The translations under genes were made by a program, and so were the position numbers. Shown here piece after piece: positions 1 through 64,000 of a DNA stretch of 64,000 nt (positions are counted from its first letter, which is position 1; each line of letters begins with the position of its first letter). Location: NCBI GenBank assembly GCA_029244985.1, contig JAQWQD010000033.1:1-64000 (forward strand). The letters are read 5' to 3'. The notes beneath the pieces were generated by a model. That model made no database searches, was not told the DNA's origin, and saw only the letters and a program-made list of their open reading frames with translations. This DNA comes from Gammaproteobacteria bacterium (GTDB lineage Bacteria; Pseudomonadota; Gammaproteobacteria; Pseudomonadales; Pseudohongiellaceae).

Positions 1-72
1 AATTGGTAGACGCGCTAGATTTAGGTTCTAGTATCGCAAGGTGTGAGAGTTCAAGTCTCTCCGTCCGCACCA
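1..72 (+). tRNA. tRNA-Leu (UAG), 5' end cut by window edge
   Basis: This is the 3' part of a leucine tRNA. It shows the D-loop GGTAGAC, an anticodon stem-loop with loop ATTTAGG (anticodon TAG), the long variable arm typical of tRNA-Leu, the T-loop GTTCAAGTC and an encoded CCA at 70-72. The acceptor 3' strand GTCCGCA implies a 5' strand TGCGGAC just outside the window. The last 18 bases (55-72) are repeated downstream at 2219-2236, so the gene serves as an integration target. Confidence 0.93.
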
Positions 73-145
73 TTCACTCCAGTAAGTCTCTGAAATCCCT
101 GAAGTCTCTCCAGAACAGGGGTCAAAGTAGACAATGGGGTAGACA
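55..145. repeat. Direct repeat copy 1: tRNA 3' end core plus left arm
   Basis: About 91 bp match 2219-2309 with only a few differences visible by eye (for example at 109, 121 and 138). The first 18 bases are the tRNA 3' end; the rest is outside the tRNA. An inverted pair CCCTG (97-101) and CAGGG (116-120) lies inside it, followed by two GTAGACA heptamers at 127-133 and 139-145. Weaker similarity continues to about 161. Confidence 0.88.
127..145 (+). promoter_or_regulatory. Paired GTAGACA heptamers, left arm of cassette A
   Basis: Two GTAGACA words start at 127 and 139, that is 12 bp apart. The same arrangement recurs at 2110/2122 near the right end of this cassette and, with one changed base, at 2291/2303 in the left arm of the next cassette. 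Same-strand heptamer pairs flanking a tRNA core resemble arm-type recombinase binding sites, but that role is inferred. Confidence 0.45.
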
Positions 146-198
146 CAAAAGCATCCCCAATATACTTATCAAAAAAATCCTTTGGTGGTGGACTGGGT

Positions 199-204
199 TA
201 TAAT
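199..204 (+). promoter_or_regulatory. Possible -10 box for the cassette A gene
   Basis: A perfect TATAAT sits 156 bp before the chosen start of the cassette gene. No good -35 element is visible at 16-18 bp, so this is only a candidate promoter. Confidence 0.3.
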
Positions 205-359
205 ACTTAATTGAATTAATTGAGTCTGGAAAGTTATTAGCTCCTGACTCAGGCTATGACCTTCTCCGGGCGAGCCATCTTCTAAAGCTAACCACTTGAA
301 AGACTTCTATAACTTCAGAGCCTTTGGAGCCAGTGGTGACCAAACGGTTGACTAAATTA

Positions 360-1982
360 ATGAAAAATAGAATTTTTTTCCTGCTTGCTTTCGTGTTCAG
401 TTTCGCAACTTCCATAGTTGAGGCTCTTGATGCGCATGTAGTAATGGTGCGCGCTGTGAGCGTTCCAGATGAGTGGACGCCGTTTCAGAAAACTGGTGGT
501 TGGGATGGGGCTGTGAAAATAAAGGAATCTGAATTTGCCAAATATTATGAGATCGTGATCTGGGAAGGTATTAAAGCGATCCACTTATATGCATTTACTG
601 ATTATTATAATGAATATAATAACCCTAACCGCGATCCTAACTGGGATGACTGGGAGTATCGCGAAACCTTTCTTGTTGAAAAGGTAGAGAATATCCCCGA
701 CGGGGGTACTCCTGAAGAAAATGGCGCCCGTAGTTTATATTTAAAAAACGCAATAGTTGGCTTTGTGGAAACTATTGCTGAGAAACATCCTCATTCCGAG
801 TACTCGTTTACTTACAATGGTCATGGCGCTCCAGGAGGGGCAAGTTTTGAACTTCAAATTTCGCCTCAACATACTTATGACCTATTTAGGTCTTGGAAAA
901 ATTTGATTGGGAAAAATTTAGCCTTTGTAGATATGGGCGGTCCTTGCAATAAAGGAGGATTTTCTGACCTAGCAACTTTTTGCCCATTTACTGATTACTA
1001 CATTGCAAGTGATTTGCCTAATGGTGGATACCAGGATGACAATTGGACATATGAAAAATACCTAGCTACTGATATTGATACGCAGTGGCACACTATTTTC
1101 GAGAACAGTGACTCAATGCTGGATGCGTTAAAAAAACGCATCGATTTAAAGCGGCAAAGTTATCTCGATGCAATAAATAACATGACCGAAAATAAAATAG
1201 AACAAGCTAACTACCTTTACTCGTGCCCCGCATTTAACACGTTTAGCCCATTATATCTTCGACAGGTTGAAGAGTCTTTTGACCCAGCTGGCGATCGCGC
1301 CTCCATTTTTAGTTCGCTTTACTATGGTGAAGATGGAAACAGCGGTGCACTACCAGAAAATCTTAATTGGGATCTGCGGCAATCGGTTGTTGCTTCAGGA
1401 AATCAGGAACTTCTCGAGGCATTGGAAAATGTCATTGTTTATCAGGCAGACAATAGAGACTTTTTCGAATGGGAGGTGAATGCGTCCGGTTTAGCAACGC
1501 CCAATTCACTTTTTAGGTATGGAGACGCAATAGATCTAGATTTAAACAATGGGCTACCCGTACCTGGCGGATGGCCTTCACCTTATAATGGAATAACACC
1601 AGACTCATCTCTCGGACTAGCCTCTAATAATATAGGTGTTTTTAATACTACCGATTCAACAATCTATGCTTGTTTAAAAGTATTTACAAATGGGTTAGAA
1701 AGTTCGGCAAATGGTATTAGTGAGTTCGATATAGGGTTGGAGGTAGTATCGCTTTCAGAAGCGACAGTTCAAATAATTAAATACAGAGAGTTTAATGCCA
1801 ACGGTGCAAGTAACGAAAATGGCGAGCCACCTCATTGTAGCGGTAAGTTTGAAACTACTACTGGGGTATATACGGACATTATGCAGACTGGAACGAGTGT
1901 TTTGGATACTACATGGAGTCTAATTGACCCCGCAAGTATGATTCTTAAGCTAGATGGCTATAAAGAATTAACTGCGAACTAG
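360..1982 (+). CDS. Secreted clostripain/caspase-fold peptidase-like protein
   Basis: A 540-residue protein with a clear signal peptide (MKNRIFFLLAF... through about residue 22), so it is exported. The ATG at 360 was chosen over an upstream TTG at 324 because the signal peptide begins there. Two motifs suggest a clan CD cysteine peptidase fold like clostripain (C11): YNGHG with His155, and DMGGPC with Cys196, followed by a segment (YYIASDLPNGGY) resembling the one after the catalytic Cys in that family. The spacing of about 40 residues fits the His-Cys spacing of the clan. The usual Asp-x-Cys context is altered, so activity is uncertain. The C-terminal half (about 280-540) has no fold I recognise. 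It is the only gene of cassette A and is probably cargo. Confidence 0.6.
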   Translation: MKNRIFFLLAFVFSFATSIVEALDAHVVMVRAVSVPDEWTPFQKTGGWDGAVKIKESEFAKYYEIVIWEGIKAIHLYAFTDYYNEYNNPNRDPNWDDWEYRETFLVEKVENIPDGGTPEENGARSLYLKNAIVGFVETIAEKHPHSEYSFTYNGHGAPGGASFELQISPQHTYDLFRSWKNLIGKNLAFVDMGGPCNKGGFSDLATFCPFTDYYIASDLPNGGYQDDNWTYEKYLATDIDTQWHTIFENSDSMLDALKKRIDLKRQSYLDAINNMTENKIEQANYLYSCPAFNTFSPLYLRQVEESFDPAGDRASIFSSLYYGEDGNSGALPENLNWDLRQSVVASGNQELLEALENVIVYQADNRDFFEWEVNASGLATPNSLFRYGDAIDLDLNNGLPVPGGWPSPYNGITPDSSLGLASNNIGVFNTTDSTIYACLKVFTNGLESSANGISEFDIGLEVVSLSEATVQIIKYREFNANGASNENGEPPHCSGKFETTTGVYTDIMQTGTSVLDTTWSLIDPASMILKLDGYKELTAN

Positions 1983-2013
1983 TTTCCACCCAAAACCTCT
2001 AAAAACTGTAGAG

Positions 2014-2034
2014 CCTCTGGTATATATACAGAGG
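2014..2034 (+). terminator. Hairpin after the cassette A gene
   Basis: CCTCTG (2014-2019) and CAGAGG (2029-2034) form a 6-bp stem with an AT-rich 9-base loop 32 bp after the stop codon. There is no T-tract, so it is at best a weak intrinsic terminator. Confidence 0.35.
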
Positions 2035-2109
2035 GGGTGGCATGGGCTTCTGCCTAGACCCTCCGCAATGAGTCTTTAAGAAACTATAAGGACTTTAAAG
2101 ATCTCTAGA

Positions 2110-2128
2110 GTAGACATCCGGGTAGACA
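2110..2128 (+). promoter_or_regulatory. Paired GTAGACA heptamers near the right end of cassette A
   Basis: GTAGACA occurs at 2110-2116 and again at 2122-2128, with the same 12-bp step and orientation as in the left arm. It lies just outside the right-arm repeat. A matching pair is not seen near the right end of cassette B. Confidence 0.45.
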
Positions 2129-2133
2129 TTTTG

Positions 2134-2160
2134 AGTCCCTTGACAGTGAACTCAGGGACT
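2134..2160. repeat. 7-bp inverted repeat at the right arm of cassette A
   Basis: AGTCCCT (2134-2140) and AGGGACT (2154-2160) are perfect inverted copies around a 13-base loop. They abut the right-arm repeat. They could be a recombinase or accessory-factor site, or a transcription stop for the cassette. Confidence 0.4.
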
Positions 2161-2236
2161 GTAAAGCTAAGAAATACGCGGGATTACAGAACTGCTGGGT
2201 CTTATGTAAGGAACGGATGTCTCTCCGTCCGCACCA
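2148..2236. repeat. Right arm plus core, copy 1
   Basis: About 89 bp ending in the tRNA 3' core and CCA. The copy at 2467-2556 matches it at roughly nine positions in ten by eye, with one single-base gap. The arm is not tRNA sequence: its 5' end does not pair with the acceptor strand, so it is not simply a decayed tRNA gene. A short CGGA/TCCG stem sits across the arm-core junction in both copies. Confidence 0.8.
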
Positions 2237-2309
2237 TTCACTCCAGTAAGTCTCTGAAATCCCTGAAGTCTCCCCAGAACAGGGTTCAAAGTAGACAATG
2301 GGATAGACA
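2219..2309. repeat. Direct repeat copy 2: core plus left arm of cassette B
   Basis: Second copy of 55-145, at a constant offset of 2164 bp. It includes the 18-base tRNA end and the left arm with heptamers GTAGACA (2291-2297) and ATAGACA (2303-2309), again stepped by 12 bp. Confidence 0.88.
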
Positions 2310-2556
2310 AAAAGTACCCTCAATGACGAGAAGCTATAGCATGCTCTCAATGGTTTCACGAGAAGAGCGCGCAATACTGTCACGTTGATTCACAGTCAAA
2401 CATACTAGCCGGGGAATATTGGAACCGATCACCTTCTCTTGTTCACAGATTATTCTCTCACCTGGAGAACTAAAGGATTGTAAAGCTAAGAAATATGCAG
2501 GATTACAGAACTGCTTGGTCTTAGGTAAAGGAGCGGATTACTCTCCGTCCGCGCCA
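2237..2556 (+). mobile_element. Empty cassette B, 320 bp
   Basis: A second unit has the same left arm (2237-2309) and right arm (2467-2540) as cassette A but only about 160 bp between them, and no credible gene. It ends in a diverged core (CTCTCCGTCCGCGCCA, 2541-2556) with G in place of the A before CCA. It may be a deleted element, or the minimal form that keeps only the ends. Confidence 0.55.
2467..2556. repeat. Right arm plus core, copy 2
   Basis: Partner of 2148-2236. The core copy here differs from the tRNA end at the discriminator base and is the most distal copy, so it may mark the original chromosome-side junction of the array. Confidence 0.8.
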
Positions 2557-2641
2557 AATCAGTATTTCATACCGTCTAATAAGATCCTATAAGCTCCTAG
2601 ATAGGGTGGTTATAAGAACTTAAACTAAGGGTAAAGAAATT

Positions 2642-2851
2642 ATGAGTGAAAATAATGACGTAGTAACTACGGGGAATTGGATCATCACGTATCTAATTAT
2701 GTGTATTCCGTTAATTAATATTATTATGTTATTTGTATGGGCTTTTGGTGGCGGGGCTCAAGCTTCAAAAGCAAATTGGGCTAAAGCTTCGTTAATATGG
2801 ATTGTAATATCTATTATTTTGGCCATTTTATTAATGGCTTCAGTTTTATGA
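2642..2851 (+). CDS. Small two-helix membrane protein, unknown function
   Basis: A 69-residue protein with two hydrophobic segments (about residues 13-34 and 46-67) separated by a short polar loop with GGGAQASKANWAKA. The W-A-x-G/N-K-A-N-W-A-K-A pattern recurs in small membrane proteins of many bacteria, but I know no assigned function. The start is the first ATG after GGGTAAAGAAATT. It is the first gene after the tRNA-Leu cassette array and is followed 54 bp later by another small membrane protein, so the three small genes up to 3508 may be one transcript. Confidence 0.7.
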   Translation: MSENNDVVTTGNWIITYLIMCIPLINIIMLFVWAFGGGAQASKANWAKASLIWIVISIILAILLMASVL

Positions 2852-2905
2852 TTTTGGTTTCTAATTTGAAGTTTTGTTTAAAGATTCATAACAGAGGATA
2901 GATTA

Positions 2906-3148
2906 ATGATTGAAAGACTAGCTTTAGTACTTCACTGGGTAGGATTTATTTGCCTATCGTTTGCTGTCGTCTTTGGAGTGATTCTTCAGTCACTTACTAA
3001 TACAGCATTCTATTCATTATTATTGATAGCAGCAGGAGCCTGGCCTATTCAGTTTATTCTCACTGGCGACAAATCCATCTTTCCTTGGCAAATGAAATAC
3101 TCCTGGACGCTGCAAAAAGGGATACACGCTTCAGGAGATGAGAATTAG
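2906..3148 (+). CDS. Small membrane protein, unknown function
   Basis: An 80-residue protein with two hydrophobic stretches (about residues 8-30 and 34-52) and a polar tail with several aromatic residues. The start is supported by AGAGGA about 9 bases upstream. Its stop is 3 bp before the next start, so the two are very likely co-transcribed. I do not recognise the family. Confidence 0.65.
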   Translation: MIERLALVLHWVGFICLSFAVVFGVILQSLTNTAFYSLLLIAAGAWPIQFILTGDKSIFPWQMKYSWTLQKGIHASGDEN

Positions 3149-3151
3149 GCT

Positions 3152-3508
3152 ATGAAGAAATTGTTAATAATATTAACTATTTTTTTACTGCCATTTCAGT
3201 CTCAAGCCTCAGGAATTTATGATGGAATATGGCAGTTTCCTGCGGGTATCTTTGCCACGGTAAATCAGAATGGGAGCTCTTTAGCTGTAATAATTCTGCA
3301 GAACACAATCTGGGAAGCTCAATTAGGAACCCTTGTGGGAAATAGAGCTACAATAGCTACTGTCTACGGATATGTGTCGGCGACTATAGAAATAGTTTTC
3401 AATTCACCTACTTCGGCAGCAGTCACTATTATTAGCTGCATAAATGGACCAACAGAGGCGTGCCTGTTTCCTGCAGGAACTCAGCTTATTGGCACTAAGA
3501 TTTTCTAG
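3152..3508 (+). CDS. Small secreted protein, unknown function
   Basis: A 118-residue protein with an N-terminal signal peptide (lysines then a hydrophobic run to about residue 17, likely cleaved near QASG). The mature part is rich in Val, Thr and Ile and looks all-beta, with two cysteines (in the CINGPTEAC region) that could form a disulfide. It follows the preceding membrane protein gene by 3 bp. No family was recognised. Confidence 0.6.
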   Translation: MKKLLIILTIFLLPFQSQASGIYDGIWQFPAGIFATVNQNGSSLAVIILQNTIWEAQLGTLVGNRATIATVYGYVSATIEIVFNSPTSAAVTIISCINGPTEACLFPAGTQLIGTKIF

Positions 3509-3651
3509 CAATTTTTCAATTTTTAGATTCTAAGTGTTTGCTCTAGCCTATCTTCTTGGTATGCACGCACTGGTTATCTCTATGACTTTTTAACTAGTGC
3601 AGAACTGCCAGCTGGTTGCTCATCATTCTCGAACTACGTTATCCTGATTTT

Positions 3652-4401
3652 ATGAAAGATCTTTTTAAACAACGAGGCAAGCAGAGCGACAAACGGCAAT
3701 TGTCCAAGAAAAATTCTGACATAGATAAAGTATCCAGCAAAAATGATGTACAGAGTTTTCTTTCCAAGGTGGCAGCCATGCCGCAAACCGGAGGAGATGC
3801 TCGGCTGTTATTTTCCCTTGATGCTACTGCGAGTCGTGAAGCAACTTGGGACGTAGCAAGTCAGCTTCAGACTGAAATGTTTTTGAGTAGTCAGGCATTG
3901 GGCGGAATAAATGTGCAACTTTGTTATTTTCGCGGGTTTGGTGAATTTTTTAGCAGCGACTGGCAAACCAATGCTGATGAGCTGGTTCGAATCATGTCCC
4001 GTATTCACTGTCAGGCTGGTGCTACTCAGATTGAGCGTGTTCTCAGGCATGCTATTCAGGAAAATGAAGTAAAAACAATAAAATGTGTTGTGTATATCGG
4101 TGATGCGATGGAAGAGAACATAGATATGCTTGCACAATTAGCTGGTAAACTCGGTCTCTTGAAAATTCCAGTATTTATGTTTCAAGAAAGGGGAGACCCT
4201 GTTGCGAGAAATGCTTTTATAGAATTAAGCAGGCTTTCGGGAGGTGCGTATTTTCAGTTCGATAGAGCCAGCGCAGAACAATTGAAAGACTTATTAAAAG
4301 CGGTTGCTATTTATACTGCTGGAGGCCTGAAAGCCTTAAAAGATTTTAGTAAATCTTCTTCCAAGAACGTAAAATTACTGGAACAACAGTTAAAATATTA
4401 A
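3652..4401 (+). CDS. VWA-domain protein
   Basis: A 249-residue cytoplasmic protein. After a basic N-terminal region of about 45 residues there is one von Willebrand factor A domain with a metal site: FSLDATAS (D-x-T-x-S form of the D-x-S-x-S motif), a downstream GATQIE threonine and the VVYIGDAMEE aspartate. Such domains bind partner proteins through a divalent metal. The ATG at 3652 was chosen rather than an upstream TTG at 3616 that has no ribosome site. It lies 54 bp before a membrane J-domain gene in the same direction, suggesting a joint role in handling protein complexes, but the partner is unknown. Confidence 0.75.
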   Translation: MKDLFKQRGKQSDKRQLSKKNSDIDKVSSKNDVQSFLSKVAAMPQTGGDARLLFSLDATASREATWDVASQLQTEMFLSSQALGGINVQLCYFRGFGEFFSSDWQTNADELVRIMSRIHCQAGATQIERVLRHAIQENEVKTIKCVVYIGDAMEENIDMLAQLAGKLGLLKIPVFMFQERGDPVARNAFIELSRLSGGAYFQFDRASAEQLKDLLKAVAIYTAGGLKALKDFSKSSSKNVKLLEQQLKY

Positions 4402-4455
4402 CCAAAATTTTCAGCTACTATTTTATGGCAAAGCCCTTGTTGCTAAACTAAGCAA

Positions 4456-5211
4456 ATGATCACCCGCCTTTTAGCACTGCTGGTCTTGCCTGTTCTTGCT
4501 TACTTCGCAGTTAAATCCATTAGTGCGCGCTATAATTTTACAACGCGCCAATCTCGTATTTTATTTTTTATCGTTGCAGCATTGCTAGTCATAGCGGTAC
4601 TTATATTGCTTGGACGGTTGCCGGTCGGGTTTATTTTCGCACCATTGGGGGCGGCCTTTGCTTTTGTCCTCAGATTTCTACCCACTCTGCTTCGTCTATT
4701 ACCCATGTGGCAATTATTTAGAAGCCGCACTGTCTCTGCGAGGCCTAAGCAAGAAGGTCAGACTTCAACAATACGTACCGAATACCTTGCAATGGAACTT
4801 GAGCATGACTCCGGTGATATGGACGGTAAGGTATTGAAGGGAGAATATAGCGATAGCTTACTTTCAAGTTTGTCGCTGGAACAACTATTGAGGTTACACA
4901 GTGAATGTGTTGTGGATAATGATTCTCGTCAAGTCCTAGAAGCTTATATTGAGAGGCAACATGCGGATTGGCGTGAGCATGCTGAGCATGCTAACCCGCA
5001 TAGCGGGGACTCTCTAACGGTTGATGAAAGTACAATGAACCGCTCATTGGCTATGGAAATACTGGGTTTAGTAGATCTGACGAGTAAAGAAGAAGTGACT
5101 AAAGCTCACCGGCAACTGATGCAAAAGTTGCATCCCGACAGAGGTGGTTCTGATTACCTTGCAAAGAAAATAAACGCAGCTAAGGACTATCTTTTAGACG
5201 AACTGCAATAA
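4456..5211 (+). CDS. Membrane-anchored J-domain protein
   Basis: A 251-residue protein with an N-terminal hydrophobic region of two or three helices (about residues 3-20, 32-52 and 55-85), a polar linker, and a C-terminal J-domain with the HPD motif at residues 226-228 followed by RGGSDYLAKKINAAKDYL. This layout resembles TIM14/Pam18-type J-proteins, which recruit an Hsp70 to a membrane site, rather than DnaJ: there is no G/F region and no zinc domain. The gene ends one base before the stop of the convergent enoyl-CoA hydratase gene. It probably works with the VWA protein upstream. Confidence 0.82.
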   Translation: MITRLLALLVLPVLAYFAVKSISARYNFTTRQSRILFFIVAALLVIAVLILLGRLPVGFIFAPLGAAFAFVLRFLPTLLRLLPMWQLFRSRTVSARPKQEGQTSTIRTEYLAMELEHDSGDMDGKVLKGEYSDSLLSSLSLEQLLRLHSECVVDNDSRQVLEAYIERQHADWREHAEHANPHSGDSLTVDESTMNRSLAMEILGLVDLTSKEEVTKAHRQLMQKLHPDRGGSDYLAKKINAAKDYLLDELQ

Positions 5212-5212
5212 A

Positions 5213-5986
5213 CTAGCCCGCTTTTTTTCTGTCCAAGAATGCTTTTACAATTGCTTGTGATTCTGGCGATTGCACTAGCTTACCGAATACTTCTAATTCT
5301 AAATTGATTGTTTCGGGCAGTATTTTTTGCAATCCTTGTTTCAAAAGCTGTTTACTATCTTGTACTGCTTGTGGAGGTAGATTGGCTAGCTCATGAGATT
5401 TCTCTAGCGCATAGTCCTGAAATTTATCTTGCGGTAAAAGTTCTGTAACTATTCCATATTTTAGTGCTTTGGCAGAACTGAAACGATCTCCTAAAAGGAT
5501 TAATTCAGCAGCTCGTTGATAGCCAATCTGTCGTGGCAACAAATAACTAGAGCCAGCTTCAGGGCTGACGCCAAGCCTGGTAAATGGCATTTGCAAATAG
5601 CATTCTTCTGACGCGTAAATCAGATCACAGTGAAATAACATCGTTGTACCAATTCCGATAGCTAAACCGCTTGCAGCAGCAATAATTGGTTTTCGAGTGC
5701 CTAGCAGTGCACGCATGAAATAGGCAGAAGGTCTTTCGCTTGTTTTAGTGGATTCGCTATCATTTACAAATCCGCTGACATCATTGCCACTGGTAAAACA
5801 ATCTTCGAGCCCCTTGATTAAGATCACGTTGACCGATGTGTCTGTATCCGCTTGCTTTAAACCATCCCCTAAGGCGCGATACATAGATGGAAGTAGTGCG
5901 TTCTTTTTTTCTGGTCTATGAATTTGAATAACAAAAACTTTGCCATCAATACTGTATCTAATGTTGAGATCTTGAGAATCAATCAT
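5213..5986 (-). CDS. Enoyl-CoA hydratase/isomerase family protein
   Basis: A 257-residue crotonase-fold enzyme. The N-terminal FVIQIHRPEKKNAL segment, the oxyanion-hole region (ITSGND-like FTSGNDVSGF and ASGLAIGIG) and a Glu in SPEAGSS fit the hydratase/isomerase superfamily, which acts on acyl-CoA thioesters, mostly in fatty-acid or amino-acid degradation. The second catalytic Glu of classical hydratases is replaced in the ASGLAIG region, which points more to the isomerase (delta3-delta2 enoyl-CoA) side. It is transcribed alone, divergently from the carrier gene at 6148. Confidence 0.82.
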   Translation of the reverse strand: MIDSQDLNIRYSIDGKVFVIQIHRPEKKNALLPSMYRALGDGLKQADTDTSVNVILIKGLEDCFTSGNDVSGFVNDSESTKTSERPSAYFMRALLGTRKPIIAAASGLAIGIGTTMLFHCDLIYASEECYLQMPFTRLGVSPEAGSSYLLPRQIGYQRAAELILLGDRFSSAKALKYGIVTELLPQDKFQDYALEKSHELANLPPQAVQDSKQLLKQGLQKILPETINLELEVFGKLVQSPESQAIVKAFLDRKKAG

Positions 5987-6147
5987 TATTTTTTCCCTAC
6001 CTTTCTATTTAACAACTTCCAGTGACTTTTAGGCACGTATTTTCATTCTAGTGGATAAACTTATCGAAGTAGAGTAAAAAGCATTGGGTGTTTTCCTGGA
6101 TTTTGACCTGTGGTCAGTTTTATAAATCAATTTGTAGAATTCAAGCT

Positions 6148-7485
6148 GTGATAAAAAAAATCGGAGAAATCTTTAAATCAGCGACATTGATTGAGCGCAA
6201 TGAGCAGAGGGCTGTTTTAGTGTCTTTTGCGTTGGTCTTTATCTTGATGGCGGCTTATTACATGTTGCGACCGGTGCGGGACGCAATGGCCAGTGATTGG
6301 TCTAATACCGAAATTAGTATTTTATGGAATATACAGTTTTTTCTGAGCCTTACATTTGTTGCGATTTATGGGGCATCAGTTTCCCGAATCAGTTTTAGAT
6401 TTCTCGTTCCTACAGTTTATGGTTTCTTTGCCTTAAGCTTCCTTTGTTTTTATTTAAGTTCCGGTTTGGTTTCTAGTCAGGTGTTATTGGATAAAGCCTT
6501 TTATCTTTGGGTAAGCCTGTTTTCACTTTTTCATGTGTCCGTTTTCTGGAGTTTGATGGCAGACCTTTACGATAAAGAGCAATCAAGAAGGCTTTTCGGT
6601 TTTATAGCGGTTGGCGCAAGCGCGGGTGCTATAGCTGGCCCATTAATCGCTGCCATGGCTGTAAATATTGCTGGCTCTGATGTGCTTATGCTGTGTGCAT
6701 CGTTCATGATGCTGTTGCCACTGCCTATTATTTTCTATCTGCAATATCTAAAAGTGACAGTTTTACACAATGAACGAGTCAAAGTTGATCTATCTCATGT
6801 CAAAATTGGCGGAAACTCTTTGGCAGGGTTCAGGCAGTTTTTTACCAGCCCCTATTTGATAGGAATAGCAGCTTTCATTCTCCTATACACTGCGATTGGT
6901 TCTTTTGCCTATTTTGAACAGGCAAATCTCTTGCGAGAATATAGCCGAGATGAGCGAACGGCAATTCTTGCTATTCTGGCGCTGGTTGTGAATATTCTAA
7001 CTTTCGTTCTTGGATTTTTTGCCACTAGTAGGTTGACTACACGTTTAGGAATGCCAGCTACTTTAGCGGTAGTTCCGCTATTTATGTGCGGTGCTCTATT
7101 AGTTCTAGCATTCGCGCCAATATTAACTGTTTTGCTGGCCCTGCAAGTCGCGAGACAAGCCGGCAACTACGGAATTACGAGGCCCGCCAGAGAAATGCTC
7201 TTTACTTCGGTTTCTCGAGAAGCTCGATTTAAGGCAAAACCGGTGGTTGATGTGGCTATTTACCGAGGTGGCGATGCCGTGTGGTCATCAGCATTTGCCG
7301 TCTTGACTGATGGGGTTGGTCTTGGCATTGGGGCAATGGCTGCAATAGGAGCAGGCATAGCAGCAATCTGGGCAGTGACAGGCGTTGCTCTCGGACGAGT
7401 ATTTAATAGAAAAAGTCAATCTCAGGAAGCAGATACAGGCGAAATCCAAGCAAACGCTCCCGAATTTTCGCCAAATCAACGATAG
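6148..7485 (+). CDS. NTT/MFS-type multi-spanning carrier
   Basis: An integral membrane protein of about 445 residues with around 12 hydrophobic segments. The first-helix sequence YYMLRPVRDAMA is the hallmark of bacterial proteins related to the ATP/ADP translocase (NTT) family, placed within the major facilitator fold. The free-living members are of unknown substrate. The GTG at 6148 puts about 20 residues before the first conserved helix, as in relatives; a GTG at 6088 would add 20 more residues. It lies 77 bp before the fumarase gene in the same direction. Nucleotide exchange should not be assumed. Confidence 0.7.
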   Translation: MIKKIGEIFKSATLIERNEQRAVLVSFALVFILMAAYYMLRPVRDAMASDWSNTEISILWNIQFFLSLTFVAIYGASVSRISFRFLVPTVYGFFALSFLCFYLSSGLVSSQVLLDKAFYLWVSLFSLFHVSVFWSLMADLYDKEQSRRLFGFIAVGASAGAIAGPLIAAMAVNIAGSDVLMLCASFMMLLPLPIIFYLQYLKVTVLHNERVKVDLSHVKIGGNSLAGFRQFFTSPYLIGIAAFILLYTAIGSFAYFEQANLLREYSRDERTAILAILALVVNILTFVLGFFATSRLTTRLGMPATLAVVPLFMCGALLVLAFAPILTVLLALQVARQAGNYGITRPAREMLFTSVSREARFKAKPVVDVAIYRGGDAVWSSAFAVLTDGVGLGIGAMAAIGAGIAAIWAVTGVALGRVFNRKSQSQEADTGEIQANAPEFSPNQR

Positions 7486-7562
7486 ACAAACTGAAGCTTA
7501 ATGAAGCCCTCTAAAGTGTTAGAATGATCTAGTGCAAGAGCTTTTTCGAGGACGATTAACTC

Positions 7563-9089
7563 ATGACCCTTATCCGTAATGAAGATTTAATTCAAAGCAT
7601 CGCTGATGCATTGCAGTATATTTCCTATTACCATCCGCTAGATTTCGTGAAAGCTGTCAATGAGGCCTATGAGAAAGAAGAGTCCCCTGCAGCGAAAGAT
7701 GCTATGGCTCAAATTCTGATTAACTCAAGACTTTGTGCTGAGGGGAAAAGACCGATTTGTCAGGATACGGGAATTGTTACTGTATTTTTGAAAGTCGGAA
7801 TGGGAGTAAATTGGGAAGGTGACCTATCAATAGCAGATATGGTTAATGAAGGTGTTCGCAGAGCGTATCTATTACCTGAAAATGTATTGCGGGCTTCAAT
7901 ACTTTCAGATCCTGCAGGGGCCCGAAAAAATACTCAAGACAATACTCCGGCTGTCATACATACAGAAATTGTTAAAGGCAACACTATTGATGTGAAATTG
8001 GCGGCAAAAGGTGGGGGCTCTGAAAATAAAGCCAAGATGGTGATGTTGAATCCCAGCGATAGCATTGTGGATTGGATTGAAAAAACCTTGCCGACAATGG
8101 GCGCAGGTTGGTGTCCTCCAGGCATGCTGGGGATAGGCGTTGGTGGAACTGCGGAAAAAGCAGCTATTCTGGCTAAGGAATCTCTAATGGACCCAATAGA
8201 TATTCATGAATTAAGAGAGAGGGGTCCCAGTAACCGAATTGAAGAATTGCGATTAGAGATTATGGATCGCGTTAATGCGCTGGGTATTGGTGCTCAGGGA
8301 TTAGGCGGGCTAACGACAGTGCTAGACGTGAAAATAATGGATTACCCAACTCACGCGGCTTCATTGCCAATAGCGATGATTCCAAATTGCGCAGCTACTC
8401 GGCATGCGCACTTTACCCTGGATGGAAGTGGAAGTGCAGAACTGACGCCACCGAGCCTTGATGGATGGCCTGAAATTAGCTGGGATGTAGGTCCAAGAGC
8501 AAGGAAAGTTAATCTCGATGAAATTACTGCTGCAGACATCGTTGACTGGCAGCCAGGTGAAACTTTATTACTGACTGGAACAATGCTTACAGGCCGGGAT
8601 GCTGCTCATAAGCGTTTGTTGAGCATGCTTAGTAGTGGGCAATCCTTGCCAGAGGGAGTCAATTTCGATAATAAATTTATCTATTACGTAGGTCCGGTGG
8701 ATCCAGTAAGAGATGAAGTGATCGGCCCGGCCGGCCCTACGACGGCAACTAGAATGGATAAATTTACCGATGAGCTATTAGCAAAAACTGGACTTATAGG
8801 CATGATTGGAAAGGCAGAAAGGGGTGCTGCAGGCATCGAAGCAATTAAAAAGCATCGAGCGGTCTATTTAATGGCAGTGGGTGGTGCTGCCTATCTGGTT
8901 TCAAAAGCTATTCGCAAGTCTCGAATTGTTGCCTTCGAAGACTTAGGTATGGAGGCAATTCATGAATTTGAAGTTGAAGAAATGCCAGTAACTGTAGCGG
9001 TTGATGTAAATGGAACTTCAGTTCATCAAACTGGGCCTGCAATTTGGAAAGCGAAGATAGCAGAAGAGCACGCGATCGAAGTTACCTAA
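7563..9089 (+). CDS. fumA: Fumarate hydratase, class I
   Basis: A 508-residue iron-sulfur hydro-lyase interconverting fumarate and malate in the TCA cycle. It has the typical length and the fused alpha and beta domains of class I fumarases. The early cysteine motif ICQDTG (about residue 75), GWCPPGMLGIGVGG in the middle and the ANCAATRHAHF-like stretch fit the 4Fe-4S enzyme. The beta domain starts near residue 330 and contains VGPVDP and GPAGPTTATRMD. Class I fumarases are oxygen-sensitive. The start ATG has GAGGA about 10 bases upstream. Confidence 0.93.
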   Translation: MTLIRNEDLIQSIADALQYISYYHPLDFVKAVNEAYEKEESPAAKDAMAQILINSRLCAEGKRPICQDTGIVTVFLKVGMGVNWEGDLSIADMVNEGVRRAYLLPENVLRASILSDPAGARKNTQDNTPAVIHTEIVKGNTIDVKLAAKGGGSENKAKMVMLNPSDSIVDWIEKTLPTMGAGWCPPGMLGIGVGGTAEKAAILAKESLMDPIDIHELRERGPSNRIEELRLEIMDRVNALGIGAQGLGGLTTVLDVKIMDYPTHAASLPIAMIPNCAATRHAHFTLDGSGSAELTPPSLDGWPEISWDVGPRARKVNLDEITAADIVDWQPGETLLLTGTMLTGRDAAHKRLLSMLSSGQSLPEGVNFDNKFIYYVGPVDPVRDEVIGPAGPTTATRMDKFTDELLAKTGLIGMIGKAERGAAGIEAIKKHRAVYLMAVGGAAYLVSKAIRKSRIVAFEDLGMEAIHEFEVEEMPVTVAVDVNGTSVHQTGPAIWKAKIAEEHAIEVT

Positions 9090-9123
9090 TGATCTACCCT
9101 TGAATTTGACGGTAGCGAAGAAT

Positions 9124-11049
9124 TTACTCACACATATCAGCGTAGCTACTCTCGAATTCTAAAGAGATTGGTGGCTCTATTTCATTGATACTGATTTTCG
9201 ATTCATTCATCTCCAAGGATTCATTATCCAAAACATTGTGATCAAATTTGTAGATAGTGTTATTTCTGCCTTCAATCATAGCTTGATCGTAGGCTGCCAT
9301 TTTGTCGACGACTTGTTCATTGCGTTTTTTGTAATCCTTTAAAGCGTTTGCGCCGTGTCGCTTTTCTAGCATTTTCTCGACTATGTGCGGGGCGAGAATC
9401 GAAGCACTTGCATTGTTTCCTCCGAATCCTTTGGAATTAATAATCGTTGCGTCTATGCTGTTCAACGGCAATTCTCTATGCGCGAGTAAAAAGTCCAAGT
9501 TTTCCTGGGTTACATCTTCCGCAATCTCATCAATGGTTAAAATACCAGGTAATATGCCATGGGCAAACGAACCCAGAGTGGCAACGAGTTGATCACCGGC
9601 AGATGATGCAATTGAGTGGCCCAGATAAGACTTCACTGCCGCAATTGGCCAATTCTCTATGCCGAATATTCCCGCAATCTGGCTGAGAATATGGGATTCC
9701 GTAGTTCTATTTTGTGGGGTACCGGTGCCGTGAGCTTGCACAAAAGTACGATTTTTTAGCGCTTTCTTCCCGATGACATTTTTAGTAGCAGCAACTGCTT
9801 TCGCCATAGAAAGGTAATTTCCTAGTCCTGGGCCAGTAATAGATTTCTTGTGCCCATCTGCAGCGATATAAACTTCATTAGCTGCGCCCAGAATATTGGC
9901 TCCGAGCTTTAATGCTAATTCGTCATCAAACAAAACTACAAATTGTGCAGATTCCGCTAGAGTGAAGCCTGAATTGTTAGCAAAAGGTCGACATGCTCGA
10001 CGATAATTAGGGCGTTGGTTTGAAGCTAAACCATCAAGTTTTCGCAGAGAGGCATCGTCTGCTAAGGCATTCATGGTATTAAACCCATCGATAGATTCGG
10101 GGAAGATAGGCGTTTCAGTAGTGCCAACAAGGACTACTCTATGAGAACCGGATTGAATATCTTTCACAGCTTGGCGTAAGTTATAGAGGAATGTTGCGCA
10201 GGCAGCGACGTTAGTACCATTAGTCCCAAGATTCCCCAACAAATAAGCGTTTATAAAATCAGCAGGCATTTCTGCATAACCTAGCGGCATTTGTTTAGAA
10301 GTTACTTTTTTGCCGAGTAATCGTGCCTGCAATAGTCCACCAAAACCGTTGTAATCCAACTGCCCCATTGCGCTGCCTGCATATACCCCAATCTGGTCGG
10401 GTGGAACATGTTGCCGAATAATTTCCCAATCCATTCCTAAAGAATTTATCGCATCTGATGCTGCATAAACGGTTAGTTGTAACGCTCGAGGATGGTTGCG
10501 TGCTTGATATAATAATTCAGGTTTGAATCCTGTTGGTAGTTGACCCGCAGAATTCACGTCAGTTTTACGGAAACATTCGAGCAAGACTTCAAAACTTTGT
10601 TCGATATTTACTCTCACTTTATTTGGATCATCAGGTGTATCAGATTTAATAGACCAGCCAGCAGGTAGCGGTGTCGGGAGTTGTTTCTTTTTCAGTTCGA
10701 ACTCAATCCCTCTGCCGTTAGTGCCCGCGAGATTCGCTCGGCAGTGATAGTTAAGTTGATTGGGATCGAATAGATTATCTTCCAGTTCTCTGATCAAAGT
10801 ATTTTGATCGAGCTCTCCGCTTATTGCAGTTATATAAGAAGCTAAATTAACGGCATTGCCTTCATTATCCACCCAGCCCTCGTTCTTCCGCTTTAGTTTT
10901 CCGGTGAGAGCGGCAATTGCAGCACGAGTCTCTAACGCTTTTTCTCTGCTCAATGCCTCTATAACCATGCGTCGATAACCATGGTGGCCGGAACTGCGGC
11001 CTGCGGCATTTATGCCGCCAAAGCCTGCAATGATTGGTAATCTTGTCAT
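9124..11049 (-). CDS. fabY: Beta-ketoacyl-ACP synthase FabY
   Basis: A 641-residue condensing enzyme. Its N-terminus (MTRLPIIAGFGGINAAGRSS) and length match the Pseudomonas aeruginosa FabY family, which condenses acetyl-CoA with malonyl-ACP to start fatty-acid synthesis in place of FabH. The thiolase-fold catalytic set is visible: Cys in AACATF near residue 285, His in HGTGTPQNRTTE, and a second His in KSYLGHSIAS. The C-terminal 70 residues are polar and variable. It is a single gene on the minus strand, with about 220 bp to the divergent metallo-hydrolase gene. Confidence 0.9.
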   Translation of the reverse strand: MTRLPIIAGFGGINAAGRSSGHHGYRRMVIEALSREKALETRAAIAALTGKLKRKNEGWVDNEGNAVNLASYITAISGELDQNTLIRELEDNLFDPNQLNYHCRANLAGTNGRGIEFELKKKQLPTPLPAGWSIKSDTPDDPNKVRVNIEQSFEVLLECFRKTDVNSAGQLPTGFKPELLYQARNHPRALQLTVYAASDAINSLGMDWEIIRQHVPPDQIGVYAGSAMGQLDYNGFGGLLQARLLGKKVTSKQMPLGYAEMPADFINAYLLGNLGTNGTNVAACATFLYNLRQAVKDIQSGSHRVVLVGTTETPIFPESIDGFNTMNALADDASLRKLDGLASNQRPNYRRACRPFANNSGFTLAESAQFVVLFDDELALKLGANILGAANEVYIAADGHKKSITGPGLGNYLSMAKAVAATKNVIGKKALKNRTFVQAHGTGTPQNRTTESHILSQIAGIFGIENWPIAAVKSYLGHSIASSAGDQLVATLGSFAHGILPGILTIDEIAEDVTQENLDFLLAHRELPLNSIDATIINSKGFGGNNASASILAPHIVEKMLEKRHGANALKDYKKRNEQVVDKMAAYDQAMIEGRNNTIYKFDHNVLDNESLEMNESKISINEIEPPISLEFESSYADMCE

Positions 11050-11271
11050 GCTTTAACCTTTGGTTAATTCTCTTAATATTATCGGGCTAGAAGTTTGGAC
11101 TATAGAGTCCATACCTTTAATTGAATATGTTATTTTAGCCATAAAATATGCTATATCGGCCATAAATTTAATGACTATTGGCATCCAGACGTGGTGCAGG
11201 GTGGGCTTGCATAAAATCAGGTGGGCACATAGCATGTCCTATCAATCTCCATTCTGGGGGTGGGAGGTCAC

Positions 11272-12138
11272 ATGATAAGGTTTAACGCAGTCATTGCGCT
11301 CGCGACTAGTTATCTTTGTTTGTTTTCATTCGCAGCCAACGGACAGGACCGTTTTGCCAATGTCACGATCGAAACTATTCCGGTTGTTGGCAATATTTCC
11401 ATGTTGGTAGGTCAAGGCGGAAACATCGGCGTTTCAGCTGGCAGCGATGGCATATTAATAATCGATGATCAGTTTGCTCCGCTTGCCGGTCGAATTAAGG
11501 CCGCTATTATGGAACTTGGTTCTGACACACCGAAATTTTTATTAAATACTCATTTTCATGGAGATCACACAGGCGGCAACGCAGATTTTGGAGCTGACAG
11601 TGTCATTGTCGCTCATGAAAATGTTCGTCTACGAATGGTTGCTGGAGACCAGCCAGCAGTTGCGCTACCTGTAGTGACTTATGACGATGATGTATCTATT
11701 CATTTTAATGGTGAGTCAATCACCTTAATCCATATGCCCAGAGGCCACACGGATACCGATAGTGTCGTCTATTTTGAAGATTCAAATGTAATCCATATGG
11801 GAGATCACTTTTTCAATGGAGGATTTCCCTTTGTCGATTTAGTTAACGGGGGAACAGTTCAGGGTTATTTGAATAATCTTGAAAAAGTATTGTCTTGGAT
11901 TGGTGACGATACTTCGGTTATCCCGGGTCATGGTTCTTTGGCAAGTAAGAGCGACCTAATGAATTTTTATAATGTAGTTAGGGATACCTCTGTCGAGATT
12001 CGTATTAAGAAATCACAACGCATGAGCGTTGAAGACATTGTTGGAGAAGGACTAAGCCCAGGTTATGAATCTTGGGGGCAGGGGTTTATTGACGAGGAAG
12101 CCTGGATACAAACCGTATTCAATAGCTACCCTAGATAA
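11272..12138 (+). CDS. Secreted metallo-beta-lactamase-fold hydrolase
   Basis: A 288-residue exported protein: signal peptide to about residue 24 (ending near ANGQ), then an MBL fold with HFHGDHTGGN, GHTDTDSV, a metal Asp/His pair in MGDHFF and PGHG near the end. These residues bind two zinc ions in the superfamily. Relatives include periplasmic lactonases, lactamases and cyclase-like proteins, and the substrate cannot be told here. The ATG at 11272 is preceded at ideal distance by GGGAGG, better than an in-frame GTG at 11260. Confidence 0.85.
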   Translation: MIRFNAVIALATSYLCLFSFAANGQDRFANVTIETIPVVGNISMLVGQGGNIGVSAGSDGILIIDDQFAPLAGRIKAAIMELGSDTPKFLLNTHFHGDHTGGNADFGADSVIVAHENVRLRMVAGDQPAVALPVVTYDDDVSIHFNGESITLIHMPRGHTDTDSVVYFEDSNVIHMGDHFFNGGFPFVDLVNGGTVQGYLNNLEKVLSWIGDDTSVIPGHGSLASKSDLMNFYNVVRDTSVEIRIKKSQRMSVEDIVGEGLSPGYESWGQGFIDEEAWIQTVFNSYPR

Positions 12139-12202
12139 GTATAATGTTTCGTTTTAAATTATAGCCCGCTTTAAAGCGCGCCAATAATTTCTGCAGTGTA
12201 TT

Positions 12203-12745
12203 GTGACTATTTCAGATTTCTACCGTACACAATTAAGCGTGTTACATAAAGCGCTCGGCATCCCTGAGAGCTTTTTGGATTCATGTAACTTGCCTCTTTG
12301 TAAAGAGCCCGAAGAATTAATCGCTACAGAACTAGATTTTTATAACCGCCCGCAACGGTTAATTCCTGAAGCTTTTGTTGCTTGGAGTGAAATGAAAGGT
12401 GCGGCACAGCAAGATGGAGTTAGCATTTTCCTTATTTCGGCATTTCGAGATATTCAATATCAACACGATCTAATAGCTAAAAAACTGAATGAAGGTAGCA
12501 GTCTGGAATCTATACTTTCTGTTAATGCGGCACCTGGATTTAGCGAGCATCACACGGGGCGAGCAGTCGATATTGGCACCCTTGGTTGTGACGCCCTAGT
12601 AGAGGCTTTTGAACAAACTAATGCCTTCCAATGGCTTAAAGTTAATGGGAACAAACATGGGTTTTTTATGAGCTACCCAAGAGGTAATAAATTTGGAATT
12701 AACTATGAACCCTGGCATTGGTGCTTCTGCAGGGATTATAAATAG
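12203..12745 (+). CDS. D-Ala-D-Ala carboxypeptidase, VanY/LAS family
   Basis: A 180-residue zinc peptidase of the LAS (M15B) family that trims D-alanine from peptidoglycan peptides. The signature S-x-H-x-x-G-x-A-x-D is seen as SEHHTGRAVD, and the second metal/catalytic motif is EPWHW near the C-terminus. An upstream FRDIQYQ carries the conserved Arg region. No signal peptide is apparent, unlike many relatives, so its location is uncertain. The start is GTG at 12203, after a short spacer that includes the 12-bp palindrome CGCTTTAAAGCG (12167-12178). Confidence 0.85.
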   Translation: MTISDFYRTQLSVLHKALGIPESFLDSCNLPLCKEPEELIATELDFYNRPQRLIPEAFVAWSEMKGAAQQDGVSIFLISAFRDIQYQHDLIAKKLNEGSSLESILSVNAAPGFSEHHTGRAVDIGTLGCDALVEAFEQTNAFQWLKVNGNKHGFFMSYPRGNKFGINYEPWHWCFCRDYK

Positions 12746-13210
12746 CATGTTTTTTATTTTAGACAAATGAATCTGAAAGAGGTAATCTAATTTCACCGCA
12801 CTAAAAGGAAGGGGAATGCGCTACAAGCTCTCAGTGCAGAATTCAAATTCATTTTCGCTAGTTCTAAATACTCCAGTATTTAGCCCCCCAACTCAAACCT
12901 ATTTTCCAATAATTCCAAAGTACATTTCTCGGCTTTTACTGCTATTCCAAAGGGTGCGGAGAGATTGTTGGTTGGTAATTATATTTTGTTCGGTACATTG
13001 GTGCTTGTTCAAGTCTGCTAAATTAGTTTGTGCCTATAAAAAAGATATGGCTTTCAAGTCGGCGCCTAGGCCTAAAATAGCTATTAAGAAGTGGATTGAG
13101 TCTATTTGTATCATGACAGCAATCAAGCTTTGCTAATCATAAGGAGGAATTATTAAGAAGCATTACACTGACTAATTTATTATTTGAAAGTAATCTGGAG
13201 ATAGTAATAC
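12746..13210. other. 465-bp region without a convincing gene
   Basis: The only sizeable ORF (12816-13136, 106 codons) has a Cys/Trp/Ile-heavy product with no domain, and I do not accept it. A strong Shine-Dalgarno-like AAGGAGG at 13141-13147 has no ATG, GTG or TTG at the right distance. The region probably holds the promoter and leader of the hibernation factor gene. Confidence 0.5.
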
Positions 13211-13582
13211 ATGACTAATGAATTCCAAGTTGTTTTTCACAACATTGATCAAACAAGTGCTATTAATGATGCAGTCCAAAAGCGAATCAATAAGCTAGAG
13301 CGCTATTGTGATCAAATAATTTCTGGCCGAGTTGTGTTGGATTCGCCTCATAATAATCATCACAAGGGAAAGGTTTACTTTGTAGGGTTAGAAATTCATA
13401 CTCCATCTAAAGAGGTTCGTGTAAATCAGGAGCAGCATGATAATCATGCTCATGAAGATCTTTATGTCGCAATTAGAGATGCGTTCAATGTAGCAGAGCG
13501 TCAATTAAAATCTGTTGATAAAAAGCACCGAACTTTACCGCCTCATAAGGTTGTAACTGCTTTCGATGATGAGGCGGCCTAG
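13211..13582 (+). CDS. Ribosome hibernation/interface factor (HPF/RaiA family)
   Basis: A 123-residue protein with the beta-alpha-beta-beta-beta-alpha layout of the S30AE family, which binds the 30S decoding region and inactivates ribosomes under stress or stationary phase. The regions INDAVQKRINKLERYCDQI (helix 1) and EDLYVAIRDAFNVAERQLKS (helix 2) fit. The His-rich loop (SPHNNHHKGK, QHDNHAHED) replaces the usual basic loop. It has a short C-terminal tail and no dimerisation domain, so it is of the short type. The TCTGGAG about 10 bases upstream supports the start. Followed 11 bp later by a DUF1244 gene. Confidence 0.87.
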   Translation: MTNEFQVVFHNIDQTSAINDAVQKRINKLERYCDQIISGRVVLDSPHNNHHKGKVYFVGLEIHTPSKEVRVNQEQHDNHAHEDLYVAIRDAFNVAERQLKSVDKKHRTLPPHKVVTAFDDEAA

Positions 13583-13593
13583 GAAGTATTATA

Positions 13594-13884
13594 ATGGATA
13601 AAAATGAACGTATTGAGATTGAAGCAGCTACGTTTCGACGACTAGTAAGCCACTTAGATAATCACAAAGAAGTCCAAAATATCGACCTTATGAATCTCGC
13701 AAATTTCTGCAGGAATTGTTTGTCAAAATGGTATCGGGCAGAGGCTAAAACTCGGGGTCATGAAGTGGATTATGACCTTGCACGTGAAGTTGTCTATGGT
13801 ATGCCTTATTCAGAATGGAAAGCTAAGTTCCAACAGGAAGCGAGCACTGAGCAACTGGAAAAGTTTAAGCAACAACCTAATTAA
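13594..13884 (+). CDS. DUF1244 family protein
   Basis: A 96-residue cytoplasmic protein, all-helical in appearance, matching the DUF1244 family by the stretch LANFCRNCLSKWYRAEA and the following DLAREVVYGMPYSEWKAK. No reaction is known for the family. The conserved FCRNC pair of cysteines and the KWY triad are the main features. It is 11 bp after the ribosome hibernation factor and likely on the same transcript, so a link to translation or slow growth is possible but is inference only. Confidence 0.82.
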   Translation: MDKNERIEIEAATFRRLVSHLDNHKEVQNIDLMNLANFCRNCLSKWYRAEAKTRGHEVDYDLAREVVYGMPYSEWKAKFQQEASTEQLEKFKQQPN

Positions 13885-13921
13885 TTTGCAGACCTCTACA
13901 GAGACAAAAGTAATCAATTCC

Positions 13922-14929
13922 TTAGCGGATTGACTGCTGGTTGGTTTCCGCAATAAAAAGCTTATTTCTAACCAAACTTCGATATTCATTTGGTGTAACT
14001 GCATTTAGTTTCTTAAATATGCCGGTGAAATGACTTGCATCCTGGTAACCTACCTTATCAGCGACTTCTGAAACTGCGAGATTGCTTTGTTTTAGTAGGG
14101 ATTTAGCATGAGTAATGCGTAATTCTTGCAAATATTGAAGCGGCGGCGTGTTCGCTGCTAGTTTGAATCGGCGATTGAGGGAGCGCACACTCATCTGGAA
14201 TCTACTAGCAATTTTTGAGATGTTAATAGACTCTTGATAGTGGTCGTGCAGCCATTCTTGGACCTTTATGATTTCCTCATCATGATGCGTACTTTGCTGA
14301 TCCTTGTTAAGCAGCAACGATTCATATGAACGTTTTAATTCATGTGCAAAATGTCGTGAAATTTCATTTGCTATAGATTCTCCAAAGAGTAATTCAACAA
14401 AATGCAGCATTATGTCGCGCGCTGCATTAACGCTTCCAGTGCAATAAATATTATCTACGCAGGTAATGAATCGTTTCCTTTGCAATTTAATTTCAGGAAA
14501 CAGCTGTTGAAATTGATCAAAGAATCTCCAGTGAGTGGTAGCTGCTTTCCCATTTAGTAATCCTGCTTCGGCAATAAAATGAGTGCCAGTAGCAATTCCA
14601 CACAGAAGAGCGCCGTTGTTGTGTTGATTTTTAAGCCACTTTGGTAGTTCTGGATATTTTTTAATTCTGGCTCGCGGTGAGCCCCATATCCCCGGAATAA
14701 AAACTAAATCAGTTTGTCTAATTTGTTTTAGTAATTTATTGCACTCTATGGTGAGGCCGCCACTTAACTTAATTTTAGTGTTAGCAACGCTGACAAGATC
14801 TATTAAGATCATCCGATCTATTTCTTTGCGTGCCCGAGCGATGTCGTTTGCAGCGCTTAACATTTCTAATGGAATTGATACAGTCGAGCCAAGAGCCTTC
14901 GGTATGCCAATGATTGTTACATGTTTCAT
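13922..14929 (-). CDS. GlxA-type AraC-family transcriptional regulator
   Basis: A 335-residue regulator. The N-terminal 190 residues form a DJ-1/PfpI (class I glutamine amidotransferase-like) sensing domain; its nucleophile-elbow region reads ALLCGIATGTHFIAEAG, with the usual Cys present. The C-terminal part (about 225-320) is an AraC DNA-binding domain with two helix-turn-helix units (INISKIASRFQMSVRSLNRRF and LAVSEVADKVGYQDASHFTGIFKK). The effector is unknown. Its ATG overlaps the greB stop in ATGA, so the two are translationally coupled. Confidence 0.87.
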   Translation of the reverse strand: MKHVTIIGIPKALGSTVSIPLEMLSAANDIARARKEIDRMILIDLVSVANTKIKLSGGLTIECNKLLKQIRQTDLVFIPGIWGSPRARIKKYPELPKWLKNQHNNGALLCGIATGTHFIAEAGLLNGKAATTHWRFFDQFQQLFPEIKLQRKRFITCVDNIYCTGSVNAARDIMLHFVELLFGESIANEISRHFAHELKRSYESLLLNKDQQSTHHDEEIIKVQEWLHDHYQESINISKIASRFQMSVRSLNRRFKLAANTPPLQYLQELRITHAKSLLKQSNLAVSEVADKVGYQDASHFTGIFKKLNAVTPNEYRSLVRNKLFIAETNQQSIR

Positions 14930-15438
14930 TTGTTAACCGAATCTGCATATTCGATTTGAACTATGTAATATTCTTTTATGCCAGCGGGGGATTTAATGAC
15001 GAAGCCATGATCTACACATTTTCCCAACAGTGATTTTCCCATCGGGGAGTCAATGCTGATGTAACCTTTTTGTGGGTCAATCTCGTCAGGCCCAACTAGT
15101 CGATATTTTACTTTTTTCCCATCTTCTTCTTCCAAAGTAACATAGGCTCCAAAGTAAATTCTACTTTGGTCCTCTGGGGGCATTGAGACAACAGTTATTT
15201 CTTCTAATCGTTTGCTTAAGTAACGAACGCGGCTATCGATTTCGCGCAATCGCTTTTTGCCGTAGATGTACTCTGCATTTTCAGACCTGTCTCCCAGCGC
15301 GGCGGCTTCTGATACTGATTGGGTCACCTGGGGTCGTTCAACTTTCCAAAGACGATGCAGTTCCTTTTTTAGAAAGTTTTCGCCTTCTTTTGTAATGTAC
15401 TTTGCTCCGAGTTTCTGTGGAGGACGATAACGACTCAT
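14926..15438 (-). CDS. greB: Transcription elongation factor GreB
   Basis: A 170-residue factor that rescues backtracked RNA polymerase by stimulating transcript cleavage. It has the N-terminal coiled coil (about residues 10-75) with the acidic tip region ALGDRSENAEYIYGKK and the C-terminal FKBP-like domain (GPDEIDPQKGYISIDSPMGKSLLGK). The YIYGKKRLREID wording is GreB rather than GreA. The ATG at 15438 (MSRYRPP) is the typical GreB start; an upstream in-frame ATG at 15513 would overlap dinB. It lies 13 bp after dinB and overlaps the AraC-type gene by 4 bp. Confidence 0.92.
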   Translation of the reverse strand: MSRYRPPQKLGAKYITKEGENFLKKELHRLWKVERPQVTQSVSEAAALGDRSENAEYIYGKKRLREIDSRVRYLSKRLEEITVVSMPPEDQSRIYFGAYVTLEEEDGKKVKYRLVGPDEIDPQKGYISIDSPMGKSLLGKCVDHGFVIKSPAGIKEYYIVQIEYADSVNK

Positions 15439-15451
15439 GTGAGCACCAAGT

Positions 15452-16558
15452 TTACAATTCCTCTGGGATAAGGGAGAGTTGATCGATTGTGTTCTGCTGT
15501 TCTGGATGTTCAAATTTTATGGATGAAAGTTCTTTTGGGGAAATACGAACCCCCATGCCTAATAATCTAACAGGCTTATTGCCTCGGGCGAAACCTTCTT
15601 TGCAAAGCGAACTGAAATTATTTATGTCAGTAGATTGAGAGACCATTTCTACTGTTGTTTGAACAAAATCATGAAACTTTATCTTTATAAATTGTTTGTT
15701 AATGTCGTACTTAGGAGAAATATTTTCGAGTCTTTTGCTGAGCTGTTCTCTTAGATCGGGTAGTTCTATCAAACAAGAATTCATATCCAGCAGATCTTCG
15801 GCGTAGGTGTTTTCAACGCTAACAGATTTGCGAATTCTGTCTGTTTGAATGGGTCTGTTGTCGATGCCCAGACTTAGCAGATATAATCGTTCGCCGAAGC
15901 TACCAAAATATTTTTGCAGTTTTTCCTTGTCGAGCTTTCTCAAATCTCCGCAAGTATTTATCCCGAGGCGCTTCATTTTATTCGCGGTCACTTTACCTAC
16001 GCCATGTAATTTTTTGACCGGCAATATTGCAACGAAAGCTTCCACTTGTTCTGGTGTGATCACAAATTGATTGTCAGGTTTTTTCCAATCACTAGCAATT
16101 TTCGCGAGGAATTTGTTTGGTGCGATGCCCGCAGAGATAGTAATGCCAATTTGTCGCCGGACCTCATTGCGAATTTCTTCCGCAATACGAGTAGCGCTAC
16201 CGGCAAAATGTTCACATTCACTTACATCGAGATAAGCTTCATCCAAAGACAGCGGCTCTATTAAATGTGTGTAATGCTGAAAAATATTATGAATTTGGCG
16301 CGAGGCTGTTCTGTATTTCTCCATATCCGGACGAATAATGATTAATTCAGGGCAGCGCTTTCTTGCAGTAGCAGACGCCATTGCAGAATGAATACCGAAT
16401 TTCCGCGCCTCATAGTTGCAGGTTGCGACCACACCGCGGCGTTGAGGAGAACCGCCCACGGCAATCGACTTTCCCTTAAGGCTCGGGTTATCCCGCATTT
16501 CAATTGATGCGTAGAAACAATCGCAATCACAGTGAATTATTTTGCGATGTAACTTCAT
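15452..16558 (-). CDS. dinB: DNA polymerase IV
   Basis: A 368-residue Y-family translesion polymerase. Catalytic acidic motifs are HCDCDCFYASIEM near the start and LSLDEAYLDVSE near residue 100, with the steric-gate aromatic in FYASIE. The thumb helix-hairpin-helix (LHGVGKVTANKMKRLGI) and little-finger domain follow. The C-terminus ends with QQNTIDQLSLIPEEL, containing a QLSL beta-clamp binding motif. It is error-prone and in many bacteria LexA-controlled; I did not find a clear LexA box just upstream. Confidence 0.93.
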   Translation of the reverse strand: MKLHRKIIHCDCDCFYASIEMRDNPSLKGKSIAVGGSPQRRGVVATCNYEARKFGIHSAMASATARKRCPELIIIRPDMEKYRTASRQIHNIFQHYTHLIEPLSLDEAYLDVSECEHFAGSATRIAEEIRNEVRRQIGITISAGIAPNKFLAKIASDWKKPDNQFVITPEQVEAFVAILPVKKLHGVGKVTANKMKRLGINTCGDLRKLDKEKLQKYFGSFGERLYLLSLGIDNRPIQTDRIRKSVSVENTYAEDLLDMNSCLIELPDLREQLSKRLENISPKYDINKQFIKIKFHDFVQTTVEMVSQSTDINNFSSLCKEGFARGNKPVRLLGMGVRISPKELSSIKFEHPEQQNTIDQLSLIPEEL

Positions 16559-16637
16559 AGTTAAAGCTTGGTGAGATTATCCGATCAAACTATAACAGGC
16601 CTTGTCACTTGTAAATAAGCCCTTGCTGGTAGAGTTA

Positions 16638-17726
16638 TTATCCGTTTCTGCGCTCAAATTCACGCATAAATTCGGCTAAGGCTTCGCATCCGGCTATTGG
16701 CATGGCGTTGTAGATGGAAGCGCGAATGCCTCCGACGTTTCTATGACCTTTAAGTGCATATAATCCTTGATCTAACGCCTGACCAACGAAATCACTCACC
16801 AGGTCATTATTCGCTAAATTAAAAGTCACATTCATCGTTGATCGATGTTCTGTTTGTGCAGTGCCTTGATAAAAGCCAGACTGGTCAATTAGCTTATAGA
16901 GCAAATCAGCTTTAGCTTCATTCTGGAATTCCAGTGCAGAGACACCACCTTGTTCTTTTAACCACTCTAGTACTAATTTCATCATATAAATGGCAAAGGT
17001 GTTATTGGTGTTCGCAAGGGAATGCTTTTCGGCATAGGTTTTATAATTCAATAGACTGGGTGTTTCAGGAGAGGCATGTTCAAGCAGATCTTCTCGAATT
17101 ATGACAAGAGCGAGTCCAGGTGGTCCCAAATTTTTCTGCAGGCCAGCGAAAATAACGCCAAATTCTTCAATATTTAGCGAACGGGATAAAAATTCAGAGG
17201 TCATATCCGCGACTAAGGGAATATTTTCCATATCTGGAAATTGTTGGAATCGCGTACCATAAATGGTGTTGTTGCTGGTGATGTGCAAATAAGAGTAATC
17301 ACCCGTTAGTTCGGAACTATCAAAAGTGGGAATGCGATCATAGTTTGTAGCCTCACTGGTCCCTACAATATCCACTGTCCCGTAGCGAGAAGCTTCCCTG
17401 TTTGCTAATTTTGCAAAATTCCCTGATTCTATATAAGCCGCTTTTCTGCTAGGTAATCGAGACATCAGGTTCATGGGAATAGCTGAAAACTGCATCTGTG
17501 CGCCGCCATGTACATAAAGTATTTTGTAGTTCTTTGGTATGTTGGCGAGCTCAATGAGTAATTCATCTGCTTGATTAATAATAGCATCGAATTCCTTGGA
17601 ACGATGGCTGATCTCTATTACAGAGGCTCCCATACCATTGAAATTTAGAAATTCTTGTTGGGCTTTTTCCATTACTGCAGTTGGCAGCATGGCTGGTCCG
17701 GCGCCGAAATTAAAAACTCGATTCAT
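16638..17726 (-). CDS. serC: Phosphoserine aminotransferase
   Basis: A 362-residue PLP enzyme that converts 3-phosphohydroxypyruvate and glutamate to phosphoserine; it also serves pyridoxine synthesis in gammaproteobacteria. Seen are the N-terminal FNFGAGPAMLP, the YVHGGAQMQFSAIPMNL phosphate/PLP region and the PLP lysine in FAGLQKNLGPPG (near residue 198). The C-terminal GHRNVGGIRASIYNAMP binds the substrate. It lies 48 bp after serA on the same strand, giving two successive steps of serine synthesis. Confidence 0.95.
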   Translation of the reverse strand: MNRVFNFGAGPAMLPTAVMEKAQQEFLNFNGMGASVIEISHRSKEFDAIINQADELLIELANIPKNYKILYVHGGAQMQFSAIPMNLMSRLPSRKAAYIESGNFAKLANREASRYGTVDIVGTSEATNYDRIPTFDSSELTGDYSYLHITSNNTIYGTRFQQFPDMENIPLVADMTSEFLSRSLNIEEFGVIFAGLQKNLGPPGLALVIIREDLLEHASPETPSLLNYKTYAEKHSLANTNNTFAIYMMKLVLEWLKEQGGVSALEFQNEAKADLLYKLIDQSGFYQGTAQTEHRSTMNVTFNLANNDLVSDFVGQALDQGLYALKGHRNVGGIRASIYNAMPIAGCEALAEFMREFERRNG

Positions 17727-17774
17727 TACTACATTCCTAAAAAGATTACTCTGGGTTTGATTCTTTAATGAAAA

Positions 17775-18956
17775 CTATAAAACGGTTACTTTAATTACGT
17801 CATCAATGTTTGAGATTGCAGCCAAGGCAGAGTCGGAGGGCACACTTTCTAGATCAATTAAATTATAGGCGACTTCATTTCTACTCTTATTTAGCATGTC
17901 GATAACATTTATATTCTGATCTGCGAGTACAGATAATATTTGACCTAACATTTTGGGCACATTTTTGTTGGAAATCGCAAGTCGTGTGCCCTGTTTGGCA
18001 TTGATGTCTCTATCAAGGTGAAGGTTAGGGAAATTGACAGAATTCCTAATATTGCCATTTTCGAGAAAGTCTCTTAATTGATCGGCCGCCATCTTGGCGC
18101 AGTTTTCTTCAGCCTCCGCTGTGCTAGCGCCTAAATGAGGCATAGAAATAACATCTTCTCTATCTTGAAATTCAGGTCGAGGGAAATCGCAGATGTATTT
18201 GCCCAACTTGCCAGATTCCAAAGCGTTCAGAAGGGCATTGGAATCTACAATTTCGTCTCTGGCAAAATTCAACAGGCATGTGTCTTTATTCATGGCGGCA
18301 AACATGGAGGCATCAATGAGGTTGCGTGTAGAGTCCAGGACAGGCAGATGTAATGAAATAAAATCACAACTTCCTACTAAAGTATTTAGGTTTTCTATTC
18401 GTTTAACTTGGCTTGGTAAGCGCCAGGCGGCATCAACCGACAAAGCGGGATCAAAACCACGAACATTCATTTCCAGCTTGATGGCCATGTCTGCCACCAT
18501 GGAGCCAATTGCCCCAAGACCGATTACGCCTAATGTTTTCCCGGCAATCTCGCTACCTTTAAACCTTTTCTTTTCTGTCTCCATTAACTTAGACAACTCT
18601 CCATAATCAGATATGGAAGATTGGCTATTGGCGAACCCTATACCAGGGATGATTCCTCTTGAGGCGAGTAAGAGCCCACACAGCACGAGCTCTTTAACCG
18701 CGTTGGCATTTGCCCCAGGCGTATTAAAGACAACCACCCCATGCTTAGTGCATTGATCAACAGGGACATTGTTGACTCCTGCTCCAGCACGCGCTACGGC
18801 TTTCATCTCCCCATTGATTGCTGAAGCATCTAGTTTGTGGCTTCGCAATAAGAGGGCGTCTGGTTGCTCTAAGTCAGCACTGACCTCGTATTGGTCTTTG
18901 GGGAATCGTTCTAGCCCGCATGCTGATATGGCGTTAAAGGTTTGAATTTTGTGCAT
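17775..18956 (-). CDS. serA: D-3-phosphoglycerate dehydrogenase
   Basis: A 393-residue NAD-dependent enzyme for the first step of serine synthesis. The Rossmann motif GVIGLGAIGSMVADMA lies near residue 140. The catalytic Arg-Glu-His set is in NFARDEIVD, the following FPRPEF region and MPHLGASTAEAEE. A C-terminal ACT-like domain (about 320-393) is expected to bind serine for feedback. The ATG at 18956 has AGCAGGA upstream; an in-frame TTG at 18989 would add 11 residues without a site. Next gene on the strand is serC. Confidence 0.93.
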   Translation of the reverse strand: MHKIQTFNAISACGLERFPKDQYEVSADLEQPDALLLRSHKLDASAINGEMKAVARAGAGVNNVPVDQCTKHGVVVFNTPGANANAVKELVLCGLLLASRGIIPGIGFANSQSSISDYGELSKLMETEKKRFKGSEIAGKTLGVIGLGAIGSMVADMAIKLEMNVRGFDPALSVDAAWRLPSQVKRIENLNTLVGSCDFISLHLPVLDSTRNLIDASMFAAMNKDTCLLNFARDEIVDSNALLNALESGKLGKYICDFPRPEFQDREDVISMPHLGASTAEAEENCAKMAADQLRDFLENGNIRNSVNFPNLHLDRDINAKQGTRLAISNKNVPKMLGQILSVLADQNINVIDMLNKSRNEVAYNLIDLESVPSDSALAAISNIDDVIKVTVL

Positions 18957-19180
18957 GTGTTTAAAATCCTGCTGATTTTTCAGCCCCAATAGAGGTAGCG
19001 GATTTGCAGAAAAATATTGCTGCAGATCTTGGAGTAATCGCTAATTGCTGAATCATTTGCCTTGAATCCGCGTGCTTGGACAACAATACGGAGGGGATAT
19101 CGGAGTTTTTACAGCGGGCAATTATGTCGTGAATTGAGCTGAAGTTCCAGTTTGATTTGTGTTTCTCAGCAAGAAGTTTT

Positions 19181-19208
19181 TTGGGAACTTGGTAACGCGG
19201 GTTATTAT
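19181..19208 (+). promoter_or_regulatory. Candidate sigma-70 promoter for the MBL/GIY-YIG genes
   Basis: TTGGGA (19181-19186) and TATTAT (19203-19208) are separated by 16 bp and lie about 35 bp before the start codon at 19244. The rest of the 287-bp divergent region toward serA shows nothing else I can assign. Confidence 0.45.
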
Positions 19209-19243
19209 AGCTTCCTCTATCGAAAAACTAACTGAGAGAACTA

Positions 19244-20086
19244 ATGGAAGGATTCGAACCAGGCGTGCCGACTGCGATTGATGGATGCAAGATTCCCGTA
19301 ACAAGGATATTAGGTCGTAACCCAGGGCCCATGACTGGTCCGGGCACAAATAGCTACCTCATTGGCCAGGATAGACTATGTTTGTTAGATCCTGGTCCAA
19401 TCGATGACGTCCAATTTGAAAGCTTTATGTCGGCGATTGGGAATAGGAAACTGGAATATCTGTTGCTTACTCATACTCATGGAGACCACTCCCCTGGAGC
19501 AGCGCGAATCCACGAGGCTACTGATGCTACGTTAGTGGGCATCTCTGCCCCCAATGTGGTTGGTCAAGATCAGAGCTTTCAACCCAAGCAAAAATGGCAG
19601 CATGGAGATGAAGTCCATTGTGGAGAATACACAATACGCCTTATTCATACGCCAGGCCATGTCTCTAACCATCTGTGCTTTCTTCTAGTGGAGGAAGCAC
19701 TGTTATTTACTGGAGATCATGTCCTACAGGGCACAACATCAGTGATTTTGCCGCCTGATGGAGACATGGGTTCTTATCTCGATTCCCTTGCCTACTTGCA
19801 GACTTTGCGATTGCGTTATCTGGCGCCGGGCCATGGGGGAATAATGGATGAACCCCAATTGGAAATCGAGAAACTCATCGCTCACCGACTGAAAAGAGAA
19901 GCAAAAGTTCTGGCAGGATTGACTGAGCTTGGGGAGTGTACCGTTGATGAATTGGTTTTAATTGTCTATGACGATGTTGCTGAGCACTTAATACCTTGGG
20001 CCAAGCGAACTATGTTGGCGCATCTGATTAAATTGGAGCGCGATGACAGAATTATTGAATCACAAGATCGGTGGCGGTTGCTCTGA
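19244..20086 (+). CDS. MBL-fold hydrolase, LACTB2-like
   Basis: A 280-residue cytoplasmic metallo-beta-lactamase-fold protein. [19 protein letters not shown] at the N-terminus, [24 protein letters not shown] and FTGDHVLQG match the LACTB2 group, of which the human member is an endoribonuclease; bacterial members are of unsettled function. The C-terminal region (about 215-280) is a winged-helix-like extension present in the same group. No signal peptide is present. It overlaps the next gene by 16 bp. Confidence 0.8.
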
Positions 20087-20394
20087 CTGCCGAGGGTAAC
20101 AAGCTTTGGATTCTCTACATGATTCGTGCAAGAGATCAAAGTCTATATACAGGGATAACTACTGACCCTGAAAGACGGCTCATCGAGCACAACTGTTCTG
20201 CAGAAACTGGGTCGAAAGGTGCTAAGGCCCTGCGTGGGAAAGGGCCTCTGAAATTGGTTTATCAAGCAGAAATTGGTGATAGATCTGAAGCCCAGAAAAT
20301 GGAATATAAAGTTAAGCAACTTTCTAAAGCTCAAAAAGAAGTACTCGTTAGTAAGCAACAACCACTCCTCCAGTTTTTAGAAAAAACTAATTAG
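20071..20394 (+). CDS. GIY-YIG nuclease-superfamily protein (UPF0213-like)
   Basis: A 107-residue single-domain protein. The GIY-YIG signature is read as [27 protein letters not shown], followed by the conserved lysine-rich [14 protein letters not shown] and an acidic/basic helix with [14 protein letters not shown]. Length and motif order match the YhbQ group, small proteins suspected of DNA repair or restriction roles. The start is GTG at 20071, inside the end of the preceding gene, which implies coupled translation. Confidence 0.82.
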
Positions 20395-20414
20395 CTATTC
20401 GAGAACACTTAGTT

Positions 20415-20822
20415 ATGGTGATACAAGTTCGCGGTATTGATCATGTAGTGCTTAGAACTGCAGACTTTGGTCCAATGAAATCTTTTTATTGTGAGGTGCT
20501 TAATTGCGTTATTGAGCGCGAGCTTCCGGATATAGGGTTAATTCAGTTACGTGCTGGAGCTGCACTAATTGATTTGGTGCCTATAGACAGTAAATTAGGC
20601 GGGTTAGGAGGAGAGGCGCCAAATCAGGGTGGTAGGAATATGGATCATTTTTGTTTGCAAGTAGAAAAAATTGAAGAATCAGAACTAAAGGCTTACTTAC
20701 TCTCTAGCAAGGTTGAGGTTGAAGAATTTGCCGATAGATATGGCGCTGAAGGATTTGGCCGTTCGCTTTACATAACTGATCCGGATGGAAATGTAGTAGA
20801 GCTAAAATTTTCTTTAACTTGA
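20415..20822 (+). CDS. VOC/glyoxalase-fold protein
   Basis: A 135-residue protein with two beta-alpha-beta-beta-beta units of the vicinal-oxygen-chelate superfamily. Potential metal ligands are His in GIDHVVLRT (start of unit 1), His in NMDHFCLQV (start of unit 2) and Glu in VVELKFSL at the end. Relatives cover lactoylglutathione lyase, dioxygenases and drug-binding proteins. The ligands fit a metal-binding member, but the substrate is unknown. It lies 20 bp after the GIY-YIG gene in the same direction. Confidence 0.8.
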   Translation: MVIQVRGIDHVVLRTADFGPMKSFYCEVLNCVIERELPDIGLIQLRAGAALIDLVPIDSKLGGLGGEAPNQGGRNMDHFCLQVEKIEESELKAYLLSSKVEVEEFADRYGAEGFGRSLYITDPDGNVVELKFSLT

Positions 20823-20832
20823 ACTAAGCGAA

Positions 20833-22320
20833 CTATTGTTCCGGTTGGTTTTCAATAGTAGGTGTAATTTTAAAGTTTAGAAAACCATAGATTATAGCGA
20901 CAACTGGATTAATCAGGTTAAAGAAGCAGTAAGGGATATAGGTAAAAGTTGCAACGCCGAGAGTACCGGCCATGAATGCGCCACACGTATTCCAGGGAAT
21001 TAAAGGTGATGTAATTGTGCCCGAATCCTCAAGCGTTCTCGAAAGGTTTTTCATATCCAGGTTGCGGTTTTTGTACTCGTGTTTGTACATCCGGCCCGGA
21101 AGCACTACTGAAATATATTGATCTGAAGTAATAATGTTAGAGCCAAAACAGGTAGCAATCGTGGTTGCTATCAAGCTTCCAGTGCTGTGTACAAATGATA
21201 ATGTATATTCAACAAGGCGACGCAGTAATCCGGTGTGATCCATTACCGCTCCAAATACCATAGCACATAAGACTAGCCAGATTACCCAAAGCATCGAGCT
21301 CATGCCGCCTCTGGTCATTAAGTCGTCGAGTGTTTCATTACCACTCGAAATGGCAAATCCATCGAATAATGTGTACCACACGCCTTTAAACAATCCAAGG
21401 AATACACTGGGAGTTTCACCAGCGAGATTGATTATTGCTGGTTTTTGGAAGATTAATGCTATTACGATACCGAGCAATATGCCTGCTAAAATTGTTGGAA
21501 TTGGTGGCAATTTCTTATTGGCCATTACTAATAATACAACGACAGGCAGTAGCATAATAAAATTGATGGTAAAGTTTTCTTTTAACAAGCCCATAGTGGT
21601 TTCAAGTTCACTCGAGGAGCTGCTAGTATCGATATTGAAACCAATTACCCCAAAAAGTATTAGGGCGATTACTATGCTAGGTATTGTTGTCCACATCATG
21701 TGACCGATGTGAGTAAACAAATCTGTTCCAGCCACAGCGGGTGCTAAATTAGTAGTATCAGAAAGAGGAGACATTTTATCTCCAAAATAAGCACCTGAAA
21801 TAATTGCTCCCGCTGTTACCTCGAGAGATAGGCCCATCCCTCCAGCTGCTCCAATTAATGCAATTCCTATAGTGCCTGCGACAGTCCAAGAACTGCCAAT
21901 ACTCAGAGCGATGAATGCGCAGATAATGCAACTAGCCGCATAGAAAATCGAGGGGTCGAGTATTAAGAGGCTATAATAGATCATAGTTGGAACAGTTCCA
22001 GACATTATCCAACTACCAATTAAAGCACCCACGGAGAATAAAATTAGCAACGGCCTGATGGCAACGGTAACGCCTGAGATAATGCTAGCCTCGATCTCTT
22101 CCCAAGTTTGGCCATTATTCCAGCCAATGAGTGCCGCTACTGCCGCTCCAACACACAGAGCAATCTGGTTAGGTCCGGAGCTGGAGTCTTCGCCAAAGAG
22201 ATAAACTGACAAAGAAAGCAGGCAAACCAGCACAAAAATGGGAAAAAGTGCTTGAAAAAGGGTAGGAGATGCTGCGTTACCAGGGCTTGCTAGATCTGAT
22301 TCTTGCGAGACTGTCATCAA
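20833..22320 (-). CDS. NhaC-family Na+/H+ antiporter
   Basis: A 495-residue inner-membrane protein with about 11 to 12 hydrophobic segments. SGAYFGDKMSPLSDTTNLAPAVAGTDLF is the strongly conserved NhaC signature, with the acidic residues expected to carry cations. ITSPLIPWNTCGAFMAGTLG near residue 440 is also typical. These proteins expel sodium in exchange for protons and help pH and salt balance, and some members exchange malate and lactate instead. It is transcribed divergently from proA across a 180-bp gap. Confidence 0.88.
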   Translation of the reverse strand: MMTVSQESDLASPGNAASPTLFQALFPIFVLVCLLSLSVYLFGEDSSSGPNQIALCVGAAVAALIGWNNGQTWEEIEASIISGVTVAIRPLLILFSVGALIGSWIMSGTVPTMIYYSLLILDPSIFYAASCIICAFIALSIGSSWTVAGTIGIALIGAAGGMGLSLEVTAGAIISGAYFGDKMSPLSDTTNLAPAVAGTDLFTHIGHMMWTTIPSIVIALILFGVIGFNIDTSSSSSELETTMGLLKENFTINFIMLLPVVVLLVMANKKLPPIPTILAGILLGIVIALIFQKPAIINLAGETPSVFLGLFKGVWYTLFDGFAISSGNETLDDLMTRGGMSSMLWVIWLVLCAMVFGAVMDHTGLLRRLVEYTLSFVHSTGSLIATTIATCFGSNIITSDQYISVVLPGRMYKHEYKNRNLDMKNLSRTLEDSGTITSPLIPWNTCGAFMAGTLGVATFTYIPYCFFNLINPVVAIIYGFLNFKITPTIENQPEQ

Positions 22321-22500
22321 ACATTGCCTAGTGGCGACTTCGTAAAGTTCATAGTAATCGACCCAGCATAAACTTATAGCGAGTATCTGTCTATTTGAAC
22401 CCCATTAAGGGGGCAGAGTAAGATATAATTGAAGTGTTTTGGCAACTATATGAAATTATTGGGGCCTAATCGATCTTTTCTGTGGAAGAGTTAAACCAAG

Positions 22501-23781
22501 ATGAATAGCAATGAGAGTTATGTAACTGATATTGAGACCTACATGAGCGAGTTAGGCTCTCAGGCTCGTATTGCGTCTCGTGAAATCTCAAAGGCTTCCA
22601 CTGCAAAAAAAAATGCAGCACTTTATGCTATTGCTGAAGCTATAAATAGCAAACGTGCAGCATTAATGGAGGCAAATAAAAAAGATTTGCAAGCTGGTGC
22701 AAAAAAAGGTTTGGAATCTGCATTGATGGATCGGTTGGAGCTTACCGAAGGGCGTATCGACGCTATGCTTGAGGGTCTCCGACAAGTTGCGTCTTTGGAT
22801 GACCCTGTAGGAGAGGTCAGTGAATTGAAATATCGGCCTAGTGGAATTCAAGTTGGTCGGATGCGAGTACCTTTAGGCGTAATCGGAATCATTTACGAAT
22901 CTCGACCGAATGTAACGTGCGAAGCTGCGAGCCTGTGCTTGAAATCAGGTAATGCAGCCATACTCAGAGGCGGATCAGAGGCAATTAATTCGAACCAAGC
23001 AATCGCTGATTGCATTAGCTCAGGATTAGAGGTCGCTGGATTGAACCCCGTTATCATTCAAGTACTTAGTCGTATCGAGCGAGATGCGGTAGGAAAACTG
23101 ATAACTATGCCAGAGTATGTTGACGTTATTGTCCCGCGTGGTGGCAAAGGTTTAATTGAAAGAATAACTAATGAAGCAAAAGTGCCAGTAATTAAACATC
23201 TAGACGGTAATTGCCATTTGTATATTGATGAGAAGGCAGATGTAGAGAAAGCGATTTCAGTTGCTATCAACGCTAAAACGCAACGCTATGGTACATGTTG
23301 TACTTTAGAGTCACTGGTCATTGCAGAATCTATTGCTGCTGAGGTTCTTCCCAAACTTTGTGCAGAGTACACATCCCTCAATGTTGAAATGAGAGGATGC
23401 GAAAAGACTAAGCAATTGGTTGGTAATGTTCAGTCCGCAACTGAAAAAGATTTTGAAACAGAATACCTGGCACCGATTATTTCTATCAAAATTGTAGCCG
23501 AAGTTGACGAGGCAATCGCACACATAAATAAATATAGTTCTCAGCATACGGAATCGATAATTACTGAAAATCACGATCATGCTCAACGATTTTTGAGAGA
23601 AGTTGATTCTAGTTCGGTAATGGTAAATGCTTCAACGCGATTTGCAGATGGATTCGAGTATGGACTAGGTGCTGAAATTGGGATTTCGACTGACAAATTA
23701 CATGCTCGCGGGCCGGTTGGCCTTGAAGGTTTAACTTCGCAGAAATTCATTGTGTTAGGGGATGGTCATATTCGGCAATGA
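22501..23781 (+). CDS. proA: Gamma-glutamyl phosphate reductase
   Basis: A 426-residue aldehyde-dehydrogenase-fold enzyme that reduces gamma-glutamyl phosphate with NADPH, the second step of proline synthesis. The catalytic cysteine is within [12 protein letters not shown] (Cys266 or Cys267). [17 protein letters not shown] and [14 protein letters not shown] are family hallmarks. The C-terminus [22 protein letters not shown] is complete. The proB partner is not adjacent. The stop overlaps the nadD start by 4 bp, a common proA-nadD arrangement. It heads the long plus-strand block to lipA. Confidence 0.95.
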
Positions 23782-24413
23782 CGTCTCGAATTGGTGTGCT
23801 AGGGGGTATGTTTGACCCGATCCACAATGGTCACATTGAAGTTGCTAGCTTTGCCCGTAACTACTTATCTTTGGACCTTGTAAAGCTTGTTCCTTGTTCG
23901 ATACCAAATCATCGAAAAAACGCAAACTCGTCGGCTTTTCATAGGTTAGCAATGCTCAATCTAGCTATAGAAAAGCAAGATGGTTTGCAAGTTGATTCGA
24001 TTGAGCTCAAGCGAGAAGGAATATCTTACACTGCAGACACGCTCCAAGAATTAAAGCGCCAAAATAAAGCCAGCCAACTGGTTTTCGTCTTAGGCTTGGA
24101 TTCTTTTAATACAATTGCAAAATGGCATGATTGGGAAAAATTATTTGAGCTTTGTAGCTTCTTTGTCCTCGCTAGATCAGGGGCTAAAATCAACAAAGAA
24201 ACTTCTCAAGTGATTAAACTAAATGAAAGGCTGGCCAAGTCAAACGAGGCGTTTTTTCAACAGTCTACTGGTCGTATTTTATTTGCTAAAGAATTTAACA
24301 ATGATTTGTCATCGACTAAGGTTAGAAATCAATTTGCAGAAGGCAAGGATCTTCATAGCTCTTTAGACGATGCCGTTTATTCTTATATAAAACAACATAA
24401 CTTGTATCACTAA
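23778..24413 (+). CDS. nadD: Nicotinate-nucleotide adenylyltransferase
   Basis: A 211-residue nucleotidyltransferase that makes nicotinate adenine dinucleotide from nicotinate mononucleotide and ATP. The nucleotide-binding HxGH motif is in [15 protein letters not shown], and the second motif is LSSTKVRNQ (S-x-T-x-x-R). The [18 protein letters not shown] segment is typical. The start ATG overlaps the proA stop in ATGA. NadE, the last step of NAD synthesis, is also in this window at 58322. Confidence 0.93.
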
Positions 24414-24431
24414 TTGGAGTAGGCAATTCTA

Positions 24432-24794
24432 TTGAAAAGTAAAAAATTAGCAGAACTCGCCGTTGAGGCGTTAGAGGATTTAAAAGGACAATCTATTCGC
24501 TGCATTAATGTGTCTAAATTGACCTCGATCACTGATTTTATGATTATAGCAACGGGTAGGTCTAATACACACATAAAGGCTTTAGCCGACAACGTGTTAA
24601 AGAATGCGAAGGAAGCTGATCTTGAAGTTGTTGGGGTTGAGGGGCGGATGCAATCTGAATGGGTGTTAGTGGATGTGGGTGATGTAGTAGTTCATATCAT
24701 GCTTGCACCTATGCGTGCGTTATATAATCTTGAAGAACTATGGAATTTTGATTCTCAAGCAGACGTTAAGCGGACATCTCAAGTAGCAACTTGA
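24432..24794 (+). CDS. rsfS: Ribosomal silencing factor RsfS
   Basis: A 120-residue Iojap-family protein that binds uL14 and keeps the 50S subunit from joining the 30S when nutrients are short. Signature stretches: TDFMIIATGRSNTHIKALAD and EGRMQSEWVLVDVGDVVVHIM, with LYNLEELW near the end. The start is TTG at 24432, preceded by GGAGTAGGC, and no ATG fits. It sits between nadD and rlmH, the usual gammaproteobacterial order. Confidence 0.93.
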   Translation: MKSKKLAELAVEALEDLKGQSIRCINVSKLTSITDFMIIATGRSNTHIKALADNVLKNAKEADLEVVGVEGRMQSEWVLVDVGDVVVHIMLAPMRALYNLEELWNFDSQADVKRTSQVAT

Positions 24795-24832
24795 TCAACT
24801 AATAAATAACCATTTGGCTATATTTGTAAATC

Positions 24833-25303
24833 ATGCGTATTTCTCTAATATCAGTAGGCACAAAAATGCCTACCTGGATAAAGGAAGGGGTTGCTGAATA
24901 CTCGAAACGAATCGTCAAGACATTGGGGTTTTCATTATATGAAGTTCCTTTAGCTCATCGTACCAAATCCTCCAAGGGTCCTCAGCCCATGCAAAAGGAA
25001 GGGAAAGCATTATTAGCTAAAATTCAAGTTTATGATTATGTTATTGTGCTTGAGGTTGAAGGAAAGCGGATGTCTACCATGGCAGTGGCAGAGCGGCTTG
25101 CTGCATTCAAGAGCGAAGGGAAGAATATTGTTTTTCTAGTTGGTGGCCCAGACGGCCTTCATTCTCAATGTCGAGAAAGGGCTGATGAGCAGTGGTCACT
25201 TTCAGACTTAACACTTCCCCACCCTATAGTGCGGTTGGTCCTGGTGGAACAGCTGTATCGCGCTAATAGCTTGCTCGAAGGTCATCCCTATCACAGAGGG
25301 TAG
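24833..25303 (+). CDS. rlmH: 23S rRNA pseudouridine-1915 N3-methyltransferase
   Basis: A 156-residue SPOUT-fold methyltransferase that modifies 23S rRNA position 1915 on the assembled 70S ribosome using S-adenosylmethionine. The knot region FLVGGPDGL and the C-terminal LPHPIVRLVLVEQLYRAN...GHPYHR are family signatures. Length is typical. RluD, which makes pseudouridine 1915 before this step, is encoded in the same window at 61242. Confidence 0.95.
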   Translation: MRISLISVGTKMPTWIKEGVAEYSKRIVKTLGFSLYEVPLAHRTKSSKGPQPMQKEGKALLAKIQVYDYVIVLEVEGKRMSTMAVAERLAAFKSEGKNIVFLVGGPDGLHSQCRERADEQWSLSDLTLPHPIVRLVLVEQLYRANSLLEGHPYHRG

Positions 25304-25523
25304 TGAACATTTTTTGAACTGGCTGCTCCTTCATATTCTTATTGAAAAAACTTGAAACATTGGCTAAAAATTAAGCAAAAAAAGCTAAACTTATTAATTG
25401 GAGCGTTGAGCAACTAAATAATTGAATTGTTGTCTAAAGGCGAGTGGATGTTTGCCTTCAGTCGCCTACCTCTTAGCCGATTACTCTAATGATTAACCAA
25501 ACCTATGTCGGACAAAATATCAT

Positions 25524-27518
25524 ATGGTAGGTAAGTGGCAGCTTAAAGATCATGAGGTTGAGCAGCGCTTATTTAATCGCCGGCTAGCCACTGCAGCGGT
25601 TTTGATATTTCTGTTGTTTTTTGCGCTTATTATAAAGTTAGTCAATCTTCAGATTTCCCAGTTTGAATATTTTTCTGCGCGCTCTGATGGTAATCGACTG
25701 CATTCACAATATGTCCCTCCAGCTCGAGGTCTAATATTTGATCGACAAGGGAAATTGCTGGCGGATAATCAGCCGATTTTTAATCTAACGGTTGTTAGAG
25801 AGCAAGTTGTTGATCTGGATAAAACACTCAATTTATTGAGCACCTTGATACCGCTGTCTGCAGATGATATCGAGCAATTTAATACTCGCCTGCAGCGTAA
25901 TCGCGTTCCATTTTCATCGGTACCCCTTAAATATGTGCTGACTGATGAAGAAAAATCCCGAATTTCCGTAAATAGCCATCTCCTCACCGGTATATCAATT
26001 GAACCTCAGTTTGTTCGTCAATATCCTTTGGGAAGTCTCACCGCACATTCTGTTGGTTATGTTTCAGAAATTAATCGTGATGAACTAGATGGGTTGAGTG
26101 AAGAAGAAAAAGAAAATTACGGTGGTACTAACCATATCGGTAAAACTGGAATTGAGCGAACTTATGAAGAGATTTTGCATGGCTCGGTCGGTTACGAAAT
26201 CGTAGAGAAAAATAATAGGGGTCAGGTTATGCGATATTTAGATCGCACTGATCCGGTAGCAGGAAAAAATATTACCTTGCATATAGATGCGCAACTACAA
26301 AAAGCTGCTGAAGAAGCGCTTGGTGAGTTTCGCGGGGCGGTGGTGGCTATAGACCCCTCAACCGGCGGAATATTAGCGATGATTAGTAAGCCGGCGTTCG
26401 ACCCTAATCTTTTTGTAACCGGAATAAGTAGTAAAGATTATAGTGTTTTGGTTACTGATGAGATAAATACACCATTATTCGATCGTTCGACGAATCCCTA
26501 TCCGCCGGGTTCCACGATCAAGCCCTTTCTTGGAATGGCAGGTTTGCACCACGAATTTGTCGATTATGAATTTGCTATTCAAGATCCTGGTTACTTTAGA
26601 TTACCCGGTGTTTCCTATCGATGGGGTGACTATACATTGCGAACCGTGATCGGTGGCGGTCATGGACATACCGATTTACAGAAAGCAATTTTTCAATCCT
26701 GCGATACTTTTTTTTATGATCTAGGTAATCGTATGGGTATAGATATCATTCATGGGTTTCTGGCCCAGTTTGGATTCGGTGATAATTTTGCTGTAGATAT
26801 TTCTTATGCGAGAACCGGCGTACTTCCCTCTCGTGAATGGAAAATGGCTAGTCGCGGCGAGCCTTGGTACCCTGGGGATACTATAAATTCCTCGATCGGT
26901 CAGGGTTACATGTGGGCAACACCACTGCAATTAGCGACAGCAGCCTCCATAGTTGCTAACAAAGGTAAAGTTGTGCAGCCCCGCATGTTAAAAGCGGTTG
27001 AAGGTGAGGACTATGAGCCCTTTATCGAAAATCCTGTACCAGACGTGATGGTGAATGACCCAGACTATTGGCGTTACATTGAAGAAGCCATGAGCATGGT
27101 TATACATAGGCCCTACTCCGATGAATTTCGAGATTATGGTACTGCTTTTGAAGCAATTGCTATGGCTGATCGAGACATGTCTTATCGTATGGCGGGCAAG
27201 TCTGGGTCGGCTCAAGTAGTTGGAATAAGTCAAGAGATCTTAGCCAGCACAGATATTGTGGTATCCGATCTTAATAAGGATCATGGGTTATTTATTTCCT
27301 TTGCGCCAGCACAAAATGCCCGTATAGCTCCTCAAATAGCAGTTGCCGTATTTGTGGAGAATGGAGAACATGGAAGTAGTGTCGCTGGTCCAATTGCTAA
27401 AGCAGTTACCGACAAATACCTCTTGGAAATTCTGCAAATCGATTTTGCTTCGTTTGAAGATATTGGAGAATTACAAGAAGAGATCACGAACCCATTAGTT
27501 TCTCAGTCGAATGATTAA
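25524..27518 (+). CDS. mrdA: Penicillin-binding protein 2
   Basis: A 664-residue class B transpeptidase that crosslinks peptidoglycan during cell elongation with RodA. One N-terminal transmembrane helix (about 20-45), the dimerisation/pedestal domain, then the transpeptidase domain with Ser330 in PPGSTIKPF (S-x-x-K), the SIGQG region with the second motif, and KSGSAQ as the K-S/T-G motif. Its stop overlaps the rodA start by 8 bp. The 220-bp gap before it contains a 6-bp stem (25438-25443 with 25462-25467) and short overlapping reading frames, but no promoter I can name. Confidence 0.95.
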   Translation: MVGKWQLKDHEVEQRLFNRRLATAAVLIFLLFFALIIKLVNLQISQFEYFSARSDGNRLHSQYVPPARGLIFDRQGKLLADNQPIFNLTVVREQVVDLDKTLNLLSTLIPLSADDIEQFNTRLQRNRVPFSSVPLKYVLTDEEKSRISVNSHLLTGISIEPQFVRQYPLGSLTAHSVGYVSEINRDELDGLSEEEKENYGGTNHIGKTGIERTYEEILHGSVGYEIVEKNNRGQVMRYLDRTDPVAGKNITLHIDAQLQKAAEEALGEFRGAVVAIDPSTGGILAMISKPAFDPNLFVTGISSKDYSVLVTDEINTPLFDRSTNPYPPGSTIKPFLGMAGLHHEFVDYEFAIQDPGYFRLPGVSYRWGDYTLRTVIGGGHGHTDLQKAIFQSCDTFFYDLGNRMGIDIIHGFLAQFGFGDNFAVDISYARTGVLPSREWKMASRGEPWYPGDTINSSIGQGYMWATPLQLATAASIVANKGKVVQPRMLKAVEGEDYEPFIENPVPDVMVNDPDYWRYIEEAMSMVIHRPYSDEFRDYGTAFEAIAMADRDMSYRMAGKSGSAQVVGISQEILASTDIVVSDLNKDHGLFISFAPAQNARIAPQIAVAVFVENGEHGSSVAGPIAKAVTDKYLLEILQIDFASFEDIGELQEEITNPLVSQSND

Positions 27519-28659
27519 TCAAGATTTTATTCGGCAAACAACAGGGTTTCATCGGCCGCCAAGTCGCGTCCAAACAATCTGGCGACTCATCCACACTGAT
27601 CCGCCGCTCCTTGTAGGTATTATTTTACTGTGCTGTTTTGGATTATTTGTACTCTATAGCGCTAGTGACGGTGATGAGGACGTAGTTCGGCGACAGGCAA
27701 TGATTATGCTTGCAGGATTAGTGCTGATGTTTGCTGTTTCTCAGTTTAGTCCACATTTCTTTCGCCGCTGGGCACCGTCTCTTTATGCGGCGGGATTAGC
27801 TTTGCTTGGCTTGGTTCTCTTTATAGGTGTGGAAGAAAATGGCGCGCGCAGCTGGCTGGATTTGCCTGGTTTGCCTAGCTTCCAGCCTTCTGAAACGTTG
27901 AAAATTGTAGTTCCATTACTTATGGCTTGGTATCTAGCCAGTAGGCCACTTCCGCCTCGCTTTAAACACCTATTTTGGTCAGCTATGATGATCTTGATAC
28001 CGGCTGCTCTAATCATCATTCAAAATGATACGGGTACCGCTATTATGGTAGCTATGTCTGGTATATTCGTCGTGTTGTTAGCGGGTATGCGTTGGCGAAT
28101 GGTGTTTGGTGGATTCTTTGTGCTGCTCTCAATATCTCCGCTCTGGTATTTATTTCTCGCGCAAGCACATCAAAAAGACCGGATACTCACTTTCTTTGAT
28201 CCATACAGAGATCCAACGGGGGCTGGGTACAACATAATTCAATCTCAAATTGCTATCGGGTCAGGCGGGGTTTACGGCAAGGGCTATGGTGAAGGGGCTC
28301 AATCACATTTGGATTTTATTCCTGAAAGCAATACTGACTTCATTCTTGCTGTTCTCGCTGAAGAATTTGGGTTGTTAGGAGTGTTGTTTTTAATTTGTCT
28401 TTATTTGTTCGTGTTGATTCGTGGTTTTTATATTGCTTATTGCGCTAAAGACATGTTTAGTCGGCTCCTGTCTGGCAGTATTACGCTAACGTTTTTCTTC
28501 TACGTATTTGTCAATATGGCTATGGTCTCTGGCCTAGTGCCTGTAATTGGATTACCTCTTCCTTTAATTAGCCGGGGTGGTACATCGATTCTTACTTTGT
28601 TTATTGGCTTTGGATTGCTTATGTCAATTCATACTCATGGGAGGAAAAGCGCTAATTAA
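27511..28659 (+). CDS. mrdB: Rod-shape SEDS glycosyltransferase RodA
   Basis: A 382-residue integral membrane protein of the SEDS family with about 10 helices; it polymerises lipid II during elongation. Characteristic stretches are VENGARSWLDLPGLPSFQPSE, the YNIIQSQIAIGSGGVYGKGYGEG loop, FIPESNTDFILAVLAEEFG and GLPLPLISRGGTS. The start overlaps the mrdA stop by 8 bp, ensuring matched production of the two partners. There is no mltB gene between this gene and rlpA. Confidence 0.95.
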   Translation: MINQDFIRQTTGFHRPPSRVQTIWRLIHTDPPLLVGIILLCCFGLFVLYSASDGDEDVVRRQAMIMLAGLVLMFAVSQFSPHFFRRWAPSLYAAGLALLGLVLFIGVEENGARSWLDLPGLPSFQPSETLKIVVPLLMAWYLASRPLPPRFKHLFWSAMMILIPAALIIIQNDTGTAIMVAMSGIFVVLLAGMRWRMVFGGFFVLLSISPLWYLFLAQAHQKDRILTFFDPYRDPTGAGYNIIQSQIAIGSGGVYGKGYGEGAQSHLDFIPESNTDFILAVLAEEFGLLGVLFLICLYLFVLIRGFYIAYCAKDMFSRLLSGSITLTFFFYVFVNMAMVSGLVPVIGLPLPLISRGGTSILTLFIGFGLLMSIHTHGRKSAN

Positions 28660-28820
28660 TTGATAAATATGAAGTTAATTCTTGGAATCTAGCTCATTAA
28701 TTAAATCTATTGGATTATTTTTGTTTTACAGCGTTCCCTTTGAGGCCTATAGATTAAAATTCTACGGATATTGGACGCTAAGTAACTAAGTTGCTTAGAT
28801 TTTCTGTGTGGTACGCAATA

Positions 28821-29687
28821 ATGCACCAGCATTTAAGAGTTTTCTCATTGGTTGGTTTGATTGGTAGTCTTGCTGCTTGCTCTGCAGTGGCTCCGCCGAC
28901 TCCAATTCCGCCAAGTTCTTCCAGCCGTTATTCAATAGACCAGGACAGAGCGCCAAGCCGAAACGTTGATCTTGAATCTATTCCTAATGTAGTAGCAGAG
29001 CCGATTAGGCGCACGATGGCAGGAAATCGATCACCCTACTCTGTGCTAGGGAAAACCTATCAAGTCCTGCCAACAGAAGAAGGATACAGGGAGAGGGGTG
29101 TAGCCTCCTGGTATGGAGAAAAATTTCATGGCCATAAGACTTCCAACGGTGAAGTCTTTGATATGTACCAGGTCTCTGCAGCACACAAATCGTTACCAAT
29201 TCCTAGCTTTCTTCAAGTCACTAATTTGGATAACAATCGTAGTATTGTTGTCAGAGTAAATGATAGGGGACCATTCCACGGAGACCGTATCGTAGATCTG
29301 AGTTATGCAGCAGCGCTAAAACTAGGTTATGCAGACCGGGGGACCGCTAGGGTTGAACTGGAAGCTATTATCGCCAATGGGTCTGATAGTGATCGTTCCG
29401 GGACACGGAATAGAATAGTCAATCTAGAAACCGGGAATAGGGCTATTTCAGGAGAAAAATATTTACAAGTAGGCGCATTTTCGGACGTAAATATAGCCCG
29501 GGAAGTGTCAGAAAAATTGAGAGTAATGACCAAACGACCAGTTATTATTAGCACCATAAACAACACTGCAAACGGTGTTTTACACCGGGTTCGAATCGGG
29601 CCGGTTAATGATCCTGGTGAGATTAGACGAATCACCCAAAGTGTAGTTGCTGCTAGTTTAGGAAGCCCGTACACTATTACTGAATAG
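28821..29687 (+). CDS. rlpA: RlpA family lytic transglycosylase lipoprotein
   Basis: A 288-residue outer-membrane lipoprotein. The signal peptide ends in lipobox LAAC (Cys20), then a proline/serine-rich linker, the double-psi beta-barrel domain (about 85-180, GVASWYGEKFHGHKTSNGE and RVNDRGPFHGDRIVDLS) and a C-terminal SPOR domain (about 210-285) that binds denuded glycan at the septum. Enzymes of this family cut naked glycan strands in Pseudomonas. The ATG at 28821 is chosen because it begins a normal lipoprotein signal; a TTG at 28791 is less likely. Followed by dacA. Confidence 0.9.
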   Translation: MHQHLRVFSLVGLIGSLAACSAVAPPTPIPPSSSSRYSIDQDRAPSRNVDLESIPNVVAEPIRRTMAGNRSPYSVLGKTYQVLPTEEGYRERGVASWYGEKFHGHKTSNGEVFDMYQVSAAHKSLPIPSFLQVTNLDNNRSIVVRVNDRGPFHGDRIVDLSYAAALKLGYADRGTARVELEAIIANGSDSDRSGTRNRIVNLETGNRAISGEKYLQVGAFSDVNIAREVSEKLRVMTKRPVIISTINNTANGVLHRVRIGPVNDPGEIRRITQSVVAASLGSPYTITE

Positions 29688-29763
29688 TGCTTCACGATTG
29701 AAATGCTAGTCGTTCGTCACCTCTCAGCCTAATATAATCAATGGTTTTAACACGGATTTCTTT

Positions 29764-30975
29764 ATGTCGTTAAAGAACGCAATCTATCAACTGTTTTCAT
29801 TTCCCATTCGTCTTAGAGTAGCAATCTGCTGCTCTATTTTTATAGGCGGCAGTTTATTCAGCACCGCAGTACTTGCTGCGCCCGCAATAATTCCCCGAGC
29901 GCCAGAAATCGCTGCTACCAGTTATATTTTAATCGATGCTAAGACCGGGCACATCATCGTCGAAGAAAATGCTGATGAGGCACTTCCACCAGCAAGTCTT
30001 ACTAAGATAATGACGGCCTATATAGCAATTGAAGAAATTATGAGTGGTAATTTGTCTTTGAGTGATCAAGTGCATATCAGCGAAAAAGCCTGGCGCATGG
30101 AAGGTTCAAAGATGTTTGTCGGTGTAAATACACAAGTAAGTGTCGAGGATTTGCTGCGTGGCATAATTATTCAATCCGGTAATGATGCTAGCGTAGCAAT
30201 CGCTGAGCATATCGCTGGCAGCGAAGAAGCATTTTCAGACATGATGAATCAATATGGGGAATTACTTGGTATGAGTAGTAGTTTCTTTATGAATTCTAGC
30301 GGGCTAGACACTGAATTATATTACAATACTATGTCAGCGCGAGATCTGTCTTTGTTGGGCCAGGCTACCATCGAGAGGCATATGGACTATTATCCTATTT
30401 ATGCTGAGCGCGAGTTTACTTACAACGATATTCGCCAATCTAATCGAAACTCTTTGCTATTCAGAGATCGGAATGTCGACGGTATGAAAACTGGATGGAC
30501 TGATGCGGCAGGATATTGTTTGGTGGCTTCAGCAGAACGGGATGGCATGCGTTTAATTTCAGTAGTAATGGGAACTGTCAGCGAAGAGTCTCGAGCAATT
30601 GAGACCCAAAAATTACTCACTTACGGGTTCCGCTACTTTGAAACCCACAAACTCTATGATTCGAATCAAGTCTTGACTAATGTTCCTGTTTGGTCGGGGG
30701 CGCAGAGCGCAGTTGATCTGGGGATTCAAGAAGAGGTGTATGTAACGATTCCCCGGGGTCAGGCAGATTCCATGCAGGCGACAGTCGATGTCGATGAGGT
30801 TATCCGCGCGCCTCTCAACGACGGGCAGATAATGGGTGTCGTAAGTGTGACCCTGGATAATGATACTGTTTTTTCAGGCAATGTTATTGCAATGCAAAAA
30901 GTAGAGCAGGGTGGGGTATTTAAGCGATTGATCGATTGGTTAACGTTACTATTTAGCAACCTCTTCGCTGGATAA
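29764..30975 (+). CDS. dacA: D-alanyl-D-alanine carboxypeptidase (PBP5/6 type)
   Basis: A 403-residue low-molecular-weight penicillin-binding protein. It has a long signal peptide (cleavage near VLAAPA about residue 40), the catalytic domain with Ser78 in PASLTKIM (S-x-x-K), SGNDASVA (S-x-N) and KTGWTDAAG (K-T-G), then a beta-rich PBP5-type domain. The C-terminal amphipathic helix (FKRLIDWLTLLFSNLF) should anchor it to the inner membrane. It removes the terminal D-alanine from peptidoglycan peptides. Confidence 0.94.
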   Translation: MSLKNAIYQLFSFPIRLRVAICCSIFIGGSLFSTAVLAAPAIIPRAPEIAATSYILIDAKTGHIIVEENADEALPPASLTKIMTAYIAIEEIMSGNLSLSDQVHISEKAWRMEGSKMFVGVNTQVSVEDLLRGIIIQSGNDASVAIAEHIAGSEEAFSDMMNQYGELLGMSSSFFMNSSGLDTELYYNTMSARDLSLLGQATIERHMDYYPIYAEREFTYNDIRQSNRNSLLFRDRNVDGMKTGWTDAAGYCLVASAERDGMRLISVVMGTVSEESRAIETQKLLTYGFRYFETHKLYDSNQVLTNVPVWSGAQSAVDLGIQEEVYVTIPRGQADSMQATVDVDEVIRAPLNDGQIMGVVSVTLDNDTVFSGNVIAMQKVEQGGVFKRLIDWLTLLFSNLFAG

Positions 30976-30990
30976 ATACTGAAAATTATT

Positions 30991-31278
30991 ATGTCAGGTG
31001 AATCTGGTTTGAGCGATCAAGAAGCACCGAAAATCGATTTTCCCTGTTTGTATCCAATAAAAATTATTGGCAAAGCGGTGGGTGATTTTCAAGAGTCAGT
31101 CTTGGAGGCTATTGAACGCCATACTGGGACGATCACATCTGATCTAATAAAGGTGCAATCAAGCAGAAAACAAAATTACGTGTCAGTCACAGTAACCATC
31201 GCTGCAACTGGAGAAGGGCAGTTACAAAACATTTTCCAAGATTTAAAGAAAATAGAAAGCGTGAAAATGGTGCTCTAG
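30991..31278 (+). CDS. ybeD: YbeD/DUF493 family protein
   Basis: A 95-residue protein with an ACT-like alpha/beta fold; DFPCLYPIKIIGKA near residue 16 and the closing SVKMVL match DUF493. The E. coli homologue lies between dacA and lipB exactly as here; its function is not firmly established. The stop codon lies just before the TTG start of lipB. Confidence 0.9.
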   Translation: MSGESGLSDQEAPKIDFPCLYPIKIIGKAVGDFQESVLEAIERHTGTITSDLIKVQSSRKQNYVSVTVTIAATGEGQLQNIFQDLKKIESVKMVL

Positions 31279-31279
31279 T

Positions 31280-31978
31280 TTGCGGCTGACAGATTATAAA
31301 TGGTTTCAAGCGGAAGCATCGAGCACGTCGCTACCTAACCTTATTGTCAGACGGCTAGGGTTGCAGGACTATGAGCCAATCTGGCATGCCATGCGCTATC
31401 TTGCAGAAAACCCCAAAGCAGAGCGTAGTGATGAGATATGGCTGCTTAGCCATAAACCGGTCTATACCCAAGGGCAGGCTGGAAAATCGGAACATGTGCT
31501 AAGCCCAGGAAAAATTCCTGTCGTGCAGATTGATCGTGGTGGCCAAGTAACTTATCACGGGCCTGGTCAATTGGTCGTTTATCTCTTGATCAACGTGCGC
31601 CGCCGCACGCTAGGTGTGCGAACTTTGGTAGAGATGATCGAAAGTGCGATGGTCGCCGCGCTTACTGAGTTCGGTATTTCTGCGGAGACTCGACTCAAAG
31701 CTCCCGGAGTTTACGTGAAAGATGCTAAAATCGGAGCATTAGGTCTGCGAATAAAAAATGGTTGGAGCTATCACGGATTAAGTCTAAATGTAAAAATGGA
31801 CCTGACACCATTTGATCGGATCAATCCCTGTGGATTCCAAAACCTGGCTGTTACTCAGGTAGCTAACCTTGTAGCGGAAGATAATTTCTTGTTGCAAAAG
31901 GCGAGTAAGGTCTTATGCAATAATTTGCTTGTTAAGCTAGGTTATAAAGAGCATTACCAAGATTTAATCATTAGTTAA
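31280..31978 (+). CDS. lipB: Octanoyl-(acyl carrier protein):protein octanoyltransferase
   Basis: A 232-residue enzyme that moves the octanoyl group from ACP to lipoyl domains, the step before LipA. Signatures are GGQVTYHGPGQLVVYLL near residue 90 and APGVYVKDAKIGALGLRI, with the catalytic lysine in the latter. The thiol nucleophile of the family is in the NPCGF stretch. The start is TTG at 31280, immediately after the ybeD stop. lipA follows within 8 bp. Confidence 0.93.
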   Translation: MRLTDYKWFQAEASSTSLPNLIVRRLGLQDYEPIWHAMRYLAENPKAERSDEIWLLSHKPVYTQGQAGKSEHVLSPGKIPVVQIDRGGQVTYHGPGQLVVYLLINVRRRTLGVRTLVEMIESAMVAALTEFGISAETRLKAPGVYVKDAKIGALGLRIKNGWSYHGLSLNVKMDLTPFDRINPCGFQNLAVTQVANLVAEDNFLLQKASKVLCNNLLVKLGYKEHYQDLIIS

Positions 31979-31985
31979 TTGAGTT

Positions 31986-32951
31986 ATGACAGCAAGAAAA
32001 CGTAGAAACTTAATGGTAGAAGGAGAGAAGCTTCGCGGAGCGGATAAAGTTCGCCGAATTCCTATGAAGGTAATTCCGACGACTGAATTACCTATGAAGC
32101 CCGATTGGATTAGAGTAAGAATTCCCGTGTCTCCAAAAATTGCTCACATTAAGAGCAAATTAAGAGAGCATAAGTTGGCTTCTGTTTGTGAAGAAGCGTC
32201 TTGTCCGAATTTGGGTGAATGTTTTAGTAATGGCACAGCAACGTTTATGATTATGGGCGATATTTGTACGCGTCGTTGCCCGTTCTGTGATGTTGCCCAT
32301 GGGAAGCCTCGCCCACTAGATGTCGATGAACCTGTTGAGTTGGCTAAAGCGATAAAAGAAATGGGTTTGAATTATGTTGTTATAACTTCCGTTGATCGAG
32401 ATGATCTTGCAGATAGCGGTGCTCAACATTTTTCACAATGTATTATCGAAACGCGGAAATTTAATCCGGAAATCAAAGTTGAAGTATTAGTCCCTGATTT
32501 TAGGGGACGAATGGATATTGCTCTTCCGATATTAGAGCAAACCCCTCCTGATGTTTTTAATCATAACCTAGAAACAGTTCCAAGGTTGTATAAGAAAGCC
32601 AGACCAGGAGCTGATTATGATTGGTCTTTGCGATTACTTAAAGCCTATAAATCAAAGCAACCGTTAGTAATAACTAAGTCAGGTTTAATGTTAGGTTTGG
32701 GTGAAGAAATCGATGAGGTTAAAGAAGTATTGCGAAATTTAAAAGCACATGATGTTGATATGATTACCCTTGGGCAATATTTACAGCCAAGCAAGGATCA
32801 CTTAAAGGTTGAACGATTTGTTCATCCATCTGAATTCGACGAGCTTCGTGAGTATGGTGAAACTTTGGGTTTTCTGCATGTGGCGAGTGGGCCATTAGTA
32901 AGATCTTCTTACCATGCAGACAAACAAGCCGACGGTAAGATCGTTTCTTAA
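31986..32951 (+). CDS. lipA: Lipoyl synthase
   Basis: A 321-residue radical SAM enzyme that inserts two sulfurs into protein-bound octanoate. The auxiliary 4Fe-4S ligands are in [12 protein letters not shown] and the radical SAM triad in CTRRCPFC. The C-terminal [11 protein letters not shown] includes the R-S-S-Y motif whose serine binds the auxiliary cluster. It is the last clear member of the co-directional block starting at proA. Confidence 0.96.
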
Positions 32952-33003
32952 GAAAATCTATGCTGTATTAGTGCGGGGAATATCTGGTAGTAATGGTTTA
33001 GCC

Positions 33004-33744
33004 ATGAAGATTAGTCTACGACATACCATCACGAGCATAGCCGCAGGTTTAACTGCAATTCTTGTGATTGTTTTAATATTGCAAAATCCTGGTCGAATAG
33101 GGAGTGAACCTTTAGTTGTTCGAGCTTTGCTATTAAGCATAGCAATTATAGCTATACTGGTAGCGGTGTATCCTCTAAACCTTTTGTTTTCATGGAGACC
33201 TGGCACCTATATTGGTTTAATTTGTGTGCCTGCCATAATTCCCAGCTTTGTGTTTTATCTCATTCTCCTGCCAGAGAAGGCTGAAGAAGGGTTCGATGTT
33301 CAGATATTAGAGAACTCACTCATCAGCGATCGCTCCAGTAACGGCATTATTGAAGTTGGGTTTCGCTATCCGATTTATACGCCAACCCTGTCAATAAAAA
33401 ATCGCGAACTGTTTACTCGTCACGTTAATGTGTTTCTACGTATGATAGATGCAAGTGAAGAAGTAGCCTTATTCCGAGCCGTCCGTCAAAATGTGCCTGA
33501 AAATGTTTTGAGTGTTGAATCGACTGTACTTGGGATGTTAAGCGAGAACTCAAATTATGTGTTTAATCCTCTTGAGTTGCCGCCAGGTATCTCAGTTGAA
33601 GGGCAAGCCGTTTTCATAATTAGTAACGTGGAGGATGGAGCTACATTTACAGACGCCTTGCGCACAGCGAGCCAAGCGCAATTAGAGCTCCGTGATCCAT
33701 CCAATGGGCAACTTCTTCTTGAGTTTCCTTTAAGTCAGATTTAG
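33004..33744 (+). CDS. Membrane protein with periplasmic domain, unknown function
   Basis: A 246-residue protein with three hydrophobic helices in the first 100 residues (about 10-28, 38-58 and 68-90) and a predicted periplasmic beta-rich domain of about 150 residues. I do not recognise the family. The start is uncertain: the ATG at 33004 gives a normal N-terminus, while an ATG at 32914 lies inside lipA. It follows lipA in the same direction and may be on its transcript. Confidence 0.65.
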   Translation: MKISLRHTITSIAAGLTAILVIVLILQNPGRIGSEPLVVRALLLSIAIIAILVAVYPLNLLFSWRPGTYIGLICVPAIIPSFVFYLILLPEKAEEGFDVQILENSLISDRSSNGIIEVGFRYPIYTPTLSIKNRELFTRHVNVFLRMIDASEEVALFRAVRQNVPENVLSVESTVLGMLSENSNYVFNPLELPPGISVEGQAVFIISNVEDGATFTDALRTASQAQLELRDPSNGQLLLEFPLSQI

Positions 33745-33812
33745 GATTTATATATTGTTAATTCTCATAGAGTATAGTTAGAACTAGCAGCCGGATATTT
33801 GCAGGGGTATTA

Positions 33813-34820
33813 ATGCCAAATCTTCAAGTTAAACCTATAGTAATTTTACTTGCAGCGATTTGTTTAATTGCAAGTTCCTCAGCACAGGAAGCATGGGAAA
33901 CTCCTCGCACTGTTTACGGTGCCCCTGATTTGCAGGGTATATGGTCGTCGGCATCCATCACTACACTTGAACGTGATCCAGCTCTTGGCAATATTTTAAG
34001 TGTTGGTGCTGAAGAAGCGCGGAGAATTGAAGCGTCTGCAGCCTTCAATGTGCTTTCTGAAGACGATAATGCGCCAAGTGACCCTAATCGATCGCCTCCT
34101 ACTGATGGTGATACTGATGCAGGTTACAATGCTTTCTGGATTGACCCAGGAACGCGAATGGCGCAGATTGGAAGTGAGTACAGAACCTCTTTTATTGTAG
34201 ATCCTGCGAACGGGCAAATTCCTTACACTCAAGCCTCAGGTATGGCTTTTATGGAGTACGGCCGAACCGTTGGGTACGATGGCCCAGAACAACGTCCACT
34301 CGGCGAACGTTGCATGGTTGGTTTCGGTTCAAGCGGTGGACCACCTATGCTGCCGGTTCTCTACAATAATCATTATCAAATCGTACAGAGTGAAGATTAC
34401 GTGATGGTGCTAGCTGAGATGAATCACGATGCGCGTATTATCCGATTGGGCTCTACTCATAAGGGTGAAGATTTCAATCCTTGGCTCGGAGATTCCATTG
34501 GACATTGGGAAGGAGATACTCTTGTCGTTGAAACTACGAATTTTCATCCTCAGCAAAGCTTTCGCTTTGCCATAAAGCATGTTCTTTATTTGCCTCAATC
34601 CGCAATAGTGACTGAGAGATTCACGCGCACAGGCCCAAAGTCGATTCTCTATGAATTCACTGTGGAGGATAGTGAGGCTTATACACAACCATGGAGCGCC
34701 CAAATTCCATTTCGAATTGCGACTGGCTCGATGTATGAGTACGCCTGTCATGAGGGTAACTATGCGTTACCTGGGATCTTAGCTGGTGCTCGGTTTGAAG
34801 AAAGGGAAGCAGCAGATTAG
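33813..34820 (+). CDS. Secreted protein of the GAPDLQGIW type, unknown function
   Basis: A 335-residue exported protein with a signal peptide cleaved near SSA-QE (about residue 24). The mature protein begins with WETPRTVYGAPDLQGIWSS, a signature seen in many uncharacterised secreted proteins of Gammaproteobacteria and Acidobacteria, often beside degradative genes. Other fixed features are a GERCMVGFGSSGGPPMLP stretch and the WLGDSIGHWEGDTLVVETTNF segment. No catalytic motif is known. It has its own 68-bp upstream region and is convergent with the Hsp70-like gene. Confidence 0.75.
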   Translation: MPNLQVKPIVILLAAICLIASSSAQEAWETPRTVYGAPDLQGIWSSASITTLERDPALGNILSVGAEEARRIEASAAFNVLSEDDNAPSDPNRSPPTDGDTDAGYNAFWIDPGTRMAQIGSEYRTSFIVDPANGQIPYTQASGMAFMEYGRTVGYDGPEQRPLGERCMVGFGSSGGPPMLPVLYNNHYQIVQSEDYVMVLAEMNHDARIIRLGSTHKGEDFNPWLGDSIGHWEGDTLVVETTNFHPQQSFRFAIKHVLYLPQSAIVTERFTRTGPKSILYEFTVEDSEAYTQPWSAQIPFRIATGSMYEYACHEGNYALPGILAGARFEEREAAD

Positions 34821-34881
34821 TCAAATAAGCTAGCGCAATAACATTCCAGACAGCTGAATTCGCTCTTCTTTGCGTTTATGT

Positions 34882-36327
34882 CTAAAGTTTTTGCCCTAAG
34901 TTTCTGTACTCTGCGATCGCCAGACCTGCAGCTACACTGGAAAACGGGTCATGCTCAACGACTTTGCCGCCAAATTGCTCGTCTAGTATGCGCTTTACTG
35001 CTGGAATAAGAGAAGAGCCGCCTGTGCGAATAACTAGCTGAATTTCATGGGATTGTAATCCGGCTCTTTCCAATAGGTCAGAAATAGCTCTCTGGAACTT
35101 GTTTAGTAGTTCTTGAATAAATTCTTCAAATTGAACTCTTGTAACTTCTAATTCAATATCTAGTTCCGGAATATCTAGTATTGCCGATTCCTCTGACGAG
35201 AGTGTCGCCTTCAAATCTTTTAAACTCTGAAATACTAAGTAACTGTAATTATTTTTGATCAAGTCATAGAGGCGGCGGAATTTAACTGCGGCCTCATCCT
35301 CGTAGGCCATTCTTTGCATCAGAGGCGTTGTGTATTTATTCTGATTGAGCATATAACTTACTGCCCAGTTAAGTAAAAAATCTTCATAATCTTCAAACGG
35401 AAAAGCAGTTTCAATTTCCCGGTCTTCACCTGCTCTACGCCAGCGTTCACCTTTTCCTAGAATAGGGAAGAGAAGTTTCTTAAATAAAATCTGATCAACA
35501 TGGTCGCCACCGAGGCCTACACCGTGAGTAGCAATTACACTAAATTCTTGCTCTTTGCGGGTGAGCACACAGAGGTCCAATGTGCCGCCACCGAAATCCA
35601 CAGCTAGCAAAGTTTGCTCTTCAGCCCCTGGGTTGTCATGTAGATAGCTAAGTGCAGCTGCAATAGGCTCAGGGTAGTACGATTGTTCGGTAAACTCTGC
35701 ATACCCGTATGCTTCCGAAAGTAATCGAAGAGCCGTTTGATTACCAAACTTTTCAGTACCTTCGAAATTTACCGGATGGCCAATACAAGCATGATGAATG
35801 TTTTCATTATGCTGGCCTAATTTGGAGAAAAGAGTTTGCGTGCTATGGCGAACTCGCACTAATAAAGGCGTTATTAGCGCTACCAATCGAAAAGGTCGAT
35901 CAAAAACCATTAACCTTCGAGCGGAAGAGTTTCCGAGTAATCGTTTAATGCCCCGGAATAACCTTCCTTTCTGGCCGCCATCGATAAAAGATTGGCCATA
36001 TATTTTTTCACTATTGGCTTCCTCTGGAAGACCGCGATCACCAATCTGTCCCGTTGTTGTTCTCGCCTCACCGATCACTTCCGCACTTAACTCAACCGTG
36101 CGGCCAGTATTACTTTCAATATAGCTATTAATGGCGGCTTGGCCAGTTACAATTTGAAAGTCACGATCGATATAAGTTGCCGATGGCATTACTTTCGAGT
36201 GGTGCTCAAGTTGCACGAGATGGACTTTTTCTCCATCATAAATTGCGGCTGCGCTATTGCTAGTACCGTAGTCAACGCCGATACCGAAGCGGGAGGTACT
36301 GATTTGGTGATTAGATCCTGACACCAA
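34882..36327 (-). CDS. yegD: Hsp70-like ATPase, YegD family
   Basis: A 481-residue actin-fold protein. Phosphate 1 motif GIGVDYGTSNSAAAIYDG is at the N-terminus, phosphate 2 is LLAVDFGGGTLDLCVL near residue 225, and the adenosine motif IRTGGSSLIPAVK is near residue 440. It has the nucleotide-binding domain but lacks the substrate-binding and lid domains of DnaK, as in E. coli YegD. Function is unproven; a specialised chaperone-like role is inferred. It is a single gene, convergent with its neighbour on one side and divergent from the cyclophilin gene on the other. Confidence 0.87.
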   Translation of the reverse strand: MVSGSNHQISTSRFGIGVDYGTSNSAAAIYDGEKVHLVQLEHHSKVMPSATYIDRDFQIVTGQAAINSYIESNTGRTVELSAEVIGEARTTTGQIGDRGLPEEANSEKIYGQSFIDGGQKGRLFRGIKRLLGNSSARRLMVFDRPFRLVALITPLLVRVRHSTQTLFSKLGQHNENIHHACIGHPVNFEGTEKFGNQTALRLLSEAYGYAEFTEQSYYPEPIAAALSYLHDNPGAEEQTLLAVDFGGGTLDLCVLTRKEQEFSVIATHGVGLGGDHVDQILFKKLLFPILGKGERWRRAGEDREIETAFPFEDYEDFLLNWAVSYMLNQNKYTTPLMQRMAYEDEAAVKFRRLYDLIKNNYSYLVFQSLKDLKATLSSEESAILDIPELDIELEVTRVQFEEFIQELLNKFQRAISDLLERAGLQSHEIQLVIRTGGSSLIPAVKRILDEQFGGKVVEHDPFSSVAAGLAIAEYRNLGQKL

Positions 36328-36555
36328 AGACTCTTAAATTAATTCCATAATTGAACGATAAGACAAAAACAAAAAATAGTTGCGTTACATGGGCTGAGCG
36401 CAAGCATAGCCTATTTCGTGAAATCCAGCAAAAGGATGCGGTTTATCCAAAAAATCGAAACTAGAGAGCCTGAATCAGGTTGAATCTTCATGGAACTTAA
36501 CCTATGCTCGTCCGGTCTCAGCGTAGTCAGGTCCAATTTTGATTGAGGTTTTTTC

Positions 36556-37497
36556 ATGAGAGTAGATTTGCGGCATCTGAGGGCTAGAGTTGTCGGTTCA
36601 TTTTTAGTATTGCTTTTTTCCTGCCTACCTTTCAGTTCCAGTGCGGGTACTATAGTCCGTGTCAGCACCACCATCGGTGATTTTTCGATAGAACTGCTTG
36701 ACGATATTGCGCCTGTCACAGTACAAAATTTCCTCAATTACGTGAATCGAAACGACTACAATGGCACCTATTTTCATCGAGTTGTCGATGATTTCGTTGC
36801 TCAAGGTGGTGCTTACCGATTTGAATTGTTTGTAGGCCCAATCGATGTGCCCACTGACCCACCAATTGTCAACGAGTTTAGTGTCTCTAATACTAGAGGT
36901 ACTGTAGCTATGGCCAAGTTTGATGGTGATCCCGATAGCGCCACCAACCAGTGGTATGTGAATCTCTCGGATAATACGAATCTTGATACTCTCAACGGCG
37001 GTTTTACGGTTTTTGGCAATGTATTAGGGCAAGGCATGGTCATAGTTGATGCGATTGATAATCAACCCACTCTTGACTTAGGTTTTAAAGCGTCAGAGGC
37101 GCCCTATGTCACTGCGGCATACTCGACTCCTCTCGATTTTCTTTATATGAATATAGAAATAGTGGAGCGATTAAGCGCGGCCCCTCATGTATTTGAAGCT
37201 ACCTCTGGTTTACTAATAACTTCGGTAGACATCGATAACGGATTAGAGCTGCTTAGTATGAATTTCAATACTGTACCAGCTGCTGGTGATGTGATCATTC
37301 AGGCCAACTTAGAGAGCGTAATTCCCAGGCGCGGGCCTGTTGACGGCATAGCGACTTTCTCTACCAGTGACAATCGATTGAGGATACCGAGCTTGGAGGT
37401 AAGTTCTAATGGGCAAGCATTCCTGGTTAGCAATGTAGTATTTGTTCTAAGTAATACCAGCCCGGTTCAATTTACCTTGGAGTCTTATCAGCAGTAA
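36556..37497 (+). CDS. Secreted cyclophilin-type peptidyl-prolyl isomerase with C-terminal extension
   Basis: A 313-residue exported protein. After a signal peptide ending near SSAG (about residue 31), a cyclophilin domain covers about 33-200: TIGDFSIELLDDIAPVTVQNFL, YFHRVVDDFVAQGG with the catalytic Arg, and GGFTVFGNVLGQGM. The last 110 residues form a beta-rich domain of unknown type not found in ordinary PpiA or PpiB. It likely assists folding in the periplasm or on secreted proteins. The start ATG has TTGAGG upstream. Confidence 0.85.
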   Translation: MRVDLRHLRARVVGSFLVLLFSCLPFSSSAGTIVRVSTTIGDFSIELLDDIAPVTVQNFLNYVNRNDYNGTYFHRVVDDFVAQGGAYRFELFVGPIDVPTDPPIVNEFSVSNTRGTVAMAKFDGDPDSATNQWYVNLSDNTNLDTLNGGFTVFGNVLGQGMVIVDAIDNQPTLDLGFKASEAPYVTAAYSTPLDFLYMNIEIVERLSAAPHVFEATSGLLITSVDIDNGLELLSMNFNTVPAAGDVIIQANLESVIPRRGPVDGIATFSTSDNRLRIPSLEVSSNGQAFLVSNVVFVLSNTSPVQFTLESYQQ

Positions 37498-37580
37498 TCC
37501 GTAGCGTTTACCACTATGCAGACTTGAGTTACTCTTGTTATTTGGAATCTCTTTTGTTGTTTATAAGGACTAGCTGAACT

Positions 37581-38921
37581 ATGGCCGCGCCTCGAGGAGA
37601 ATTCTCTTCAAGATTTGGATTCCTAATGGCTGCTTCGGGTTCTGCGGTGGGCCTCGGAAATATCTGGGGATTCCCAACCAATGCAGCATCGAATGGTGGT
37701 GCTGCATTTCTTATAGCCTATCTTATTCTTGCTTTCGCGCTAGCTTACCCGGCCTTAATGGCAGAACTAATTATTGGTCGCTACGCTCGCTCTAATGCAG
37801 TAACAGCTCTTCGAAAAATTTCTGTAGGAGAAAGAAGTCGAGCTGCTGCGATGCTGGTGGGTTTCATCGGCATAATTACTGTTAGTTTAATTTTGAGCTT
37901 TTACGCAATCGTCAGTGGTTGGATGATAGCATTTTTCTTTGATCCCTTAGCTCGAATAATAAATTTCGACAGTGCTTCGCGATGGTTGACGACAGATGCT
38001 GTTTTACGCAACTCAATTTTCGTTGTGCTGTTTATGCTGGTAACTGTCATTATTATTCGCGCTGGAGTTAAAGATGGGATAGAAAAATGGGCATCTCGGT
38101 TAATGCCATCGTTAATCATTATCCTCATACTACTAATTATCTATGTATTGACCTTACCTGGGGCAATGGAAGGTCTTAGAGCTTATCTAGTTCCAGATTT
38201 TTCAAGAATTGTAGAACCAGCGTTAATCGTCGATGCCATGGGGCAAGCATTTTTCTCTTTGTCTCTCGGCGTTGGTACAATGCTTATTTACGGTTCCTAC
38301 ATTAGCAAAGAGGAAAATTTGCCAACTATTGGGGGTCTGGTTGCATTGTTGGATATAGGAATTGCTGTTCTGGCAGGATTGCTGATATTGCCTGCGATGT
38401 ATGTCGCTCTTGCCAATGGAGTAGAGATTTTTGATGCAGAAGGAGGGCTAATCGCAGGCCCAGGTCTAATCGTGTCCGTACTTCCCGCTTTGTTTAATAC
38501 AATGGGCTCGATCGGTGTATTTGTAGCACTTGCTTTTTTTCTTTTAATGACAATCGCCTCCCTAACCTCATCAATCTCTATGCTTGAAGTTCCTGTTGCC
38601 TACGGTGTTGAACATCATGGTTTGGAGCGGAAGAACGCAGCTATAATTGTAGGTTCGATAATAACCATCATTTCTCTAATCGTTGTATTTAACTTTGATC
38701 CTTTATTCGACATGGTGGTTACTTTTACTACGGAAGTGAGTCAGCCATTACTTGGATTCTCCTTCTGTATTTTTGTAGCTTGGATCTGGCGCAGGAACGA
38801 TATATTGCAGGAAATAAAACAAGGAAGTCCGGAAGCTGAAAATGGATTATTTTGGAAGGTTTGGCCTTTCTATGTAAAATATATTTGCCCGTTAGCAATA
38901 CTTGTTGTCTACTTCCAATAA
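37581..38921 (+). CDS. Sodium-dependent NSS-family transporter
   Basis: A 446-residue inner-membrane carrier of the neurotransmitter:sodium symporter family, with about 11 helices, as in short bacterial members. The first helix SRFGFLMAASGSAVGLGNIWGFPT contains the unwound sodium and substrate site typical of the family (Gly-x-Gly-Asn-x-W-x-F-P). Substrates are usually amino acids; which one cannot be read here. Single gene, with an 84-bp upstream gap containing AAGGA near the start. Confidence 0.9.
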   Translation: MAAPRGEFSSRFGFLMAASGSAVGLGNIWGFPTNAASNGGAAFLIAYLILAFALAYPALMAELIIGRYARSNAVTALRKISVGERSRAAAMLVGFIGIITVSLILSFYAIVSGWMIAFFFDPLARIINFDSASRWLTTDAVLRNSIFVVLFMLVTVIIIRAGVKDGIEKWASRLMPSLIIILILLIIYVLTLPGAMEGLRAYLVPDFSRIVEPALIVDAMGQAFFSLSLGVGTMLIYGSYISKEENLPTIGGLVALLDIGIAVLAGLLILPAMYVALANGVEIFDAEGGLIAGPGLIVSVLPALFNTMGSIGVFVALAFFLLMTIASLTSSISMLEVPVAYGVEHHGLERKNAAIIVGSIITIISLIVVFNFDPLFDMVVTFTTEVSQPLLGFSFCIFVAWIWRRNDILQEIKQGSPEAENGLFWKVWPFYVKYICPLAILVVYFQ

Positions 38922-39161
38922 ATTAGCCACCCTTTATAATGATACTCATCTATCATAATTAACACGTCTCGTCTGAGTACTCCTATCTTCATGCTTTGAT
39001 CAGTGCTGGGTGTAATTTTGACCTCCGTGAGGTTGCACAAATCCGTATCTGATGATGAATATCGCTGCTGATGATATTAGTAATGAGATATGCTAGATTT
39101 TCCTTTATTGTATTGTTCCCATGCTCTTCCATAAAATAACAAGATAAAGTGAGGATTGACT

Positions 39162-40013
39162 ATGAAATCTTCGGTACTTATTAATTCTGGTTTTGATTAT
39201 TCGAGACGAAAGTTTCTTAAAAATTTTTCTATTCTTCCAATAGTTTCAGCTGGTATAGGGTTGGGAGTTATGCCACTCAATTCAGCAAAGGCACAAACTG
39301 AGATTGGGGATAATGTTAGAGCTCTAACTTTTGATGTATTTGGAACTGTCGTTGATTGGCGGTCTTCGATCATCAGGGAGGGGCAATTACTTTCGGCTAA
39401 TAAAGGGTATGAGGTAGATTGGGCTGAATTTGCGGATCGTTGGAGAGGAGGCTATGGGCCAGCGATGAATCAGGTACGTACTGGTGAATTACCCTGGACA
39501 AAAATTGACGATTTGCACCGCTTGATTCTTGACGAACTAGTAGAAGAATACGGATTGACCAATATGTCGGAAGCAGAATTGGATCACTTCAATAAAGCTT
39601 GGCATCGGCTAATTCCTTGGTCGGATACGGTTGCAGGGTTAAATCGATTAAAAACGAAATATGTAATTACAACGCTTTCCAATGGTAATGTATCGTTGCT
39701 GACAAATATGGCTAAGAATGCAGGGCTTCCTTGGGATGCAGTGCTGTCAGCCGAGCTTGCAAAACATTACAAACCAGATCCACAGGCCTATTTAACAGCA
39801 GCTGATTTACTTAGCCTTCCTCCAGAACAAGTTATGATGGTTGCTGCGCACCCTGGTGATCTGCGCGCTGCTGCGCGGGCAGGACTAAGAACTGCTTACG
39901 TGATCAGGCCTTTGGAAAGGGGCCCGGGGCGTCCGGTAAATCGCAATCCTGATGGGGAATTCGACTACACCGCCGAGGACTTTATCGACCTAGCGCGACA
40001 ATTGGGAGCATAA
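39162..40013 (+). CDS. Tat-exported haloacid-dehalogenase-type hydrolase
   Basis: A 283-residue protein. It starts with a twin-arginine signal: SRRKFLKN near residue 15, then a hydrophobic run ending with AKAQ near residue 46. The rest is a HAD domain: nucleophile motif LTFDVFGTVVDWRSS, TTLSNGN (motif II), the Lys of HYKPDPQAY (motif III) and AAHPGDLRAA in place of the usual DD motif IV. The match is to type II 2-haloacid dehalogenases (motif VAAHxxDL), cytoplasmic in most bacteria. The ATG at 39162 follows GTGAGG; a TTG at 39156 is less likely. Confidence 0.82.
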   Translation: MKSSVLINSGFDYSRRKFLKNFSILPIVSAGIGLGVMPLNSAKAQTEIGDNVRALTFDVFGTVVDWRSSIIREGQLLSANKGYEVDWAEFADRWRGGYGPAMNQVRTGELPWTKIDDLHRLILDELVEEYGLTNMSEAELDHFNKAWHRLIPWSDTVAGLNRLKTKYVITTLSNGNVSLLTNMAKNAGLPWDAVLSAELAKHYKPDPQAYLTAADLLSLPPEQVMMVAAHPGDLRAAARAGLRTAYVIRPLERGPGRPVNRNPDGEFDYTAEDFIDLARQLGA

Positions 40014-40014
40014 G

Positions 40015-40269
40015 TTGGTCCAGATTGAGATTGATCCAGGAACAAAGAACGAAATTGTAGACAAACTCAAAATCTATCTTGCCGAAGAGATTAATATTGA
40101 GCTCGGTAGTTTTGATACGCAGTTTTTACTGGAGTTTTTTATTGATCATGTTGGTTATAAATTTTATAACCAAGGTTTGGCGGACGCATTGAAAGCTTTT
40201 GGAGAAAAATTAGAAGAGTTTAATGATCTGGTTTATCAGTTAGAAAAAGAAGGCCCTAGTAGTAGTTGA
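40015..40269 (+). CDS. DUF2164 family protein
   Basis: An 84-residue cytoplasmic protein matching DUF2164 by IELGSFDTQFLLEFFIDHVGYKFYNQGLADA. It is mostly helical. No function is known for the family. The start is TTG at 40015, directly after the stop of the HAD gene, so the two should be translated together although the partner is exported and this one is not. Confidence 0.85.
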   Translation: MVQIEIDPGTKNEIVDKLKIYLAEEINIELGSFDTQFLLEFFIDHVGYKFYNQGLADALKAFGEKLEEFNDLVYQLEKEGPSSS

Positions 40270-40387
40270 TTCCATTTATTGCTAGTTAATACTTTTCCGT
40301 AGTGAAATCTGAATAAAACTCTTGCTGCATTTTTCATTGCTTTGATTCCATGTTTATTTTAGTGATTATTTGTCGAGAAGTAAGTCT

Positions 40388-42565
40388 ATGAATTTACGAC
40401 TAATTAGCCTGCTCCTACCCATATTGCTATTGGATGCTTGTAGAGAACAAGAACAACAAAGCAATTCTATGGCCTCTGCGATAGATAGAGATACCTCGAT
40501 GCAAATGAGTGAAATTGCAGCGACAGTGCAAAATCCATTTTTTGTGGAGAGTCCGCTCTACATGAATTATCCACAATTCGATCTGATAACAAATGAACAT
40601 TATCTACCAGCGTTTGAACGTGGTATGGCTGAACATTTGATAGAAGTAGAAACTATAGCGTCGCGGATGGAAGTGACAAGTTTTGAAAATACTATTATCG
40701 CATTAGAGTTGGCCGGTGATCTTTATGCGCGAGTCGCTAGTGTGTTTTTTGCAATGTCTAGTGCGCACACTAATGAACAAATTCAAGCCTTAGCACAGCA
40801 ATTAGCAACAGAGATAGCTGCTCATGAAGATGCAATTCTTCTCAATCGAGCACTCTTTGCCAAGATAAATAGCTTGTATGAGCAGCAGGAATCTTTAGAG
40901 CTCGATGAAGAGTCTAAGCGTTTACTTGAAGATTATTATGTAGATTTTATTCGTGCCGGTGCTGGTTTAGATGTGGATGAGCAGGAGCGAATGAAGGAAC
41001 TTAATGCACAGATTGCTGTGCTTGAAACCCAATTTAGTCAAAACATATTAAGTGAAGTTAATGATTTAGCTATTGTGGTTGACACTCGGGAAGAACTTAC
41101 TGGCTTAAGTGAAGCTCGGAAGGATGCAGCGGCGGAAGAAGCTGCAGAGCGGGGCCTCAATGGAAAATTTGTGATTCCTCTCTTAAATACAAGTGGTCAT
41201 CCAACTTTAGTCCGGCTACAAAATAGGGACTTAAGAGAGCGAATTCATAAAACTTCTTTGTCAAGAGGGAGTCGAGGCGGTGAATTCGATAATCGAGAAA
41301 TACTTTCTGATGTAATGCGGCTTAGGGCAGAAAGAGCTCAGTTATTAGGCTATGCCAATCATGCAGAATATATCTTGGAAAATCAGACAGCTCAAACTGT
41401 TGCAGCTGTTAATCAAAGACTAGGTGAATTAACACCTGCAGCAGTAGCAAATGCAATGCGAGAAGCTTCTGACTTGCAGCAAATTATTGCGGAAGACGGG
41501 AAAAATTTCGAATTGGCTTCTTGGGACTGGGATTTTTACACCGAGAAGCTGCGTGTTGATCGATATGACTTTGATGTAAACCAATTGCGACCTTATTTCG
41601 AATTAGATAATGTTTTACAAAAAGGTGTATTTTTTGCAGCTGAACAGCTCTACGGAATTACCTTTCAAGAGCGTACCGACTTGCCAGTTTATCAGGAAGA
41701 TGTCAGGGTTTTTGAAGTCTATGATATGACTGGAGCAACCCTTGCGTTGTTCATAGCAGATTTTTATGCACGTCCTAGTAAGCGAGGTGGGGCATGGATG
41801 AATGCCTATATTTCTCAAAGTGGTTTGCAGGGAACTCAACCAATAATTGCCAATCACCTGAATATCACGAAACCAACCGAAAGTGAGGCAACTCTGTTAA
41901 CTTTTGATGAAGTGACCACGATGTTCCATGAGTTTGGTCACGCACTCCACGGCATGTTTTCAAATGTCGAATACCCATCATTCGCCGGCACCAGAGTGCC
42001 CAGGGATTTCGTTGAATACCCCAGTCAAGTTAATGAGATGTGGGCAACGTGGCCGGAAGTTTTAGAGAATTATGCGGTGCATTTCGCAAGTGGCGAACCT
42101 ATGCCGGCAGAATTACTGGATAAAGTGCTGTCTACGCAAAAATTTAATCAAGGCTTTTCAACTACTGAATACTTGGCTGCTTCTATTATCGACCAAGCCT
42201 TGCACCAGTTAAATCCTGAACAAGTGCCCTTAGCTGATGAAATAATGGATTTTGAGTTGGAGGCACTTGAAGCATCGGGTATTTCGCTTGAGGCTGTACC
42301 TCCCCGCTATCGTGCGACTTATTTTAATCACATTATGGGTGGTTATTCGGCGGGTTATTACTCTTATATTTGGAGTGAGGTCTTGGATGCTGACACTGTA
42401 GATTGGTTTAAGGAAAATGGTGGATTGTTGCGAGAGAATGGTGATCATTTTAGAAACAGCTTACTGTCCAGAGGTGGGAGCGAGGATGCGATGCAATTAT
42501 TTAGAAATTTCCGAGGAAGAAATGCAGAGATTGCGCCTTTGCTGGAACGTCGAGGCTTAAACTAA
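40388..42565 (+). CDS. M3-family metallopeptidase lipoprotein (Dcp-like)
   Basis: A 725-residue zinc peptidase of the thimet oligopeptidase family, closest in layout to peptidyl-dipeptidase Dcp. The zinc motif FHEFGHALHG (HExxH) is near residue 518, with the third ligand Glu in the following EYPSQVNEMW region. The C-terminal RYRATYFNHIMGGYSAGYYSYIWSE is the substrate-binding tyrosine region. Unlike cytoplasmic Dcp, it has a lipoprotein signal ending LLDAC (Cys18). The ATG at 40388 starts this signal; a TTG at 40370 is also in frame. It probably degrades short peptides in the periplasm. Confidence 0.9.
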   Translation: MNLRLISLLLPILLLDACREQEQQSNSMASAIDRDTSMQMSEIAATVQNPFFVESPLYMNYPQFDLITNEHYLPAFERGMAEHLIEVETIASRMEVTSFENTIIALELAGDLYARVASVFFAMSSAHTNEQIQALAQQLATEIAAHEDAILLNRALFAKINSLYEQQESLELDEESKRLLEDYYVDFIRAGAGLDVDEQERMKELNAQIAVLETQFSQNILSEVNDLAIVVDTREELTGLSEARKDAAAEEAAERGLNGKFVIPLLNTSGHPTLVRLQNRDLRERIHKTSLSRGSRGGEFDNREILSDVMRLRAERAQLLGYANHAEYILENQTAQTVAAVNQRLGELTPAAVANAMREASDLQQIIAEDGKNFELASWDWDFYTEKLRVDRYDFDVNQLRPYFELDNVLQKGVFFAAEQLYGITFQERTDLPVYQEDVRVFEVYDMTGATLALFIADFYARPSKRGGAWMNAYISQSGLQGTQPIIANHLNITKPTESEATLLTFDEVTTMFHEFGHALHGMFSNVEYPSFAGTRVPRDFVEYPSQVNEMWATWPEVLENYAVHFASGEPMPAELLDKVLSTQKFNQGFSTTEYLAASIIDQALHQLNPEQVPLADEIMDFELEALEASGISLEAVPPRYRATYFNHIMGGYSAGYYSYIWSEVLDADTVDWFKENGGLLRENGDHFRNSLLSRGGSEDAMQLFRNFRGRNAEIAPLLERRGLN

Positions 42566-42590
42566 CAGAGATGTTTTGGTTAAAACTCGA

Positions 42591-43637
42591 TTATCCAATT
42601 TTTTGCATGGATGCTGTTTGCTGTCCACTAACTTGAAGCACAAGTAGACTTAATTCATCCCAAGGATTAGCTAGTGACATGCCTTTAATTGTCTGGTCGA
42701 TCTTACGGATTTTGTCAAGTAGTCGCCATATGTCCTCGCTATGAAGCCTTTGTAATGCATTGCTCACAGCTTGTTTGCGGTTAAACCAAACTCGATGAGC
42801 TTGTAGTATGGCATTTATACCTTGGCCATCTTCACGTTTTTCAATCATTGGAAGAAGCAAACGTAACTCTCTACTTAAAGCACCTACAATGATTAAGGGA
42901 AATAATCCTTCATCTCTTAAGTTTTGCAATATTTTTTGACAGCGAACTCCATCGCCTAGTAGGGCGGAATCTATTAAATTATAAACACTGTATCGAGAGC
43001 TATCGGCGATCACTTGCATTACCGTATTCGTGTCAAGATTTATGATTTCACCCGCTCCCTTGTGAGTAAGCAGTTTAAGTTTTTCAATTTCTTGCATAGC
43101 CGCAAGCAAATTCCCTTCGATTTTTTCACTGAGCAATTGTAGAGCTTCAGCGTCAGCGTTGAAGCCTTCTTGAATAAGTCTTTGTGACAACCAATTGCTG
43201 AGGCCGTCTTTATTGATTGGCCAAATTTGTACGATTATGGATTTAGGCTCAATGTCTTTAAACCATTTTGTGTTCATGAATCCTGCTTCTAGTTTTGGGC
43301 TCGAAATAAGGAGTGTATAGTCGGGATTCTCTTCATCTAAAAATTCTTTAATAGCGCTTTTGCCAGTTTCTTCTAATTTTGAGCTTGAAAGTCTGAGCTC
43401 AAAGAGTTTTTTTTCGGCAAAGAGTGAAAGGTTGTTGGCGGCGTGTGAAAAACTTTCCCATTTAAAACCTTTATCGATATTAAAAAGTTCTCTCTCGTCC
43501 ACTCCGCTATTACGGAAGTGCAAACGGACTGAATCGGCTGCTTCTTGCAGCAGCAGGGGTTCATCTCCAGCTAGCCAGTAGAGAGGAAAAGATTCTGATT
43601 TAAGGGTACGGGCGAGTTGCTCAGGCTTAAGTTTCAT
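42591..43637 (-). CDS. holA: DNA polymerase III subunit delta
   Basis: A 348-residue clamp-loader subunit that opens the beta sliding clamp. The N-terminus PLYWLAGDEPLLLQEAADSVR is typical, as is LSNWLSQRLIQEGFNADAEALQLLSEKIEGNLLAAMQEIEKL in the middle. The AAA+-like fold of delta lacks ATP-binding motifs, as expected. The start overlaps lptE by 4 bp (43634-43637). The order leuS-lptE-holA is standard for gammaproteobacteria. Confidence 0.93.
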   Translation of the reverse strand: MKLKPEQLARTLKSESFPLYWLAGDEPLLLQEAADSVRLHFRNSGVDERELFNIDKGFKWESFSHAANNLSLFAEKKLFELRLSSSKLEETGKSAIKEFLDEENPDYTLLISSPKLEAGFMNTKWFKDIEPKSIIVQIWPINKDGLSNWLSQRLIQEGFNADAEALQLLSEKIEGNLLAAMQEIEKLKLLTHKGAGEIINLDTNTVMQVIADSSRYSVYNLIDSALLGDGVRCQKILQNLRDEGLFPLIIVGALSRELRLLLPMIEKREDGQGINAILQAHRVWFNRKQAVSNALQRLHSEDIWRLLDKIRKIDQTIKGMSLANPWDELSLLVLQVSGQQTASMQKIG

Positions 43638-44161
43638 TGGGATGCATAATTATCCGCTGCTTCCAAGCGGCGTATGAGTTGATTTACCAATTCTCGACGC
43701 ATCTCAGTCGCAATGATTTCTACCTCTTCGCGGTTTCCTGTCAGATTCTCAATGTCTTCAAAATAAGTCCGATCGATGAACAAGGTTTCAGGCTCGATTA
43801 ACATTTCGTCTGCTTGACCCAAAGCAATTGTGATTGACAAGCGCATCTCATACTGCGCAGCTCTAGCTCTTGCATTGACCGTCACTGGTCTATTGCTGAT
43901 TTGTTCGTCTCCAATAGTGAGCACAGGAATAGATGACGCTAAACCTATTTCCTCTGAGGTGCTTATGACTTCGGTTGAAACTTCAGCTACATTGAGGTTG
44001 CGGCGCAACATGCGAGAAAATTCGCTGTTAGGTTGAGAGAGGCTCAATTGAATGTTATTAAAGCGCGAATTAATTAGTTCGTTTCCCCGGAGGCTGAATC
44101 CGCAAGTGACCAAACTTAGAGAAATAATAATTAGGCCGTAGCTTGTTAAAATTCGCTTCAT
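43634..44161 (-). CDS. lptE: LPS-assembly lipoprotein LptE
   Basis: A 175-residue outer-membrane lipoprotein that plugs LptD and inserts lipopolysaccharide. The signal peptide ends in lipobox LVTC (Cys21), followed by the typical GFSLRG. The remainder is an alpha/beta domain of low conservation. Located 5 bp after leuS and overlapping holA by 4 bp, which supports the assignment strongly. Confidence 0.9.
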   Translation of the reverse strand: MKRILTSYGLIIISLSLVTCGFSLRGNELINSRFNNIQLSLSQPNSEFSRMLRRNLNVAEVSTEVISTSEEIGLASSIPVLTIGDEQISNRPVTVNARARAAQYEMRLSITIALGQADEMLIEPETLFIDRTYFEDIENLTGNREEVEIIATEMRRELVNQLIRRLEAADNYASQ

Positions 44162-44166
44162 AGTTG

Positions 44167-46644
44167 TTAACTTACTACGACATTAACCAGACGGCCAGGT
44201 ACTACAATTACTTTCCTTAGAGTTTTACCATCGCTAAATCGTTTAACCGCATCATTCTCTAGGGCTTTTTTCTCCAAATCGTCTTTGGATAAATTCTGCG
44301 ATACTTCTATTCTGTCACGCAACTTACCATTAACCTGGAGTACGATAAGCACAGAATCTTGAACTAATGCAGATTCATCTACATTCGGCCAGCTGGCATC
44401 CATTACTGCGCCTTCATGGCCTAGATGATTCCAGAGGGCATGACAAAAATGTGGGACTATTGGAGCTAGCATCAAAATTATTGTTTCCAGAGACTCCTGC
44501 ACAACTGCTATGTCAGATTCTGAAGAGTTCGTTTCCAAAAACTTCGTTGTTGTATTTAACAATTCCATAGAGGCAGCAATAGCGGTATTAAATGTTTGTC
44601 TGCGGCCATAATCATCAGTCACTTTCTGGAGAGATTTATGAGTCTTCAGGCGCAACTGCTTCTGCTCAGAATTGTGATCTGAATCCGTTATTCCAATAAT
44701 AGAAATTGATTCATGGCTGGCGACTATTTTCCAAAGTCGTTTTAAAAATCGATAACTTCCTTCTACGCCTGAATCAGACCAGTCAAGTGACTGGTCAGGG
44801 GGTGACGCAAACAGAGTAAACATTCTTACCGTATCCGCCCCGTATTTCTCAATGAGCCCAAGCGGATCTACCGTGTTGCCTTTTGATTTCGACATCTTGC
44901 TGCCTTCATTCAAAACCATACCTTGAGTCAGTAAACGGGTAAAAGGTTCGTCGGAGGTAACAAGACCTTCGTCTCGCATTAATTTGTGATAAAAGCGGGC
45001 ATACAGTAAATGCAATATGGCATGTTCTATGCCGCCGATGTATTGATCTACTGGTAACCAATAATTAGCTCTTGCATCTAACATGCTTTTATTCTGATCC
45101 TGGCAGGCAAAGCGCGCGTAATACCATGAGGACTCCATAAAGGTATCAAAGGTGTCAGTCTCTCGCTTAGCTTTACCTTGGCATTCAGGGCAGTCTACTT
45201 CAAAAAAATCGGCTAGTTTTGTTAGTGGTGAACCGGTCTCATCGAATTCAACATCTTCTGGAAGTAAGACTGGTAGATCTTTTTCCGGCACTGGCACTGA
45301 ACCGCAGGTTTCGCAATTTATCATAGGAATTGGTGCGCCCCAATACCGTTGGCGTGAAACACCCCAGTCACGAAGTCGAAAATTTACAGTTTTTTTACCT
45401 TTGCCTTTATCGACGAGTTTGGCTGAGATTGCATTGAAAGCCTGAATAAAGTCCAAGCCGTCGAATTCACCCGAATTGGTGACAATACCCTTGTCCACAA
45501 AGGCACACTCGTCAAGGTTACATAAAGAATCTGGGGAGTCGGGTTCTATTACTTGTTTGATTGGTAAATTATATTTTTTGGCGAATTCCCAATCTCTTTG
45601 GTCGTGACCGGGAACCGCCATTACCGCACCAGAACCATAGCTCATGAGAACGAAATTTGCGACGAAGATAGGCACTTGTTCCTGGCTAATCGGGTGAATT
45701 GCCGTCAAGCCTGTTTCCATACCTAATTTTTCAAGTTTTGCTAATTCTGATTCCGCAACTTTGACGTTATTCTGTTCTTCGATGAAATTAGCCAACGTTG
45801 AGTTTGTGGCTGCTGCTTTTACTGCTAACGGGTGTTGAGGAGCAACTGCTAGATAAGTTACCCCAAGTAAAGTATCTGGTCGGGTAGTATAAACAGAGAG
45901 TTTTTTAAAAGACCCTTCTTCGTCTACAACTTCGAATTCCAGAGTTACACCTTCAGAGCGGCCGATCCAATTTGACTGCATTGTCCGCACTTTCTCTGGC
46001 CAGCCATCAAGTTTTTCTAAGTCATCCAATAGCTCTTGCGCAAGCGCTGTTATTTTTAAGAACCATTGCGGAATTGAACGCCTCTCGACAATAGCGCCAG
46101 AACGCCAGCCACGACCGTCAATGACTTGTTCGTTTGCGAGTACGGTTTGATCGATGGGGTCCCAATTGACCTCAGCCTCTTTCTTGTAGACTAGTCCTTT
46201 CTTAAATAGTCGGGTAAAAAACCATTGTTCCCAGCGATAGTAGTCTTTATGACAAGTGGCTAATTCTCTCGACCAATCATAAGCATAACCGAGTTTTTTC
46301 AATTGCTCTCGCATGTAATCGATATTGCCATAGGTCCATTTGGCAGGCGGGACTTTATTCTGCATAGCCGCATTTTCAGCAGGTAAACCGAAAGCGTCCC
46401 ACCCCATCGGTTGTAATACATTCTTACCCTGCATTCGTTGATATCGGGAAATTGCATCACCGATAGCATAATTTCTAACATGCCCCATATGTAGATGGCC
46501 ACTGGGATAGGGAAACATCGAAAGGCAATAAAATTTTTCCTTATCAGGATTTTCCTCTACGCGAAAGCTATTGTGCTCATGCCAAAAGGCTTGAGCTGCA
46601 GCCTCTACGGCTTGGTGATCATATTGAATATCGGAACTACTCAT
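44167..46644 (-). CDS. leuS: Leucyl-tRNA synthetase
   Basis: An 825-residue class I synthetase that charges tRNA-Leu; the tRNA-Leu(UAG) at the window start is one of its substrates. The HIGH motif is [14 protein letters not shown] near residue 45, and KMSKS is [12 protein letters not shown] near residue 590. The CP1 editing domain lies between ([14 protein letters not shown]). A zinc-like cysteine pattern is in [11 protein letters not shown] and VDCPECQGK. The ATG at 46644 ([10 protein letters not shown]) agrees with family N-termini; an upstream ATG at 46740 would add 32 unusual residues. Confidence 0.96.
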
Positions 46645-46772
46645 TTGCGATCTGACTATTAGATAGGATTGAAAAAGTGTTTTTTGGCAAAAGCCCGCAA
46701 GCATAACCCAGAGAGGGTCTGACAGGTAGAGTCTCATCAAAAAAAAGGTTGATACACATCTCCTGCAGCGGG

Positions 46773-46799
46773 GGTTGGTAGATAAGATCTACAACAACC
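46773..46799 (-). terminator. Hairpin between corC and leuS
   Basis: Read on the minus strand, GGTTG-TT-GTAGAT and ATCTAC-CAACC form an 11-bp stem with a 2-base bulge and a 3-base loop, about 28 bp after the corC stop. A run of eight T follows only about 30 bases later, so it is an imperfect intrinsic terminator or an RNA-processing structure in front of leuS. Confidence 0.4.
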
Positions 46800-46826
46800 T
46801 TCTCCTCCAATTTAATGCTAATCCAT

Positions 46827-47693
46827 CTAGCTTTGCTTCGTGGGGATATTAACAGGCGCAGAGGTGACCTTGATCAGCTTGATTTGGCGGCTATCAGCAT
46901 TAAGTATGGTAATGAGAAATGGTCCGAGACCAACCGTTTCGCTCCGTTCAGGGATATGACCAAATTGCTGCAGAACTAACCCGCCTATTGTTGTAAATTC
47001 TTGATCACTAAAATCAGTTTTGAAGTATTCATTGAACTCATTCAGAGGAGTTAATGCTTTTACAATGTGATTCTCTTCATCAAATTTTTTAATATAGCTA
47101 TCATCATCGACGTCATATTCATCTTCGATTTCGCCAACTATTTGCTCTAGAACGTCTTCAATAGTCACAACGCCGCAAACACTGCCGTATTCATCAATAA
47201 CAATTGCCATATGTTGGCGCGTCTCTCTAAACTCTTTGAGTAAAACATTTAGACGCTTACTTTCTGGTACGAATGTAGCTAGTCGCACTACATCTTTTAT
47301 GTTGAATTTATCAGTATTACCATTAAGAATTAATGGTAATAGATCTTTTGCTAGCAGAATACCAATAACATTGTCTACGTTTTCTCCAACCACAGGGAAA
47401 CGCGAATGTGAAGCTTTTGTTACTAATTCGATAATGTCATTAGGGAGAAGATCTGACGGTACCGTTACTACCTGGGAGCGAGGGATCATTATGTCTCGCA
47501 CCTGCATGCTAGACACTTGCAGCGCCCCCTCAATGATACTCAGCGCATCCGCATCGAGTAATTGATCTTGCTCAGCGTTACGAAGAAGCTCTAGAAGGCT
47601 CTTTGTATCGGTGGGTTCGTCTGAAAAAACTTGTGCAATTTTATCGATCCAGGACTTGGGTCCAGGATCGATGCTAGAGTGATCGTCTGTCAT
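46827..47693 (-). CDS. corC: CorC/HlyC-family CBS-domain protein
   Basis: A 288-residue cytoplasmic protein. The N-terminal segment is followed by tandem CBS domains (MQVRDIMIPRSQVVTV, FPVVGENVDNVIGILLAKDLL and IVIDEYGSVCGVVTIEDVLEQIVGEIEDEYD) and a C-terminal CorC_HlyC transporter-associated domain. It is linked to magnesium and cobalt efflux in enteric bacteria, and the gene order with ybeY and ybeZ is conserved (E. coli ybeX). The usual next gene, lnt, is absent here. Confidence 0.92.
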   Translation of the reverse strand: MTDDHSSIDPGPKSWIDKIAQVFSDEPTDTKSLLELLRNAEQDQLLDADALSIIEGALQVSSMQVRDIMIPRSQVVTVPSDLLPNDIIELVTKASHSRFPVVGENVDNVIGILLAKDLLPLILNGNTDKFNIKDVVRLATFVPESKRLNVLLKEFRETRQHMAIVIDEYGSVCGVVTIEDVLEQIVGEIEDEYDVDDDSYIKKFDEENHIVKALTPLNEFNEYFKTDFSDQEFTTIGGLVLQQFGHIPERSETVGLGPFLITILNADSRQIKLIKVTSAPVNIPTKQS

Positions 47694-47733
47694 GCGTTGG
47701 CTTCTCGTGTTCTCCCAAATATATTTATTACGG

Positions 47734-48207
47734 TCACCCTATCAAATAAGGATTCGGGAATCCAAGTTTTTCAAGGGTATTTATTTCATAGCTTTCCATT
47801 TGCGCCGCGGCTGTGTCACTTTCATGGTCGAAGCCACTCAAATGCAGAACTCCGTGTATCACCAAATGAGCCCAATGAGCTTTTAAAAGTTTGCTTTGAA
47901 GCTCCGCCTCTTCTGAAACTATTTGGGGGCAAATCACAATGTCTCCAAGGGGTATAGAATCAAGCCCTGCTAACATTTCAGTCGTAAAATTTGTCGGAAA
48001 AGAGAGTGCATTTGTAGCTCGATACTTCCCGCGGTATTTACTATTTAGCTGGCTGGATTCGTCTTTATTCACAAATCGTAGACTGATGATATAGTTTTTT
48101 TCACTCGAAATTTCTTGCAGAGCTTTGTTAATCCATAGTCGACAATCTTGAATGTCTGGGGTCCAGCTTGCCGCTGAAGCATTGGTGAGCTCAATTGTCG
48201 CGTTCAT
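47734..48207 (-). CDS. ybeY: Endoribonuclease YbeY
   Basis: A 157-residue zinc-dependent RNase used in 16S rRNA 3' maturation and ribosome quality control. The metal motif is HLVIHGVLHLSGFDHES (H-G-x-L-H-L-x-G-x-D-H). The conserved Arg is in SLRFVNKDES. The ATG at 48207 (MNATIELTN) was chosen because the longer frame runs into ybeZ; as annotated the two genes overlap by 17 bp. It sits between ybeZ and corC as in most gammaproteobacteria. Confidence 0.92.
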   Translation of the reverse strand: MNATIELTNASAASWTPDIQDCRLWINKALQEISSEKNYIISLRFVNKDESSQLNSKYRGKYRATNALSFPTNFTTEMLAGLDSIPLGDIVICPQIVSEEAELQSKLLKAHWAHLVIHGVLHLSGFDHESDTAAAQMESYEINTLEKLGFPNPYLIG

Positions 48208-49204
48208 TAAGTTGCGAGGAGTCCTGACTAGTGATCTGGGAGACTGAGCTGCGGTCGAATTCATCATAGGCCTCGACAATTTTTTGCACGAGCCTATGGC
48301 GTACCACGTCTTTGGCATTGAAATAGTTGAAACCGATACCGCTAATTCCTTCCAATACCTTACTTACTTGCACTAGGCCAGATCGAGTACCCTTGGGTAA
48401 ATCTATTTGCGTAACATCGCCAGTAATAACTGCAGTGGAGCCGAACCCTATGCGAGTGAGAAACATTTTCATTTGAGCGCTGGTCGTGTTTTGACTTTCG
48501 TCTAGAATGATAAAAGAATTATTTAGTGTTCGGCCGCGCATATAAGCCAGAGGAGCAACCTCAATTACATTTTTTTCTATTAGTCTCGCTACTTTCTCAA
48601 AACCAAGCATTTCATATAAAGCGTCATAGAGAGGTCGGAGATAAGGGTCAATTTTTTGTGCCAAATCACCGGGGAGAAAGCCGAGTTTTTCACCAGCTTC
48701 TACTGCTGGGCGTACTAGCAAAACCCTGGTTACTTTTTCTTTTTGTAATGCTTCAACTGCACAGGCGACGGCAAGATATGTTTTTCCTGTTCCAGCGGGG
48801 CCAATGCCAAAGTTAATATCATGTTGGCGAATGCTTTTGACATACTGTATCTGATGGCTGCTTCTGGGTTTGATTGATGCTCTGGGTGTTTTAATAAGTA
48901 AACTATCATTTTCCATGCGTTCAATGCTGTTATTGCTTCGGACTTCCTGTAGAGCTAAATGCACTATATTTGGGCTAAGTAAAGCTTCAGTTATAGTTGT
49001 TAAATAAAGGGATTCGAGAATATAGCAGCCGTCAGCAATAGCGATCTCTGATCCAGACAATTGAAATACGTTGCCACGTTGCTGAATCGTCAATTCAAGG
49101 TCGGCTTCTATTTGCTGAATGTGTTCATTGAGTCGCCCGCACAGATTGGATAAGCGCTGCGCATTGTCGGGCATTAGGGTCAGGTTAACAGTTTGGCTGG
49201 TCAT
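48191..49204 (-). CDS. ybeZ: PhoH-like ATPase YbeZ
   Basis: A 337-residue P-loop NTPase. The Walker A GPAGTGKTYLA is near residue 140 and Walker B IILDESQNTT near residue 235, in a RecA-like core. It has an N-terminal extension of about 110 residues typical of YbeZ. It interacts with YbeY in E. coli and is thought to act as an RNA helicase-like partner. Overlaps ybeY by 17 bp. Confidence 0.92.
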   Translation of the reverse strand: MTSQTVNLTLMPDNAQRLSNLCGRLNEHIQQIEADLELTIQQRGNVFQLSGSEIAIADGCYILESLYLTTITEALLSPNIVHLALQEVRSNNSIERMENDSLLIKTPRASIKPRSSHQIQYVKSIRQHDINFGIGPAGTGKTYLAVACAVEALQKEKVTRVLLVRPAVEAGEKLGFLPGDLAQKIDPYLRPLYDALYEMLGFEKVARLIEKNVIEVAPLAYMRGRTLNNSFIILDESQNTTSAQMKMFLTRIGFGSTAVITGDVTQIDLPKGTRSGLVQVSKVLEGISGIGFNYFNAKDVVRHRLVQKIVEAYDEFDRSSVSQITSQDSSQLNERDN

Positions 49205-49305
49205 GCAGTAGTGTTGGTTCTCTCGATAAGGCTTCAGGCAAGTATAACAATCTACCGAAACAAATAATCAACTATTTTAGGTAATTAGCACTTACCGAAG
49301 GAATT

Positions 49306-50658
49306 TTAAAGAGTGCCTAGAAGTGAATTTGGCAGGGCATCTGTAATCGTGATATTGATGAATTGCCCAATTAAGTCTGTATTGTCACAGCGGAAATTCA
49401 CTACACGATTATTTTCAGTCCGCGCCTGAAGATCTTCAGAGTTTTTCTTGGATTTGCCAGTAATTAGAACATGTTGTTCAGTGCCTACCATTGACTCACT
49501 GATGGCAGTCGCTTGGCTTATGATTTGAGATTGCAGTGTAGCGAGTCGATGTTTCTTTTCTTGTTCAGGAGTTCCATCTTTTAATTCTGCAGCAGGTGTT
49601 CCTGGTCGAGCGCTGTAGATAAAGCTAAAAGAGGTGTCAAATCCAATTTCAATAATAAGATTCATTGTGTCTTCGAAATCTTTATTAGATTCTCCGGGAA
49701 ACCCTACAATAAAGTCTGAAGAGATACTGATACCAGGGCGATTTGTGATGATTTTTCGGATTATGGATTTGTACTCGATAGCTGTGTACCCACGTTTCAT
49801 GGCTGCGAGAATTCGGTCGCTTCCACTTTGAACTGGAAGATGTAAATGTGAAACGAGTTCAGGAACGTCTTTATAGACATTGATCAAGTTTTCATTAAAT
49901 TCAGTGGGATGAGAAGTGGTAAATCGAAGTCGATTAATTCCTTCAATACTTGCTATGTAGTTAATCAGTAGGGCGAGGTCAACCGGTTCTCCATCGTGAG
50001 ATAGTCCACGATAGGCATTCACATTTTGGCCAAGCAAATTTAATTCTTTGACGCCTTGACTAGCCAAATGAACCGCTTCTGCTAAAACATCTTCCAAGGG
50101 TCTACTAACTTCTTCACCTCGAGTGTAGGGAACTACACAAAAGCTGCAATATTTGCTGCAGCCTTCAATTATTGTTAGGAAAGCTTGACAGGAATTAGCC
50201 ATGGGTTGCGGAAGGCGATCGAATTTTTCAATTTCTGGAAAACTGATATCGACGACAGGTTTGCCCTTGTTATCAGCATCTAACATTTCAGGAAGTTTAT
50301 GCAATGTTTGAGGACCGAACACTACATCCACAAATGGAGCGCGTTTACCGATTGCTTCGCCTTCTTGGCTGGCGACGCAGCCACCAACAGCAATTTTCAA
50401 TTCTGGGTTTGATTCTTTTAGACTTCTCCATCTTCCTAATTGATGGAAAACTTTTTCCTGTGCTTTCTCACGAATTGAGCAAGTGTTTAGAAGCAAGAGG
50501 TCTGCTTCTTCAGGTGTTGTAACTAATTCAGCGCCTTTAGCTTCTTTGAGTAAATCCAGCATGCGTGCGGAGTCATATTCATTCATCTGACAACCATGAG
50601 TCTTGATAAAAACTTTGCGTGTTTCGCCCCGGGGCGATTTTTCAGATTTGTTTTTCAA
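49306..50658 (-). CDS. miaB: tRNA-2-methylthio-N6-isopentenyladenosine synthase
   Basis: A 450-residue radical SAM methylthiotransferase acting on position 37 of tRNAs. The N-terminal UPF0004 domain carries cysteines in [20 protein letters not shown] and VGGCVAS, the radical SAM motif is [15 protein letters not shown], and a C-terminal TRAM domain begins about residue 385. It stands before ybeZ as in most gammaproteobacteria, 101 bp away. Confidence 0.95.
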
Positions 50659-50868
50659 TTATGTTTACTGACTGTTGGTTGAAAAAGGAGGGGATTATAG
50701 CAGCAGTGGCCACAACTCATAAGTGAGAAAGTGGTGAAAGCAGCTTGAAATTCATCGATTTAGCCCGAAATTACAGTTAGGCTAACGATTGGCCAAAGGC
50801 TCGCATCAGCTTGTTTTCCTGAATGCATAGCCGTCAAACCTCACTAGAAAACGTAAGAGATTGATTTA

Positions 50869-51204
50869 ATGGGAAATTCTTTGGAGATTTACCGCATATC
50901 CTTCCTCAACAAAGGTAAGGTGTATGAAGTATTCGTGAAACAAGTTTATCAAAGTGATCTTTACGGCTTCATAGAGATTGAAGAATATGTATTTAATGAA
51001 AAATCTCAAGTGGTGGTAGATCCAGGTGAGGAAAAACTCAAAGCAGAATTTAACGGCGTACGCAGGAGCTTTATTCCAATGCAAGCAATTATCCGCATAG
51101 ATGAGGTCGATAAGTCTGGGGTAAGCAAAATTAGTAATGGGGATAATATTACTCCTTTTCCTGTTTCTTTCGCCGGTGGTAAGGCTGATACCCAGGATTC
51201 CTAA
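50869..51204 (+). CDS. DUF1820 family protein
   Basis: A 111-residue cytoplasmic protein matching DUF1820: YRISFLNKGKVYEVFVKQVYQSDLYGFIEIEEYVF and the later RRSFIPMQAIIRIDEV are the conserved parts. It is all-beta in appearance, function unknown. The family occurs mainly in gammaproteobacteria. It is divergent from miaB across about 210 bp and precedes srkA by 71 bp. Confidence 0.85.
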   Translation: MGNSLEIYRISFLNKGKVYEVFVKQVYQSDLYGFIEIEEYVFNEKSQVVVDPGEEKLKAEFNGVRRSFIPMQAIIRIDEVDKSGVSKISNGDNITPFPVSFAGGKADTQDS

Positions 51205-51275
51205 GTGGGTCTGAGTAGTACGTTCGTTGCTTATTTTCAGATAACAACCAATTTCAATATTCTCGGGTTGTAGTG

Positions 51276-52265
51276 ATGGACTACAACCATCCTTATGCTC
51301 GTTTAACTCCTGATCTAGTATTGGCTGCTGTTGAAAGTCTCGGCTTTCAACCCGACGCTCGTATCTTTGCACTTAACAGTTATGAAAATCGCGTCTATCA
51401 AATTGGTTTAATTGAAGGCGGATCGATTGTAGTGAAGTTCTATCGTCCCGAGCGATGGACCACAGACCAAATCTATGAAGAGCATTGTTTCGCTCAGGAA
51501 CTCAGTGATATGGAAATTCCGGTAGTTCCGCCGCTTCCAGTAAATGAAGCGGGCACTCTGCACACCTATGAAAATTTTCAACTCGCGGCATTTCCTTTAT
51601 TTATTGGTAGACCGCCAGAGCTAGATAATTTAGATAATCTGCTTGTCATGGGAAGGTTTATCGGAAGAATTCACGCAATAGGTGCCATGACAAACTTTAA
51701 AGAACGGGAAAAAATATCAGTTGAGAAATTTGCGATAGGCAGCAGAAAATTTCTTCTTGAGAATGATTTTATCCCTATGGATCTAATTCCTGCTTACGAA
51801 TCATTGAGTCAGGATTTAATAAACCGAGTACAGCAACGATTTGATGAGCATGGAGCGTTAAAATTACTACGCATACATGGGGATTGTCACCCAGGTAATA
51901 TTTTATGGAAAGATAATATGCCCAATTTTGTGGATTTTGACGATACTATGATGGGTCCTGCTATGCAGGACTTGTGGATGATGTTGTCAGGGGATAGAAA
52001 TCAGCGTCAAGCTCAATTGCTTGAATTGGCAGAAGGTTACAACGAGTTTTACGATTTCAGAGCTAACGAGCTTCCACTAGTTGAAAGTTTGAGAACCTTG
52101 AGAATCATGAATTACAGTGCCTGGTTAGCGAGACGTTGGGAAGATCCTGCATTTCCCCAAAGCTTTCCTTGGTTTAATACTCAACGGTATTGGTCGGAGC
52201 ATATATTGGAATTGAGAGAGCAATTAGCAGCCTTAGATGAGCCATCGCTCGAGCTTATTTATTAG
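51276..52265 (+). CDS. srkA: Stress response kinase A
   Basis: A 329-residue protein kinase-like enzyme of the YihE/SrkA group, related to choline kinases. The catalytic loop is RIHGDCHPGNILW near residue 205 and the DFG-like motif is FVDFDDTMMGP. The N-terminal Lys-containing strand IVVKFYRPERW fits. In E. coli it limits death from oxidative and other stresses and often lies beside dsbA, which is not seen here. GTG at 51273 directly precedes the ATG, so the start is uncertain by one codon. Confidence 0.88.
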   Translation: MDYNHPYARLTPDLVLAAVESLGFQPDARIFALNSYENRVYQIGLIEGGSIVVKFYRPERWTTDQIYEEHCFAQELSDMEIPVVPPLPVNEAGTLHTYENFQLAAFPLFIGRPPELDNLDNLLVMGRFIGRIHAIGAMTNFKEREKISVEKFAIGSRKFLLENDFIPMDLIPAYESLSQDLINRVQQRFDEHGALKLLRIHGDCHPGNILWKDNMPNFVDFDDTMMGPAMQDLWMMLSGDRNQRQAQLLELAEGYNEFYDFRANELPLVESLRTLRIMNYSAWLARRWEDPAFPQSFPWFNTQRYWSEHILELREQLAALDEPSLELIY

Positions 52266-52284
52266 ATTTGTAGTCCGTATAGAT

Positions 52285-53208
52285 TTATTCTGCGGTGGCA
52301 GAAGGTTCTTGCCATCCATTACAAATAATTTCTTCCCTTTGATTCATGGCAACATAGGATAAACCAGAATCTTCGAGCCATTTTATCCCTTCGGGTTCTT
52401 CTTTTATCATAGCTGTAGTTGCAATTGAGCCAGCTACTGTGCAGAGATTAGCGGCAACACTGACCGCTCTTAGTCCTGCCGATGGCCACCCAGTTTTGGG
52501 GTTTAAAATATGACTATAACGCTTACCTAGATGAGCGAAATAGCGCTCATAGTCTCCACTTGATGCAACCCCACCTTCTAATGCATCGATCTTAGCAATT
52601 AGCGTTTTTCGATTCTTCGGATCAGCTACCCCTATAGGCCAAGGTTGATTATCAGGTTGCGGGCCTATTATTGCGAAGTCACCTCCAAGATTCACTAATC
52701 CATATTGTACGTCGATTTTGCGAGCAAGCCGTGCAACGGCATCAGCGGCATATTCTTTGACTATTCCACCAAAATCAATCGTCATATTTGCCGGCATATA
52801 CAGCCGAGATCCCCGCCATTGCAGTTTATTGAATCCGATTGAAGGTAATAACTCACTAATCTGTGATTCTGTTGGTATTATTTCTTTTTGAAAATTCCAA
52901 ATATTATTTAGCACGCCGGCAGTAACATCGAAATATCCATTGCTCTGTTCAAAACAACTTAGTGCATGATTGAAGAGCGCACGTGTTTCTTTGTCTATTT
53001 TAATGCCCATACTATTGCCAGCAGAATAATTAATTTCTGACAAAAAGCTCTTAGGGATAAAGCGTGAATATTTTCTTTCTAAGCGCGATACTTCACTAGA
53101 AAGGATTTGGGTTATCTTTTTTGCGCTAATTCGAGACTCCTCATAGATTTGGATCTCGCAAGGACTGCCCATGGCTTGGAAAGAAAGTCGTCTAAGTGTA
53201 AGTGGCAT
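52285..53208 (-). CDS. apbE: ApbE-family FAD:protein FMN transferase, no signal peptide
   Basis: A 307-residue enzyme that uses FAD to attach FMN covalently to Ser/Thr in target proteins. Signatures: FQAMGSPCEIQIY at the N-terminus, DFGGIVKEYAADAVARL and VNLGGDFAIIGPQ in the middle, the SSGDYERYF and HILNPKTGWPSAG blocks, and TVAGSIATTAMI near the end, matching the family's metal and FAD sites. Most bacterial ApbEs are exported lipoproteins; here an in-frame TAA lies just upstream and the protein begins directly with the domain, so it should stay in the cytoplasm. It is the last gene of the TlpA-DUF4266-DUF3570 cluster, 35 bp after the DUF3570 gene. Confidence 0.9.
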   Translation of the reverse strand: MPLTLRRLSFQAMGSPCEIQIYEESRISAKKITQILSSEVSRLERKYSRFIPKSFLSEINYSAGNSMGIKIDKETRALFNHALSCFEQSNGYFDVTAGVLNNIWNFQKEIIPTESQISELLPSIGFNKLQWRGSRLYMPANMTIDFGGIVKEYAADAVARLARKIDVQYGLVNLGGDFAIIGPQPDNQPWPIGVADPKNRKTLIAKIDALEGGVASSGDYERYFAHLGKRYSHILNPKTGWPSAGLRAVSVAANLCTVAGSIATTAMIKEEPEGIKWLEDSGLSYVAMNQREEIICNGWQEPSATAE

Positions 53209-53243
53209 AAGATTTATTAAAATTTAGAAAAAAGAGTATAAAA

Positions 53244-54401
53244 TCAGAAAGAATAATCAAACCCAAGAGAAATACGATTATACTTCACTAATGCTGTACT
53301 TGGTTGATTAACCTTATAGGCTGCATATTTGTCACTTGCAACATACCGTTCAGCGGTTAGCGTTGCCGTCCAATTACCAAAATCTGCTACTAAACTTAGA
53401 CCGCCACTTATGGCTCCAAAAGCAGCAAGTCTGTAATCACTCGATTGGTATTCGTTGAGCGGTTTTAAGAAGTCGTCGATATTTGTAAAAAAATCTGCGG
53501 CAGATTGGCTGTAATAGCGAATGCTTGGGACTAGTTGATAATTGCGCCCGAGATTCTGAAACCATGAGGTATCAATCGTATGTGAGCTAATGCCGAAATC
53601 ATCGTGGTAGTATCGGTAGTTTAGATGCAGCGCGGCATTTCTGTTTACAAAAAATCGTCTATACGAATTTGACCAAGCAAGCTGAGTTTTATTATCTGGT
53701 CGGAAATCAATTAGTTTGTAAGGGTCTGATAAAAAACCACGTTGTTCAGTACTGCTGAACGCTGTTCTTATCGTTGAAAACTGATTAATAATTTGGCTAA
53801 CTGAAATCACCGCTGACGAAGAGTACTTGCTTTCGCTGATGACACGACCGAATAGCTCCGCATCTGTGGGGAAAATATCGTCCGCTGAGTGACTGAATGC
53901 TAGCGAAACGGTAGTGAGATCGTTATTGAAATGTCTTTCACCATTGAAGCCCACATAACTAGCTCTGTAGTCATCTTCCTCCGAATGGCCAATGCTGCTG
54001 CCAATGCTGCCATTTTCTAGATAGTATCTGGCACCAATAGAAACCTCCGTTCGTTTGTCTCTTATGCCGCTAGCGCCACTTAAGTTCACGTCAGGGTTAC
54101 CATCAAGGCCGACACTCGTAAACCAGGGCGATGCACCAGTTAGTGTTTCGTAATTGGCATCAATATTTACAGAAAAATTTCTGCCTACTGGGCTGATAAG
54201 TTTGAATTGGTGTACATCGATATTATACCTGTCGAGATCACCAAAAGGCGCCTCTTTTCGAGAAAGGTCATCTTCTTGGTAATTCGATATCTTATAGGAG
54301 GCTGTACTTTGAGTCGGCGGAGCATCTGCAAGAGAGATTCCGGGCAATGCTAGAGCCGAAGTCGAAAGGGCAATGAGGCTACGTGAAGGTTTTGGTTTCA
54401 T
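53244..54401 (-). CDS. DUF3570 outer-membrane beta-barrel protein
   Basis: A 385-residue exported protein: signal peptide to about residue 26 (LADAP), then alternating polar/hydrophobic strands throughout and a C-terminal Phe (GFDYSF), which is typical of outer-membrane barrels. It matches DUF3570 by the opening YNIDVHQFKLISPVG block and NYETLTGASPW. Residues 85-91 read E-T-L-T-G-A-S, close to the D-x-x-[ST]-G-A-[ST] site where ApbE attaches FMN. The gene lies between the DUF4266 lipoprotein and apbE. A flavinylated barrel is a hypothesis, not established. Confidence 0.85.
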   Translation of the reverse strand: MKPKPSRSLIALSTSALALPGISLADAPPTQSTASYKISNYQEDDLSRKEAPFGDLDRYNIDVHQFKLISPVGRNFSVNIDANYETLTGASPWFTSVGLDGNPDVNLSGASGIRDKRTEVSIGARYYLENGSIGSSIGHSEEDDYRASYVGFNGERHFNNDLTTVSLAFSHSADDIFPTDAELFGRVISESKYSSSAVISVSQIINQFSTIRTAFSSTEQRGFLSDPYKLIDFRPDNKTQLAWSNSYRRFFVNRNAALHLNYRYYHDDFGISSHTIDTSWFQNLGRNYQLVPSIRYYSQSAADFFTNIDDFLKPLNEYQSSDYRLAAFGAISGGLSLVADFGNWTATLTAERYVASDKYAAYKVNQPSTALVKYNRISLGFDYSF

Positions 54402-54438
54402 TGAACGGGCAATGATGGAGGGAGATAAACGCTAAGCG

Positions 54439-54657
54439 TTAATTGCAGCCGCATCCACCACCGGCGGTATTATCGCCGCCGGACGCTGCTTCCTTACTAA
54501 AAAAGATATGATCATTAAGCGCACTTTCTAGGGCATCTGTGTTCCAGGCCATTTCTTTTCTGGCGAGGTAGCCTCTCTCCCAGGGGCGAACCTGAGAACA
54601 AGCCGATAACAACGCAACAGCCAGAATTATTGTAACTAGAGATCGAGCAGTGGACAT
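54439..54657 (-). CDS. DUF4266 small lipoprotein with Cys-Gly-Cys tail
   Basis: A 72-residue lipoprotein: signal peptide with lipobox LSAC (Cys20), then the conserved VRPWERGYLARKEM of DUF4266, and a Gly/Ala-rich tail ending GGGCGCN with Cys69 and Cys71. It lies 3 bp after tlpA and 37 bp before the DUF3570 gene. The tail cysteines could be the substrate of the thioredoxin-like partner, a metal or heme contact, or a site for crosslinking to the barrel. No function is known. Confidence 0.85.
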   Translation of the reverse strand: MSTARSLVTIILAVALLSACSQVRPWERGYLARKEMAWNTDALESALNDHIFFSKEAASGGDNTAGGGCGCN

Positions 54658-54660
54658 AAA

Positions 54661-55170
54661 CTAATCGCTCGCTAGCACTTTCTTTACTTCTTCTTCGAGA
54701 ATTTCCATATCGCCGCTACGAAAACCCATATGAACAAGTTCGACATTGCCGTCGGGCGAAATTAAATATGAGGAAGGCATGCCAATAACACCAAAGAGTT
54801 CAGCTGCATCTCCTTCGGGGTCCTGAGGGATTAGAAAATCCAAAGGCGTGTCTAATAAGAAATCCAGTCCATCTTCGATTGGGTTGTCCACGTTTATGGC
54901 TATTACTTCCAAGCCTTGATCTTTGTACTTGTGATACATCTCGTTGTATAGCGGAAGAGACAGCACACAAGGAGCGCACCATGACGCCCAAAAATCGATA
55001 AATAGAGTCTTACCCTCGAGGCCTTCAAGGTTTATGTTTGGCTTGTCGGCATAGATAGATGCAAAATCAAAAACAGGGACTTTGTCTCCTTCTTCCACTG
55101 CAAATGTTGTTGACCCAACTAGAACCAATAGAAGAGCAATCGTTGTTTGTATTCGTCGTAAGAGAAGCAT
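54661..55170 (-). CDS. TlpA-type periplasmic thioredoxin-like protein
   Basis: A 169-residue exported thioredoxin-fold protein. Signal peptide to about residue 25 (TTFAVEE), then a TlpA/ResA-like domain with active site WASWCAPC. The cis-proline loop is IGMPSSYLI. Such proteins reduce or exchange disulfides in the periplasm for specific partners. The ATG at 55170 has TTTAGGA upstream at proper distance; an in-frame ATG at 55194 is less likely. It is the first gene of the four-gene cluster ending with apbE and probably keeps the cysteine-tailed lipoprotein reduced. Confidence 0.87.
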   Translation of the reverse strand: MLLLRRIQTTIALLLVLVGSTTFAVEEGDKVPVFDFASIYADKPNINLEGLEGKTLFIDFWASWCAPCVLSLPLYNEMYHKYKDQGLEVIAINVDNPIEDGLDFLLDTPLDFLIPQDPEGDAAELFGVIGMPSSYLISPDGNVELVHMGFRSGDMEILEEEVKKVLASD

Positions 55171-55333
55171 GTTATTCTGTCCTAAATCGTGCATTAATCA
55201 TCTGTAAGGGTGCGAAATCCACCTTATTCTGCTTATTTCGGCTATTCTGTCGTAAGTTACGCAATATTTTGATCGAAGCGATGTTGACTATAACGTACGA
55301 ACTTAAAAGGCGTCTACTTAATAAGTTCATCAA

Positions 55334-56479
55334 TTAGGCTGGATTCGGAAAGGGTTCGCCCAGGTTCCTTAGCATTTTTTGCCAGCGACGCCTTTGAATC
55401 TTGAGACTATATTGTACCTCTTTGTATTTGTCCCTGACCTGTAACTGATCCCAATGCTCCAATGACCGTTGGATTTTCTTTCCTTTAGCTTCATACCAAG
55501 CTTGGCGATGATCGGTCCATAGTTGGAGTGTTTTCAAAAATTGTTCATATTCTTGTTCGAGACATAAACGCCAGTTTTCAGGAATGTTGAGTAATTCACA
55601 ACGCTCGGTCGCAATTCGATATTGCATTTCCAGTTTTGCTTCCTCAATTTGTGCCAGAGTAGAGCGCTTTAAATCTTGAGTTAAACCAACGAGAGAACAA
55701 AGTCTTATCATCCATTTGGTTGGGTCATAGTGCCACCACTTAACACCATTTCGATAATCCCATTGAAAGGTATGATGATAGTTATGATAACCCTCACCAT
55801 AAGTTATTAGCGCTAACCATGAATTATCTCTTGCTGAACTGCTATCACTATAGGTTTGTTGCCCCCACATATGGGCTAAAGAATTAATCAGGTACGTGGC
55901 ATGCTGGCTTAGTACTAAGCGCAATAACCCCCCTAGTAGCAAACAGGCGATGATGTCGCCATGCAGATAGCCTAGAAATGCAGGGACACCTATGTTGGTA
56001 ATAAGGACCAGTTTTAAATAATGAGCATGTTGCCAGCAAACAATAGGATCTTCCCGTAAGTCTTTAACATTGGAGAAATCGTTTGTCGCACTTTTGTAGT
56101 CCCTTAATATCCATCCAATATGTGAAAACCAAAACCCTTTACCTGCTGAGTAGGGGTCTCGATCATTATTGTCGACATATCGGTGATGTCTCCTGTGATC
56201 TGACACCCAATGCAATATATCATTTTGCACTGCACAGGCGCCGCCAATTGCAAAAATAAAACGGAGAAAGGGGTGCGCGCGGTAGGTTTTGTGCGACCAG
56301 AGCCTGTGATAGCCCCCAGTAATAGACATTCCACAAAATGCCATTAACAAGATAAACACCATCCACTCATAGAGATCATAGCCATAAAAGTAGCCATAGA
56401 GTGGTACCAGAGTAATTGCGAATACCGGGGTTGTTATGAAGAGCACCGTATTGGTCCAGTTAATCGGGGCTTTGTCCAT
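55334..56479 (-). CDS. Membrane fatty acid (acyl-CoA) desaturase
   Basis: A 381-residue di-iron desaturase that introduces a double bond, probably delta-9, into acyl chains. Three His boxes: HRLWSHKTYRAH, HRRHHRYVD and EGYHNYHHTFQ. There are four hydrophobic segments (about 8-50 and 130-190). The first 280 residues match the stearoyl-CoA desaturase type; the last 100 are a charged, Trp-rich helical tail. It is a single gene, divergent from slyX across 222 bp. Oxygen and an electron donor are required, and that donor is not obvious nearby. Confidence 0.88.
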   Translation of the reverse strand: MDKAPINWTNTVLFITTPVFAITLVPLYGYFYGYDLYEWMVFILLMAFCGMSITGGYHRLWSHKTYRAHPFLRFIFAIGGACAVQNDILHWVSDHRRHHRYVDNNDRDPYSAGKGFWFSHIGWILRDYKSATNDFSNVKDLREDPIVCWQHAHYLKLVLITNIGVPAFLGYLHGDIIACLLLGGLLRLVLSQHATYLINSLAHMWGQQTYSDSSSARDNSWLALITYGEGYHNYHHTFQWDYRNGVKWWHYDPTKWMIRLCSLVGLTQDLKRSTLAQIEEAKLEMQYRIATERCELLNIPENWRLCLEQEYEQFLKTLQLWTDHRQAWYEAKGKKIQRSLEHWDQLQVRDKYKEVQYSLKIQRRRWQKMLRNLGEPFPNPA

Positions 56480-56701
56480 GCTTGGATTTTCCTTAGCTGA
56501 TGCAATTATAGCTTGGCTGATTGAGTTGAGCTTCGAGTATAGTATCGTTAATCAGCATACTTTAGGTTACTAAGTAATTAGTATCGATTAATGAATTAGA
56601 AAGGTTAATACACCTTTGTAATATCCAGCAAGAAAGAAGTTGATTATTAGTTGAGGGATTATCATAAGCAGAGTCATTGAATAAAGATAATGGAGTAGAT
56701 T

Positions 56702-56914
56702 ATGGACAAAAAACTTATTGACCTTGAGAGTAAATTCAGTTTTCAAGAAGATTTATTGAATGAGTTGAATAATGCAGTAGTAAGGCAGCAGAAACAGATT
56801 AACCATCTCATTCAAGACGTATCGCAGATTAAGTCTCATATATTAGAAATTGTTGACAGTCAGTCAGTTTCTGGAGGACAAGATTCTAAAAATGAAATAC
56901 CTCCTCATTATTAG
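56702..56914 (+). CDS. slyX: SlyX family protein
   Basis: A 70-residue coiled-coil protein. A heptad pattern runs from about residue 3 to 50 (LIDLESKFSFQEDLLNELNNAVVRQQKQI), and the C-terminus ends PPHY as in E. coli SlyX. Function is not known. The start has AATGGAG 10 bases upstream. It converges with the TauE-like gene. Confidence 0.9.
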   Translation: MDKKLIDLESKFSFQEDLLNELNNAVVRQQKQINHLIQDVSQIKSHILEIVDSQSVSGGQDSKNEIPPHY

Positions 56915-56956
56915 ATAGGCTCTTTACTACTTTTGGATTTGAAAAATGATCCAATT

Positions 56957-57715
56957 TTAGAAAAGAAATCCGCCGATTACTGCACAGAGTGTCATTGCAA
57001 AAAGAAACCATTTTATACTCTCTTGGGAAGCCTTAACGGCTACCTTTACTGCCAAGTGAGCGCCGGCCATAGATCCGATTGCAAGAATAATTCCCGGAGC
57101 CCACCACACTTGATCGAATACGATGAATATCCCTACTGCTGCTACCGTGAATGCTAAAGCGCAGGCCATTTTCAAAGCATTGGCTCTTATTAAGTCGTAA
57201 CGTAGACCGCCAGAAAGTGCAGCTAACAGGATGAATCCAACTCCTGCTTGAATAAAGCCGCCATATAGCCCGGCTGCGAATAGGCCCCACCAGGCCCCGG
57301 GATGGTCTGTCGGAGATTTCGTCGGCGTCCCGGGAGGAGGAGCTATGAAATCGGGTTTTATAAGAATGATCACAGACATTGTAAGAATGGTGCCTAACAA
57401 GATTGGTTTCAAAAAGGAGTTTGGAATTACTGCAGCGACGACCGCCCCGATAATGCCACCTATAACTGTAGGTATGAGAATCGGAATTATGGCGGGCCGG
57501 TCTAAAGTGTCATGCTTATCGTATCCGGCTACTCCGACTATAGACTGCATTAAAATTGCAACGCGATTAGTTCCATTAGCGATGTCCGCCGGCAGGCCAA
57601 ACATCATTAGAGCAGGTAGGGTCAAGTTGGACCCACCACCTGCGACAGTGTTAATACCGCCAGCGATAAAACCCGTTAAACTGAGAATTGCTATTGAAAA
57701 AAGGTCTAGTTGCAA
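56957..57715 (-). CDS. TauE/SafE-family membrane permease
   Basis: A 252-residue protein with seven to eight hydrophobic helices. The opening GFIAGGINTVAGGGSNLTLPALMMFGLP and the mid-repeat AAGLYGGFIQAGVGFILLAALSGG are the two family half-repeats. Members export sulfite, sulfoacetate or other organosulfonates, or have unknown substrates. The TTG at 57715, with AAAGGA at the right distance, gives a normal N-terminus; a TTG further upstream at 57814 would add 33 residues rich in Cys and basic residues that do not fit the family. Confidence 0.85.
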   Translation of the reverse strand: MQLDLFSIAILSLTGFIAGGINTVAGGGSNLTLPALMMFGLPADIANGTNRVAILMQSIVGVAGYDKHDTLDRPAIIPILIPTVIGGIIGAVVAAVIPNSFLKPILLGTILTMSVIILIKPDFIAPPPGTPTKSPTDHPGAWWGLFAAGLYGGFIQAGVGFILLAALSGGLRYDLIRANALKMACALAFTVAAVGIFIVFDQVWWAPGIILAIGSMAGAHLAVKVAVKASQESIKWFLFAMTLCAVIGGFLF

Positions 57716-58321
57716 GGAAATTCCTTTGAATTTGTGTTGGGTGATGCGTTTTATGTTACGGCAAGCATGGCAAAAGCAAATTTTGGGTGCTCTTGGCTCA
57801 AAAATACCCTGCAAAAGAATCTAAAACTATGCGCATTAAAAATTTCTTTTATAAGGTTAGTTAATAGACTTTGGAGTCAGTCGTACTTTACTAGGATAAG
57901 TAACTGAATTTACTTATTTATTTGTTAATATTATAACCTAATTTCAGTGCTGCTATTAAATATTTCTATGGGGAATTAAAGCCGGCTATTGAATTACTAG
58001 TATTAGAACCGACAAGTTCATAAATTTGCGTGTTTCTGTTTGGTCTATGGAAATTAAGAATCCGTCAACTCAACCACCCTTCCCAAATTATCTATCTACA
58101 AATTTGCAAAGTGCGGCGTTCGCCACAATGAAAGGAGGATCGATTTGGGAAATAGTGCAAACAGCTGAAACATTATGGATTTGCCATTTGTGTTTTGTAG
58201 TTCTTACTGATTTGCCGAAACAATATAGAAATTTCAAGAGAAATGCGAAATGGGTTTTGCTAAGAGGTTATCGTACAATGCGGTTGCATAGTCATGCACA
58301 AGGGTAGGGTTAGAGGACAAT
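57716..58321. other. 606-bp gap with one doubtful small ORF
   Basis: The gap between the TauE-like gene and nadE is AT-rich (for example 57900-57960). A frame at 58047-58307 (86 codons, ATG) ends 14 bp before nadE. Its product has no domain I recognise but is not obviously random in composition (WEIVQTAETLWICHLC). An AAAGGAGG at about 58131-58139 lies inside it. The rest shows no RNA gene. Confidence 0.4.
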
Positions 58322-59971
58322 ATGGCGCAGCAATTAACTATAGTTATGGCGCAGCTCAATTTTTTAGTTGGCGATATAGATGGAAATACAGATTTAGTTA
58401 TAGCTAGTGCGCGACGGGCGATTTCTGAGCAATCTGCAGACATGATTGTTTTTCCGGAGCTCACGCTGGTTGGGTATCCCCCTGAAGATTTATTGCTTCG
58501 GCCTAGTTTGCAAGTGCGCGTAGAAAAGGCGCTAGCTAAAATTCTAGCTGCAAACTTGGATATTTTTTTAGTCCTAGGATATCCCTTCAGGCAATCAGCT
58601 AAGTTATATAATGCCCTTAGCGTCATAAAAAAGCGTGAATGTTTAGGTGTTTATTTAAAGCAATGTCTTCCTAACTACCAGGTATTTGATGAGCATCGTT
58701 ATTTTTCGCCCGGTTCAGATCCTCTTGTTCTGGAGCTCTTGGGTACCCGTTGTGCATTTACTATTTGCGAAGATTTATGGGAATCAGGCCCAATTCAACA
58801 AACAAAAAGTGCTGGCGCGCAGCTTGCCGTGAATATCAATGCATCGCCGTTTCATATTAATAAACTCGTTGAGCGAAAGGAGCTATTAAGCAAGCGTTGC
58901 AAGCAGGCGGGTTTCCCGATTCTTTATGTAAATCTTATTGGCGGCCAAGATGAATTAGTTTTCGATGGTGGGTCAATGGCGGCAAATGCGGAAGGAGAAT
59001 GTTGTTTTCAAGCACCAAGCTATGTTGAAGGCCTTTATCCACTAAAAATATTGGTAAGCCAGGATGGTCGTATTGAGATTCCATATAAAAGTATTGCTAA
59101 CGACCTCGATCTTGAAGCAGATGTTTATCAAAGTTTGGTATTAGGTGTTAGGGATTACGTAAACAAAAACAAATTTAAAGGAGTGGTGCTGGGGTTGTCG
59201 GGAGGAATCGATTCTGCGCTAACTCTTGCCATAGCAGTTGACGCTCTCGGAAGCGATAGAGTTCAAGCGGTAATGATGCCCTTTGAATTTACGTCTCAGC
59301 TCAGTTTAGATGTTGCCGCTAAGCAAGCGAAAAAACTTGGAGTTAATTATCAAGTTATTGCTATAAATGAAATTTATCATTCTTTTATCGATGCTTTATC
59401 TGAGGAGTTTGCGGGAACTGCAGTTGATGTCAGTGAGCAGAACATTCAAGCCCGTGCTCGCGGCGTTTTGTTAATGGCAATTTCGAATAAGCAAGGGTTA
59501 TTGGTTTTAACGACAGGCAACAAAAGTGAAATTGCAGTGGGATATTCAACGCTCTATGGCGATATGGCAGGTGGGTTTGATGTTTTGAAAGATGTATCAA
59601 AAACACTAGTTTATAAACTTGCTAATTACAGAAATAACTCGTTCTTGCAGCAAAGAGAAGAAATTATTCCACAATTGGTTATAGATAGAGCGCCGTCTGC
59701 TGAACTTGCGCCAAACCAGGTCGATCAAGATAGTCTTCCTGATTATGAAGTCTTGGATCAGATCCTGGAACTTTATATTGAAAAAGATCGAAGTGCGGAA
59801 GATATAATAAAGCATGGTTTTGCGGAAGATATTGTGCGGCGAATTCTAAGATTAGTGGATCTGAACGAATATAAGCGGCGGCAGAGTCCTGTGGGCGTGC
59901 GTTTAACAGAAAGAGGGTTTGGTCGTGACAGACGTTATCCGATTACTAATGCTTGGCTTATTGGGGAATAA
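58322..59971 (+). CDS. nadE: Glutamine-dependent NAD+ synthetase
   Basis: A 549-residue enzyme for the last step of NAD synthesis. The N-terminal nitrilase-like glutaminase domain (1-250) has the Glu of ELTLVGYPPEDL, a Lys in YLKQCLPNYQVFDEHRYF and the Cys of TICEDLW. The C-terminal synthetase domain has the PP-loop LGLSGGIDSALTLAIA and LTTGNKSEIAVGY. Ammonia from glutamine reaches the second site internally. With nadD at 23778, the window holds two successive steps of the pathway. Convergent with bamD. Confidence 0.95.
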   Translation: MAQQLTIVMAQLNFLVGDIDGNTDLVIASARRAISEQSADMIVFPELTLVGYPPEDLLLRPSLQVRVEKALAKILAANLDIFLVLGYPFRQSAKLYNALSVIKKRECLGVYLKQCLPNYQVFDEHRYFSPGSDPLVLELLGTRCAFTICEDLWESGPIQQTKSAGAQLAVNINASPFHINKLVERKELLSKRCKQAGFPILYVNLIGGQDELVFDGGSMAANAEGECCFQAPSYVEGLYPLKILVSQDGRIEIPYKSIANDLDLEADVYQSLVLGVRDYVNKNKFKGVVLGLSGGIDSALTLAIAVDALGSDRVQAVMMPFEFTSQLSLDVAAKQAKKLGVNYQVIAINEIYHSFIDALSEEFAGTAVDVSEQNIQARARGVLLMAISNKQGLLVLTTGNKSEIAVGYSTLYGDMAGGFDVLKDVSKTLVYKLANYRNNSFLQQREEIIPQLVIDRAPSAELAPNQVDQDSLPDYEVLDQILELYIEKDRSAEDIIKHGFAEDIVRRILRLVDLNEYKRRQSPVGVRLTERGFGRDRRYPITNAWLIGE

Positions 59972-60099
59972 GAACCTAAGAATCTCGTTTTATATTAGCT
60001 TGAATTAATGCATTACTGATCTAAGACTCAGGCCTCCTTACAAGACTGCATTATGTTATGGCGGTTTGTGTCGTGACCTAGTGTTTGTAATCTTTTTGA

Positions 60100-61092
60100 C
60101 TACTCTAAAACACCTAAAGTAATAATGCTCAGCAGGGAGCGCTCTTCTTCAGGTGTTTCAATATCTTGCTGATCGTTAATTATTTGTTGGCTACCGGATG
60201 TTAGCGGTCTTTGTGTAGGTGCTAATGGAGGATCAACCGCATTATCGCCGACTAAGCCAAAAGTAACTGTGTACAGCAATGAAGGGTTGGTAATTTCAGT
60301 TCGAATGATGAAGTCGTTGTCTGAGTCTATTGAGGCATGTTCAGGATAATTTTCCCTAAGTAAGGCAAGGGAAGTATCTGCTAACTCATTTAGGCCGAGG
60401 CGTAGATAACACTCCGTCATAATCGCGACGCCATCAGCTATAGCTGGGGTTCCTTGAAAGTTTTCGACCACATATTGTGCTCTTCGAAGAGCTGCGATAT
60501 AAGCGCGACGCTCGAGATAGTAATTGGCCACATGTACTTCGTATCTCGCTAGATTATTGCGTAAATAGATCATTCGAGCTCGAGCATCACCCGAATAGAC
60601 ACTGTCTGGGTAAAGAGCCAATAGTTGAGCAAAATCATTAAAAGATTCTTGCGCTCGACCTGGGTCGCGCTTGGTATGATCGATGGGCAGAAACCTATTA
60701 AAAATACCGCCACCATCTACAAACGATGAGAGTCCTCGCATGTAGTAGGCATAATCTATGTTTTCATTATCGGGGTGGAGGCGAACGAACCGGTCGGCTG
60801 CTGCGCGGGCTGCCTCCATGTCTTCGTTTTGGTAGTAGGCGTAGACAATTTCAATTTGCGACTGTGCTGCGAATCGGCCAAATGGGAAACGTGATTCTAA
60901 TGCCTGATACGTAGAAATAGCGCCGCGGAAGTTTTGGCCGTTTAGCTGTTCAAGGGCTCTTTCATAGAATTGTTCCTCTGTCGAAAGACCGGAAAATTCA
61001 TCAGCGTCTTCGTCATCTCCAAACAGGCTGCAGCCTCCCAGGGCTAAGCCAAGGATGAGAGTGACAATTACCTTCTTCGAGCGTGAATTCAA
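60100..61092 (-). CDS. bamD: Outer-membrane assembly lipoprotein BamD
   Basis: An essential subunit of the BAM complex that folds outer-membrane barrels. About 330 residues: lipobox LGGC (Cys21) after an SRSKK n-region, then tetratricopeptide-like repeats (YERALEQLNGQNFRGAISTYQALESRFPFG, ENIDYAYYMRGLSSF, ESFNDFAQLLALYPDS). The C-terminal 80 residues are extended, as in Pseudomonas BamD. The start is set at TTG 61092, which gives a regular lipoprotein signal and has GAAGG upstream; ATG at 61158 would add 22 residues. It is divergent from rluD, the standard arrangement. Confidence 0.9.
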   Translation of the reverse strand: MNSRSKKVIVTLILGLALGGCSLFGDDEDADEFSGLSTEEQFYERALEQLNGQNFRGAISTYQALESRFPFGRFAAQSQIEIVYAYYQNEDMEAARAAADRFVRLHPDNENIDYAYYMRGLSSFVDGGGIFNRFLPIDHTKRDPGRAQESFNDFAQLLALYPDSVYSGDARARMIYLRNNLARYEVHVANYYLERRAYIAALRRAQYVVENFQGTPAIADGVAIMTECYLRLGLNELADTSLALLRENYPEHASIDSDNDFIIRTEITNPSLLYTVTFGLVGDNAVDPPLAPTQRPLTSGSQQIINDQQDIETPEEERSLLSIITLGVLE

Positions 61093-61241
61093 CCCTTTAC
61101 CTTCACTGACTGCTTTGCTGGAGTCCGTATTTAACCATAGAGAGGCGTTCAAACCCATAGTCGCATAACCTTGACGTTGTGTATTTTCTCTTCGGCAGAA
61201 CTCTTGAAGTCCCGCTCGACCGATAATCGAGCTATCATGGC

Positions 61242-62216
61242 ATGATGTCAGCTCACATCTCTTTGTCGGCAGAGGTACCAGAAGACCTAGCAGGTAATCG
61301 GTTAGACCAGGTTGCGGCTCGATTGTTTCCTGAATATTCTCGTGCACGACTACAATCTTGGATCAAAGATGGCAGCTTACGGGTAAATGCTCAATCCCTG
61401 CGACCTAGAGATCGTCTAAAAACTGGGGATCTCCTTCAAATCGAAGTGAAACTTGTTTCGAGTGAGCAATTTCTTCCTCAGCCGATTCAACTCGACATCA
61501 TTTTTGAGGATAAAGACTTAGTAATCTTGAATAAGCCTGCGAACCTTGTGGTTCACCCTGCGGCTGGTCACTGGCAAGGAACATTATTGAATGGTCTGCT
61601 TCATGCCTATCCTGAATTAGAAGCTATTCCGAGAGCAGGGATTGTTCACAGGCTAGATAAAGACACTACTGGTCTCATGGTGGTCGCTAAAAATCTTCAA
61701 AGTCACAGCATTCTTGTGCAGCAACTGCAAGAGCGTTCCGTCGAGCGGGAGTATGAGGCTATCGTTCACGGTGTATTGACTGGCGGTGGCATCATTGATG
61801 CGCCGCTAGGCAGACATCCGGTGAATCGAAAGAAAAAGGCAGTTATAGTAAAAGGTAAGGATTCTATTACTCACTATCGAGTTTTGCAGAGGTTTCGTTC
61901 TCATACCCATGTCCAGCTAAATTTACAGACAGGAAGAACTCATCAGATTAGAGTGCATATGACTCACATAAATCATTCTTTGGTTGGAGATCCTCTCTAC
62001 GGAGGTCGATTGCAGTTACCTACCGCTTGCAGTGAGGAACTCGAGCAAAATTTACGAAATTTTAAACGACAAGCGTTACATGCGAGACGCTTAGCACTTG
62101 TTCATCCAACTTCTGAGCGAAAACTGTCATGGGAAGTCGTGGCGCCTGATGATTTTCAGCAATTGTTATCAGCAATAAAAAATGATTTTAGAATTATTGA
62201 GGGACTAGGTGAGTAA
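61242..62216 (+). CDS. rluD: 23S rRNA pseudouridine synthase RluD
   Basis: A 324-residue enzyme that makes pseudouridines 1911, 1915 and 1917 in 23S rRNA. An N-terminal S4 RNA-binding domain (about 15-75), then the RluA-type catalytic domain with GIVHRLDKDTTGLMVVAK holding the catalytic Asp (near residue 142) and LQTGRTHQIRVHMTHI. Its product U1915 is further methylated by RlmH. Two adjacent ATGs (61242 and 61245) exist. The stop overlaps the pgeF start by 8 bp. Confidence 0.95.
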   Translation: MMSAHISLSAEVPEDLAGNRLDQVAARLFPEYSRARLQSWIKDGSLRVNAQSLRPRDRLKTGDLLQIEVKLVSSEQFLPQPIQLDIIFEDKDLVILNKPANLVVHPAAGHWQGTLLNGLLHAYPELEAIPRAGIVHRLDKDTTGLMVVAKNLQSHSILVQQLQERSVEREYEAIVHGVLTGGGIIDAPLGRHPVNRKKKAVIVKGKDSITHYRVLQRFRSHTHVQLNLQTGRTHQIRVHMTHINHSLVGDPLYGGRLQLPTACSEELEQNLRNFKRQALHARRLALVHPTSERKLSWEVVAPDDFQQLLSAIKNDFRIIEGLGE

Positions 62217-62976
62217 TTTAGAATTTATTCATGCTAACTGGTCGGCTCCGAAAAATGTGCGAGCAGTAATGAGTTTACGTAAAGGCGGAATAAGCAAGCC
62301 CCCATACGCAAATCTAAATCTCGCCTGCCATGTTGGAGACAATTTATTTGCTGTTGCAGGTAATCTTGATTTACTGCGGGAAGCACTGATGCTAGATCTT
62401 GGTTATCAATGGTTAGATCAAGTTCATAGTGCCGATGTGATCGAAATAGAATCCGCTAGTGCGAAAATTAAAGCCGATGGTTTAATAACGAGAGAGCCAC
62501 GTAACGCCTGCTGTGTTTTAACGGCGGACTGTTTGCCGGTAATGTTTGCGAACAAAGAAGGAACTGAAGTTGCAGTTGCCCATGCAGGCTGGCGAGGCTT
62601 GCAAGCCGGGATACTTAAAAACACAATAGCTAAAATGACCAGTGACCCAAATGACATAATGGCTTGGATGGGGCCTGCTATAGGGCCTTGTCATTACGAA
62701 GTTGGAATCGAAGTTAAAGAGTCGTTTAGAGCAAGTGCTGCGACCCAAGAAGAACTTAATCTGGTTGAGAGTTCGTTTGCTGAATCGGACCTTGAAGGAA
62801 AGTTTTATATGAATCTCTATCTATTGGCGCGGAGGCAATTATTAGCTATGGGAGTTTCTTCTGTGAGCGGAGGAGATCATTGTACCCATTGTGAGGAAGA
62901 CAAATTTTACTCCTATCGTAGAGATGGCAAAACAGGGCGTATGGCCAGCATAATATTTTTTCAAGAAGCCTTTTAA
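62209..62976 (+). CDS. pgeF: Peptidoglycan-editing/purine nucleoside phosphorylase-like protein
   Basis: A 255-residue YfiH-type protein. The conserved metal/active residues are in CVLTADCLPVMF (Cys and Asp) and VAHAGWRGL (His), with GPAIGPCHYEVG near residue 155 and CTHCEEDKFYSYRRDG at the C-terminus. Family members have been described as polyphenol oxidases, as purine nucleoside phosphorylases and as factors that keep wrong amino acids out of peptidoglycan. Start GTG at 62209 overlaps rluD by 8 bp. BamD/RluD/PgeF adjacency is common. Confidence 0.9.
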   Translation: MSNLEFIHANWSAPKNVRAVMSLRKGGISKPPYANLNLACHVGDNLFAVAGNLDLLREALMLDLGYQWLDQVHSADVIEIESASAKIKADGLITREPRNACCVLTADCLPVMFANKEGTEVAVAHAGWRGLQAGILKNTIAKMTSDPNDIMAWMGPAIGPCHYEVGIEVKESFRASAATQEELNLVESSFAESDLEGKFYMNLYLLARRQLLAMGVSSVSGGDHCTHCEEDKFYSYRRDGKTGRMASIIFFQEAF

Positions 62977-62984
62977 ACAACACT

Positions 62985-64000
62985 ATGAATCTTCTCAGTT
63001 CTCAATCCAACGATAACACTGCAGACGCAATAGAAAATGTCGATTGGGTGCTTTTTGGAATAGGGCTCGCCATTTTGTTATCTGTGGTGCTAACAATTGT
63101 AGTATTTCCAGATCGGAGCACAGCAGGTATTGATATTTTGTATCAATACCTCACTTCGAAATTTGGGGTGCTATACGTTTGCGCCGCAGTATTGACGCTG
63201 AGTTTATTGCTGTTCGTTGCCATCAGTCAGTATGGCAATATAATTCTCGGGGATATCAAAACGCCACAATATTCAGAATATAGTTGGGCGGCGATGTTGT
63301 TCTGTGCTGGGATTGGCGCATCGCTAATCTATTGGGGTGCTACGGAATGGGTGTTTTATTACTTAGAGCCGCCTTTTGGTATAGAGCCTCGATCAGATGA
63401 GGCAATCATCTGGGCTGCAAGTTACGGAATCTTTCATTGGGGTCCGGTGGGGTGGGCCTTTTATTGTCTGCCAGCGTTGGCACTTTCCTGCACGTATCAC
63501 GTAAAGAAAATCGAATCTCTAAGACTGAGTGTTGCCTGTTCGGTGGTGTTGGGGTCCTGGGTTGATAGATGGCCTGGACGGACTATAGATCTTTTCTTTA
63601 TTGTCGGAGTCGTGGGAACGGCAGCAACAGGCCTTGGGTTTGGAACATCTTTAGTTGCGTCATCAGTAACTGAATTGACTGGGATCGAAGACGGTATTTA
63701 TTTACAAACCGCGATCATTATTTTGGCTACAAGCTTAATAGCTTTTAGTGTTTTCCGTGGGCTCGATCGGGGAATCAGAGTACTGAGCAATATAAATGCG
63801 ATTTTGGCATTAATCTTTGTGATTTTTGTTTTTCTTGTCGGGCCGACTAAGTTTATTTTAGAGATGGGGGCGGTAGCTGTCGGGAATGTCGCTCAAAATT
63901 TCATCACCATGTTGTTCTGGACAGACCCACTGGAGAAAAGTAATTTTGTTGAAAGCTGGACTATCTTTTATTGGGCATGGTGGCTAGCCATGGGCCCATT
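62985..64000 (+). CDS. BCCT-family transporter, truncated by window end
   Basis: The first 338 residues of an open frame that runs off the window. The protein is a multi-pass carrier: WVLFGIGLAILLSVVLTIVVFP as helix 1, then the strongly conserved EYSWAAMLFCAGIGASLIYWGATEWVFYY with the glycine-rich substrate helix, IFHWGPVGWAFYCLPALA and GVVGTAATGLGFG. These match betaine/choline/carnitine transporters (Na+- or H+-coupled, or exchange). The first ATG after pgeF is 62985, 8 bp after its stop, so the genes may be co-transcribed. Confidence 0.9.
   Translation, partial: MNLLSSQSNDNTADAIENVDWVLFGIGLAILLSVVLTIVVFPDRSTAGIDILYQYLTSKFGVLYVCAAVLTLSLLLFVAISQYGNIILGDIKTPQYSEYSWAAMLFCAGIGASLIYWGATEWVFYYLEPPFGIEPRSDEAIIWAASYGIFHWGPVGWAFYCLPALALSCTYHVKKIESLRLSVACSVVLGSWVDRWPGRTIDLFFIVGVVGTAATGLGFGTSLVASSVTELTGIEDGIYLQTAIIILATSLIAFSVFRGLDRGIRVLSNINAILALIFVIFVFLVGPTKFILEMGAVAVGNVAQNFITMLFWTDPLEKSNFVESWTIFYWAWWLAMGP

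Follow-up and report, generated by a model that had tools for sequence, protein, structure and literature searches.

Tandem units without a detected integrase at a tRNA-Leu(UAG) gene: probable remnants of integrase islands in a gammaproteobacterial genome

The window (the whole stretch of 64,000 nucleotides analysed here, drawn from the genome designated G000; G-, L- and C-numbers denote genomes, loci and contigs, respectively) opens within a tRNA-Leu(UAG) gene and continues into a tandem array of units bounded by copies of the 3' end of that gene. The units are probably, with a likelihood put at about two in three (0.68), accreted remnants of integrase islands that resemble cis-mobilizable elements and could be moved in trans. 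The evidence comprises the layout of the array, empty sites and alternative cargo in relatives, the absence of a detected integrase from the units, the occurrence of the heptamer of their arms beside an integrase gene in a relative, G439, and one exact difference between two relatives in the presence of an integrase-less unit. The window units are at most candidates for present mobility, and decay in place suffices to explain much of what is observed.

An earlier note on this DNA had reported the tRNA 3' end recurring at 2219-2236 and 2541-2556 with shared left and right arms, and a core-L-cargo-R-core-L-R-core layout with units of 2164 and 320 bp. The recurrences were found at these coordinates and the layout was confirmed by alignment. 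The description was nevertheless incomplete: the insert continues beyond 2556, and the heptamer pairs within the arms had been missed. The terms P4-type, for integrases with an Arm-DNA-bind_3 domain, and arm-type site are names that we assume to apply. The features are as follows.

1..72, + strand: tRNA-Leu(UAG) gene, truncated where the contig begins; found in full at the end of C50
55..72, + strand: core copy 1, the 3' end of the tRNA gene
73..151, + strand: left arm of unit 1; 95.1 bits with model R1 (the arm is itself one of seven in the model)
127..145, + strand: heptamer pair GTAGACA..GTAGACA, putative arm-type integrase sites; by eye, arranged like the repeats that precede genes of P4-type integrases
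360..1982, + strand: cargo ORF of unit 1, 540 aa from ATG 360 (552 aa from TTG 324)
1977..2053, + strand: repeat towards the far end of unit 1, found again in unit 1 of G004, in G006, and next to tRNA-SeC on contig C50 of G000
2109..2218, + strand: right arm of unit 1, with a heptamer pair at 2110-2128; 2122-2197 is 89% identical in G429:C79
2219..2236, + strand: core copy 2
2237..2315, + strand: left arm of unit 2, with a heptamer pair at 2291-2309 (one mismatch)
2316..2466, + strand: near-empty unit 2, ~150 bp of non-shared DNA
2467..2540, + strand: right arm of unit 2, without a heptamer pair
2541..2556, + strand: core copy 3 (15/16)
2557..2606, + strand: left arm of another type, after core 3; 40/50 identical to a stretch of G434
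2642..3508, + strand: three small ORFs (69, 80 and 118 aa) of the third segment
3616..3651, + strand: native flanking sequence, alignable to the empty-site loci in G034 and G019
3652..4401, + strand: native neighbour gene, adjoining the tRNA gene in empty relatives; no Pfam family

Core 2 was identical to the tRNA end (55-72) at 18/18 positions and core 3 at 15/16, with start-to-start spacings of 2164 bp for unit 1 and 320 bp for unit 2. The core and left arm at 55-149 exhibited 96% identity over 95 nt to 2219-2313 (73/79 for the left arms alone), and the right arm and core at 2148-2236 exhibited 86.7% identity over 90 nt to 2467-2556. The arm after core 3 is of a different kind, matching left arm 1 at 12/50 positions in an ungapped comparison. 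It was 40/50 identical to the stretch of G434 that separates tRNA-Leu(UAG) from a short, 258-aa integrase frame, into which this arm type leads in that genome, and 36/50 identical to each of G432 and G031. The native neighbour gene lies 3580 bp from the tRNA gene in the window, compared with a commonest short distance of ~75 bp among relatives, and the insertion therefore includes the third segment past core 3. With the native gene beginning at 3652, the insert amounts to ~3.5 kb, its outer border lying somewhere between 3508 and 3616; no clear alignment was obtained between the flank at 3616..3651 and the empty-site loci in G036, G003 and G012. An 84-aa protein in an array of G429 resembles, by eye, the 80-aa ORF of the third segment. 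ARAGORN returned zero tRNA genes in the window because the contig begins within the gene. A complete tRNA-Leu (anticodon tag) is located at the end of C50; the letters of the anticodon were read from the sequence and from the corresponding gene of relatives.

No convincing family could be assigned to the cargo ORF of unit 1: Pfam gave no match at E 0.1, NCBIfam remained below its cut-off, the best PHROGs match had an E value of 0.02 and the search for a relative of solved structure found none (best E 1.1). The C-terminal part is common to other proteins of the genus. The four cargo ORFs gave zero matches to known transfer families.

The alleles of relatives at this tRNA gene had been set beforehand as the check on mobility, and both varied cargo and empty sites were found, the comparison being between species. 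Thirty loci from relatives of the same genus were compared (L025 and L043 to L071). The native gene was situated less than 300 bp from the tRNA gene in 18 of the 30 and more than 500 bp away in seven; it was not reached before the end of the contig or stretch in four, and gene order was rearranged in one (G011). The distance of ~75 bp was seen in G034, G015, G019, G003, G030 and G033. In G004, which belongs to another species, the same left arm occurs at the same tRNA gene with cores at 0, +561 and +6757; DNA matches to the window were limited to the tRNA, arm, core and end-repeat stretches, and the ORFs differ. Left arm 1 of G004 was 72/79 identical to that of the window and the second arm 62/79, as against 604/792 for the conserved upstream neighbour gene, so that the second arm appears no closer to that of the window than the flanking gene. 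A single shared origin of the two arrays was not rejected (p-AU 0.216, 26 genomes), and vertical descent with a change of cargo is therefore possible; a single-gene tree placed G000 and G004 apart with weak support.

The left arm was traced across the genus with R1, a sequence-only model built from seven left arms. Matches at E up to 0.05 were obtained in 9/84 genomes and matches below 1e-5 in 7/84 (G000, G004, G425, G429, G431, G006 and G456), a count that excludes the weak matches of G437 and G017 (E 0.04-0.05). The best matches adjoin tRNA-Leu or tRNA-Phe genes, or tRNA-end-like cores. The tRNA gene immediately next to the left arm is, according to ARAGORN, tRNA-Leu(CAG) in G429 and tRNA-Phe in both G431 and G456. 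The arm of G006 follows a core copy 2.9 kb past tRNA-Phe, that of G425 follows a Phe-like core (6/24 mismatched) on a stretch from which the tRNA gene is absent, and the core before the arm of G429:C66 is, by eye, a match to the tRNA-Leu(GAG) 3' end. Additional matches in the same genomes are weaker, and their cores are degenerate or not clearly recognisable. The right arm was strong in one other genome of the 84 (G429) and weak in G025 (E 0.017). The left-arm pattern matched one stretch in genome_contigs, taken as G004:C127, and 0 viral contigs; among phage and plasmid records, the best 8 of 235 and the best 8 of 75 matched the tRNA part only. The searches run yielded no parental element with both window arms.

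Three heptamer pairs (at most one mismatch, starts 10-13 apart) were found when both strands of the 64 kb window were scanned, all of them in arms and on one strand, whereas 60 dinucleotide shuffles of the window contained a mean of 0.12 pairs and a maximum of 2. The same scan of 12 other array loci found pairs in four (G004, G429:C66, G429:C25 and G439); the remaining eight, the tRNA-Phe arrays among them, had none. Among 110 integrase loci scanned, L249 of G439 has a pair with one mismatch to the pattern; for L231 and L251 a match required that two mismatches be allowed. The exact pattern was present in 2/390 genomes of the order, G000 and G372, and no integrase match was found alongside the pair in G372. 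It also occurred in 52 viral contigs; by a rough estimate, matches in public data are at about chance level. Public loci with the heptamer were considered as a link to an integrase and rejected, as ten integrases matched two loci only, distant from the motif. By eye, a repeat pair precedes the start of the integrase gene at many of the tRNA loci inspected (18 and 13 loci); none was visible in this way at L094, L248 and L254. By analogy with this layout, the heptamers of the window are putative arm sites of an integrase.

P4-type integrases (Arm-DNA-bind_3, PF13356) were found in 52/84 genomes of the genus, and the units of the window were searched for such genes by two means. A profile built from 19 integrases of the genus and order, applied to frames of 40 aa or more, detected none in the window or in ten other left-arm stretches. 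A tblastn search used 45 integrases of the genus and order against 15 stretches, 11 of them left-arm arrays, and found a single remnant in those arrays, 36 aa at 69% identity directly after the arm in G429. Neither an integrase nor a remnant was detected by either search in window 1-3700, in agreement with the earlier description of the units as lacking an integrase, and PF00589 gave zero matches on the array contigs of G000, G004, G429 and G425. Loss of the integrase gene from the window units is only inferred, because the search for remnants in the window array came up empty. Decay in place accounts for the integrase remnants of relatives no less well than movement by a recombinase encoded elsewhere would.

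Movement of the units by a recombinase encoded elsewhere, as the earlier note proposed, would be a candidate mechanism only. Searches of the genome itself, which is 95.7% complete, found two tyrosine recombinases, on C37 and C54. The C37 enzyme was rejected as mover because the repeat upstream of its gene differs, by eye, from the window heptamer. The C54 enzyme, to which a protein of G429 is closely similar, was also rejected, as its gene looks chromosomal and of what we take to be the Xer type. The single P4-type integrase found in this genome carries another repeat.

The closest association of an integrase with the heptamer was observed at tRNA-Leu(UAA) of G439. On the reverse complement of L294, a core at 586 is followed by a pair at 670, a core at 1186 (2 mismatches) is likewise accompanied by a pair, and a core at 7602 is followed by a pair at 7686 and then by further genes, among which no other integrase was found. 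One unit encodes a Phage_GPA protein, an HTH_17 protein and an integrase whose frame is open for 440 aa from a GTG at 7444, with both PF00589 and PF13356; the first ATG lies 22 codons further in, ~50 bp inside a pair at 7426. Four pairs of the heptamer family thus occur beside cores or at the start of the integrase frame, and an integrase was seen in one unit only, with units on either side of it. Model R1 had no match in L249, and its application to 100 of the 110 integrase loci gave one weak, unrelated match (L103, E 0.02); the likeness of the G439 arms to those of the window is therefore limited to the heptamers. The term satellite-like, applied to the units in the earlier note, suits this one relative, where a unit carries a phage-type replication protein, and none other among the loci looked at.

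On the reading preferred here, elements would insert site-specifically at the tRNA-Leu(UAG) attachment site and stack up. That the unit ends resemble those of tyrosine-recombinase elements targeting tRNA 3' ends agrees with the attachment role first suggested for this gene. Each unit would retain the outer recombination DNA of an island resembling those of P4-type integrases, namely the tRNA 3'-end core and a left arm with the heptamer pair for the arm-binding domain of the integrase; unit 1 would also retain a right arm with a second pair. The integrase gene would have been lost from the units, or may never have been present. Newcomers would enter at the core on the tRNA side, restore the tRNA 3' end and displace older units outward, where cores and arms would decay. 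Excision or re-insertion of units whose arms are intact could be carried out by an integrase recognising the same heptamer, either entering the cell or encoded in a neighbouring unit as in G439; movement in trans is to this extent inferred. Several observations count against this reading: the window array yielded no integrase remnant in the searches made, the repeat of the P4-type integrase of the same genome differs, eight of the 12 other array loci scanned lack the heptamer pair, the G439 arms match those of the window in the heptamers only, unit 2 has no right pair, the second arm of G004 is divergent, the right arm has a strong relative in a single other genome, and vertical descent of the G000 and G004 arrays was not rejected.

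Of the alternatives, a regular cassette system retains the most weight and is still unlikely. Units would normally lack an integrase, and satellites or islands elsewhere in the same cell or in the population would supply the integrases that move them in trans between tRNA-Leu and tRNA-Phe sites. Such a system would accommodate the occurrence of one left-arm family at tRNA-Leu(UAG), tRNA-Leu(CAG) and tRNA-Phe genes as well as at cores resembling tRNA ends, the lack of a detected integrase frame in the 11 array stretches run against the profile, and the make-up of the G439 array, where a unit with an integrase stands among others that showed none. The single case of two relatives differing exactly by an integrase-less unit would fit it as well as the preferred reading. 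Around tRNA-Phe, G006 and G456 share 92.6-93.1% identity; in G456 the left arm and its unit come directly after the tRNA gene, whereas in G006 an additional unit of 2,944 bp separates the tRNA gene from the older core, and 46 bp from the tRNA end occur twice. No integrase was detected in the 2,944-bp unit by profile or tblastn, and a broken gene within it is presumably sulfatase-like, a name given by eye. The difference may reflect gain in G006 or loss in G456. Against a cassette system, the genome of the window has no matching integrase in the searches made, the P4-type integrases of G006, G431 and G456, where scanned, lack the heptamer, and no cargo unit was established at two different tRNA genes. 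Remnants in G429, and in G007 and G013, where elements with broken integrase pieces and another arm type occupy tRNA-Leu(UAG), point to decay instead. A genus-wide form of this system, in which integrases of transient P4-type satellites would capture integrase-less units with conserved arms and shuffle them at tRNA-Leu and tRNA-Phe genes, integron-like yet without a resident integrase, is rather unlikely.

A plain tandem duplication of a single old insertion and subsequent deletion, with unit 2 as a shrunken unit 1, is improbable. Both arms are common to the two units and unit 2 is nearly devoid of other DNA, as a duplication would predict, but the different arm after core 3 is like that of another integrase element, several cores in G004 enclose other cargo, and empty sites exist. 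The last 141 bases of C50 are exactly those of window 1-141, which looks like a contig-graph overlap, and no further contig of the same genome matched there. Misjoining of repeats at a graph branch, suggested by a contig that starts within the array with this overlap at its edge, is very hard to credit, as the units lie inside one contig, their left arms differ at 6/79 nt and the same design is present in other genomes.

The design itself is already in print, as far as the available portions of the reports go, in CIMEs, the ssrA islands of Dehalococcoides and additive islands. CIMEs are described in the available text as elements without integration genes but with attL and attR, occurring in tandem, including at the end of a tRNA gene; their origin is given there as ICEs or IMEs, together with which they can be mobilised (PMC5704250). 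Unit 1 is similarly bounded by attL- and attR-like ends of core and arm, the relation of these ends to integrase elements resting on the heptamer layout and the core 3 arm, and no recombination or transfer gene was found in window 1-3700 with its four cargo ORFs. Compared with CIMEs as described in that text, no transfer gene was recognised here and unit size goes down to 320 bp (PMC5704250). The tandem islands at ssrA of Dehalococcoides are marked by repeats of the RNA-gene end, and 15 without an integration module were proposed, in the part available, as possible cis-mobilizable elements; the target there is tmRNA rather than tRNA-Leu or tRNA-Phe, and the integrase setting, cargo and bacteria differ (PMC3146451). 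In the available text on additive flexible genomic islands, cassettes are added at a conserved tRNA in Alteromonas (PMC4119200), islands of Methylophilaceae range from 330 bp to 42 kb (PMC10872708) and the last 20 nt of tRNA-Lys recur (PMC4119200; PMC10872708). The window has the conserved tRNA, variable cassettes and empty alleles of such islands, between species; that text describes no integrase arm repeats, whereas the repeats of the window suggest a link to P4-type integrases (PMC4119200; PMC10872708).

The P4-type islands of the genus (G434, G439, G437 and others) likewise target tRNA genes, with a repeat pair near the integrase start and, in the core 3 arm, a similar sequence, but carry an integrase gene, whole or shortened, where none was detected in the window units. 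The array has no detected Arm-DNA-bind_3 integrase of its own, which an autonomous island of this kind would carry. Tycheposons, in the portion of their description available, combine a tRNA border with their own tyrosine recombinase, and no recombinase was detected in the array. Unit borders formed by tRNA 3' ends do not fit the attC/IntI type of integron cassette array. Among the literature matches listed, no title or abstract opening named this genus.

The array is a clear case of a known growth route of genomic islands. The tRNA sites of the genus show stages of stacking, from empty sites through integrase-bearing elements and shortened integrases to bare cassettes. If the heptamer, in GTAGACA or GTAGGCA pairs, is an arm site, the matching of cassette to integrase would become predictable.

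The protein encoded by the cargo gene of unit 1 (window 360..1982, +; 540 aa), the integrase-less cassette at tRNA-Leu(UAG), was matched over its last 126-137 aa, at 56-69% identity, in eight other fetched loci from the same genome and seven relatives, and the remainder of the protein had no match in these eight loci. Another locus in the relative G034 (L031) exhibited a 46% match to the first 401 aa. At the nucleotide level, a 42-base stretch of the cargo gene ending at the stop codon has a 95% identical copy at about 1740-1781 of L029, from contig C72 of the same genome, where the DNA search did not pick up the remaining part of the gene.

A PF00589 search of the window's own genome yielded a single tyrosine recombinase, a 400-aa protein encoded on contig C54 (L076) with a close counterpart in the relative G429 (contig C40, L183). 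Separate XerC and XerD were not among the matches listed for this genome, which may reflect a limit of the search.

In the array of the relative G004 at tRNA-Leu(UAG), fragments of the start of one apparent small gene, reading MTNYTTLGG... by eye, are repeated at about 6893, 4116 and 2329 of L025. In L302 (G429 contig C66, reverse complement), the opening core at about 183 resembles tRNA-Leu(GAG) and the following core at about 8732 resembles tRNA-Leu(UAG); these look like the two non-matching ends of one unit.

A repeat lies close to the right end of unit 1 and recurs in two fetched stretches:

window 1977-2053, repeat close to the unit 1 right end
L027 5202-5278, the same repeat
L038 5641-5728, the same repeat

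Of these two recurrences, one is immediately after tRNA-SeC on contig C50 of the same genome, and the other is in a stretch of the relative G006 that, by eye, terminates in a tRNA-SeC 3' end. Islands at different tRNAs may therefore have end sequences in common.
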